From the NCBI GenBank assembly GCA_014359355.1, contig JACIZP010000163.1, positions 1-37,768 of the forward strand: 37,768 nucleotides of DNA, in the 5' to 3' direction. Position 1 is the first letter of the stretch. Every line of letters starts with the position of its first letter. The stretch comes from Calditrichota bacterium. Lineage in GTDB: Bacteria; Zhuqueibacterota; Zhuqueibacteria; JANLFK01; Oleimicrobiaceae. A program made the translations under genes and the position numbers. The notes beneath the pieces were generated by a model. That model was not told the origin of the DNA. It did not search any database and worked only from the letters and a program-made list of their open reading frames with translations. This document shows positions 1 through 37,768 of this stretch, in pieces.

Positions 1-387
1 GATGTCGGCAGTGTCGGGTATCTCTCCTCCCTCTTCGCCAGCCCGTCGATTGAGGAATTGGATGCGCCGTGCTTTGATCTCGACCACGTTGCGCGTGGTG
101 CCGTCTTCGCTCCGCCAGCTCCGGCTCTGCAGCTCGCCGTCGATGAGCACAGCGCTGCCCTTTTTCAGCGTCTCATAGCAGCTCTCTGCCAGCTTGTACC
201 ACGCAACTACCCCCACATAGCAGACGTTATCGCGCCACTGTCCAGTGTTGTCTTTGAACTTACGGTTACAGGCGATGTAGAAATTCGCTACGGGCGTGCC
301 ATTGGTCGTCTTCCGAAAAGTGGGATCACACGTCAAGTGACCAGCAATAATTACGGTGTTGATGTCTGGCATCTTCAAGTCGACCAT
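1..387 (-). CDS. ssb: Single-stranded DNA-binding protein (partial, C-terminus outside window)
   Basis: Binds single-stranded DNA during replication, repair and recombination. The frame is open from an ATG at 387 to the window edge, giving 129 residues without a stop. The N-terminus has the OB-fold pattern of bacterial SSB: MPDINTVIIAGHL, then a TNGTPVANFYIA strand, then a W-R-D-N-V-C-Y-V-G-V-VAW strand and a GSAVLIDGELQSRSW strand. The acidic C-terminal tip used for partner binding lies beyond the window. A second ATG six codons in (372) is possible, but related proteins often carry a short MxDLKMPD leader, so 387 is preferred. It follows rpsF on the same strand after 109 bases, the classic rpsF-ssb order, which supports the call. 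Confidence 0.93.
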   Translation of the reverse strand, partial: MVDLKMPDINTVIIAGHLTCDPTFRKTTNGTPVANFYIACNRKFKDNTGQWRDNVCYVGVVAWYKLAESCYETLKKGSAVLIDGELQSRSWRSEDGTTRNVVEIKARRIQFLNRRAGEEGGEIPDTADI

Positions 388-426
388 GCGTCATCGCTCC
401 TTCCCAAGCAAAAAGCATTTCAAAGA

Positions 427-447
427 ACAAGGCCTGTTCTGCCTTGT
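427..447 (-). terminator. Weak hairpin in rpsF-ssb spacer (possible attenuator)
   Basis: A 7-bp stem (ACAAGGC/GCCTTGT) with a 7-base loop lies between rpsF and ssb. Read on the minus strand it is followed by TTCTTT, an imperfect U-tract. It could trim or partly terminate the rpsF message before ssb. It is weak enough that read-through is expected. Confidence 0.35.
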
Positions 448-496
448 CTTTCTCGTCCTGACCACTACGCCCACGCGCCCCCTTGGAAAAGGTCTC

Positions 497-973
497 CTAC
501 TGCTCCTCAGTTGGAGGGGCTGCTGGTGCCTCCGCGTTCTCTTCGGGCAACGGCGCAGCCACGGCCTCATTTGCTTCAGGGCCGGCCGTGTCGTCAGCTG
601 CCTCGGTTGGCGCCGCCACGGGCGGTGCACTGGCTGTAGCAGCCGCCAGCGACTTCTCTTTGCGGAGCGCCTCGGCCTTCAGCGCCTGCTTGCTCAGCAC
701 CACCGTCAGGTAGCGCAGAATGGACTCATTGAGCTGGTACTCGCGCTCCAACGCCCGAATGATTGAGCCTTTCCCTGCGAAGCGGATGTGCACGTAATAG
801 CCGTATTGTCGCTTCTTGATCTCGTAAGCTAACCGTCGTTTCCCCCAGCGCTGCACCTCCAGAACTTCTCCGCCGTTAACCGAGATGAAGCGTTCGAATC
901 TCTTGACGATCTCGTCGATCTCACCGCTCTTGAGCTGCGAGTCGACGACAAAGGTGGTCTCGTACTGCCTCAA
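497..973 (-). CDS. rpsF: 30S ribosomal protein bS6
   Basis: Small-subunit protein that binds with bS18 on the platform of the 30S ribosome. The 158-aa product starts MRQYETTFVVDSQL and carries the S6 hallmarks: the RFERFISVNGGEVLEVQRWG strand, WGKRRLAYEIKKRQYGYYV and the LNESILRYLTVVL helix/strand. About 100 residues form the core. The rest is an Ala/Pro/Glu-rich tail ending EEQ, longer than the short acidic tails common in S6. The start is a TTG at 973, because no ATG or GTG fits the conserved N-terminus. An AGGAGGAGG Shine-Dalgarno lies 7 bases upstream of it. It sits between hppA and ssb on the same strand; bS18 (rpsR) is not between rpsF and ssb and may lie beyond the window. Confidence 0.95.
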   Translation of the reverse strand: MRQYETTFVVDSQLKSGEIDEIVKRFERFISVNGGEVLEVQRWGKRRLAYEIKKRQYGYYVHIRFAGKGSIIRALEREYQLNESILRYLTVVLSKQALKAEALRKEKSLAAATASAPPVAAPTEAADDTAGPEANEAVAAPLPEENAEAPAAPPTEEQ

Positions 974-1020
974 ACTGTTTACCTCCTCCTGCTATGGGTG
1001 AAAAACTCTCTTGCTGCTCC

Positions 1021-3048
1021 TCACACAAAGAGCGGTACGCACACCAGGGCGACGATAGACATCAGCTTGATGAGGATGTTCAGCGACGGCCCGGCCGTGT
1101 CCTTGAACGGGTCGCCCACCGTGTCGCCCACCACCGACGCCTTATGCGCGGCCGACCCCTTTCCGCCAAATTGTCCAGCCTCGATGTACTTCTTCGCGTT
1201 ATCCCACGCGCCCCCCGCATTGGCCATCAGCACTGCAAAAAGGAAGCCAGTGACGATGGCGCCCGCGAGCAGCCCCCCTAAGGCTTCGGGACCGAACGCC
1301 AGGCCCACTACCAGCGGTGCCACCACCGCCAATGCCCCAGGTGCCACCATCTGGCGCAAGGCACGACGAGTGCTGATGTCCACGCAGCGGCGGTAGTCAG
1401 GCTTGGCGGTTCCTTGGCGCAGGCCCGGGATCTCTCGGAACTGCCGGCGCACCTCCTTAACCATCTCGTAGCCGGCTTTGCCCACCGCATCCAAGGCAAG
1501 GGCACAGAAAACCACTGGCAGCATTCCGCCAATGAACAGCCCGATGAGCGTGTTGGGATCCTGGAGGCTCATGGAGATTTCGACCCCCTTCGCCCTTAAC
1601 GCCTGGGTGTAAGCCCAGAAGAGCGCAAAGGCGGTGAACGCAGCCGAAGCGATGGCAAATCCCTTGCTGATGGCGGCGGTGGTGTTGCCTACGCTGTCCA
1701 AAGCTTCGGCGCGCCGTCGCGCTTCTTCGCCAAGGTCCGCCATCTGCGCCAAACCCGCTGCGTTATCGCTCACCGGGCCATAGCCATCCACCGAAAGCAC
1801 TGCCCCCAGACTTGCCAGCAGTCCTACAGCAACCATGCCAAGGCCGTACACGTTGCCGAAGTGATAGGCGACAAAGATCGCCACCGCGGCGATGAGAATG
1901 GGGATGGCCGTGCTGAGCATGCCCACTCCCAGGCCGGCAAGGATGTTCATGGCCGCGCCGCTTTCCGCCGCCCTGGCGATGCGTTGCACCGGCTTGTTGC
2001 GGTCCGAAGTGTAATATTCGGTGCTCAAGCCAATGAGCATCCCTCCGACGATGCCGGCAACCGTCGCATAGTAGACGCCCACCTGGCCGATTTGCCAGCG
2101 CACCAGGAAATAGCCGCCGATCAGCACCAGCAGCACCGTCACCCACATCCCTGTGTTCAAAGCCATGCGCGCCCTGTGGGTCTGTTGCTGGAAGGTGTCG
2201 TCCTTGCCCTCCTTCCATCGCACAAAGAAGGAACCGATGAGGCTGGCGACGATGCCCATCCCTGCAAACAGAAGTGGCAGCGCCGTGCCTGCGGCGCCGT
2301 AGGTGGCCAGACCTATGGTCATGGCGCCGACAATGGAGGCGATATTCGACTCGAACAGGTCCGCTCCCATGCCGGCAATGTCGCCCACGTTGTCGCCCAC
2401 GTTGTCGGCGATGACCGCTGGATTGCGCGGGTCGTCCTCCGGGATGTTCTCCTCCACCTTGCCCACCAGATCGGCGCCCACGTCCGCGCCTTTGGTGTAG
2501 ATGCCCCCGCCCACGCGGGCAAACAGGGCGACAGAGCTTGCCCCGAAGCTGAAACCCGCCACGGTGTTGACGACGCCGTTCAGGTCACCTCCCAGGGCCC
2601 ACTTGAGACCGGCCAACGTCAGCACCAGGCCGAGCGCGCCCAGGCCGACGATAGTAAAACCGAGCACGCTCCCGCCGTTGAAGGCCACGCGCAAGGCCCG
2701 CCCGATGCTCTGCGTGGCCGCCTGCGCAGTTGGCGCGCTGGCCCTGGTGGCCGCCCGCATGCTCAACCAACCCGACAACCCGGAGCAGAGAGCCCCCACC
2801 AGGAACGCCGCCCCGGTGAGGGGTTGAATGAACACGGCCAACAGGACAGCCACCCCCACTACAAAGAAGGACAGCCACAGAAACTCCCGACGGAGAAAAG
2901 CCATCGCCCCCTCTCTGATGGCGCTGGCGATCTCCACCACCCGCGCCGCCCCGGGGTCCTGGCGGCGCACCGCCAGGTCGTAAAGCCACGCCGCTACCAG
3001 TCCGATACCGCCTGCACCACCTGCCAACACCAGCGTCCGTGCGTCCAT
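1021..3048 (-). CDS. hppA: Membrane-bound pyrophosphatase, ion-translocating (K+-dependent type)
   Basis: Integral membrane pyrophosphatase that couples hydrolysis of PPi to H+ (or Na+) pumping. The 675-aa protein has many hydrophobic segments and the family's substrate-binding motifs: YTKGADVGADLVGK, EENIPEDDPRNPAVIADNVG and the DNVGDIAGMGADLFE repeat of acidic residues. A second acidic motif, DNAKKYIE, and a late VVGDTVGDPFKDTAGPSLN motif complete the active site. In the GNTTAAISKG motif residue 458 is Ala, where K+-independent enzymes have Lys; from family knowledge this marks the K+-stimulated subtype. Sequence alone does not settle Na+ versus H+ pumping. It starts at an ATG with GGGAG upstream, four bases after the pth stop, so the two are probably translated from one message. 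PPi released by Prs and translation nearby would be its fuel (inference). Confidence 0.95.
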   Translation of the reverse strand: MDARTLVLAGGAGGIGLVAAWLYDLAVRRQDPGAARVVEIASAIREGAMAFLRREFLWLSFFVVGVAVLLAVFIQPLTGAAFLVGALCSGLSGWLSMRAATRASAPTAQAATQSIGRALRVAFNGGSVLGFTIVGLGALGLVLTLAGLKWALGGDLNGVVNTVAGFSFGASSVALFARVGGGIYTKGADVGADLVGKVEENIPEDDPRNPAVIADNVGDNVGDIAGMGADLFESNIASIVGAMTIGLATYGAAGTALPLLFAGMGIVASLIGSFFVRWKEGKDDTFQQQTHRARMALNTGMWVTVLLVLIGGYFLVRWQIGQVGVYYATVAGIVGGMLIGLSTEYYTSDRNKPVQRIARAAESGAAMNILAGLGVGMLSTAIPILIAAVAIFVAYHFGNVYGLGMVAVGLLASLGAVLSVDGYGPVSDNAAGLAQMADLGEEARRRAEALDSVGNTTAAISKGFAIASAAFTAFALFWAYTQALRAKGVEISMSLQDPNTLIGLFIGGMLPVVFCALALDAVGKAGYEMVKEVRRQFREIPGLRQGTAKPDYRRCVDISTRRALRQMVAPGALAVVAPLVVGLAFGPEALGGLLAGAIVTGFLFAVLMANAGGAWDNAKKYIEAGQFGGKGSAAHKASVVGDTVGDPFKDTAGPSLNILIKLMSIVALVCVPLFV

Positions 3049-3052
3049 CCCG

Positions 3053-3673
3053 TCACGATCTCCCAGTGTGTTCCGGCCCGCAACGCGCTGAGCTCTGTAT
3101 CTCGGGGTTGAACTGATTCATTGCCGCCGCCAGAGAAGAGGTCACGAAGGTCAAGCAGGCATCAACCGCCCGGTCAATTACCCCTCCCAACTGCTGCCAT
3201 TCTTCACTCCCGAACTTGGACAGCACATACTCCACCATCTTCCCTGGTGGAAAGTGCGCGCCAATGCCAATGCGCAGGCGCGGGAACTGCTCGGTGCCCA
3301 GTTCCGCGATGATGGAAGCCACCCCGTTATGCCCGCCGTCACTTCCTTTGGCACGCAGCCGCAGTCGCCCAAATGGTAAGTTCACGTCGTCGTGGACTAC
3401 CAGGACCGCCTCGGGGGAGAGCGTCAAGCTTCGGAGGAGGGCAGCCACCGCCTGGCCGCTATTGTTCATGAAGGTGAGCGGTTTTGCCACCACGCACCCT
3501 ACACCCTCAACCTCCGCCCGGGCCAGTGCATAGAGACCGGTTCTAACCGCAAAGCGCGCTCCCAGGCGCTCCACCAGCGCATCGGCCACCAGGAAGCCGA
3601 TGTTGTGCCGGGTCCTCACGTACTTGCGGCCAGGGTTACCGAGCCCCACTACGGCCTTTGTGACCTCCGTCAT
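3053..3673 (-). CDS. pth: Peptidyl-tRNA hydrolase
   Basis: Frees tRNA from peptidyl-tRNAs that drop off the ribosome. The 206-aa product has the complete Pth signature: VGLGNPGRKY with Asn13, RHNIGF with the catalytic His23, PLTFMNNSGQ, LVVHDDVNLPFG with the partner Asp, and GSDGGHNG for tRNA binding. Length is close to the usual 185-200 aa, with a short extra C-terminal tail (IQSSARCGPEHTGRS). It lies directly downstream of rplY and upstream of hppA on the minus strand. The ctc-pth pair is conserved in many phyla, notably Firmicutes. The ATG at 3673 fits the family N-terminus. Confidence 0.96.
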   Translation of the reverse strand: MTEVTKAVVGLGNPGRKYVRTRHNIGFLVADALVERLGARFAVRTGLYALARAEVEGVGCVVAKPLTFMNNSGQAVAALLRSLTLSPEAVLVVHDDVNLPFGRLRLRAKGSDGGHNGVASIIAELGTEQFPRLRIGIGAHFPPGKMVEYVLSKFGSEEWQQLGGVIDRAVDACLTFVTSSLAAAMNQFNPEIQSSARCGPEHTGRS

Positions 3674-3699
3674 CTACCGTGCCGCCACCCTGCAGAAGG

Positions 3700-4329
3700 T
3701 TACTGCTGCTCCTGTTCACCCTCTGGGGCAGCCTCCTGTTCCTCGGCTTCCGCCACCTCAGGGGCCGCAGCCTCTGCCGCCTCACGAACCACTGTTGGTG
3801 CCGTCACGGTGGCCACAGACAACGAGGGATCTGTCAGGATGTGCGCCCGCTCCAGGACGAGATCCCTGACATGAAGCGACTCGCCGATGGCAAGCTTCGA
3901 GACATCGACATCAATGTGCTCTGGCAGGTCACCCGGCAGCGCTTCCACCTCGACCTCGCGCAGCACTTGCTGCAGGATGCCTCCACTCGTCTTCACCCCT
4001 TCGGGAATCCCCACCAGGCGCACGGGCACCATCAGGCTCACCTTCTGGTCCATGCGCACACCCATCAAGTCCACGTGCATTGGCACGTCGCGGAGCGGAT
4101 CAAATTGCACTTCGCGCACAATACACTTGACCGCCTTGCCGTCAAGCTTCACATCGATGATGTTGGCTTCACTCTGCAGTGCGGCACGCAGCGCCTTCTC
4201 CTCGATGGCAATGGGTGTCGGCTCCTCGCGCCCGCAATAGTAGATCCCAGGGACCATGCCTTTGCGGCGAAGCTGCTTGGCAGCCTGTTTGCCGGTTGTC
4301 TCACGCCTTTCACAGATCAGTTCAGACAT
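3700..4329 (-). CDS. rplY: 50S ribosomal protein bL25 / Ctc (general stress form)
   Basis: Binds 5S rRNA in the large subunit. The 209-aa product is the long two-domain Ctc/TL5 form: an N-terminal L25 domain (residues about 1-92, with RETTGKQAAKQLRRKGMVPG and FDPLRDVPMHVDL) and a C-terminal beta domain (about 95-185, EVEVEALPGDLPEHIDVDVS). The last 30 residues are an Ala/Glu-rich acidic tail similar in style to that of S6 in this window. A GGAG lies about 8 bases upstream of the ATG. It stands between prs and pth, the same order as in Bacillus (prs-ctc-pth), which supports the Ctc assignment. Confidence 0.95.
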   Translation of the reverse strand: MSELICERRETTGKQAAKQLRRKGMVPGIYYCGREEPTPIAIEEKALRAALQSEANIIDVKLDGKAVKCIVREVQFDPLRDVPMHVDLMGVRMDQKVSLMVPVRLVGIPEGVKTSGGILQQVLREVEVEALPGDLPEHIDVDVSKLAIGESLHVRDLVLERAHILTDPSLSVATVTAPTVVREAAEAAAPEVAEAEEQEAAPEGEQEQQ

Positions 4330-4367
4330 TGTAATTGCTCCATACGCAACGACCCATCAACCAAGAA

Positions 4368-5312
4368 TCACGTTACGCTAAATAGCTTGCTGATCGACTT
4401 GTTTTTGTGGATCCGCCAAATGCCCTCCGCGAAAAGCTTGGCCACCGAGATCATCTCGAGTTTGTCGATGCGCTTCTCCGGGGGCAGCGCAATGGTATCG
4501 GTCACGACCAGGCGTCTGAGAGGAGCGGCCTGCAAGTTTTCGATAGCTGGCCCAGAGAGCACGGCGTGGGTGCAAAGGGCCGATACCGACTTGGCTCCTC
4601 GCTTCTCGATCAAAAACTTTGTTGCCTCGCAGAGCGTGTTGCCGGTGTCCACGATGTCGTCCACAAGCAACACATTCTTGCCCTCCACCTCGCCGATGAC
4701 GGTGAGCACTTCCGTTTCATTCGGCCGCGGTCTTCTCTTATCCACCACTGCCAAAGGTGCATGCAAACGACGTGCGTAGGCACGTGCAATCTGGATGCCA
4801 CCGACATCGGGTGACGCGATAACCAGCTCGGGGATACGCATTTTTTCGACGTGCTTGCACGCCACGGTGGCAGAATACAAATGGTCGACGGGTATGTCGA
4901 AAAAGCCCTGCAGTTGTGGCGCGTGCAAGTCCATGGTCAGCACGCGGTCGGCTCCAGCAGTGGTGATCAGATTGGCCACCAGCTTGGCGGTAATGGCCAC
5001 CCGTGGCTTGTCCTTGCGGTCCTGCCGTGCGTAGCCGAAGTACGGGATCACCGCCGTGATGCGCCTGGCCGAAGCGCGGCGCGCAGCGTCGATCATCACC
5101 AGGAGTTCCATCAAGTTGTCTGCTGGCGCATTAGTCGACTGAATGAGAAAGCAGTCTGCGCCGCGAACGTTCTCCTCGTACTTGACCCAGATTTCGCCGT
5201 CGCTGAAGCGGCGCCGGCTGATCTTTCCTGGCTTCACGCCAAGGCTCTTGCAAATCGCGGTAGCCAAAGGCACGTTCGCCGAGCCGCTGAAAACCTTCAA
5301 CTTTTCTGCCAT
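4368..5312 (-). CDS. prs: Ribose-phosphate pyrophosphokinase (PRPP synthetase)
   Basis: Transfers pyrophosphate from ATP to ribose 5-phosphate to make PRPP for purine, pyrimidine, NAD, His and Trp synthesis. The 314-aa product shows the class I features: KVFSGSANVPLATAI at the N-terminus, the FSDGEIWV strand, the catalytic flexible loop with YARQDRKDKPR, the DLHAPQLQGFFDIPVDHL stretch, and the PRPP-binding loop VLLVDDIVDTGNTL. The ATG at 5312 gives the conserved N-terminus MAEKLKVFSG and has AGAAGAGAG upstream. An in-frame GTG at 5348 would add 12 unconserved residues and is less likely. It lies downstream of tRNA-Gln and spoVG and upstream of rplY. Confidence 0.96.
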   Translation of the reverse strand: MAEKLKVFSGSANVPLATAICKSLGVKPGKISRRRFSDGEIWVKYEENVRGADCFLIQSTNAPADNLMELLVMIDAARRASARRITAVIPYFGYARQDRKDKPRVAITAKLVANLITTAGADRVLTMDLHAPQLQGFFDIPVDHLYSATVACKHVEKMRIPELVIASPDVGGIQIARAYARRLHAPLAVVDKRRPRPNETEVLTVIGEVEGKNVLLVDDIVDTGNTLCEATKFLIEKRGAKSVSALCTHAVLSGPAIENLQAAPLRRLVVTDTIALPPEKRIDKLEMISVAKLFAEGIWRIHKNKSISKLFSVT

Positions 5313-5390
5313 GCGCGAAGCTCTCTTCTTGCTATTCTCCACGAGCACGATGGAGTACCTTTTTCCTCTGTCGAAAGAAGGAGCACGTTG

Positions 5391-5462
5391 CTGGGGCGGG
5401 AGGATTCGAACCTCCGAATGCAGGAACCAAAGTCCTGTGTCTTACCGCTTGACGACGCCCCA
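5391..5462 (-). tRNA. tRNA-Gln (anticodon UUG)
   Basis: A complete 72-base cloverleaf reads on the minus strand. The acceptor stem is TGGGGCG/CGCCCCA with discriminator G. The D stem is GTC/GAC around AAGCGGTAA. The anticodon stem is CAGGA/TCCTG with loop CTTTGGT, giving anticodon TTG. The T stem is GGAGG/CCTCC with loop TTCGAAT. The 3' CCA is not encoded (GCAA follows the stem), so it must be added after transcription. It lies inside the spoVG-prs gap and is probably processed from their shared transcript. Confidence 0.96.
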
Positions 5463-5490
5463 GTAGGAAGAGGCCGTCTGCCACCCGACC

Positions 5491-5790
5491 TCAGCGCAAC
5501 TCCGGCGGGAGTTGCTCTTCAGTCAACCCTTTCTCTTCCATCAACTTCTTGCGATACACCGCAAGGACGGTCTTCTCAAGGTATTCCCGAAACTCGGGCG
5601 TGACGGGGTGGGCAATGTCGCGGTAGGTACCGTCCTCAGCCTTGCGACTGGGCATGCTCACGAAGTAACCCGTGTTCCCATGGATAACCTTCATACCCCG
5701 CACGACAAAGACGTTGTCGAAGGTCACGTTGACAAACGCCTTCAGCCTCTCCTCCTCGCGGAGGGTGATTGAGACTTCGGTGATTTCCAT
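5491..5790 (-). CDS. spoVG: SpoVG family RNA-binding regulator
   Basis: Small regulator of the SpoVG family, which binds nucleic acids and in Firmicutes affects sporulation, septation and virulence genes; its role in other phyla is unclear. The 99-aa product has the full family pattern: MEITEVSITL, then LKAFVNVTFDNVFVVRGMKV, GNTGYFVSMPSRK, YRDIAHPVTPEFREYLE and a Lys/Glu-rich end. The ATG at 5790 has GGGAG 7 bases upstream; the frame stays open further upstream but without conserved sequence. It sits 33 bases after ispE and ahead of tRNA-Gln and prs, matching the ispE/spoVG/prs neighbourhood of Gram-positive genomes. Confidence 0.95.
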   Translation of the reverse strand: MEITEVSITLREEERLKAFVNVTFDNVFVVRGMKVIHGNTGYFVSMPSRKAEDGTYRDIAHPVTPEFREYLEKTVLAVYRKKLMEEKGLTEEQLPPELR

Positions 5791-5855
5791 ATGTAGCTCC
5801 CGGGCGGCGTTGCCGAGACTGAATACTCGCTGCCGCCCTCCCACGGAAGAAAGTC

Positions 5856-6758
5856 CTACGCGGTGCAGAGTTGACGCGCCACTGCCTCTGCCACCTCCCG
5901 GTAGCCGTACGTGACTGGACGTACCAGCACTGCCCTACTCAGCCTCGAAAGGGCCGCGCGGGCGCGTCGCGCCTGCTCCCGGCGCGTGAACAGCCCAAAG
6001 ACTGCACCGCCGCTGCCTGACAAGCTACAGTAGAAGCCTCCCTCGCGACGCAATTCCGCCTTCAACTGCGCAATAGCCGGATAAGCGGCAAACACCACCT
6101 CTTCAAAGTCGTTGCCCAGCAGCTGCTGCCACTGCTGACGGTCGAGCAGCTCTGGGGCGCTGCGCGAAAATGTAACACTTTTCCGCCTCTTTGTCAAGTC
6201 AAATTTGGCCGCGCTGTAGGCCCATCTTGTAGATATTTCGACATTTGGAATTGCCAGCACGCACCAATAATCAGTCGGCAGCTCGATCCGGCTCAACACT
6301 TCGCCGCGCCCCTCTCCGATGGCGCTCCCTCCTAAGAGGAAAAAGGGGACGTCCGAGCCAATCTGGGCTGCCAGAGACAGAAGTTCCTTCTCCCCGAGGT
6401 GCGTACCCCAGATCTCATTGAGCGCAGCCAGCACCACCGCCGCATTGCTGCTGCCGCCTCCCAAACCAGCACCCACCGGAATGCGCTTGCGCAAGGTGAT
6501 GCGTGCTCCTCGTTTGCAACCGGTGGCCATCTGCAGGGCCGCAGCCGCCCGCCAACAGAGGTTGTCCCTCCCTGCGGCTACACCCGGGTGAGGGCAGACG
6601 ACCGTGACTTCCTCGCCATCGGGCTCCACGATAATGTCATCGCCCAACGAGACCTGCTGGAAGATGGTGCAAATGTCATGGTAACCGTCGCTGCGCCTGC
6701 CCAGGATGCGCAGCCCCAAGTTGATCTTCGCGAAAGAACGGAGGTAGACTTTCGCCAT
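5856..6758 (-). CDS. ispE: 4-diphosphocytidyl-2-C-methyl-D-erythritol kinase
   Basis: GHMP kinase that phosphorylates CDP-methylerythritol in the non-mevalonate (MEP) isoprenoid pathway, so this organism very likely makes IPP by MEP. The 300-aa product shows the N-terminal FAKINLGLRILGRRSDGYHD motif (substrate Lys and His), the ATP-binding glycine loop PVGAGLGGGSSNAAV, the GSDVPFFLLGGSAIGEGRGE motif with the catalytic Asp, and the late SLSGSGGAVFGLF loop. The ATG at 6758 is used; a TTG three codons earlier is possible. No good Shine-Dalgarno is visible, and a terminator-like hairpin ends only 12 bases upstream, so its expression may depend on read-through. Confidence 0.96.
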   Translation of the reverse strand: MAKVYLRSFAKINLGLRILGRRSDGYHDICTIFQQVSLGDDIIVEPDGEEVTVVCPHPGVAAGRDNLCWRAAAALQMATGCKRGARITLRKRIPVGAGLGGGSSNAAVVLAALNEIWGTHLGEKELLSLAAQIGSDVPFFLLGGSAIGEGRGEVLSRIELPTDYWCVLAIPNVEISTRWAYSAAKFDLTKRRKSVTFSRSAPELLDRQQWQQLLGNDFEEVVFAAYPAIAQLKAELRREGGFYCSLSGSGGAVFGLFTRREQARRARAALSRLSRAVLVRPVTYGYREVAEAVARQLCTA

Positions 6759-6770
6759 AGCGCGCAATTG

Positions 6771-6799
6771 AAAAAGGCCTCACGGGATCGTGAAGCCTT
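6771..6799 (-). terminator. Rho-independent terminator after BMC genes / attenuator before ispE
   Basis: On the minus strand AAGGCTTCACG pairs with CGTGAGGCCTT (11 bp, one G-U pair) around a 4-base loop, followed by TTT and with two more T in the stem end. It starts 3 bases after the BMC stop codon and ends 12 bases before the ispE ATG. It should end the BMC transcript, and any message entering ispE from upstream must pass it. Confidence 0.8.
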
Positions 6800-6802
6800 G
6801 TC

Positions 6803-7264
6803 TCATCTGCCGAGGACTCGCCGCAGTTCGGCGAGCAGTGTTTCCCTGTCTGCCCGTGAGACCTCCCTACCGTGAATTTTGACCCCTGGAGTTTCTCGTG
6901 CCAGCTGCCGCAGCTTGCGCACCGGGAGCCGCTCGAGCTCTTCCTCGGTGAGCGCGGGCCCCTGTACAGCCGGCGGGCCCCCTTCCTCGTAAACGATCGC
7001 CTCTGTATCCGCATGCGGGCGAGGAATGACGTGTGTGGCTACTAACTCACCCACACGGGCGGCGGCCGCTTGACCTGCGGCGACTGCTGCTCGCACCGCT
7101 GCCACCTCGCCAACCACTTTGACCACCACCAGCCCGCCAGTGCTCAGTTCTTTGCCCACCAGCCGCACCCGGGCCGCCTTGACCATGGCGTCAGCCGCCT
7201 CGATGGCCCCCACCAGTCCCCTAGTTTCAATAAGGCCTAAGGCTCGTTCATACATGAGCGTCAC
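6803..7264 (-). CDS. BMC-H microcompartment shell protein with C-terminal extension
   Basis: Shell hexamer protein of a bacterial microcompartment. Residues about 6-93 are a PduA/EutM-type BMC domain ([49 protein letters not shown]). Residues about 95-153 are an added tail with [18 protein letters not shown] and a basic helical end. The tail resembles a short SAP/Rho-N-like helical fold and recalls EutK, whose BMC domain carries a C-terminal nucleic-acid-binding domain; this is only a likeness, not shown. The central pore segment is LSTGGL instead of the KIGSGL usual in PduA/EutM. The start is GTG 7264 or ATG 7255; GAGGG lies just upstream. It follows a second BMC gene after 24 bases. Confidence 0.9.
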
Positions 7265-7288
7265 CGACCCTCGTGGTGCGGGGCGCCC

Positions 7289-7585
7289 CTACTCATTGAC
7301 CTCCACATTGGGGCGTTTGGGCAGAATCATCTCCACATCAGAGTGCGGCCGCGGGATGACATGCACGGAGACCAGCTCCCCCACCTTCTCTGCGGCCGCC
7401 GCACCTGCATCCACGGCTGCTTTCACGGCGCCCACGTCGCCGCGGACCATCACCGTCACATAGCCGCCCCCCACCTTCTCCTTGCCGATGAGTTGCACCT
7501 TTGCTGCCTTGACCATCGCATCGGCCGCTTCGATGGCACCTACCAGGCCCTTGGTTTCGATCAATCCCAGGGCATCGAGCGTCAT
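7289..7585 (-). CDS. BMC-H microcompartment shell protein (PduA/PduJ/EutM-like)
   Basis: Canonical 98-aa BMC-domain protein that would form hexamers tiling the facets of a protein-shelled compartment. Nearly the whole length matches PduA/PduJ/Eut[40 protein letters not shown], then [20 protein letters not shown]. The pore loop is KVGGGY where PduA and EutM have KIGSGL, so pore chemistry may differ. The ATG at 7585 has GGAGG six bases upstream. A longer frame to 7612 lacks support. It is the first gene of a two-gene operon with its own promoter. No aldehyde dehydrogenase, lyase, vertex (BMC-P) or signature enzyme lies in the window, so its cargo is unknown. Confidence 0.95.
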
Positions 7586-7636
7586 AGGGTCCTCCGCATG
7601 TTGCCTGTGCACGTTCGTTCCACCACAGTCGCGGCT

Positions 7637-7665
7637 AAGTTAACAAATCTTTGCCAAATTGTCAA
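7637..7665 (-). promoter_or_regulatory. Sigma-70-type promoter for the BMC operon
   Basis: On the minus strand a perfect TTGACA (-35, 7665-7660) is followed by a 17-base spacer and TAACTT (-10, 7642-7637). Transcription would start near 7630, giving a leader of about 45 bases before the first BMC gene. Confidence 0.7.
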
Positions 7666-7694
7666 CCCATTTTTCCTGCCGCTCCACCGGAAGG

Positions 7695-9377
7695 TCACTC
7701 CTCTGCATATTGCTGCGCAAAATAGGTCGCGGTGAGCGGCTCGCCTGTTGCCCGTTGGATGAGCTCATCCCAATGGTAGCGCGAGCCAGGGGCGAATACC
7801 CGCTGCCGCAAAAACTCCCCTATGCGTGGCTGCCCCACGTAACCCAACCCCTGTTCGTCCACACCGCGCAGCACCGAAGTGACGAGGTAGTGGTGGAGTT
7901 GCGATGCAAAGAGCTCGCCCAGCATGTAGTTGTGATAGTACACCGGAGAGGAGGAGAAGTGGATCTTGGCTGCCCAATCGGGGGCGTTGCGGTTCTCCGG
8001 CCTGTGCACAAGTTGGTACCTCTCCACCAGGTCCCACCACAGCCGGTTCAAGTCTTGGTCAGGATCGCGGTAGAGCTCTCGCTCAAAGTTCACCATCACC
8101 TGGCACCAGCGTGCAAAGACGAGCTGCTTCAATCGGGTGCTGCGCAGCATTGCCTGCTCACATTCTACGCGCTGCTCGTCGCTCAACTGCAGCATGTTTT
8201 GCAGCCAACTGGGATTGAGCGCCAAGCGGCCAAACAACTCGGCAATCCCCTCGGTGGTAAAGGCATGTGCCGGCTCGCGCAAAAGGTAAGGCAGACGCCT
8301 GTCGATGTAGACGTCGTACACGGCATGGCCAAGCTCATGCAGCATCGTGTCCATCCAGCGGGCATCGTTGCGCACATTGGCTAGCACCCGGACGTCTCCT
8401 TCGCGGTCAATATCCGTGCAGAAAGCATGCGGGTTCTTTCCCTGCCTCTCGAAGAGGTCGCTCCTGGCCAAGACCGAGTCCACTTCGAGCCCGATGCCGC
8501 GATAGAAGGTGCGCGCCAGGTCCACCACGTCCCTGTCCTGGTAGTAGCGGTCCAGGTCCAACTCATGGATTCGCGGCGCCTCCTGGAAAAACGGGTCCTG
8601 GTAGTGCCAGGGTCGCAGCTGCTCAGGAGCAATGCCATAGCGTGCGGCCAGCACCGAGTCCACCTCCCGCTTGGCGCGGCTGAATGGTTCGTCGGTCAGC
8701 TCAGCTAACTCCGCGAAGATGGCCTTGAGGTTTTCTTCGTCTTGTTCCGCCAGGGCGAGCGCCATGACGTAGTAATCTTCAAACCCCAAGGCACGTGCGG
8801 CCTGATTGCGGAGCTTGGCCAATTGAATGAGGTCGGCTGCCACCTTGCCGCCCACTTCCTTGCTGGCCTCCCATGCCCGCTGCCGAAGTTGGCTGTCCGT
8901 CGAAGTGCGCAGGATCTCGGCAATATCGTTGGAGCTGACCGGCCTGCCGTCCAGCGTCGGGCGAAAGGTGTTAAACCCTTGCTCAACCTTTGTGCTCAGT
9001 GCCACAATCTGCGCCAGCAACTCGGCGGGGATTTGGTTGGCCAAGAACTGATTGTAGAGCAGCGTGAGTTGCCTGGCCAGCAAAGGGTCCTTCACCGCCT
9101 CGGACTCCTTGAATGACTTCACCTTGGCAAACGCCGCACTGTCGGACAGTAGTTGTCGCAGGGCAAGCTGGTACTCAGCGTACTGGTCGTAGAACGCCTG
9201 CTCCCCGGTCACGCACGCCTGCCAATACGCCAGGTTCATGGCTTTCTCTAGCGGGCGGACCCTCTCAACGTGGGCGTCTAGCAAAGCACGTACCTCCTGC
9301 TCAACAGCACGTCGGCCACACCCCGCGAGCATGCCAAGGAGTGCCACTGTCATTATGGTCGAACCGAACCTCTGCAT
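7695..9377 (-). CDS. Lipoprotein zinc metallopeptidase (M2/M3-like gluzincin)
   Basis: Predicted envelope-anchored oligopeptidase or dipeptidyl carboxypeptidase. Start ATG 9377 has GGAGGTG upstream and gives 560 aa beginning with a lipoprotein signal (MTVALLGMLAGC, lipid Cys20). The zinc site is HELGH at residues 347-351, with the likely third ligand Glu376 in TTEGIAELF, 29 residues after the first His, as in the M2/M3 families. The late stretch SSSPVYYHNYMLGELFASQL resembles the substrate-binding region of these helical metallopeptidases. The family choice between M2 (ACE-like) and M3 is not settled by eye. It lies downstream of mntP on the same strand and upstream of the BMC promoter. It probably digests short peptides on the periplasmic or outer side; the substrate is unknown. 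Confidence 0.88.
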   Translation of the reverse strand: MQRFGSTIMTVALLGMLAGCGRRAVEQEVRALLDAHVERVRPLEKAMNLAYWQACVTGEQAFYDQYAEYQLALRQLLSDSAAFAKVKSFKESEAVKDPLLARQLTLLYNQFLANQIPAELLAQIVALSTKVEQGFNTFRPTLDGRPVSSNDIAEILRTSTDSQLRQRAWEASKEVGGKVAADLIQLAKLRNQAARALGFEDYYVMALALAEQDEENLKAIFAELAELTDEPFSRAKREVDSVLAARYGIAPEQLRPWHYQDPFFQEAPRIHELDLDRYYQDRDVVDLARTFYRGIGLEVDSVLARSDLFERQGKNPHAFCTDIDREGDVRVLANVRNDARWMDTMLHELGHAVYDVYIDRRLPYLLREPAHAFTTEGIAELFGRLALNPSWLQNMLQLSDEQRVECEQAMLRSTRLKQLVFARWCQVMVNFERELYRDPDQDLNRLWWDLVERYQLVHRPENRNAPDWAAKIHFSSSPVYYHNYMLGELFASQLHHYLVTSVLRGVDEQGLGYVGQPRIGEFLRQRVFAPGSRYHWDELIQRATGEPLTATYFAQQYAEE

Positions 9378-9465
9378 GTCTTCACCTCCCTTTCCTTGCG
9401 GGCAGGCGTCCGGTAGCTGTTCCGCTGAATGCGGGACGAGGGCCGCCAGCCGGTTTCTGGACGAC

Positions 9466-10029
9466 TCATATCCCCCTCTGCAAGTGCGAAACGAGAATGC
9501 GCAACGCCACGGCCACCAAGATCGCGGCCCCCACCAATTGGGTGCTCCTGCCAAACACCCGGTGCGTGTGATGGCCCACCAGGCCACCAATGCCACTGAG
9601 CGAAAACGCCACCACCCCGATGATGGCGCACGAATAGAGCACGGGAAGCCCCAAGAGCGCTAAGGATAGCCCCACCGCCAAGGCGTCGATGCTGGTAGCA
9701 AGAGAGAGTAGCACCAGGGTCAGGCCGCGGGTGGGATCATTCTTCGGAAGCTCCGGCGGCCGCTTGGCCTCGTGCACCATGTGGCCGGCCACGCCAATGA
9801 GCAACGCGAAGGCCACCCAGTGGTCGTACCGCTCCAACCAGCTACTGACCACTGCGCCAATTGCCCAGCCCAGGAGCGGCATGAGGAACTGAAATAGGCC
9901 AAAATGCAAGGAGAGCCGGAGTATCGACCGTGATCGCCAAGGGTGGAGGTTGGCGCCGACTCCTACCGCCACCGCAGTAGCATCCATGGCCAGGCCCACT
10001 GCGATAACGAAAACCGTGAGGAACTCCAT
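9466..10029 (-). CDS. mntP: MntP-type manganese efflux pump
   Basis: Inner-membrane exporter of Mn2+ of the MntP (DUF204) family. The 187-aa product has six hydrophobic segments and the two family motifs related by internal duplication: GLAMDATAVAVGVGAN in the first helix and LATSIDALAVGLSLALLG in the fourth, each with the membrane-buried Asp expected to bind metal. The ATG at 10029 begins MEFLTVFVIAVGLAMD, as usual for the family; upstream in-frame sequence is intergenic. It is divergent from hsp20 and has its own promoter. No Mn riboswitch (yybP-ykoY) could be made out in its roughly 30-base leader. Confidence 0.93.
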   Translation of the reverse strand: MEFLTVFVIAVGLAMDATAVAVGVGANLHPWRSRSILRLSLHFGLFQFLMPLLGWAIGAVVSSWLERYDHWVAFALLIGVAGHMVHEAKRPPELPKNDPTRGLTLVLLSLATSIDALAVGLSLALLGLPVLYSCAIIGVVAFSLSGIGGLVGHHTHRVFGRSTQLVGAAILVAVALRILVSHLQRGI

Positions 10030-10068
10030 CCAGTCAGTCTCGCTTTTCCAAAGCTCAAAAGGCAGCGT

Positions 10069-10097
10069 AATATACGAAATCCGCGCGCAAATAGCAA
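10069..10097 (-). promoter_or_regulatory. Sigma-70-type promoter for mntP, with adjacent palindrome
   Basis: Minus strand: TTGCTA (-35, 10097-10092), 17-base spacer, TATATT (-10, 10074-10069). Just upstream of the -35 lies a 14-base perfect palindrome GGGCGAAATCGCCC-like block at 10099-10112 (arms GGGCGA/TCGCCC), which could be an operator. The regulator is unknown. Confidence 0.6.
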
Positions 10098-10140
10098 AGG
10101 GCGAAATCGCCCTGCTCGTTGAGCCGTCGGAAGTTTGGGG

Positions 10141-10169
10141 TTGAAAATCTACCACAAGTTGCATATATT
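10141..10169 (+). promoter_or_regulatory. Sigma-70-type promoter for hsp20-lon
   Basis: TTGAAA (-35, 10141-10146), 17-base spacer, TATATT (-10, 10164-10169). Transcription would start near 10176, about 35 bases before the hsp20 ATG. No CIRCE or sigma-32-like element is visible here, although one lies before groES. Confidence 0.75.
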
Positions 10170-10210
10170 TTCCACAGCTTGGTGCGAGGTGTCCACTGGA
10201 GGAAGTAGGT

Positions 10211-10657
10211 ATGCCAATCGCGAGGCGGCTCGCTGCCATGGGCCTTGGCGAGGGAGGCGACGAGCCAGGCATGAGAACGGGGGTCGTGTTCACCAAGAAC
10301 GTGAGCTACTGGGTCAGCGACCTGGGATGGAGCCCCAACACCGATATCTTCGAGACTGAACAAGCGCTGGTGATCCGCTTGGAGATCGCTGGGGTGGACA
10401 GGGAGCACATGGAGATCACCCTCCGGGAGAATGCCCTCACGGTGCGCGGCTACCGGCACAGCAGCCCGCATGCCCAACGAGTGTACTTCCATCAGGCAGA
10501 AATCAGCTACGGACCGTTCGAGAAGGTCATTGTCCTGCCGGAACGCCTGGTTGCCGGCAGGATTGAGGCGCGCTACCGCGAGGGATTCCTGGAGATAACC
10601 ATCGCCAAGGAGCAAGACGCCTTGCACGAAGTACGCGAAGTGCAGATAGAAGACTGA
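10211..10657 (+). CDS. Small heat shock protein, Hsp20/alpha-crystallin family
   Basis: ATP-independent chaperone that holds unfolding proteins in the cytoplasm. The 148-aa product has a short N-terminal arm and an alpha-crystallin domain from about residue 42 to 137: [20 protein letters not shown], then [23 protein letters not shown] and the closing [12 protein letters not shown], the usual G-x-L strand. The C-terminal tail is short and lacks a clear I-x-I motif, apart from VQIED at the end. GGAGGAAG lies upstream of the ATG. It is followed after 23 bases by lon, so a holdase and a quality-control protease are probably made together. Confidence 0.93.
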
Positions 10658-10680
10658 CTCAAACGGAGCAAACTACCTTT

Positions 10681-13059
<2,379 letters not shown>

Positions 13060-13087
13060 CCGGAATTCCCGGCGGGGGCGTCCACCA

Positions 13088-13112
13088 GGGCTGTTGATGT
13101 ACAGCCCTTTTT
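13088..13112 (+). terminator. Rho-independent terminator of hsp20-lon
   Basis: GGGCTGT pairs with ACAGCCC around a 6-base loop, followed by TTTTT. It lies 28 bases after the lon stop codon and separates lon from the next transcription unit. Confidence 0.88.
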
Positions 13113-13124
13113 GCTTGCTGCCGT

Positions 13125-13153
13125 TTGCAGACAAGGGCCATGTCCTGTATGAA
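13125..13153 (+). promoter_or_regulatory. Possible promoter for the UDP-sugar/YdbH/CHAT gene series
   Basis: TTGCAG, 17-base spacer, TATGAA, ending about 32 bases before the GTG at 13186. The match is only moderate. A promoter is needed somewhere here because the lon terminator lies just upstream. Confidence 0.4.
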
Positions 13154-13185
13154 GTCACAGAGTCCAAGCAGAGAGGTTCATTGGC

Positions 13186-14625
13186 GTGGCACAGGCGAAC
13201 TACGCAGAGCTGAGGCAGCGCTTTGAGCACGCAGGCCAGGGGCATGTATTCCGCTTCTGGGAGGAACTGACCCTCGCAGAAAAAGAGCAACTTTTGGCGC
13301 AAGCAGCCAGCATCGACCTGGCCCTCATGGAAGATCTGTGGCGTCGCTACATTCTCACACCGCAAAACCGCTTTTTTGAGGGCGAGCTTGACGAGCCGGA
13401 TGTCATCCCCGTGCCGCGCACGCCCGAGCAGACGGCGCAGGCGGCTCAAGCACGCCTGCGTGGCGAGGAGGCCTTGCGCACCGGCCTTGTGGGTGTCATT
13501 CTGGTCGCAGGGGGACAGAGCTCGCGCTTGGGACGCCCTCATCCCAAAGGGTTGCTGCCAATAGGACCCCTTACCGGCAAGACTCTGTATCAGTTTCACG
13601 CCGAGAAGATCTTGGCCATCAGCCGGCGTGTCGGAAAGCCCATCCCTTGGTACATCATGACCAGCGAGACCACCCACGCTGAAACAGTGGCCCACTTCCG
13701 CGAGAACCGCTTTTTTGGCCTCCCGGAAGACTCGGTGTACTTTTTCCAGCAGAACATGATCCCGGCCATGGACGAACAGGGCAAGTTCTTCTTGGAGGCC
13801 CGCCACCGCATCTTCGTCAACCCTGATGGCCACGGTGGCCTGCTCAAGGCGTTGAGCAGAAGTGGTGCCCTCCACGACATGCAAAGACGCGGGTTGAAGT
13901 GGCTCTTCTACTTTCAGGTCGACAACGTGCTGATCAAGATCTGCGACCCAGTGTTCCTCGGCTATCACCTGCGCGAGGGTGCAGAAGTGTCTGCCAAGGT
14001 GCTTCGGCGGCGCGATGGCCTGGAGAAGATGGGCATTGCCGGCAAAATCGATAGCAAACCTGTCGTGATCGAGTACAGCGACCTGCCGAAGAAGCGATTG
14101 GCCTCTCTGCTGCCGGACGGCAGCCTCCGTTACTGGGCCGGCAGCATCGCGATCCACGTGTTCAATGTCGAGCTGCTGCAGCGGCTGCAGGAATCGGGGT
14201 TCACTCTGCCGTACCACGTCGCGCACAAGAAGATCCCCCACCTCGATGGGGCGGGAAGGGTGGTGGAACCTGAGAAGGAGAACGGCTACAAATTCGAACA
14301 GTTCATCTTCGACGTGCTGCCCCAAGCCCGGAAGGTGGTGTTCATGGAGGTGGCCAGGGACGAAGAGTTCAGCGCGATCAAGTACTCAGAAGGCGCTGAC
14401 TCGCCCGACACCGCTCGGAGGGACATGATTCGCCTGTGGGCTCGCTGGCTGGAGAAGGCAGGCTGCCGCGTGCCGCGCGGTGCCGACGGCGAGCCCAAGT
14501 ATCCCATAGAAATCAGCCCGCTGCGCGCCTTGGATGCCGAGGAACTTGCTGCCAGTCTGTCTACGCCGCTTGCCATCGACGGACCGCTCAATTTGGAGAC
14601 AGAAGAGACCACCCGTGAGCACTGA
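13186..14625 (+). CDS. UDP-N-acetylhexosamine pyrophosphorylase-like nucleotidyltransferase (UAP1/UDPGP family)
   Basis: Predicted to join UTP and a sugar 1-phosphate (GlcNAc-1-P or Glc-1-P) into a UDP-sugar, releasing PPi. The 479-aa product has the UDPGP/UAP nucleotide loop VILVAGGQSSRLG followed by PKGLLPIGP, a VNPDGHGGLLKALSRSG block, FYFQVDNVLIKICDPVFLGY with the metal-binding Asp, and late ENGYKFEQFIFD. This is the eukaryote-like UAP1 type, not the bacterial GlmU type. The start is a GTG with GAGAGG nine bases upstream, giving MAQANYAELRQRFE, a plausible UAP N-terminus. It opens the series leading to the YdbH-like gene; UDP-sugar supply for envelope glycans is the likely role, but the exact sugar cannot be read from sequence. 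Confidence 0.88.
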   Translation: MAQANYAELRQRFEHAGQGHVFRFWEELTLAEKEQLLAQAASIDLALMEDLWRRYILTPQNRFFEGELDEPDVIPVPRTPEQTAQAAQARLRGEEALRTGLVGVILVAGGQSSRLGRPHPKGLLPIGPLTGKTLYQFHAEKILAISRRVGKPIPWYIMTSETTHAETVAHFRENRFFGLPEDSVYFFQQNMIPAMDEQGKFFLEARHRIFVNPDGHGGLLKALSRSGALHDMQRRGLKWLFYFQVDNVLIKICDPVFLGYHLREGAEVSAKVLRRRDGLEKMGIAGKIDSKPVVIEYSDLPKKRLASLLPDGSLRYWAGSIAIHVFNVELLQRLQESGFTLPYHVAHKKIPHLDGAGRVVEPEKENGYKFEQFIFDVLPQARKVVFMEVARDEEFSAIKYSEGADSPDTARRDMIRLWARWLEKAGCRVPRGADGEPKYPIEISPLRALDAEELAASLSTPLAIDGPLNLETEETTREH

Positions 14626-14653
14626 CGCGGCCGCTTGAAAGGCCACCCTTTCC

Positions 14654-17600
14654 ATGCATGGTCAGGCACACACATTCCGACGCAATAGGGGCCGCTGGCT
14701 AAGAGTGTTGGGAGTTGCCGTCGCGCTCTACGTCCTTTTCCTCGCTGTGGGGGGGCTCCTGCTTCGTGTTTTGGTGCCGGCGGACCGTCTGTCGCGGGCG
14801 GTACTAGCCACCCTTGAACACCGCCTCGGCCGTGAACTCTCCGTGGAAAGCATCCAGTTCGGCCTGTTCCGAGGCGTCACCCTGAAAGGGGTGCGCATGG
14901 CGACGCCCCTGGGCGGCGACAGCACCGCATTCCCAATCAAGAGCGCCAGTGCCGAGCGCTTTGTGCTCCACTACCGTCTGCGTTCGCTCTTCAGACGTCG
15001 CCTGGAGATTACCGAGATCGCTCTCCACAAACCGCGGCTTGAACTGTTTTTCTCTGGTCCTTCGCCTGCCGCGCCAGCCGCTGCACCTCCTCCCCAGGAC
15101 TCGCTGCCGCGGGCGATATCCGTTCCGTTGAGTGTGACATTGCAACGCCTGGAAATCCGCGATGCCGACTGCATGGTCACCATCGCCAGCGACACATCAC
15201 GTCTGGAATTCGGCCTCGCCGGGTTTACCTTTGTCGTGTCCACGCTCTATCTGCCGCGGGGCAAGGGTGAGGCCTGGCAGCAGGCAGCGGCTAAGGTAGC
15301 GCTCTCGTCCAATAAGGCTCCGGTCTATTTCCGGCAAGGCGTTGTAAGTGCACCTGGGCACACTGAGGTGAAGTGCCTCTTGGACCTGCAACTCGCCGCC
15401 GAGGCACGCGGGCTTTCGGACCTTGATGCAACGCTCCTCATCGCCGCGCACCAAGGGCAACTCCAGCTACCGGGCGGTCCAGCTTTCTCCAGTGCTCTGC
15501 CCTCTGTGGAAGTCAAAGCCGCGGTCCGCGGGAACATGCCGCAGGGGGAGTTTCTTGTGGAGAGGCTGACCCTTGGCCTTGGCGGGCAGACCCTTCTGGC
15601 ATGCCGTGGGCAGCTCAGCCACCTCAATAGCCAGCCAAAGATGCGCGCGGAGGTGTTAGAAGGCGAGATCTCTTTGGGCAAGCTACTAGGCACGGCAAAG
15701 CCCCTCCTCGCCGAGACGCCATTCTCAGCCCTGCTGCCCGAGCGGCTCTCCGGGACGTTGTCCTTTTCCGGCACGAGCCTTGATTGGGCCTTTCCCTCTC
15801 CTTCTGGCGGAAGTTTTGTGAACGCAAATACCGCTGTGGATCTGCGCGATCTTTCGTTGGTCATGCGCGACGTGGCGACCGTGGAACGGCTCACGCTCGT
15901 CGCGCGAGGGGCCGCCACCGCCGACAGCGCTGGTCTGCGCAAGGGAGAAGCCTCTGCGTTGCTGGCCTTTGACCACGTGGCGTACAACTCACCAGCGCTC
16001 CCCATGACCGCCTCCGGGGGCAGGCTCGAGTTGAAGGCCCTCGCCCCTGAGAGACGGAGCTCGCTCATTACAGACGGCACGCTGAGGGTCGCCAGCCTCA
16101 TGGGAGGAGAGTTGGAGGGCGAGGTGCATCTCTCCACAGGCCGGGCTGCTGCGGCCTGGCGCGGCGATGTGGAGATGGCTGTGCGTCACTTTCCCTTGGG
16201 GTCATTCACCGAAGGACAGGTGCACGGCAGCGTGAGCAGCTCCTTGGGTATGAGAGTGCGAGGGCTCAGCGACATCGGCCTGGAGCTCGCCGTCGGCGTT
16301 GACTCCTTGGCTGCTCTCTTGCAGGGCCGGGAGCAGGCCCTGCCGCCCTTGGAGCTCACCGCGCTGGGCAAGCTGCGCACCAATGTGCGTTTCGACACGC
16401 TGCTGCTGGACTCGTTGCTGCTGCAGGTTGCCGACATGGTTTCGGCGCGTGTGGCAGGAAGCTTTGCGCTCCAGGGACAGCGCTTCTCCCTTGCCTTGCA
16501 GGACCTGACGGTGAACCACCGCCCGCTGCCGCGCCTGCTTCCGGTTGAGCTTCGCGAGCAAATAGGAGTCGTCGCGCTTGAAGGTGCCACCCACGTGCGG
16601 GGCAGCGCTTCTGGCCAACTGGTCGCTGGCACACCTCGCGTCAATGCGCAAGCCTCCGTGAGCTCCTCCATCCGCGCCTCGCTGCCGGCGCTGGGGCTGC
16701 AGGTGTCGGGCACCAAGTTGGGTGCCGAACTCGCGATGACGTCTTCTCTTGCCCGGGCCACAATTGAAGCCCGCGTGGACACCTTGACCATAGCTCAGAT
16801 GCGGGCAGCGCCCATCGTCGGCAGTGGCGCTCGTTTTGAGGTCTCCCTGCCAGAGCTGCAGAGCCTCGTGCTGACGCAGGGGGAAATCTGGGTGCCCGCC
16901 TTTGCCGCAAGAGCAGACCTTTCCGGCTGCATGACACCAGGCGCTGCAGGGCCATCAGGCGCAGTACAGGTAGCCTTCTCCGTGGAGGCCACCGATACCG
17001 TGCGCGTCACCGACACGGTGGGCTTGTTGGGCAGGCTGCTGGCCAAGGCAACCATGCGCATGGAGGGTTCGGTGGCAAGCGTGGAAGGCAACATCTCGAT
17101 TCCAGGCCTTGCCGTGTATCTACCAGCCGGGACCTCGTTGAAGGGCATCCGGGCCTCAATCCCCTTTTCCCAGGCCTTTGACCTCGAGCGCATGGAGCTT
17201 GTGTCGTCGCCCGGGGAGCGGCACGCGTACTCGAGCCCGGCCGGCGCCTTTCCTGCGCTCTTCGCCAGACACTTTGCCGAGACCCTGCCCGAACAGGGCT
17301 GGCTGACCATCGATCGGCTATCCTTTGCCGGCTATGGGGCCAGCAACCTCCGCATGCAACTGTTTGTCGGCGGAGGCAAGCTCATGGTGCAGAGCATACT
17401 GCTGGATGCATACGACGGGAACTTTGGCGGAAGCTTGGCAGTAGAGTTTCCGGCCCTGGATTTGGCACGTGCCCAGTACAAGGTAGAAGGGCACCTGTCC
17501 GGACTGAATTCGGCCCTGCTGGCCGCAAGGACCGGGCAGTCGCCAGAAAAGGGGATCATCAACGCCAACTTCCGCTTTGCCGGCACCGGGTTAGATGTGC

Positions 17601-17914
17601 GGAGGGGAATAGAAGTGGAGGGGTTGTTTCGCATCACCGACATTGGGCCACGGGTGGCCGACAATCTGTTGCGCTCTCTGGACCCTCAAGGCCTGGATGC
17701 CGGCATTCGCAGTGCGCGTTTCTTCATCAACCACGGGTTCAAGCCGCGCGAGATATCCTTTGACCTGCGGCACGCCCACCTCTACCCCAGCATTCGCCTC
17801 TCGCAGCCCTGGTACTTCCCAGTGCGGGTGGGCGGTGGCAAAGTGGAGCTGGCGCGCATTCCGGTGGCCTTCTTCTTGCAGATGATCAAGCAGGAAGCTG
17901 TGCCGACGTACTGA
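14654..17914 (+). CDS. YdbH/AsmA-like envelope protein (predicted intermembrane lipid transport)
   Basis: Large membrane-anchored periplasmic protein of the AsmA-like group. It has an N-terminal transmembrane helix (about residues 16-38, LGVAVALYVLFLAVGGLLL) after a basic start. An AsmA-type opening follows (LEHRLGRELSVESIQFGLFR, VTLKGVRM). About 900 residues of repeating beta-strand sequence come next, and then a conserved C-terminal part (IINANFRFAGTGLDVRRGIE, RSARFFINHGFKPREISFDL). AsmA-like proteins such as YdbH, TamB and YhdP form long grooved beta rods thought to carry phospholipids to the outer membrane. At 1086 aa it is longer than E. coli YdbH. The next gene encodes a YdbL/DUF1318-like protein, the partner found in the ydbH-ynbE-ydbL operon, which is the main reason for preferring YdbH. 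No clear Shine-Dalgarno is seen. Confidence 0.82.
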   Translation: MHGQAHTFRRNRGRWLRVLGVAVALYVLFLAVGGLLLRVLVPADRLSRAVLATLEHRLGRELSVESIQFGLFRGVTLKGVRMATPLGGDSTAFPIKSASAERFVLHYRLRSLFRRRLEITEIALHKPRLELFFSGPSPAAPAAAPPPQDSLPRAISVPLSVTLQRLEIRDADCMVTIASDTSRLEFGLAGFTFVVSTLYLPRGKGEAWQQAAAKVALSSNKAPVYFRQGVVSAPGHTEVKCLLDLQLAAEARGLSDLDATLLIAAHQGQLQLPGGPAFSSALPSVEVKAAVRGNMPQGEFLVERLTLGLGGQTLLACRGQLSHLNSQPKMRAEVLEGEISLGKLLGTAKPLLAETPFSALLPERLSGTLSFSGTSLDWAFPSPSGGSFVNANTAVDLRDLSLVMRDVATVERLTLVARGAATADSAGLRKGEASALLAFDHVAYNSPALPMTASGGRLELKALAPERRSSLITDGTLRVASLMGGELEGEVHLSTGRAAAAWRGDVEMAVRHFPLGSFTEGQVHGSVSSSLGMRVRGLSDIGLELAVGVDSLAALLQGREQALPPLELTALGKLRTNVRFDTLLLDSLLLQVADMVSARVAGSFALQGQRFSLALQDLTVNHRPLPRLLPVELREQIGVVALEGATHVRGSASGQLVAGTPRVNAQASVSSSIRASLPALGLQVSGTKLGAELAMTSSLARATIEARVDTLTIAQMRAAPIVGSGARFEVSLPELQSLVLTQGEIWVPAFAARADLSGCMTPGAAGPSGAVQVAFSVEATDTVRVTDTVGLLGRLLAKATMRMEGSVASVEGNISIPGLAVYLPAGTSLKGIRASIPFSQAFDLERMELVSSPGERHAYSSPAGAFPALFARHFAETLPEQGWLTIDRLSFAGYGASNLRMQLFVGGGKLMVQSILLDAYDGNFGGSLAVEFPALDLARAQYKVEGHLSGLNSALLAARTGQSPEKGIINANFRFAGTGLDVRRGIEVEGLFRITDIGPRVADNLLRSLDPQGLDAGIRSARFFINHGFKPREISFDLRHAHLYPSIRLSQPWYFPVRVGGGKVELARIPVAFFLQMIKQEAVPTY

Positions 17915-17943
17915 AAGAACTCACTTCGGAAGGAGGACGGCCC

Positions 17944-18525
17944 ATGGCACGACACATCGCAGCGGCAGTGCTGCTGGCTGGCATGGTAGTCGGGTGCAGC
18001 ATCCGCGCACCTGAGGTGCAGGTCACCGGCGAGAAGACGGCCTTGGAGAACCAGGTGATTGGCACCTACCAACAGGTGGCGGACGAGAGCTGGATGATCG
18101 CTTCCACGCGTGCAGCAGACAGCGACCAGAAGGCGCAAATGGCCACCGAGAAGAAGGAGGTCCTCGATGCGGTGCAAAACCGCAAGTTCAACAAGGACGA
18201 CATCGACGAGTTCAAGCGCGATGGCGCCTTGGGCGAGAACAATCAGGGCTTCCTGGAGCTCCGGCCCTCGTCCCGGCTGGATCAGGACGCGGAATATCGC
18301 ACCCTGGTGGTCCGGATCATGAACGAGGAGAACCGCGATCGCAAGATCATTTACGATCGGGTCTTGGAACTCAACCCCAATGCGGGACGGGCCGGTTCGG
18401 CTGCCGTCTATGCAGTCTTTGCCAAGATGAACATCGAGGAATCCGCACCTGGCACCTGGGTGCAAGCTGAAGATGGCACCTGGTATCGCAAAGGCAAGGA
18501 GGCTGCTCCCAACGAAAAGAAGTAG
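17944..18525 (+). CDS. YdbL-like DUF1318 lipoprotein
   Basis: Predicted periplasmic-facing lipoprotein of 193 aa. The signal MARHIAAAVLLAGMVVGC places the lipid-modified Cys at 18. The C-terminal half (about 85-185) has the DUF1318/YdbL pattern: KFNKDDIDEFKRDGALGENN, then VVRIMNEENRDRKIIYDRV, and a closing PGTWVQAEDGTWYRK, like the GxWxR end of YdbL. E. coli YdbL is a soluble periplasmic protein, whereas this one has a lipobox and so could combine the YnbE (lipoprotein) and YdbL roles; that is inference. GGAAGGAGG stands well before the ATG. It is 29 bases after the YdbH-like gene and 9 bases before the giant CHAT gene. Confidence 0.85.
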   Translation: MARHIAAAVLLAGMVVGCSIRAPEVQVTGEKTALENQVIGTYQQVADESWMIASTRAADSDQKAQMATEKKEVLDAVQNRKFNKDDIDEFKRDGALGENNQGFLELRPSSRLDQDAEYRTLVVRIMNEENRDRKIIYDRVLELNPNAGRAGSAAVYAVFAKMNIEESAPGTWVQAEDGTWYRKGKEAAPNEKK

Positions 18526-18534
18526 CGGCACCAG

Positions 18535-21500
18535 ATGATCTCCCTGCGGCGCGACATATCCGCGGTTGGGGCTCTCTTGTGGCTGCTCGCGGGCCCACTT
18601 TCGTGCGGCCTGGCGCATGCGCAAGCACCCCTGCCCCATCAGGTGACCACGCACCCAGCCGACGATTTGAGCCCGTCGCTTTCTCCTGACGGCAAGTGGG
18701 TTGCGTTCGCCTCCACGCGGAGCGGCAATCAGGACGTATGGGTGCGACCAGTCCATGGCGGAAAGGCGTACCAGATCACTACACATCAGGCCGACGACTA
18801 TTGTCCGGCCTGGAGTCGCACCGGTGACCGCCTGGCGTTTGTGTCTAAGCGTTCCGATGCCGCCGGCGACATCTGGATGGTCGAGCTCCGTCGCACCGGC
18901 AAAGCGATCCTCGCCAGGGGGGAACCGGTCAGACTCACCGACTATTTAGGCGAAGACGCCTTCCCCTGCTTTTCGCCGGATGGCACAGAGGTGGCCTTCT
19001 GTTCGGACCGCACCGGCCGCATGGAGATCTGGGTGCTCAGGCTGCGGTCAAGGTCGCTCAGAAGGGTCACCTCGCAGGGTGGGACCGAGCCCAAGTGGTC
19101 GCCCGACGGTACATGGCTGGTCTACACCGCGTTCGACACCCTCCGCCGCAAGAGTGTCATCGCCGTCACCCCTGCGCAGCTGGAGACCCAACCAGAGCTG
19201 CCCAGGGAAGTGCCCATCACCGATGGCTCGTGGCTTGACTGCCAACCGGCCTGGTCGCCTACGGGTCACGAGGTCGTCTTCTGCCGCTTCCCCTACGACA
19301 CCAATCACGATGGCAGAATAACGCCTGATGACAATCCGGTGATTGTCCGTGCGCCGGTCAGTCTGCCGTCGTCCCCCTCGCAGCGTCCTTCGGCGCCGAC
19401 GGACCTGCAACTGTGGCTCACCAGTGGCGCGGATTTCGCTTTCGCCCCAAACTGGGCGAGCGGCGAATCGGTCTGTTACGCCTCGAATCGCAGCGGTAAC
19501 CTCGACATCTGGGCGGTGCCTGCAAATGGGCTCATCTCTCGCCAGGCCTCTGCCGCGAGCCAGCTCTCCTATGCGCGTGAGGCTTTTCCCATCCCGGCTT
19601 TGTCGTCTTCAGCCCTATCGGCGCAACAGACGGCGGCTCTTTACGAACGCCTCTTGGCCCTCCGGCGGGTACGTGACTTTTTTCCAGCGGAACGGGCCCC
19701 TGTGGCCTCGGCCAAGCTTGAGATGGCGCGCACCTATCGCGCTCTTGGGCAGGGAGCCATGGCACGGCAGGCGCTCCAGGAGCTCGAGGCAGAATTCCCC
19801 GAACAAGAGGAGGTGCGCGCTCTGGCGGCCGTGGAGAGCATCGACATGGACATGGCCGAAGGGAGGATCGATTCACTCGCTGGAATGCGCACCTTGGCAC
19901 GCCTTCTGGATAACTATCGGCAGCAACCGCCCCTGGCCGTGCCCATCGCCATGCGCTTGGCAGGCCTGCAGCTTGCCACCGCTCAGCATGGCGAGGCTCT
20001 CACCACCTACGGTTGGGTGTTGCAACACCAGGGCGAGAACCGCGGGGCGGGGGCCGAGAGCCAACTTCGCATTGGCGACTGCCTTCTCGCCCTTGGCCGC
20101 GGCGAGGAGGCGGAACGTGCCTATGCTTTGGTGGTAGACCGCTATCCGGAACAGGAGGCCCCGGCGGCGCAGGCCATGGAGCGCCTCTTACATGAGGAGT
20201 TACTGGCCAGCGACCGAGTGGCCCTCTTGCGCCGCTGCCGTGAGGTGACCAACGTCTACCGCTTGCGCCTGCCGCGGGTTGCCGCCTTGGCGCAACTCCG
20301 CGCAGCGGAGCTTCTCCTGGCATCTGGCGACTTCGAGGCGGCGCAGATCGAACTGGCGGCCCTCGAGGCTGACTTCGCGGACCAGCGCACGGTGGTCGCC
20401 CGCAGCCGATTGCTCCTTGCCAAAGCTTATCAAGACGGGGGCGACTGGCGCAAAGCGGTGAGCGTTCTCGAACAAGCACAGGCGGAGTTTGACACGCTGG
20501 CCGGAGGTCGTTGGGCAGCGGCAGCACGGCAGGCCCTTTTCCGCGCCCTCATGCAATCGGGCGAGCAGCTGCTCCAGGCTGCCTACTTTGCGCTCGCCGC
20601 AGCACGTTATCGCCAGGCACTTGAAGTGGCACCCGGGGACATCGAGGCGCACCGGGGCTACATCCAGGCGCAGTACTACGGCCGAGCAATTGACCAGGCC
20701 ACCCGCGAATACCAGGCGCGCCTGGCGCAACACCCTGATGACCCGGTGCTCCTCTACTGCCTCGGCCTATGCCTTTCGTTCAAAGCCACCGAACAAGCGG
20801 AGCTCTATGGCCACCAGGGCCGCATTGACCCTGAGCTCCTGGCTCGCTCCAACAGCATCCTTGACAGGGCCCTCGAGCGCGACTACCGGATGGTGTACGC
20901 CTACCTGACCAAGAGCTACAACTACGAGATGTTGGAGACCTATGACCGCTTGCGCCGGAGTAGACCGCAGACGCTCCCGCGAAGGCTCCTTGAGGCGATC
21001 TCTGCGCCGCTTGTTTCGGTGCTCAGAACGGTCACCATGACCAAGGAAGAGGCCCAAGTACGCAACTACGAGCGAGCCATCGATGCCCTCACCGTGGCCC
21101 TCAGCCTCAATGACGAGAAGGAAAACCCAAAGTTAGAGGCCCGTCTTTGTCGCAATCTGGCCAACAACTACTACAACCTGGCCGAGTTCGGCTATCAAAA
21201 GGCCTACGAGTACTACCATCTCACCCTGCGCTTTGATTCCACCTTCGCGAGCCGCCGCGATGAAGCAATGATGATGGAAAGAATGGGCCATTGCGCACTG
21301 GTGCTGGAGGACTTTGAACGGGGCCCAACCTACCTGCGCCGCGCCATCGACCTATATCGCGACCTCGGCAGAGAAGAACTGGTGCTGCTCAACATAAAAC
21401 GGCTGGCCATGCTCTACCAGGTGGCAGAGGACTATCTCTCAGCTGCCGAGTATTTCGAACAGGCGATCGCCATGGAGACGCGACGCGGCAACCTCGAGGA

Positions 21501-24500
21501 GGTGCGGCGACTCCATCGCAATCTCGCTTACAACTACTGGTTGTTGGGCGAGCCAACCGACGCCTACGCGCATGCCATTCGCGCCCGTGACCTTCTGGAC
21601 AGCGGCAAGCTGAAGGAAGCGAAGGGCACATCCTCGCGCATTCAGGTCGGCGTGTTAGGGTGGTATATCCCCATACCCTTTGTCGACTTGAGCAAGATGG
21701 GGGCGATTGGCGGCAGCGCAGCTTTCGGGTTCACCGCTGTGGAGGAGCGGGCGTTGGTCTACACCATCCTCGGCAACATCCTTGTGGAAACGAAGCGCTA
21801 CGAGGAAGCCATCCGCGAGAACGAGAAGAAGCTGGCCCTGTACCGCAAACGGAAGAATGCCCGCGCTGAGGCAGCGGTGCTCAACAACCTCGGCTACCTG
21901 CAACTGTTGAAGGGGGACCCTCTCAGCGCCTGGCAGCAGTTCGAGCGCAGCTACGACCTTTGTCTGAAGCAGAAGATCGTGGCCGGCGCGGTCGTCAACG
22001 CCATCAATCTCGGACAGCTGGCGTTGCTCCTTGCGGATCCGGCGCTACGCGATGCCGCCGCAACCCGGCTGGACCTCGCGTTGAGCTTCACGGAGGGGCA
22101 GTCGCGGGTTCTGGTGCAGCGGCGCGTGCAACTTCTCAACCTCCTTGGCGCGCTCACTTTGGAACACCAGGTTCAACACACTGGGGAAGCGGACCTTGAA
22201 GACTGCGTGCGGCAAACTGTGGAGGCCTTCGAGCGCGCCGGCTATGCGCAGACGTACTTCGAAGAAGCGCTTAGCCTAAGTCTGATGCGCCGGCTACCAC
22301 GAGAAGAAGCCCTTTCCAGGATGAATTTGGGGCGCTGCTGGGCCGTGCTCGGCGAATGGGAGCACGCAGCCCAACATCTCCTGCAGGCGCGTCGCCTGTG
22401 CCAGACCAGAGGGTACGGCGATCTGCTCTGGCAGGTGAACCAAGGGCTTGCCGAGCTCGCTGACCGCCTCGATGAACGGGCCAGGAGGGCCTTGGGACTG
22501 AGCCTCCCGCGGGTCTACTTTGCCGAGGCGCTCGCCGAGTTGCGCGCCGTGAGCGAGGCTGGCATCACGCGCCTGGTGCTTCCCATGGAGCGCAACCGCC
22601 ACCGCCAATTGTACGAGGAGTGCGCGTTTCATTTGGCGGCCGTCGGCGATACGGTCGGCGCTTTGCAGACCGCAGAGGAGATGCGGGCACAGGCTTTTTT
22701 AGATGCCACCTCCGGCGAGGTCATACGCCTGAGCAGCCCCACGCGCACCAATCTGCTCAACTGGGTGCGCACCTTCCGGGAGGAGTTGACAGCGTCGGAG
22801 CTTAGGGTGCGGCAGCTGAGCACGGTGCTGCAGCCGAACGCCCCGGAGCTGGTCAGGTGGCGCGCCGCGCGGGATAGCTTGCGCCGCGAATACGAACAGG
22901 CCTTCACACGACTCCGCCAGGAAGCGCCTGAACTGGAGGGGCTGGTGACAGTTCACGCCCCCTCGTTAGCGACCGTGCAGCGTACCCTGGAAGGCGGCGA
23001 GGTGGCATTGGCCTTTCTGGTGGGCGATCGGCGGACGCTGCTCTGGGCAGTCACGGCCCAGCGTGTGGCCATGTTCAGCATTCCTGCGGGCGTCGAGGCC
23101 ATTCGCCACTTCACCGAAGGTTTTCTCAACAGCTCAGCAGACGACAGCTCACGCCTGACGGTGGCCGCGCTCTTTCAGCCCGCCGCAGGACTGCTGCGAG
23201 GAGCGCGCCGGGCCATTATCGTGCCGGACGGGCCTCTTTTCCAGCTGCCGATGCAGGCGGCACTGCTCACGTCGTTAGGACAGGACGCGCCCGCAGTGAC
23301 AGTCTGCTCCAGCCTCAACAGCTACCTGCTCGCTGCAAGTCGCCGCACCGTGGGTGGCCCAGTCGTCTTCCTTGCGGACACGCTCCTGCAACAGCCTCTT
23401 AAGGAGCTCGGCTACGTGGTTGTCCTCCTGCCCACCTTGCCGGGCAAAGAAACGCCAGCGCGAGAAGTGTCTCAGGTCCTCCTGGGGAGCAACATCGTAC
23501 ACTGGCGAGCCACCTGGCAGTGGCAAGAGACGGCACCGCTGCACTCGGCGTTGCAGTTGGCCGACGGCCAGCCGGGCTTTTCGCTGCGTCTGCTCGACCT
23601 CTTCGAGGTGGTATCCAATGCCACCGTGTGCGTCATAGACGGAGGGAACGCGGCAGCGTACGGATCGGCTGCACAACTCCTGGACCGCTTGCTGGCCTTC
23701 AGTGGCACCGCTGCGGGCTTGTTGGTGGACGAGGGAACACCGCGCGAGGCACGCCTAGCATTTTACGATGCCTTCTATCGCCAGCTCATGGAAAGACCTC
23801 CTGCTGAAGCCTTCCGCGCGGCAGTGCAGGCAGTCATGGAGGAGGGTAGGGGCACTCTGTCCGTTCAGCTCTTGGGTTACGGCGGCATGAGCAGGGTCGA
23901 GGCCAGCACCTATGCCGAACGGGCGCTGGCAGGCAAGGTGAGAGCAGGGCTTCAGGCAGAACAGGACAAGGACTGGGGCGATGCGGTGCGATTCTATGAG
24001 GAAGCCTTGGCAATGGCCACCGCCCGCCAGGACAGCGCCAGCATCGAGCGCCTCCGCATGCTGATCGTGCGCGCCTCTGCCAACGGGGGCCTTGTGCGCA
24101 AGACTATTCAGTACCAACGCTTGCTGGCCGCCGAGGCCGACCTCAAGGGAGATACGCAGCTTCAGGTGCGGCGCTATCGCAACCTCGCTTCGCTGTACGC
24201 CCAGGCTGAGGACTATGGCGCAGCCATTGCGGCGATGGAGCACGTCATAGAGGTTGCCAGGACCTCTCACGAGCAACTCTTGCCTGAGCTGCACCGCGAG
24301 CTGGGAATTTTGCATGAGCAGGCCGGGCATTATCAGGCTGCGGTTGAGCAATACGAGGCCTCACGCGCGCTGTACGCCCAGGCGGGCGCCAACGAAGGCC
24401 AAGCCCTGAACCTCAGCGACATGGGGCGCGTGGCGCTGCGTTACCTGGAAGACTACCCCCTGGCTCTCCAGCACCTGTCTGCTGCCCTTGCGCTGTTGGA

Positions 24501-26802
24501 GGGCCAAGCGCCCTCGGCAACACTGGTGGAGGTCCTCAACAACCTGGGTCTCGCCTGCGAAATGATGGCCGATTACCGCGCGGCGGTCGACGCGCAGCGT
24601 CGGGCCAGAGAACAGGCGGAAAGGCTGCAACTGCCAGACAAGGTGGCCCTGTGCGAACATTACCTTGCCAACCTCTTTTGGAAAATGGGTGACTATCAGG
24701 AGGCCCTGCAGCACAACCGGCAAGCCTTGCAGGCCTTCGAGAAGCAGGGCGACTTGTCCCTGCAGGCCCTGGCCCTGACAACGCGAGGGCTCATTCAGCT
24801 GAGCATTGGCAACGCACCTCAGGCCTTGCGCGACCAACACAGCGCTTTGGAGCTGGCAATTCGCACGGGCGACCTGCTCGACCAGGCGACAATTCGCAAG
24901 AACATTGGGCTGGTGCATGTCACGCTTGGCGACTATGAAAAGGCGCTCGGAGAATTCGCAACGGCAGCCCACCTTGACAGCACTCTCGGCTCGCAACGAG
25001 GCCTATCCTATGACCTGCGCAACATGGGTGCCCTGTTCCTGCAGAAGGGTCGGTTGACCGAGGCCGACCAGTCGCTACAGGCAGCTCTCGCATTGAGCAA
25101 GGCGGTGGGTGACCGCCGCAACGAAGCGCAATGCCTCTACCACATCGGGGCGGTGCGGCGCGCGCAGCGGAACTGGGAACAGGCTGCTCTTTACTTGGAG
25201 GAAGCAGCCGCACTTGCCCGCTCGCTGTTCGTCCCTGAGGTGGAGTGGCGTGCCCTCCACCAACTGGGCTTGCTGCAGCGCGAGGCCCGCCGCCTCGACG
25301 AGAGTCGCGCCAGCCTGCTGCAGGCGGCGCAGGTCGTCGAGCAGATGCGCGCCCGCATCAAGGTGGCGGAGCATCAGGCTGGCTTTATCAACGACAAACA
25401 AGAGGTCTACGCGGACCTCATCGACCTGCTGATAGAAATGGGACGGGACGAGGAAGCTTTCGCCATTGCGGAACGGGCCCGCTCCCGAGGCTTTTTGGAC
25501 ATGCTCGGCAACCGCCAGCTCGCCCTGGGCGCGCGCGCCAGCCAGGAGCTGTACGATGCCCTCTCGGCCTTGGAAGCGCAGATGCGCAACGTCCAAGAGG
25601 AGATCGCCCGCCTCCGCAGTGTCGAACCAGAACGAGCGAGCGCCCCCCAGAAGGAACGGTTGCAACAATTGAACGGGGAGTTGCTTAGGCTGCGCGGCAG
25701 CTATGAGAGCCAGCTGGTCAGGCTCAAGGAATCGGACCCCCGCTTGGCAGATATGGTCACCGTCGACCCATGGCCGTCATCTCGCTTGCAGACGCTGTTG
25801 CCCCCGGGCGTGGCGGTCGTGGAGTATTTTGTCAGCAGGGACCGCCTCTTCATTTGGCTGGTGACCAGCACGACGCTCAAGGCCTGGGCCACGCCGCTCG
25901 GCCAAGAAGAACTCTACAAGCAAGTGGACCAGTTGCGCCAGGCAATCAACCAGCTCTCCCCCGTGACGCAGCGCAGCGCCCGGCTGTGGCAGGCGCTCCT
26001 CGCACCGGTCGCCCCCTCTCTGGAGGGCAAGGCCACCCTGGTCATCATTCCGCACGGGCCTCTGCACTACTTGCCCTTTGCGTGCCTGGTGGACCCTCAG
26101 GGTCGATATCTGATAGAGACTTTTGCCTTGGCAACCGCGCCCAGCGGCACCGTCCTGGGCATGTGCATGGAGGGCGGAAGCCGGTTTCTTTCCACGCCTC
26201 GCCAGGAGTTCCGCGTGCTCGCCTTGGGCAATCCTGCACTGCCAGGCCAGAGGCGACCGCTCCCCATGGCAGCCAAGGAGGTAGAAAGCATCTCCCGGAG
26301 CTTTGCCAAAGTGGACAAGTTCCTGGGCACCGCCGCCACCGAGACGGTGGTCAAGAGCGCCCAGAGCCCCTACGACCTCTATCTCTTCTCCTGCCACGGC
26401 GAGTACGATCCAGCCAACCCCTTATTTTCCTCGCTGCTCCTGACGCCCGATAAAGACAACGACGGGCGGCTGGAGGCGCGCGAGGTGTTTGCTTTGCGCA
26501 TGGAGAGCTATCTGGTGGCCATGAGCGCCTGCGAGACAGCGCTGAGCTCTATCGCCGGCGGTGACGAGATCATTGGCCTGACGCGCAGTTTTGTCTTCGC
26601 CGGGGCCTCTTCACTGTTTGCCAGCCTGTGGAAAGTCGATGACTTGGCCACGGCGGTCATGGTGAAGCGCTTCGTGCGGTACTTGGCGGAGGACGAAAGC
26701 AGAGCCCGTGCGCTCCAGCGCGCGCAACTGCTCGTGATGAATGAGGTTAACGCCCACCCGGCCTACTGGGCAGCGTTCCAGTTGATAGGCGACTTTCGGT
26801 AA
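18535..26802 (+). CDS. Giant exported propeller-TPR-CHAT-TPR-CHAT protein (caspase-like)
   Basis: A 2755-aa protein with a signal peptide (about 1-31, cleavage after GLAHAQA). Residues about 36-340 are TolB/PD40-like propeller repeats (SPSLSPDGKWVAFAST, FPCFSPDGTEVAFCSDR, APNWASGESVCYASNR). A long TPR array spans about 385-1370, then a coiled linker and a first CHAT domain (about 1475-1785). A second TPR array (about 1800-2310), linker and second CHAT (about 2400-2755) follow. CHAT domains are caspase-like Cys peptidases. CHAT2 has the dyad His2621 (FSCHGEYDP) and Cys2666 (AMSACETAL); in CHAT1 the matching sites read Trp1661 and Gly1704, so it looks inactive. EF-hand-like loops occur at 255-266 and 2639-2650. 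It probably senses something through propeller and TPRs and cuts a partner in the envelope or outside; the substrate is unknown. It follows the YdbL-like gene by 9 bases with no clear Shine-Dalgarno, so translation is probably coupled. Confidence 0.9.
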   Translation: MISLRRDISAVGALLWLLAGPLSCGLAHAQAPLPHQVTTHPADDLSPSLSPDGKWVAFASTRSGNQDVWVRPVHGGKAYQITTHQADDYCPAWSRTGDRLAFVSKRSDAAGDIWMVELRRTGKAILARGEPVRLTDYLGEDAFPCFSPDGTEVAFCSDRTGRMEIWVLRLRSRSLRRVTSQGGTEPKWSPDGTWLVYTAFDTLRRKSVIAVTPAQLETQPELPREVPITDGSWLDCQPAWSPTGHEVVFCRFPYDTNHDGRITPDDNPVIVRAPVSLPSSPSQRPSAPTDLQLWLTSGADFAFAPNWASGESVCYASNRSGNLDIWAVPANGLISRQASAASQLSYAREAFPIPALSSSALSAQQTAALYERLLALRRVRDFFPAERAPVASAKLEMARTYRALGQGAMARQALQELEAEFPEQEEVRALAAVESIDMDMAEGRIDSLAGMRTLARLLDNYRQQPPLAVPIAMRLAGLQLATAQHGEALTTYGWVLQHQGENRGAGAESQLRIGDCLLALGRGEEAERAYALVVDRYPEQEAPAAQAMERLLHEELLASDRVALLRRCREVTNVYRLRLPRVAALAQLRAAELLLASGDFEAAQIELAALEADFADQRTVVARSRLLLAKAYQDGGDWRKAVSVLEQAQAEFDTLAGGRWAAAARQALFRALMQSGEQLLQAAYFALAAARYRQALEVAPGDIEAHRGYIQAQYYGRAIDQATREYQARLAQHPDDPVLLYCLGLCLSFKATEQAELYGHQGRIDPELLARSNSILDRALERDYRMVYAYLTKSYNYEMLETYDRLRRSRPQTLPRRLLEAISAPLVSVLRTVTMTKEEAQVRNYERAIDALTVALSLNDEKENPKLEARLCRNLANNYYNLAEFGYQKAYEYYHLTLRFDSTFASRRDEAMMMERMGHCALVLEDFERGPTYLRRAIDLYRDLGREELVLLNIKRLAMLYQVAEDYLSAAEYFEQAIAMETRRGNLEEVRRLHRNLAYNYWLLGEPTDAYAHAIRARDLLDSGKLKEAKGTSSRIQVGVLGWYIPIPFVDLSKMGAIGGSAAFGFTAVEERALVYTILGNILVETKRYEEAIRENEKKLALYRKRKNARAEAAVLNNLGYLQLLKGDPLSAWQQFERSYDLCLKQKIVAGAVVNAINLGQLALLLADPALRDAAATRLDLALSFTEGQSRVLVQRRVQLLNLLGALTLEHQVQHTGEADLEDCVRQTVEAFERAGYAQTYFEEALSLSLMRRLPREEALSRMNLGRCWAVLGEWEHAAQHLLQARRLCQTRGYGDLLWQVNQGLAELADRLDERARRALGLSLPRVYFAEALAELRAVSEAGITRLVLPMERNRHRQLYEECAFHLAAVGDTVGALQTAEEMRAQAFLDATSGEVIRLSSPTRTNLLNWVRTFREELTASELRVRQLSTVLQPNAPELVRWRAARDSLRREYEQAFTRLRQEAPELEGLVTVHAPSLATVQRTLEGGEVALAFLVGDRRTLLWAVTAQRVAMFSIPAGVEAIRHFTEGFLNSSADDSSRLTVAALFQPAAGLLRGARRAIIVPDGPLFQLPMQAALLTSLGQDAPAVTVCSSLNSYLLAASRRTVGGPVVFLADTLLQQPLKELGYVVVLLPTLPGKETPAREVSQVLLGSNIVHWRATWQWQETAPLHSALQLADGQPGFSLRLLDLFEVVSNATVCVIDGGNAAAYGSAAQLLDRLLAFSGTAAGLLVDEGTPREARLAFYDAFYRQLMERPPAEAFRAAVQAVMEEGRGTLSVQLLGYGGMSRVEASTYAERALAGKVRAGLQAEQDKDWGDAVRFYEEALAMATARQDSASIERLRMLIVRASANGGLVRKTIQYQRLLAAEADLKGDTQLQVRRYRNLASLYAQAEDYGAAIAAMEHVIEVARTSHEQLLPELHRELGILHEQAGHYQAAVEQYEASRALYAQAGANEGQALNLSDMGRVALRYLEDYPLALQHLSAALALLEGQAPSATLVEVLNNLGLACEMMADYRAAVDAQRRAREQAERLQLPDKVALCEHYLANLFWKMGDYQEALQHNRQALQAFEKQGDLSLQALALTTRGLIQLSIGNAPQALRDQHSALELAIRTGDLLDQATIRKNIGLVHVTLGDYEKALGEFATAAHLDSTLGSQRGLSYDLRNMGALFLQKGRLTEADQSLQAALALSKAVGDRRNEAQCLYHIGAVRRAQRNWEQAALYLEEAAALARSLFVPEVEWRALHQLGLLQREARRLDESRASLLQAAQVVEQMRARIKVAEHQAGFINDKQEVYADLIDLLIEMGRDEEAFAIAERARSRGFLDMLGNRQLALGARASQELYDALSALEAQMRNVQEEIARLRSVEPERASAPQKERLQQLNGELLRLRGSYESQLVRLKESDPRLADMVTVDPWPSSRLQTLLPPGVAVVEYFVSRDRLFIWLVTSTTLKAWATPLGQEELYKQVDQLRQAINQLSPVTQRSARLWQALLAPVAPSLEGKATLVIIPHGPLHYLPFACLVDPQGRYLIETFALATAPSGTVLGMCMEGGSRFLSTPRQEFRVLALGNPALPGQRRPLPMAAKEVESISRSFAKVDKFLGTAATETVVKSAQSPYDLYLFSCHGEYDPANPLFSSLLLTPDKDNDGRLEAREVFALRMESYLVAMSACETALSSIAGGDEIIGLTRSFVFAGASSLFASLWKVDDLATAVMVKRFVRYLAEDESRARALQRAQLLVMNEVNAHPAYWAAFQLIGDFR

Positions 26803-26819
26803 AGGCGAGGGAGAAAGCA

Positions 26820-28115
26820 ATGGCGCAAGTCATGGAACATGCCGTAACCATCAGGTCGCGTCTACAGTTGGAGGCGATCGAAGAGAGGATATTGGCCCCT
26901 TATGCCGCCCGGTCATCGCAAGGAGAAACGACCCGCCTGTACCCTGAGGAGCCACATCCTTATCGCACCGCCTTCCAACGTGATCGCGACCGCTTGGTGC
27001 ACTCCCGCGCCTTCAGGCGACTGAAGCACAAGCGCCAGGTATTCCTCACCGACGAGGGCGACCACTACCGCACGCGCCTCACGCACACGCTTGAGGTCTC
27101 CCAGCTGTCGCGCACCTTGGCCAAGGCGCTAGGGCTCAACGAAGAGCTGGTGGAGGCGATCGCCCTAGGCCATGACCTTGGCCACACGCCCTTCGGGCAC
27201 ATAGGCGAGGTGGTCTTGGGCAAAATTATGGCTGGCGAAGACACCCTGGACGGCCTGCTGAGCTCCGAACCGTTGGGCGGCTTCAAGCACAACTACCAGA
27301 GCCTGCGCGTGGTGGACCATATCGAACGCAAGTACGCGCGGCCCGGGCTGAACCTCACGGCACCGGTGCGCGAAGGCATTCTCAAGCACACGCGACTGCA
27401 GGAGGGGATACACTACCCCGACTTTCAGAGCGAGGGCCTCCACCTCGAACAGGAGGTGGCTGGCACCTTGGAGGGGCAGGTGGTGGCCATCTGTGACGAG
27501 ATCGCTCAACACACCCATGACCTGGAAGACGGCATCCGCGCCGGCTTTGTGGCGCTTGACCAGGTGCGCAAGGTGGGCATTGTCCAACGCCTGGAGCGCG
27601 AGCAGCGCATCGACGCGCTGTGCGAACGCGACCCCTTCCTGTATCGCAATCTGCTCATCAAAGCCCTGATTGATGCCCTCATCTCCGACCTCCTGCACAC
27701 CAGCGTGCGCAACTTGGAGCGGCTGAGGAAGATGGGACCCTTCCCCAAGCGGTTCACGCAGGTGGTCGTGCACTTTAGCGACGAGTTAGAGCCACTCCAC
27801 CGGGAACTGGATGAGTTCATCGACGAGGAGATTATCTACCATGCCTCAATCTACCGGGCCGACGATGTTGCGGTACGCACCATTCGCGAGCTTTTCAAGT
27901 TCTATCTTCGCTTTCCGTCGCAACTGCCGGAGTATGTGCTGGGTCGCCTCTCCTCCCGGGGGAATCGACCACAATTAGTGCGGGCGATCTGTGACCATAT
28001 CGCGGGCATGAGCGACAACTACGCCCAGACGGAATTGACCCGCGTGGAACAGATCGTGCGCAACATGGACGAGAGTCGATCGCAAGGGGCCACTACCGAC
28101 CAGGAGCTTGCGTGA
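26820..28115 (+). CDS. dgt: Deoxyguanosinetriphosphate triphosphohydrolase-like HD protein
   Basis: HD-superfamily dNTP triphosphohydrolase, expected to split dGTP (or other dNTPs) into deoxynucleoside and triphosphate. The 431-aa product has the family N-terminus with HSRAFRRLKHKRQVFL, the first metal His in TRLTHTLEVSQLSR, the His-Asp pair in AIALGHDLGHTPFGHIGE, and a later GFKHNYQSLRVVD motif. The C-terminal region with AICDHIAGMSDNYAQTE is typical of the dGTPase type 2-like group. Its ATG lies 17 bases after the CHAT stop, with GAGGGAG upstream. It overlaps the following ABC gene by 4 bases. Possible roles are dNTP pool control or, as known for some dGTPases, antiphage dNTP depletion. Confidence 0.93.
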   Translation: MAQVMEHAVTIRSRLQLEAIEERILAPYAARSSQGETTRLYPEEPHPYRTAFQRDRDRLVHSRAFRRLKHKRQVFLTDEGDHYRTRLTHTLEVSQLSRTLAKALGLNEELVEAIALGHDLGHTPFGHIGEVVLGKIMAGEDTLDGLLSSEPLGGFKHNYQSLRVVDHIERKYARPGLNLTAPVREGILKHTRLQEGIHYPDFQSEGLHLEQEVAGTLEGQVVAICDEIAQHTHDLEDGIRAGFVALDQVRKVGIVQRLEREQRIDALCERDPFLYRNLLIKALIDALISDLLHTSVRNLERLRKMGPFPKRFTQVVVHFSDELEPLHRELDEFIDEEIIYHASIYRADDVAVRTIRELFKFYLRFPSQLPEYVLGRLSSRGNRPQLVRAICDHIAGMSDNYAQTELTRVEQIVRNMDESRSQGATTDQELA

Positions 28116-28954
28116 GGCTGACGCTGGACAACGTCTCCTACCGCTATCGCCAGGCAGCACCGGGCGCCCGCGTGGCGCTTGACCGCGTGAGTCTGGAGAT
28201 CAAGGAGCGCGAGTTTGTCGCCTTGGTGGGGCCAAGCGGCTCGGGCAAGACGACCCTCATCCAGCATTTCACCGGCCTTCTCCGCCCGACCGCCGGGCGC
28301 GTTCTGGTAGACGGCCAGGAGTTGCCCGAGCGCGGGCCCGCGCTCACTGCCTTGCGCCGCCGCATCGGGCTGGTATTCCAATTTCCCGAACTGCAACTTT
28401 TCGAGGAAACGGTCTTTGATGACGTGGCCTTTGGGCCGCGCAGACTGGGCCTCTCGGAACAGGAAATTGCAACGCGGGTGGAGTGGGCCCTGCGCGCAAT
28501 GGGCCTCGACCCCGCAGCTTTTGCTTCTCGCTCCCCGCACCGCCTCAGTGAAGGCGAGAAACGGCGGGTGGCGGTGGCCGGGGTGCTGGCAATGGACCCC
28601 GAAATGCTTGTCCTGGACGAACCCACCGCTGGCATGGACCCCGCAAGCGTTCGTCGGATTGCCGATGTTCTCAGGAACTTGCACGACGCCGGCAAGACGA
28701 TAGTTCTTGTCTCCCACAATATCGACCTGGTGTACCGCCTGGCCCAACGCGTGATCGTGCTCGCGACAGGCCGGGTGGTGTTCGACGGCCCGAAGGAAGA
28801 GCTTGTTGCACACGAGGCTCTCCTTGTGCGCCACGGATTGGCGTTACCACGTCTGCTGCGCGTGCTGCGGCGAAATCCCCCGCCGCTGCCAGTTGACGTG
28901 CGGCAGCTTCTCTCGTTGGAAGAAGTAGAGCGAGCGCTGCAGAGCTTGAAGTGA
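28112..28954 (+). CDS. ABC transporter ATP-binding protein, ECF/cobalt type (EcfA-like)
   Basis: Cytoplasmic ATPase subunit of an energy-coupling-factor or CbiO-like importer for vitamins or metals. The 280-aa product has Walker A VGPSGSGKTTL, the Q-loop in VFQFPELQLFEETVFDDVAF (the ECF-typical QxPExQLF form), signature HRLSEGEKRRVAVAGVLA, Walker B LVLDEPTAGMDP and switch His in VLVSHNIDLV. A C-terminal tail of about 50 residues with RLLRVLRRNPPPLPVDV is as in EcfA proteins. The start is a GTG sharing GTGA with the end of dgt, with AGGAG six bases upstream. No EcfT membrane subunit or substrate-binding EcfS gene lies beside it, so its partners must be elsewhere. Confidence 0.93.
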   Translation: MRLTLDNVSYRYRQAAPGARVALDRVSLEIKEREFVALVGPSGSGKTTLIQHFTGLLRPTAGRVLVDGQELPERGPALTALRRRIGLVFQFPELQLFEETVFDDVAFGPRRLGLSEQEIATRVEWALRAMGLDPAAFASRSPHRLSEGEKRRVAVAGVLAMDPEMLVLDEPTAGMDPASVRRIADVLRNLHDAGKTIVLVSHNIDLVYRLAQRVIVLATGRVVFDGPKEELVAHEALLVRHGLALPRLLRVLRRNPPPLPVDVRQLLSLEEVERALQSLK

Positions 28955-29278
28955 GCGGATATTTGCCACGTGGCATGGCCCCTGTTCAGAAAAACAACAC
29001 GATTTCACCCCAATTACGGATTTGAAATTGTGATGCAGAGCACAGAGTCAAATGTGAAGAAAATGACAAGGGCCCAAAGAGGAGCAGTTCCCTGGATGGT
29101 CCTTGCAGCTTGCGCCAAGACCATGTTTTCACTTTGCCTTGGCCTGGTAGCGTTCATGCTTTTCAGGCCTGCCAGCGCTCCGTCCTTCCCCGCGAGTGGT
29201 CGATTTTTTGCACACCTTGGCGTGGGCCCGAAGGTGCTCGGGCCATGGCAAGCTGAACCACAACGAGGTGTGCGAGGC
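28955..29278. other. Spacer of 324 bases before the sigma-54 activator
   Basis: The frame of the next gene stays open through this stretch and would encode a hydrophobic segment (AACAKTMFSLCLGLVAFMLF), but no start upstream of 29279 has a good Shine-Dalgarno. Bases about 28983-29070 are clearly more AT-rich than the surroundings, as expected of a promoter region, although no convincing -35/-10 pair was found. A block at 29144-29159 has the GG-N10-GC spacing of a sigma-54 promoter (CTGG...ATGC) but matches the rest poorly. Confidence 0.5.
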
Positions 29279-30370
29279 ATGAGGGACGAGTTGACGGACA
29301 CCCTTCCTGAGGTGTCGGTGGTGGGGTGCGACTTCCCAGAGGTGGCGGAGAAGAGTGGCAGCGGTGCCTTTGGGTTTGACTACTACTACCCCATGGTCAG
29401 TCACAACCCACAGATTCGGCAGATGCTCTCGCTGATCAAGAAGGTAGCGCGGAGCAACGCCACTGTGCTTATCCAGGGCGAGACGGGTACCGGCAAGGAG
29501 ATGATGGCCGGGCTCATCCAAATGCTCAGCCTCCGTGCCGACAAGCCCTTCATCCAGGTGAACTGCGCGGCGCTGCCGGACCAGCTCCTGGAGAGCGAGC
29601 TGTTCGGCCACGAGCGCGGCGCGTATACCGGCGCCTACACCACGCGCATCGGCAAGTTTGAGCTGGCTGACAAGGGCACGCTTTTCCTGGACGAGGTCGG
29701 CGATATGGCACTGCCCACCCAGGCCAAGATCTTGCGTGTGCTGCAGGAGCAGCGCTTCAGCCGCCTGGGGGGCAACCGCATGATCAATGTGGATGTGCGC
29801 CTGATCGCCGCGACCAACAAGGACCTGGAGCGCGAAATAGAGCTGGGCAACTTTCGGCTGGACCTCTACTATCGCCTGAACGTGGTGCAGATCAACATTC
29901 CCCCGTTGCGCGAGCGGCGTGAAGACATCCCCATCCTGGCCGAGTATTTCCGCCGCAAATTCGCGTCGGAGATGAAGAAGGAGGTGGGAGGCTTCACGCA
30001 GGAGACCATGCGGCTCCTCCAGAACCACTCCTGGCCAGGGAACATCCGCGAGTTGAAGAATTTGGTGGAGAGGGCGGTCATCGTTGTCGGCGAAGGGCAG
30101 CAGATTACGCCCAACGACCTCTCCCTCTCCGGCCGTGACTACTTCGCCGCAGGTGGTCAGAATCGCCGCCGGCAAGAGAGTGACTGCGGAGGCAGACTGA
30201 CGACCCTGAATCTTGCCGAACTGGAGCGGACCGCAATCTTGCAGGCCCTGGAGAGAACCGGCTGGGTACAGAAAGATGCCGCCGCGCTCCTCGGCATTTC
30301 ACCGCGGGCCCTCAATTACAAGATCAGTCAACACAAGATCACCCACGAGTCCTGGAAGAAGCATGTGTGA
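29279..30370 (+). CDS. Sigma-54-dependent transcriptional activator (AAA+ plus Fis-type HTH)
   Basis: Enhancer-binding protein that remodels sigma-54 RNA polymerase. From the ATG at 29279 (GAGGTG eight bases upstream) the product is 363 aa. A short N-terminal segment of about 35 residues has no recognisable receiver, PAS or GAF domain. The AAA+ domain follows, with Walker A LIQGETGTGKE, the sigma-54 contact loop GAYTGA (the usual GAFTGA with Tyr for Phe), Walker B TLFLDEVGDM and arginine-finger region RLDLYYRLNV. The C-terminal Fis-type helix-turn-helix reads KDAAALLGISPRALNYKISQ. In-frame GTG 28970 or ATG 29063 would add a membrane-like segment, but both have poor ribosome sites. It overlaps the next gene by 8 bases. 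Its signal and target genes are unknown. Confidence 0.9.
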   Translation: MRDELTDTLPEVSVVGCDFPEVAEKSGSGAFGFDYYYPMVSHNPQIRQMLSLIKKVARSNATVLIQGETGTGKEMMAGLIQMLSLRADKPFIQVNCAALPDQLLESELFGHERGAYTGAYTTRIGKFELADKGTLFLDEVGDMALPTQAKILRVLQEQRFSRLGGNRMINVDVRLIAATNKDLEREIELGNFRLDLYYRLNVVQINIPPLRERREDIPILAEYFRRKFASEMKKEVGGFTQETMRLLQNHSWPGNIRELKNLVERAVIVVGEGQQITPNDLSLSGRDYFAAGGQNRRRQESDCGGRLTTLNLAELERTAILQALERTGWVQKDAAALLGISPRALNYKISQHKITHESWKKHV

Positions 30371-30980
30371 GGCGATGGGAAGAGAGGCTACGAAGTTTTC
30401 GGTTGCTGCTATCTGGTCTCTGCTTCTGGCCACCGTTGCTCAGGCTGGCCATCTGGTGATTGTGTGGGAGCCGAACCGCGAACCGGATGTGGCCGGCTAC
30501 ATCGTCCACTACGGTACGCGGCCGGGCACATACCAGGCGTCCATCGACGTGGGCCCGAAGACCCGCGTCCTGGTGGGCCCGTTGGCGGACAGCGTCCGCT
30601 ACTACTTCGCGGTGTCCGCCTACGACAGGTGGAACAACGAGAGTGCTTTGTCGCGCGAGGTGAGCGGCGTGGTGGGCCAAGGGGAGATTCTTCCTACAGA
30701 GTTTGTCCTCCACCCCAGCTTTCCCAATCCCTTTACGACCGACACATGGCTCGTGTTCGATCTGCCTTCTGCCGATCAAGTAGAATTCCGCATCTTCGAC
30801 ATCAACGGCAAGTTGGTGCGAACCTTGCGGCCGCCTGCCTCCAATGCCGGAGCAAATGCCCCAGTGCTTTGGGACGGCTTCGACGACTCCGGCCGCCCTG
30901 TCCCGAGCGGCATCTACTACTGCCGCGGCTTCGGCTCTACTGCCCGTAGCCAAACCATCCGCCTCATCCGTGTCCGGTGA
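30363..30980 (+). CDS. Small exported protein with FnIII and FlgD-Ig/T9SS-like C-terminal domain
   Basis: Predicted secreted protein of 205 aa. It has an N-terminal signal (FSVAAIWSLLLATVAQA), then a fibronectin type III-like domain (about 33-108: VIVWEPNREPDVAGYIVHYG, SVRYYFAVSAYDRWN). A C-terminal module of about 85 residues (115-205) follows, with FVLHPSFPNPFTTDTWLVFD, VEFRIFDINGKLVRTL and VPSGIYYCR. This module is the FlgD-Ig-like/sorting-type domain common at the ends of secreted proteins in Calditrichota, KSB1, Zixibacteria and relatives. The ATG at 30363 overlaps the end of the sigma-54 activator; ATG 30375 is an alternative. Coupling to a regulator gene is unusual. Function is unknown; an adhesion or sorting role is inference. 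Confidence 0.8.
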   Translation: MCEAMGREATKFSVAAIWSLLLATVAQAGHLVIVWEPNREPDVAGYIVHYGTRPGTYQASIDVGPKTRVLVGPLADSVRYYFAVSAYDRWNNESALSREVSGVVGQGEILPTEFVLHPSFPNPFTTDTWLVFDLPSADQVEFRIFDINGKLVRTLRPPASNAGANAPVLWDGFDDSGRPVPSGIYYCRGFGSTARSQTIRLIRVR

Positions 30981-30984
30981 AGGA

Positions 30985-31062
30985 GCGGGTGAGCCTGGAG
31001 CGGAGGTAACGCAGCTTAGCCCGACGGCGTAGCCCGCTTTCCCCGAGTTTGGCTCACCCGCT
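30985..31062. repeat. Long inverted repeat (structured element) downstream of the FnIII gene
   Basis: AGCGGGTGAGCC at 30985-30996 is mirrored perfectly by GGCTCACCCGCT at 31051-31062 (12 bp arms, 54 bases apart). A nested AGCGG/CCGCT pair lies inside, and the core holds a direct repeat TAGCCCG. No T-run follows, so it is not a standard terminator. It starts 5 bases after the stop codon and might protect the 3' end of the message or be a dispersed palindromic repeat. Confidence 0.6.
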
Positions 31063-31334
31063 GTGAGGAGGGGCTTCAGCCTCGGCCCTGGCCGCCACAG
31101 CGCCACCAAACAGCACACACCCCTCACGAGGGAGCTCGCGCTGCCCGTGGTGACCGATAATGTTGTTCGGCAGCCTGGGGAAAATGTTCGCTTGGGGAGC
31201 AACTGGCTGGTGTGGCGACTCACCCCTCGCCGGAGGGAGCGGCCGCCCGCCATTTGCTCGGCCTCCCGGCTGTGCCTGCGGGCCTCTGGCGGGGAGGGTT
31301 GGCAGCAAAAATTCCCAATCCCCGGAGGTGGATC
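31063..31334. other. Convergent spacer between FnIII gene and nadE
   Basis: Together with the preceding inverted repeat this forms a 354-base gene-free stretch between two converging genes. It holds further GC-rich imperfect inverted blocks (around 31213-31230 and 31280-31298) but no clear terminator with a T-run and no credible ORF. I see nothing else in it. Confidence 0.5.
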
Positions 31335-33068
31335 CTACTCCTCGCGGTAGCGATTGGTGATGGGCATGCGTCGATCCTTGCCAAAGGCGCGCGGCGTGAT
31401 CTTGATGCCCGGGGCCGCTTGCCGGCGTTTGTACTCACTCATGTCGACCATCCGCACCACGCGCCGCACCGTGGCCTCGTCAAATCCCTCACTGACAATG
31501 TCAGCTATGCTGAGGTCGCGCTCAACGTACGCCTCGAGAATGGGATCCAACACCCGGTACGGCGGCAGCGAGTCCTCGTCTTTCTGGTTTGGGCGCAGCT
31601 CGGCACTGGGCGCCCTTTCGATGATTGACCTCGGGATGACCTCCTTCCCGTGGCGTGCGTTGAGATGGTGTGCCAACCGGTAGACCAGCGTCTTCGGCAC
31701 ATCTTTGAGCACCGCAAAGCCGCCCACCATGTCGCCGTACATCGTACAGTAGCCCACAGCGACCTCACTCTTGTTGCCCGTCGCCAGGACTAACCAGTTG
31801 AACTTGTTGGCAAGAGCCATCAGAATGTTCCCCCGAATGCGCGCCTGAATATTTTCCTCCGTCACGTCTTCGGGCAGGTCACGGAAGTGTTCGGCCAAGA
31901 GTCCGCGGTAGATGTCCACGGCCTGGTGGATCGGTACGGTGATGAGGTTTATCCCGAGGTTTGTCGCGACCTGCTGGGCGTCGGTCATGCTCTGCTCGCT
32001 GGTGTACACCGAGGGCATCCTGACGCCGGTCACGTGCCGCGGACCCACAGCCTCGGCCGCAATGGCGGCAACCAGGGCGGAGTCTATACCTCCGCTCAAA
32101 CCGAGCACGACGTCCCGGAAACCATTCTTCCGAACATAGTCACGAGTGCCAAGCACCAGGGCCCGCCAGACCTCCTCCTCCATGGTGAGCTCTTCCGTGG
32201 GGCAGGCCGGCAAGACTGGTCTCGCGGAATGGTGCTCTGCGCCGGAGAGTGTTACCTTGTGGTGCCGGTAGGGGGCTGCGAAGGTCCTTTGCCGGGACAT
32301 GAATTCGCTATCAGAGGCGCGCAGGGCGTCCGCTTGCTCTGGGTCGATGTCCACCACGATCATCTCTTCGGCAAAGGCTCTGCCGCGAGCTAACACCTCG
32401 CCCGAGGGAGCTATCACCAGGCTCTGCCCGTCGAAAACCAGCTCATCTTGCCCGCCGACCAGGTTGCAGTAGGCCAGGTACACCCTGCATAATCTGGCGC
32501 GCGTCGTCATCATCTCCGTCCGCGCCTGACCTTTCAGGGCGTGGAACGGCGAGCACGAAATGTTGACCACCACCTGCGCCCCAGCGGCATAGGCGAGCGT
32601 CTCCACCACCCCTTCCGGCACCCAGAGGTCCTCGCAGATGGAGATTCCCATGCGCACTCCATCCATGTCCAGGGCGAGTACTTCACTGCCCGGCACAAAG
32701 TACCGCTTTTCGTCAAACACTCCGTAGTTGGGCAGACAGATCTTGTGGTAGGTGGCCACCAGTTGCCCGTCGCGCAGCACGGCCGCGGCGTTGCGAAGAC
32801 CCGCCGTGTCCTGGTCGGCAAATCCCACCACGGCCACAGGGCCTCTCGCGGCTGCCGCCACGCTTTCCAGTGCCAGGCGGTTGTCTTCCACAAAACGGCG
32901 CCGCAGGAGGAGGTCCTCGGGCGGATACCCCGTCAGCGCAAGCTCAGGGAAGATGGCCACGTCGGCGCCCACTTCTCTCGCTTTGTCCAGCCCGTTGATG
33001 ACAAGTTGGGCGTTTCCCTTGAGGTCCCCGACCGTTGGGTTGATCTGAAAGAGGGCAATCCTCAGCAT
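31335..33068 (-). CDS. nadE: Glutamine-dependent NAD+ synthetase
   Basis: Last step of NAD synthesis: amidates deamido-NAD using ammonia released from glutamine. The 577-aa product joins two domains. An N-terminal nitrilase-type glutaminase (about 1-260) has the catalytic triad Glu42 (FPELALTGYPPEDLL), Lys109 (YHKICLPNYGVFDE) and Cys145 (GISICEDLW). A C-terminal PP-loop synthetase (about 290-577) has VLGLSGGIDSALVAAIAAEA, NIQARIRGNILMALAN, ATGNKSEVAVGYCTMYGDM and the KITPRAFGKDRRMPITNRYR end. The ATG at 33068 with AGGAGAGGT upstream gives MLRIALFQINPTVGD, the family start. It overlaps the end of the RmlD-like gene by 7 bases, so they are translationally coupled. Confidence 0.97.
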   Translation of the reverse strand: MLRIALFQINPTVGDLKGNAQLVINGLDKAREVGADVAIFPELALTGYPPEDLLLRRRFVEDNRLALESVAAAARGPVAVVGFADQDTAGLRNAAAVLRDGQLVATYHKICLPNYGVFDEKRYFVPGSEVLALDMDGVRMGISICEDLWVPEGVVETLAYAAGAQVVVNISCSPFHALKGQARTEMMTTRARLCRVYLAYCNLVGGQDELVFDGQSLVIAPSGEVLARGRAFAEEMIVVDIDPEQADALRASDSEFMSRQRTFAAPYRHHKVTLSGAEHHSARPVLPACPTEELTMEEEVWRALVLGTRDYVRKNGFRDVVLGLSGGIDSALVAAIAAEAVGPRHVTGVRMPSVYTSEQSMTDAQQVATNLGINLITVPIHQAVDIYRGLLAEHFRDLPEDVTEENIQARIRGNILMALANKFNWLVLATGNKSEVAVGYCTMYGDMVGGFAVLKDVPKTLVYRLAHHLNARHGKEVIPRSIIERAPSAELRPNQKDEDSLPPYRVLDPILEAYVERDLSIADIVSEGFDEATVRRVVRMVDMSEYKRRQAAPGIKITPRAFGKDRRMPITNRYREE

Positions 33069-34030
33069 ACCTCTCCTGCTCCAGGCTCTTCTGACCCACT
33101 GCTGCTGGACGTCAAAGTTACTTCGGTTCCATCGCGGGTGATCATGCGACGCAACCCGTCCCGGACGCCATGGAGGCGGGTGACAAGGAGTCTCTGGGCT
33201 CGCTCCGTGCATAGGCTGACGTCCCGGGGCCTGGGTGCGCCAAGAGGCACCTCTGCCATGGTGCGCCTCAGCAGCAGGCACTTGTCGTGATCCAAAAGGT
33301 CAGCCACGTGCACGCCGAAGGTGAAACGGTCCACACGCTCGGGGCCTGCAAGGTGAAGCACGCCGACAAAATCCTTGCTCGATAGTTCGACCAGCGCTGC
33401 CGCCAGGTCAGAGACCAGAATTGGCGTGCGGTACTGGTCGACAAACAGCGGCACAGGTTCGCCGGCCGCAAGGCGTTGCTCAATCCAGGTAAAAAACGAA
33501 GAACCCCCTGTGCGCGGCCGTCCGTAGATGAGCGCCGACCGGGCGATGATGTGGTTGGCGCACAAGGCCTGCACGGCTCGCTCTGCTTCCACCTTTGTCT
33601 GCCCGTAGACATTGAGCGCACGTGGGCTGTCCGTCTCCCGATACCAGCCAGTACATCCGTCGAATACCATGTCAGAGGAAACGAAAATCATGCGGGCTGC
33701 ATTGTCGCCGCACCAGCTCGCTATGGTCTTAGTGGCCTCCACGTTGATGAGCTGCGCTTCATCCGGGTCACTCTCACAGTAATCCAAATCGGTGAGTGCC
33801 GCACAGTGGATCACCACATGAGGGCGCACCGTGTCAAGCAACCGGCGCACGTCCCGCTCATCGTCCAGCCGGAGCTGAACCGCCTCCACTCCCCGGAGGC
33901 GGAAGGGATGTTCGTGCCAGGTGCCGTACACCGACCAGTGATGCGCCGCCAGATAGGCCACATGCCCACCCAAGAAGCCGCTGGCGCCGGTGACCAACAG
34001 TCGCCCGAGGCTGCCCTTGCCGCCACTCAT
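33062..34030 (-). CDS. RmlD-like NAD(P)-dependent sugar nucleotide reductase
   Basis: Short-chain (extended SDR) oxidoreductase resembling dTDP-4-dehydrorhamnose reductase. The 322-aa product has the NAD(P) glycine motif LLVTGASGFLGGHVAYLAA, the RPHVVIHCAALTDLDYCE strand, and the catalytic Ser-x-x and YxxxK: VSSDMVFDG with Tyr/Lys in NVYGQTKVEAERAV. A YRTPILVSDLAAALVEL segment follows as in RmlD. No rhamnose pathway genes (rmlA, B or C) are nearby, so substrate assignment is uncertain; it could act on another sugar nucleotide or be a MAT2B-like regulator. GAGG stands six bases before the ATG. It sits between a small Cys-rich gene and nadE, whose product supplies its cofactor. Confidence 0.85.
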   Translation of the reverse strand: MSGGKGSLGRLLVTGASGFLGGHVAYLAAHHWSVYGTWHEHPFRLRGVEAVQLRLDDERDVRRLLDTVRPHVVIHCAALTDLDYCESDPDEAQLINVEATKTIASWCGDNAARMIFVSSDMVFDGCTGWYRETDSPRALNVYGQTKVEAERAVQALCANHIIARSALIYGRPRTGGSSFFTWIEQRLAAGEPVPLFVDQYRTPILVSDLAAALVELSSKDFVGVLHLAGPERVDRFTFGVHVADLLDHDKCLLLRRTMAEVPLGAPRPRDVSLCTERAQRLLVTRLHGVRDGLRRMITRDGTEVTLTSSSSGSEEPGAGEVC

Positions 34031-34036
34031 GGAGCC

Positions 34037-34255
34037 TCAGAGATTTGCCTTGGGTCGACGCCTGCCAAACTGCACCGCGCACGGCGCATTCTTCGGCACG
34101 AGCGCCTGCAGCTGCGCACACCAGAGGGCGGCAAACGTGCGACAACTGCGCGCCCCGTCCAACGCCTCTTCTTTGGGAAAAGAGGCGTGCTCGCAGCGCA
34201 AGTCGCAGAACTTGATGCGCGCCGTGGTCACTCCTGCATTGTCGTCTTCACCCAT
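34037..34255 (-). CDS. Small cysteine-rich protein, function unknown
   Basis: A 72-aa product with good coding signs: ATG 34255 with GAGGTG five bases upstream, and a stop 6 bases before the RmlD-like start. It contains five Cys in the order KFCDLRCEHASFPKEE, ARSCRTFAALWCAQ, then KNAPCAVQFGRR. The Cys spacing (CxxxC, then CxxxxxxxxC and a later C) suggests a metal-binding or iron-sulfur-type fold. I recall similar small proteins in other bacteria but know no function. It begins the operon with the reductase and nadE. Confidence 0.7.
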   Translation of the reverse strand: MGEDDNAGVTTARIKFCDLRCEHASFPKEEALDGARSCRTFAALWCAQLQALVPKNAPCAVQFGRRRPKANL

Positions 34256-34333
34256 CTTGCCACCTCACCACTGCCTGCCTCGCGATTCGGATAACGCAAG
34301 ACTCTCCTCTTAGAGCTTATGCACACAAACCTG

Positions 34334-34362
34334 TTGACATTGGCTCGAATGTTTCGTATAGT
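34334..34362 (+). promoter_or_regulatory. Near-consensus sigma-70 promoter for rlmH
   Basis: TTGACA (-35, 34334-34339), 17-base spacer, TATAGT (-10, 34357-34362). The start of transcription would be near 34369, about 44 bases before the GTG of rlmH. Confidence 0.85.
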
Positions 34363-34412
34363 AAGACGTCTGCCGTTATTGGCTGCCTCACTGCGCGAAG
34401 GAGGCCCAACTG

Positions 34413-34880
34413 GTGCGTGTAAAACTTCTCGTCGTGGGTGTGCCGAAGAACACCCACGTCCGTGCGCTGGCTAAGGACTATCTGCAGCGCCTGGCTCGCT
34501 ACGCCAATGTGGACGCCACCTACGTGAAAGAGGAGCGCCGTAGTGACCCTCCTTCAACTCGCACCCCCACGCGACAGGAGCGCCGGCTGCTGGAGCGCCT
34601 CACCGGACGCGACTTCGTCGTGGTCCTGGATGCCGCGGGACGCATGATGACTTCTCCAGAACTTGCACAGTTTCTGGCCGCTCGTGCTAATTCTCCTGCC
34701 AGCGCCACCGTGTTCATTATCGGAGGCCCTGAGGGCCTTGGGCCCCACCTCAAGGAGCGAGCTGACCTTATGTTGTCGCTCTCACCAATGACCTTCCCCC
34801 ACGAGCTCTGTCTGGTGGTCGTCCTGGAACAACTCTATCGGGCGTTCACGATCCTCAAAGGCGAACCATACCACAAATAG
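34413..34880 (+). CDS. rlmH: 23S rRNA (pseudouridine1915-N3)-methyltransferase RlmH
   Basis: SPOUT-family methyltransferase that modifies pseudouridine 1915 of helix 69 in assembled 70S ribosomes, with SAM as donor. The 155-aa product has the RlmH pattern: MRVKLLVVGVPKN, YLQRLARYANVDATYVKEE, DFVVVLDAAGRMMTSPELAQ, the SAM knot segment FIIGGPEGLG, LSLSPMTFPHELCLVVVLEQ and the highly conserved end YRAFTILKGEPYHK. Length is the family norm (about 155). The start is GTG 34413 with GAAGGAGG eight bases upstream. It is a single-gene unit behind its own strong promoter and faces khpA tail to tail. Confidence 0.97.
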   Translation: MRVKLLVVGVPKNTHVRALAKDYLQRLARYANVDATYVKEERRSDPPSTRTPTRQERRLLERLTGRDFVVVLDAAGRMMTSPELAQFLAARANSPASATVFIIGGPEGLGPHLKERADLMLSLSPMTFPHELCLVVVLEQLYRAFTILKGEPYHK

Positions 34881-34891
34881 CCCTGGGACAG

Positions 34892-34926
34892 GAGGAGACA
34901 AAAAAGCGCCGTCTCCTCATCGGCGC
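34892..34926. terminator. Bidirectional terminator between rlmH and khpA with two competing hairpins
   Basis: On the minus strand GCGCCG/CGGCGC (arms at 34926-34921 and 34911-34906) is followed by TTTTTT, a good terminator for khpA. On the plus strand the same stem is preceded by AAAAAA and followed by GCTCTCTTTCT, a weaker rlmH terminator. A second 8-bp stem GAGGAGAC/GTCTCCTC (34892-34899 and 34911-34918) uses part of the same bases, so the two cannot form together. Confidence 0.75.
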
Positions 34927-35029
34927 GCTCTCTTTCTCTGCCGGGATTGAGTGAGTTGCGGGCCGTCGTGCACCCGTGCAAGGGCACCCCATGTCGAAGC
35001 CCGTGGCTTGAACAACGAGGATAGCCACT

Positions 35030-35260
35030 CTACTCGAGGATTTCCAGCGTGGCGTGCCTCCCCGACTTGCGGGCTACCGCACTCAACAATACGCGGATGG
35101 CATGGGCGGTCCGCCCATTTTTGCCGATGACCTTCCCCATATCTTGCCGGGCCACGCGCAGTTCATAGACGATCGTCGTCTCCCCGTACACCTCGGACAC
35201 CCTGACCTGATCCGGGTCGTCCACCAGGTGTTTGACAATGTACTCCACGAATTCCTTCAT
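35030..35260 (-). CDS. khpA: KH-domain RNA-binding protein KhpA
   Basis: Small RNA-binding protein that, with KhpB/Jag in other bacteria, affects cell division and elongation and binds many RNAs. The 76-aa product is essentially one KH domain: [20 protein letters not shown], then [20 protein letters not shown] with the GKNG nucleic-acid loop, and [20 protein letters not shown]. The ATG at 35260 has GGAAGGGG seven bases upstream; the in-frame start at 35281 is less likely. In many genomes khpA lies in the rpsP-rimM-trmD cluster, but here it stands alone. It has its own promoter and a leader of about 140 bases. Confidence 0.95.
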
Positions 35261-35408
35261 GGCTATCCCCTTCCTTTCCACTGGTCCGTTCCGCGATAGC
35301 CGGCGAGCCCCAGACCATCGGGCGTCAGGAGAACGGCGAGATGCCTACTGCGGGTGCACTTGCGAGTTGTGGCGAACACACCGGCCATTGTCCTGCGACT
35401 CTGTGCAT

Positions 35409-35437
35409 AATATACCCCACTGCATCTACATTGTCAA
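35409..35437 (-). promoter_or_regulatory. Consensus sigma-70 promoter for khpA
   Basis: Minus strand: TTGACA (-35, 35437-35432), 17-base spacer, TATATT (-10, 35414-35409). Transcription would start near 35402, about 140 bases ahead of the khpA ATG. Confidence 0.85.
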
Positions 35438-35627
35438 GGAAAAAGTGCAACACTTGTCTCCCCGGGGAGCCGACCTCTCCGTGCGCCGCCAATAGCATCG
35501 AGGAGGATTGGTGCCCAAAAATTGCCAAAAGATGCCAGGAACTACAGCTATCTGCCGGGAACGGCAACTATGCTCGGCAGCGACCAAAGGCCTGGTGGAC
35601 TGCATAAGATCCGGCGCAGGTTGCCTC
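35438..35627. other. Gene-free stretch between the khpA and groESL promoters
   Basis: Part of the 487-base divergent region 35261-35747, which otherwise holds the khpA leader and promoter and the groES promoter, operator and leader. A tiny frame at 35512-35607 (31 codons, GTG start, GAGGAGG upstream) is the only coding hint and is not convincing. I see nothing else. Confidence 0.5.
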
Positions 35628-35655
35628 TTGACATTTGGGCGCGGAACGCTATATT
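35628..35655 (+). promoter_or_regulatory. Sigma-70 promoter for groES-groEL
   Basis: TTGACA (-35, 35628-35633), 16-base spacer, TATATT (-10, 35650-35655). The predicted transcription start (about 35662) lies just before the CIRCE operator. Confidence 0.85.
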
Positions 35656-35668
35656 TGTGGTGCACTTG

Positions 35669-35695
35669 TTAGCACTCACCCAAAGAGAGTGCTAA
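35669..35695 (+). promoter_or_regulatory. CIRCE operator (HrcA binding site)
   Basis: TTAGCACTC, nine bases, GAGTGCTAA: a perfect match to the CIRCE consensus. HrcA bound here would block groESL transcription at normal temperature and release it on heat shock. hrcA itself is not in the window. Confidence 0.97.
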
Positions 35696-35747
35696 CAATG
35701 GCCCATCAATTGTCCAGACGTCAGTGTCATAGCAAGGAGGTGTGGGT

Positions 35748-36032
35748 ATGAACATCAAGCCGTTAGCTGATCGAGTGGTTATCAAGCCCATTGAACCCGA
35801 GGAGAAGAAGCAAGGGGGCATCATCATCCCCGATACTGCCAAGGAGAAGCCGCAGCAGGGGGAAGTAATTGCGGTCGGCCCTGGCAAGGTGAGTGAATCT
35901 GGGCAGAAGATCCCGATGGAGGTGAAGAAAGGCGACCGTGTGCTGTACGGTAAGTACTCCGGCACAGAGGTAACCGTGGACGGCGAGGATCTGCTCATCA
36001 TGCGCGAAAGCGACATTCTCGCTATCATCTGA
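35748..36032 (+). CDS. groES: Co-chaperonin GroES
   Basis: Heptameric lid of the GroEL folding chamber. The 94-aa product begins [19 protein letters not shown] and has the mobile loop that contacts GroEL ([20 protein letters not shown]), the [11 protein letters not shown] strand, the [16 protein letters not shown] strand and the closing [14 protein letters not shown]. The ATG at 35748 has AAGGAGG seven bases upstream; a GTG two codons earlier overlaps that site. It is first in the groESL operon behind the CIRCE-controlled promoter, 47 bases ahead of groEL. Confidence 0.98.
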
Positions 36033-36079
36033 TCGGAGTGAGAACGTGGACCGCTGTATAACTGATGGGAGGTAAGGCA

Positions 36080-37699
36080 ATGCCAAAGATCATGAGTTTC
36101 AATGCAGAAGCAAGGGCGGCGATCAAACGCGGTGTGGATAAGCTGGCGGACGCGGTGCGTGTGACGTTGGGACCGAAGGGACGCAATGTGGTCATTGATA
36201 AGAAGTTCGGCGCCCCGACCAGCACCAAGGACGGCGTGACGGTAGCAAAGGAAATCGAGCTCGAAGACCCCTTTGAGAATATGGGCGCTCAGCTGGTAAA
36301 GGAGGTCGCCTCCAAGACCAGCGACGTGGCCGGCGACGGTACTACCACGGCCACTATCTTCGCGCAGGGTATTTTCCATGAGGGAATGAAGAATGTGACC
36401 GCGGGCGCCAATCCGGCCCATCTGAAGCGTGGCATCGACATGGCCGTGGCGGCAGTGGTCGAGGAGATCAAGCGCCTCAGCAAACCCCTCCCGGGCAAGA
36501 CTGAGATTGCCCAGGTGGGTGCCATCTCCGCCAACAATGATAAGAGCATTGGCGACCTGATTGCCGATGCCATGGAGAAGGTTGGCAAAGACGGTGTCAT
36601 CACCGTCGAAGAGGCCAAGTCCACTGAGACCACCCTCGAGGTCGTCGAAGGCATGCAGTTCGACCGTGGCTACATTTCGCCCTACTTCGTCACCGACCCG
36701 GACAACATGGAGGCAGTGCTGGAGGAGCCGCTGATCCTTATCCACGACAAGAAGATCAGCGTCATGAAGGACCTGTTGCCCGTGTTGGAGAAGGTCGCGC
36801 AGATGGGGCGTTCGCTCCTGGTCATTGCAGAGGACGTTGAGGGCGAGGCTCTGGCCACCTTGGTGGTGAACAAGCTGCGTGGCACCCTCAAGGTCGCTGC
36901 GGTGAAAGCCCCTGGTTTTGGCGATCGTCGTAAGGCAATGCTGGAGGATATCGCCATCCTGACCGGTGGCAGGGTCATCTCCGAAGAGGCTGGTTTCAAA
37001 CTGGAGAACGCCACCATCGGCGATCTTGGCCGGGCCAAGCGGGTGACCGTGGACAAGGACAACACCACCATTGTCGAAGGCGGTGGCGATCCGGCGGCCA
37101 TCAAGGGACGCATTGCCCAGATAAAGAAGCAGATCGAAACTACTACTTCAGACTATGACCGCGAGAAGCTGCAGGAGCGTCTTGCCAAGCTGGCCGGTGG
37201 TGTGGCTGTGCTCAATGTTGGCGCCGCCACTGAGGTGGAGATGAAGGAAAAGAAGGCCCGCGTTGAAGACGCTCTCCACGCCACCAGAGCGGCGGTCGAA
37301 GAGGGCATCGTGCCCGGTGGCGGTGTCGTGTTCATTCGCGCCCTTCCGGCGCTGGACAAGCTGAAAGTGGAAGGCGACGAGAAGGTGGGAGTGGACATCG
37401 TCCGCCGCGTCCTTGAGGAACCGGTGCGGCAGATCGCCGAAAATGCCGGTTGGGAAGGCTCCATTGTCGTGCAGAAGGTGAAAGAGGGCGAGGGCGCCTT
37501 CGGTTTCAACGCCGAGACGGAGAAGTTCGAGGACTTGATGAAGGCGGGCGTTATTGACCCCACCAAGGTCGCGCGCGTCGCCCTGCAGAATGCCGCCAGT
37601 GTGGCCGGCCTCATGCTCATGACCGAGGCGGTCATCGCCGAGAAGCCGGAGAAGGAGAAATCCACGCCTTCTATGCCGCCCGGCAGCGACATGTATTGA
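36080..37699 (+). CDS. groEL: Chaperonin GroEL (Hsp60)
   Basis: ATP-driven double-ring folding chamber. The 539-aa product begins [20 protein letters not shown] and has the nucleotide site [32 protein letters not shown], the [20 protein letters not shown] motif with catalytic-type Asp, the apical [20 protein letters not shown] segment, and the late [20 protein letters not shown] motif with the hydrolytic region near it. The C-terminus reads [16 protein letters not shown] instead of the usual Gly-Gly-Met repeats. The ATG at 36080 has GGGAGGT upstream; the in-frame ATG at 36065 precedes that site and is unlikely. A strong terminator follows. Confidence 0.98.
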
Positions 37700-37721
37700 T
37701 CCACACACCTCAGGCAAAAGA

Positions 37722-37750
37722 CCCCCGCAGCCCATCTGCGGGGGTTTTTT
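37722..37750 (+). terminator. Rho-independent terminator of groESL
   Basis: CCCCCGCAG pairs with CTGCGGGGG (9 bp) around CCCAT, followed by TTTTTT. It begins 23 bases after the groEL stop codon. Confidence 0.95.
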
Positions 37751-37768
37751 GTTTGCAGCAGGGAATTG

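Follow-up and report, generated by a model that had tools for sequence, protein, structure and literature searches.

Among described envelope gene sets, the one closest to the locus considered here is ydbH-ynbE-ydbL of Escherichia coli, a set for intermembrane phospholipid transport whose loss is lethal along with that of YhdP and TamB; even there the role of YdbL is only proposed. An interaction between YdbH and YnbE is described in two papers (PMC12977461, PMC11784454). A connection between lipid bridges and proteolysis has been reported for Pseudomonas aeruginosa: ydbH, tamB or yhdP supplied on a plasmid lowered CtpA activity; they raised the level of an LbcA-CtpA substrate only if ctpA was present, and stability assays with yhdP agreed with lowered CtpA activity (PMC12569750). 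The same text describes LbcA-CtpA and NlpI-Prc activity as responsive to AsmA lipid bridges or phospholipid transport (PMC12569750).

The window analysed here is a stretch of 37,768 nucleotides, a contig (JACIZP010000163.1) of the KSB1 phylum genome G000, whose assembly comprises 395 contigs. Three plus-strand ORFs, designated Y, D and C, lie within positions 14654-26802 with intergenic gaps of 29 and 9 bases (Table 1). The first-pass annotation, made from the letters of the window, had described them as consecutive genes for an AsmA-like protein, a DUF1318 lipoprotein and an exported CHAT giant, and this description was confirmed.

Table 1. Features of the Y-D-C locus in window coordinates
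Feature	Position	Strand	Description
UDPGP-family gene	13186..14625	+	Nucleotidyltransferase, 28 bases upstream of Y
Y	14654..17914	+	AsmA-like, 1086 aa; helix 9-40 and ~50 beta strands; candidate intermembrane lipid bridge
D	17944..18525	+	DUF1318 (YdbL-domain) lipoprotein, 193 aa
D, residues 18-86	17995..18201	+	Cys18 and conserved block APEVxVTGEKTALENQVIGTY...NRKFNKDD
D, residues 87-183	18202..18492	+	YdbL/DUF1318 domain
C	18535..26802	+	Exported giant, 2755 aa
C, N terminus	18535..18621	+	Probable signal peptide of the Sec type; cleavage at AHA-Q judged by eye
C, residues 35-360	18637..19614	+	PD40/TolB-type beta-propeller
C, residues 690-1160	20602..22014	+	First TPR block; most conserved region of the front half, also in giants that lost the dyad
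C, residues ~1545-1771	23167..23847	+	Decayed first CHAT
C, residues 1790-2300	23902..25434	+	Second TPR block; decays along with CHAT upon dyad loss
C, residues 2481-2753	25975..26793	+	Second CHAT, separase/Csx29-type fold
C, His2621	26395..26397	+	Codon of catalytic His (FSCHG)
C, Cys2666	26530..26532	+	Codon of catalytic Cys (MSACE)

The proposal that Y, D and C form a single operon was supported by intergenic gaps that are short or overlapping across families (gene tables were made with a simple ORF picker, which in places took an upstream start codon and so gave artefactual starts and negative gaps). The UDPGP-family gene, retained upstream of Y in families f1 and f4-f7 only, is probably the first gene of the transcript in the window. 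No plus-strand terminator-like site was detected in the gaps from this gene through to the dGTPase gene, those between Y, D and C included, and a terminator-like hairpin (13087-13108) is located between lon and the UDPGP-family gene; such matches did not exceed their frequency in shuffled sequence and are weak evidence. The lon gene, separated from the UDPGP-family gene by this site, was set aside as a partner of Y-D-C. Outside the window's family the downstream dGTPase-ABC genes are not part of the run; the dGTPase gene followed C in 2 of 34 C-showing regions, both from that family.

We searched 82 KSB1 genomes for the three genes. Y was found in 60 genomes, D in 57 and C orthologues in 60 (the C counts are based on the three best-scoring candidates per genome). 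All three genes were present in 55 genomes, none in 20 and a part of the set in 7; co-occurrence of D and C had a Fisher p-value of 4.5e-17, with kinship ignored. C was present as one full-length orthologue per genome and was retained over whole families. D and C were jointly absent from families f2 (8 genomes) and f12 (7 genomes). Joint absence also recurred within families: in f7 it marks the two genomes of genus g22 (completeness 96 and 91%), in f16 genomes G005 and G006. The partial sets consisted of Y only, with weak or short hits (G007, G029), D with C (G018, G065) and Y with C (G060, G061, G062; assemblies 56-88% complete).

Gene order was largely conserved in related genomes, where the first-pass annotation had proposed to look for it. 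In 48 of the 57 genomes with both genes, C comes after D on the same strand at a distance of at most 3 kb (at most 600 bases in 42), and D comes after Y at such a distance in 38 of 55; set against the dGTPase gene, which follows C in so few regions, the D-C figure indicates a neighbourhood beyond chance. The nine genomes that missed the D-C criterion were three with contig ends at the locus (G011, G038, G052) and six of family f13 (G074-G078 and G081). Links within the set break singly, and C stays with either partner: in f9-f11 D and C are together with Y located elsewhere or not found, and three genomes of f13 (G075-G077) have C next to Y, at about 1.1 kb, in G076 with a FecR-domain gene between them, and D elsewhere. 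Some families have inserted genes, none of them constant: in f7 one for a PMT_2 glycosyltransferase separates D from C, and the inserts between Y and D in f15 include one for a solute-binding-like protein. A Y-D pair with C placed elsewhere was looked for and not seen in any readable KSB1 genome. Among tabulated genomes, only the three with contig ends had Y-D pairs without adjoining C, and in G052 the contig that carries Y-D also has the beginning of C, after one inserted gene.

Comparison of the genomes thus makes a strong case for Y-D-C as a real phylum-wide gene set and as a module. Against the module reading, the 20 genomes with none of the three genes live without them.

The C alignment was also used to scan named genomes, which yielded 132 stretches and 40 confirmed loci. 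C was found in KSB1, LCP-89, a LacPavin MAG and Delongbacteria (some loci carry other names or 'bacterium'). In LCP-89 and LacPavin D and C are adjacent (gaps of 12 and 6 bases) and Y is elsewhere. In Delongbacteria the front half of C was present in 13 of 13 genomes, D in 10 of 13 and Y in 3 of 3 searched; the three genes were unlinked in the loci read.

Pfam DUF1318 matches were obtained in 58 of the 82 KSB1 genomes, including G005 and G006, which are devoid of Y, KSB1-type D and C. These two genomes have a PF11739 YdbH-like gene, a gene for a YnbE-like small lipoprotein and a gene for a short DUF1318 protein, in the order of E. coli ydbH-ynbE-ydbL. The small lipoprotein can be aligned with E. 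coli YnbE via the P-x-I-T...N-x-K motif, and the DUF1318 protein (139-140 aa) has neither the N-terminal block of D nor a lipobox. PF13617 (YnbE) matched in 0 of 82 KSB1 genomes, a model that also misses the YnbE-like proteins of G005 and G006; between Y and D there is no separate YnbE gene, as the 29-base gap leaves no room for one. In the KSB1 genomes seen, the classic set and Y-D-C are mutually exclusive: a genome has one, the other or neither, and C belongs to the second only. The replacement was seen in two genomes only, one of which (G006) is 77% complete. The displacement of Y-D-C there by exactly the E. coli set with which the first-pass annotation had compared it is, in our view, the strongest sign that Y-D-C is a functional counterpart of that set; from gene content it looks like the phylum's own version of the ydbH-ynbE-ydbL module.

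The counterpart does not extend to the sequence of Y. The profile search of the genome against Pfam gave no match of Y to PF11739 (YdbH family) and only sub-cut-off matches to DUF748 (39 bits) and YhdP (18.7 bits); hhalign of Y with E. coli YdbH gave a probability of 0.2%, and Y had no sequence match to solved structures. We therefore rejected membership in the YdbH family by sequence, and the name 'YdbH-like' given earlier is without sequence support; 'AsmA-like' is the safer label. The AlphaFold2 model of Y, built from 19 sequences (mean pLDDT 81.8, pTM 0.54), consists nearly entirely of strands after the N-terminal helix. The top Foldseek match of the model was the LPD-3 complex (E 7.9e-7, prob 0.97), and the Atg2 N-terminus was also matched (prob 0.99); TM-scores were low (0.05-0.24), and LptD, ApoB and many barrels match as well. 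Little was learned from the VIA alignment of Y, whose beta and barrel matches at residues 332-766 were generic. Judged by fold and context, a lipid-bridge role of Y is likely.

D matched Pfam DUF1318 with 51.7 bits (cut-off 27) and has a lipobox, with Cys18 followed by Ser, so the lipid anchor was correctly assigned to it in the first-pass annotation. All 25 aligned D proteins have Cys18, and the next residue is Ser, Thr, Gly or Ala. According to the E. coli sorting rule, these residues after the lipidated Cys direct a lipoprotein to the outer membrane; D is thus probably lipidated and located in that membrane. The C-terminal domain was recognized by hhalign against E. coli YdbL (91.8%, E 7e-7) and by a match to a PDB entry titled 'probable chaperone-like protein YdbL' (28oj, E 0.0034). 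About 65 residues separate Cys18 from this domain, and neither E. coli YdbL nor the short DUF1318 protein in G005 and G006 has the conserved block at residues 18-86. The idea of a YnbE concealed in the N-terminus of D was unsupported (hhalign with YnbE, 6.5%). A single cleavage motif in D was also rejected: the stretch NR-KFNKDD varies, other classes having Q for R with the dyad intact, and since it is not invariant we claim no cleavage site in D.

In C, a beta-propeller is followed by TPRs, a decayed CHAT domain, further TPRs and an intact CHAT domain. A hydrophobic N-terminal stretch was present in 25 of 25 mapped relatives and a lipobox-like motif in 1 of 25; C is predicted to be exported to the periplasm, likely by means of a signal peptide. 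The first CHAT scored 34.3 bits in Pfam (cut-off 24), and its His-Cys dyad is absent in every giant read; the second scored 222.6 bits against the same cut-off. The model of residues 2256-2755 (24 sequences, mean pLDDT 83.8, pTM 0.83) matched the TPR-CHAT protein of Craspase (Z 32.5, rmsd 3.9, 389 residues) and separase (ctSPD, 5fby; Z 27.0, rmsd 3.0, 311 residues), with further matches to gingipains (Z 19.2) and caspases (Z about 12). In the sequence search against PDB, the best matches of C were the CHAT proteins of Craspase entries (E 5.6e-9).

The dyad of the second CHAT (His2621, Cys2666) was kept in 40 of 50 readable KSB1 giants, the other 10 of the 60 KSB1 C genes being unreadable up to this domain because of contig ends and one likely frameshift. 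The same holds for LCP-89, LacPavin and all 9 Delongbacteria that could be read. Where the dyad is present, no part of the giant is better conserved than the second CHAT (mean column identity 0.62, against 0.57 in the front TPR block and 0.54 in the propeller). Conservation and the predicted fold both speak well for C as a putative cysteine protease of the separase type.

Of the ten KSB1 giants without the dyad, seven have a CHAT remnant at most (G035, G040, G041, G042, G043, G044, G047) and three have a stop codon before the dyad (G004, G031, G045). In five aligned dyad-less giants the identity of the second TPR block and CHAT to the window protein was down to 0.15-0.24, that of the propeller and front TPR block being unchanged. 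In the front-half tree, dyad-bearing f7/f5 genomes (support 0.981) come between two dyad-less groups, the f5 clade (1.0) and f6 (0.993), and f3 and f16 stand apart from both, which implies four dyad losses; dyad absence was read from one giant each in f3 (G031) and f16 (G004). All four lineages retain the propeller, the front TPRs and the gene order. Ten of the 50 readable giants have lost or truncated the protease although their genes are still in order, which indicates that it is not needed for the shared function. As far as the sequences tell, the constant part of C is the propeller-TPR front half, and the protease part is dispensable in four lineages. The earlier reading of C as a protease is supported by fold and conserved dyad; a pure 'protease for the bridge' is too simple.

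A possible connection between CHAT and D emerged from rates of evolution. In the window's class, D identity to genomes of other classes was 0.471 for 27 dyad-bearing versus 0.371 for 7 dyad-less genomes, which are not independent. The same comparison gave 0.201 versus 0.190 for Y and 0.345 versus 0.323 for the front TPR block, which is slightly less conserved in dyad-less genomes. In the rate test, branch lengths were fitted on the front-half tree, and G034, G046 and G030 (C-terminus unreadable) were grouped with the dyad-less clades containing them. The D/core branch ratio was 1.19 in dyad-less lineages versus 0.60 elsewhere (range 0.34-1.0, the upper value being reached in the dyad-bearing lineage f19), and the Y/core ratio was 1.26 versus 1.59. 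By clade, D/core was 1.30 in f3, 1.36 in f6, 1.13 in f16 and 0.94 in the f5 clade, the last being not faster than its dyad-bearing sisters in f5 and f7 (0.91 and 0.92). Faster evolution of D was thus seen in three of four dyad-less lineages. It hints, and no more, that an active CHAT constrains the conserved part of D, which would be its substrate or docking partner. To name D as the target of the protease is a guess guided by its rate of change.

We propose that Y, D and C make up one module of the envelope, which in KSB1 takes the place of YdbH-YnbE-YdbL. Y would be an AsmA-like bridge with its anchor in the inner membrane that carries phospholipids across the periplasm, and D would join the role of YnbE, as a lipid-anchored partner, with that of YdbL, through its chaperone-like domain. 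The propeller and first TPR block of C would hold the Y-D assembly in the periplasm; the C-terminal TPR-CHAT part would be a separase-type cysteine protease whose activity follows the state of the bridge and is directed at D or at some envelope substrate that D presents. The steps that we infer are lipid transport by Y, contacts among the three proteins, proteolysis and the part of D as substrate or adaptor. For the whole reading, with Y as bridge, D as partner or chaperone and C as scaffold plus protease on or through D, we see about even chances. A protease tied to lipid bridges is plausible given the reported LbcA-CtpA response to AsmA bridges in P. aeruginosa (PMC12569750). A more specific version is possible, on the doubtful side: lipid flow or bridge assembly would gate the periplasmic TPR-CHAT that cuts D or a D-held substrate, membrane supply would be coupled to envelope cutting, and the protease would have been switched off four times with the scaffold role kept.

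An alternative that we consider rather unlikely gives C a chiefly structural role, as scaffold or tether of the bridge, with CHAT as a docking domain and proteolysis secondary. It agrees with the survival of the propeller, first TPR block and gene order after loss of the dyad or of CHAT, and with a first CHAT already decayed in every giant read. However, the second CHAT is the most conserved part of dyad-bearing giants, and docking alone need not keep both catalytic residues, which persist from KSB1 to LCP-89, LacPavin and Delongbacteria.

If C is an active protease, its targets may still be cell-wall hydrolases or other envelope proteins, the bridge being a signal, in parallel to LbcA-CtpA and NlpI-Prc. 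The published link between AsmA bridges and CtpA activity (PMC12569750) would fit, as would the union of TPR scaffold, protease and lipoprotein in one operon. We consider these targets unlikely, since the faster evolution of D in three dyad-less lineages points to D itself; no constantly linked hydrolase gene was seen among the neighbours, a minority of which were named.

Quality control or assembly, where C would trim or remove misassembled Y or D, was proposed in the first-pass annotation and is less probable again. The shared operon, the probably shared compartment and the chaperone-like YdbL domain of D would fit it. Against it, four lineages lost the dyad and retained Y and D, and with Y/core rates not raised nothing marks Y as a substrate. 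A death or defence effector sensing envelope damage, also raised in the first-pass annotation, is very improbable: CHAT proteases are described as effectors in defence systems, but PADLOC gave a generic TPR match for C, with no system-specific model, and nothing on Y or D, and C is orthologous and inherited, one per genome, across whole families together with Y and D.

Among the literature matches listed, none reports the Y-D-C gene set; in the literature searched, no paper combined KSB1 with 'CHAT domain', and DUF1318 occurred in one, unrelated paper. As far as these searches can tell, Y-D-C is new as a combination. The assembly, placement and regulation of AsmA-type lipid bridges are largely open, and Y-D-C provides a new handle on them, since nature supplies both versions of it that lack the dyad and genomes in which the classic set replaces it. 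The sequences suggest that lipid supply and envelope protein cutting may be wired together in KSB1; if true, the separase/Csx29 protease fold would have an apparent housekeeping role in the periplasm.

Compared with known systems, Y-D-C shares with E. coli ydbH-ynbE-ydbL adjacent co-directional genes, an AsmA-type protein coming first and small envelope genes ending in a DUF1318/YdbL domain coming after. It differs in the sequence family of Y, in having no separate YnbE, in a D that is itself a lipoprotein with ~65 extra residues, and in the added propeller-TPR-CHAT protein of 2.7 kaa. The best structural match of C, Csx29 (TPR-CHAT) of the type III-E CRISPR Craspase, likewise has TPRs followed by CHAT with a His-Cys dyad; unlike Csx29, C is exported, about four times longer, linked to lipid-bridge genes, and equipped with a propeller and a second, decayed CHAT. 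Separase also has its protease fold behind a long helical-repeat part, and the decayed CHAT of C ahead of the active one recalls the pseudo-protease domain of separase, whereas C is bacterial, extracytoplasmic and without cohesin, in the order TPR-decayed CHAT-TPR-CHAT. In LbcA-CtpA of P. aeruginosa and NlpI-Prc of E. coli an envelope protease acts with an outer-membrane lipoprotein partner, LbcA and NlpI being of TPR type. Those proteases are of an unrelated family, encoded by separate genes with no bridge in the operon, and Y-D-C would be a one-operon parallel to their reported control by phospholipid transport.

A gene for a UDPGP-family nucleotidyltransferase (13186-14625 in the window) is located upstream of Y, the AsmA-like candidate lipid-bridge protein, in all 13 fetched regions that show both genes (families f1 and f4-f7). 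The enzyme is possibly tied to envelope sugar supply. Other genes found next to Y, or inserted among Y, the DUF1318 lipoprotein D and the CHAT giant C, are listed in the table. By eye, genes resembling the FecR-domain gene of family f13 come after C in LCP-89 and LacPavin (regions L155 and L156).

Genes flanking or interrupting the Y-D-C set, and a HELGH-motif ORF of the window
Feature	Position	Strand	Setting
633-aa ORF with HELGH motif	window 7695-9596	minus	
Histidine-kinase-type ATPase domain protein gene (domain tested)	L213:1597-2403		Delongbacteria, precedes Y
Gene similar by eye to that of L213	L214:1691-2497		Delongbacteria, precedes Y
PMT_2-type glycosyltransferase gene	L121:5683-7221		f7, D-[insert]-C
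PMT_2-type glycosyltransferase gene	L137:8376-9935		f7, D-[insert]-C
Two genes, one solute-binding-like	L127:6836-9140		f15, Y-[inserts]-D
FecR-domain gene	L175:5218-6021		f13, C-[insert]-Y

The HELGH ORF apparently encodes a putative zinc peptidase; a lipoprotein-like start appears to lie inside this ORF.

Many KSB1 genomes carry additional CHAT proteins matching the back half of C only (e.g. G000:C301:4799-6322, in the genome of the window), and in regions L083, L095, L099 and L100 the neighbourhood of the Y-D-C set includes a second gene, coding for about 675 aa, that is similar to part of C.

Pfam model PF13617 fails to detect the YnbE-like proteins of genomes G005 and G006. These two KSB1 genomes, without Y-D-C, carry the classic ydbH-ynbE-ydbL set known from E. 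coli, at G005:C94 (L253:3469-6790) and G006:C501 (L254:1-2352).

Follow-up and report, generated by a model that had tools for sequence, protein, structure and literature searches.

Why should a single bacterial protein carry two caspase-like CHAT modules of which only one retains a catalytic dyad? This question is raised by an intact open reading frame (18535–26802, plus strand) in the window, the 37,768-nucleotide stretch of DNA analysed here, which comes from the draft genome of a Calditrichota bacterium (3.79 Mb in 395 contigs). Its translation is a giant protein of 2755 aa, a length shared by orthologs in many genomes. The initial annotation suggested that the dead module acts within the chain to regulate the live one; neither the likely signal peptide nor the genetic tie to a YdbH-type envelope system figured in it. 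Our analysis favours a different reading, to which we give a probability of about one half: that the giant is the periplasmic TPR scaffold of a YdbH/DUF1318-type intermembrane lipid bridge, in which CHAT1 is dead and the live CHAT2 serves as an accessory protease.

Domain organisation of the giant protein

From N- to C-terminus the chain consists of a Sec-like signal, a TolB-like PD40 propeller, a first TPR solenoid, CHAT1, a second TPR solenoid and CHAT2, which forms its C-terminal end; these parts, all on the plus strand, are assigned mainly from Pfam matches. The putative Sec signal peptide (residues 1–30, MISLRRD..ALLWLLAGPLSCGLAHA-QA; 18535–18624) is only moderately hydrophobic in the window protein; almost every complete ortholog has a hydrophobic run before its propeller. 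Judged from these sequences, the giant is likely to be exported via a Sec signal. The propeller (residues ∼36–345; 18640–19569) is covered by four PD40 stretches (E 3e-35) and gives 115.7 bits with the TolB model TIGR02800, which is under the cut-off of 343 and concerns the propeller part only. The first solenoid (19612–22644) is best conserved over residues 700–1120, where identity in the ortholog alignment is 36–80%, and the second (23932–25401) is recognised by the TPR_12 and TPR_2 models.

The TPR-linker-CHAT module is indeed present twice, as had been claimed, with Pfam, profile–profile and structure comparisons in agreement. CHAT1 with its coiled linker spans residues 1403–1798 (22741–23928) and CHAT2 with its linker residues 2290–2755 (25402–26799). 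Both exceed the curated cut-off of 24 bits of the Pfam CHAT model (PF12770), CHAT1 with 30.8 bits (E 3e-7; 23167–23844) and CHAT2 with 218 bits (25975–26793). Comparison of the CHAT1 and CHAT2 ortholog alignments as profiles gives 100% probability and an E-value of 1.3e-51 over 388 columns, the coiled linker included, and the motifs noted previously recur in the same order in both copies: the A-E-x-x-R-x-x-x-FLD helix (1380/2312), V-T-V (1471/2408) and W-x-V-T (1502/2438).

The initial annotation had left room for residues 1475–1785 not being CHAT-like. The AlphaFold models of CHAT1 (residues 1400–1800, window 22732–23934; mean pLDDT 89.2) and CHAT2 (window 25402–26799; mean pLDDT 86.5), which were built from the same ortholog alignments as the profile–profile comparison, both match PDB entries in Foldseek with a probability of 1.00 (E 3e-10 and 2e-14, respectively). 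Both retrieve the Csx29/Craspase TPR-CHAT protein, separase and DdvA, an anti-sigma factor with a CHAT domain, and the best matches of the CHAT1 model are Csx29/Craspase and separase. Given Pfam, profile–profile comparison, AlphaFold and Foldseek together, CHAT1 as a chance match or a non-CHAT region was rejected. Proteins of the ciliary central apparatus (chains in 7SQC, 7N6G and 9IJJ) are matched by both modules as well, which suggests that separase/CHAT-like modules may occur in axonemal proteins.

A dead and a live catalytic site

The CHAT2 dyad is formed, as originally assigned, by His2621 (26395–26397) and Cys2666 (26530–26532), predicted catalytic residues that are kept in 35 orthologs. 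At the corresponding places CHAT1 has Thr1660 (23512–23514) and Gly1704 (23644–23646). Gly1704 had been placed correctly, in accord with both the hhalign register and the DSSP assignment of the CHAT1 model against CHAT2, while the previously proposed Trp1661 is one residue off, since it is Thr1660 that faces His2621 in the profile alignment. The description of the protein as one dead and one live CHAT thus stands. The models differ further in the loop that carries the catalytic Cys, which has ∼12 residues in CHAT2 (from strand 2660–2663 to helix 2676) and ∼1 residue in CHAT1 (from strand 1698–1704 to helix 1706–1722). With Thr1660, Gly1704 and a shrunken Cys loop, CHAT1 is therefore not a protease of the CHAT2 kind; it is a CHAT fold and not a CHAT protease. 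A normal CHAT1 dyad involving His1656, raised earlier as a possibility, was looked for and not found: this residue aligns with the first, non-catalytic His of the ‘VHLSCHG’ motif in orthologous CHAT2s. The CHAT2 model is weakest precisely at the catalytic loop (model residues 377–381, pLDDT <50) and therefore gives no verdict on active-site geometry.

Distribution and evolution of the two modules

The giant family is spread through the candidate phylum KSB1, with additional loci in LCP-89 and Delongbacteria; judged by its named relatives, the source genome belongs in or near KSB1. Some match to the giant occurs in 58 of 60 relatives, in some cases through a different CHAT or propeller protein. 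A profile specific to the family finds the giant in 58 of the 82 genomes of the phylum. The named loci outside the KSB1 set are from LCP-89 (L092), a Lac Pavin bacterium (L095) and Delongbacteria (L097).

Inspection of the dyad places in orthologs bears out the assignment made for the window protein. Cys is missing from the catalytic place of CHAT1 in all readable KSB1-set sequences (51/51), three of which have the His without the Cys, and CHAT2 has both His and Cys in 35 orthologs of the set. A complete CHAT2 whose dyad is lost was found in six (G022, G057, G041, G058, G010 and G044), and two further proteins (G005, 1815 aa; G063, 1831 aa) stop immediately past CHAT1 and are not followed by a CHAT2 gene. 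In this census four sequences are cut by a contig end within the catalytic part of CHAT2, and one genome (G060) falls in no class. The propeller-TPR part is present with no CHAT in G008 and G013. Outside the KSB1 set, CHAT1 is dead and CHAT2 live in the LCP-89 and Lac Pavin proteins, and the Delongbacteria protein likewise combines a dead CHAT1 with a CHAT2 in which His and Cys are kept. A dead CHAT1 with a live CHAT2 is supported as the ancestral state, as far as the family could be followed.

The CHAT-domain tree groups every CHAT1 in a single clade (support 100) and every CHAT2 in a second (support 94), and the standalone TPR-CHATs from these genomes fall outside both. With one clade for each module, a single origin is likely. 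That CHAT1 was recruited from another TPR-CHAT family is not favoured, CHAT1 and CHAT2 lying on one side of a branch that separates them from the standalone CHATs with a support of 84 only. The source genome encodes one other CHAT protein, a standalone TPR-CHAT of 799 aa (G000:C301, L063, 3926–6322) that scores 241 bits with Pfam CHAT and also matches Peptidase_C50 weakly.

In the propeller-TPR tree, live proteins separate those with a dead CHAT2 into two clades, both well supported; CHAT2 was therefore inactivated at least two times, and it was lost at least two times more. The end branches of the CHAT-domain tree measure 0.35–0.81 for live CHAT2, ∼0.8–2.2 for CHAT1 and ∼3.6 for dead CHAT2. 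The short branches of live as against dead CHAT2 are expected under selection on CHAT2 catalysis. Live CHAT2 is also the most conserved part of the giant (∼50–55% identity), compared with 20–25% for CHAT1, whose nearly invariant positions are mostly Pro, Gly, Tyr, Phe and Leu. CHAT1, dead throughout, thus looks as if it is still kept for its fold. The family amounts to a natural experiment, in which CHAT1 is dead in every member seen and CHAT2 has been lost independently in at least two clades with the scaffold surviving.

Conserved neighbours and co-occurrence

Upstream of the giant, on the same strand, lie genes for a Lon protease (10681–13059), a UDPGP-family nucleotidyltransferase (13186–14625), a YdbH-like AsmA-superfamily protein (DUF748/YhdP-like, 1086 aa; 14654–17914) and a DUF1318 (YdbL-domain) lipoprotein (17944–18525), assigned from Pfam matches and conserved in synteny. 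Gaps are ∼30 bases between the YdbH-like and DUF1318 genes and ∼10 bases between DUF1318 and the giant. The YdbH-like protein matches Pfam DUF748 with 39 bits (E 2.9e-10), under the curated cut-off of 50, and its assignment also draws on synteny and co-occurrence. The DUF1318 protein scores 51.7 bits (E 1.3e-13), over the cut-off of 27, with a model that also matches the E. coli control. It begins with the lipobox, whose Cys18 is invariant in 43 of 43 DUF1318 proteins, followed by a conserved CS..PE...TGEKT stretch. No separate ynbE was found in the 30-base gap, nor any Pfam match to YnbE, and the DUF1318 protein has the look of a fusion between YdbL and a lipoprotein of YnbE type.

Most of the loci examined have the DUF1318 gene immediately before the giant, and many have the YdbH-like gene adjacent or nearby; where the latter has moved, DUF1318 still adjoins the giant. 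In one branch a gene for a PMT_2-type membrane glycosyltransferase lies between DUF1318 and the giant (L066, 6180–7739; L070, 5683–7221). Over the 82 genomes, giant and DUF1318 are both present in 55 and both absent in 20, with 3 + 4 discordant cases, several of which are fragmented assemblies; for giant and YdbH-like gene the figures are 56, 21 and 2 + 3. The corresponding Fisher p-values, 2.5e-12 and 2.5e-14, ignore shared ancestry. Co-absences are spread over several families (f5, f6, g35, G053 and G045). In the near-complete genomes of f5 and f6, the giant, DUF1318 and YdbH-like genes are all missing together from the whole family. Downstream of the giant (26820–30370) are a dGTPase-like HD protein, an ECF-type ATPase and a NifA-like sigma-54 activator, in an order that is kept only in the closest relatives.

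A search for a marker in the DUF1318 protein that tracks CHAT2 loss, as a possible cleavage site would, gave no clean signal; both DUF1318 and the core are somewhat more diverged in the CHAT2-dead lineages.

Proposed role and alternative explanations

Going beyond what the computation itself shows, namely the two CHATs, the dyad pattern, conservation, synteny and co-occurrence, we infer export, a periplasmic location and a complex with the YdbH-like and DUF1318 proteins. The exported giant would bind its partners through the TolB-like propeller and the long TPR solenoid. CHAT1 would have lost catalysis before the radiation of the phylum and may now be a structural or peptide-binding module, while CHAT2 would be, in its ancestral form, a working Cys-His protease, which we guess is held inactive by the scaffold on the model of Csx29, where a partner repositions the dyad (PMC10028731). 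More speculatively still, the TPR scaffold or CHAT1 might sense that the lipid bridge or the lipoprotein partner has changed, and CHAT2 might then cleave a protein of the envelope, perhaps the YdbH-like bridge or the DUF1318 lipoprotein. Some lineages keep the giant with no working CHAT2, and any cleavage is therefore accessory rather than a core function everywhere. A broader proposal is put forward tentatively, as rather less likely than not: that a separase/caspase-type protease in a lipid-transport bridge controls outer-membrane lipid supply in KSB1 and its sister phyla, with the dead CHAT as sensor or docking site and the live CHAT as effector.

The regulator initially proposed, a CHAT1 pseudo-protease that controls CHAT2 in cis like pseudo-caspase/caspase pairs, is consistent with the presence of both CHATs on the same chain, probably from a single ancient origin, with the combination of a dead CHAT1 and a live CHAT2 from KSB1 to Delongbacteria, and with the pseudo-caspase half of Csx29 touching the activating partner. 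As the main role of CHAT1 it is not supported, since the CHAT1 fold is kept in the six proteins, from two clades, that have lost the CHAT2 dyad and in the two that lack CHAT2. CHAT1 outlasts the death or loss of CHAT2, and its primary role is therefore with the scaffold, control of CHAT2 being additional at most; we regard the cis regulator as unlikely. Repeated loss of the dyad, at least two times and without gene loss, could also mean that neither CHAT is a protease today, both being scaffold binding modules and the CHAT2 dyad a relic. This is quite improbable, as the dyad is intact in 35 highly diverged orthologs and CHAT2 evolves several times faster after losing it, together a strong sign of selection on catalysis.

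Two further explanations concern the setting of the protein rather than its dyads. The giant might only ride along in a conserved operon and have an unrelated function outside the cytoplasm, for instance that of a secreted or surface protease, given that the YdbH-like gene is elsewhere in some families and that the PMT_2 gene can separate DUF1318 from the giant. The joint absence of all three genes in several families, and the adjacency of DUF1318 even where YdbH has moved, make this improbable. The fold matches to Craspase and SAVED-CHAT would suit a TPR-CHAT protease that acts in defence or cell death, as in the CRISPR, gasdermin or SAVED types, but PADLOC assigns no defence family and returns a generic TPR model only, the neighbours are ordinary (Lon, UDPGP, YdbH-like, DUF1318, dGTPase, ECF ATPase), synteny is stable and the N-terminus is signal-like, so that a defence role is very hard to credit.

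Comparison with known systems

If the periplasmic scaffold reading is true, an exported two-module form tied to an AsmA-type lipid bridge places a caspase-like protease in outer-membrane maintenance; to our knowledge, the best characterised TPR-CHAT/separase proteins (Craspase and separase) do not act in the cell envelope. In the open literature neither a tandem dead/live CHAT nor a CHAT protein belonging to a YdbH module was found described, which is weak evidence, most subscription papers being outside the search. Fold, repeats and dyad are all familiar, and the giant is therefore filed among the TPR-CHAT proteins and not as a new kind.

Three AsmA-type bridges of E. coli are proposed to carry phospholipids; one of them, YdbH, works as an inter-membrane bridge with the outer-membrane lipoprotein YnbE (PMC12977461, PMC11784454), from a locus with the order ydbH-ynbE-ydbL (PMC8593681). 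The window shares with this system a DUF1318 protein and, probably, an AsmA-superfamily bridge and a lipoprotein component, but has the lipobox and DUF1318 in one protein, and no separate YnbE was seen. We know of no giant CHAT scaffold in the E. coli YdbH system. TolB has a PD40 propeller in common with the giant, whose match to the TolB model is below cut-off, however, and which has no adjoining Tol-Pal genes.

DdvA of Myxococcus (PDB 8ROT/8RW5) resembles the giant as a membrane-linked CHAT protein that structurally matches both modules; it differs in its size (∼990 aa), its one CHAT match and its being, by PDB title, a transmembrane anti-sigma factor. Eukaryotic separase (C50) likewise combines a helical-repeat scaffold with a pseudo-protease half and an active half of clan CD fold, but has one module only, with no propeller and no signal peptide. 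We are aware of no link between DdvA and YdbH/DUF1318.

The closest structural match to both modules is Csx29/Craspase of type III-E CRISPR, which has a TPR solenoid followed by a separase-like CHAT with a His-Cys dyad. Membership in Csx29 itself was rejected, the NCBIfam model giving 47.9 bits against a cut-off of 300 and the neighbours being ordinary, with no cas7-11. In the Csx29 module a pseudo-caspase half precedes the active half, as in separase (PMC10028731), and by homology the giant chain would comprise four caspase-like halves, only one of them with a dyad. Pseudo and active halves are thus already normal inside TPR-CHAT/separase modules, and the novelty lies in the whole second module rather than in the pairing: Csx29 has a single module in ∼700 aa and partners a CRISPR system, whereas the giant is apparently exported, contains a propeller besides its two modules and is encoded among envelope genes.
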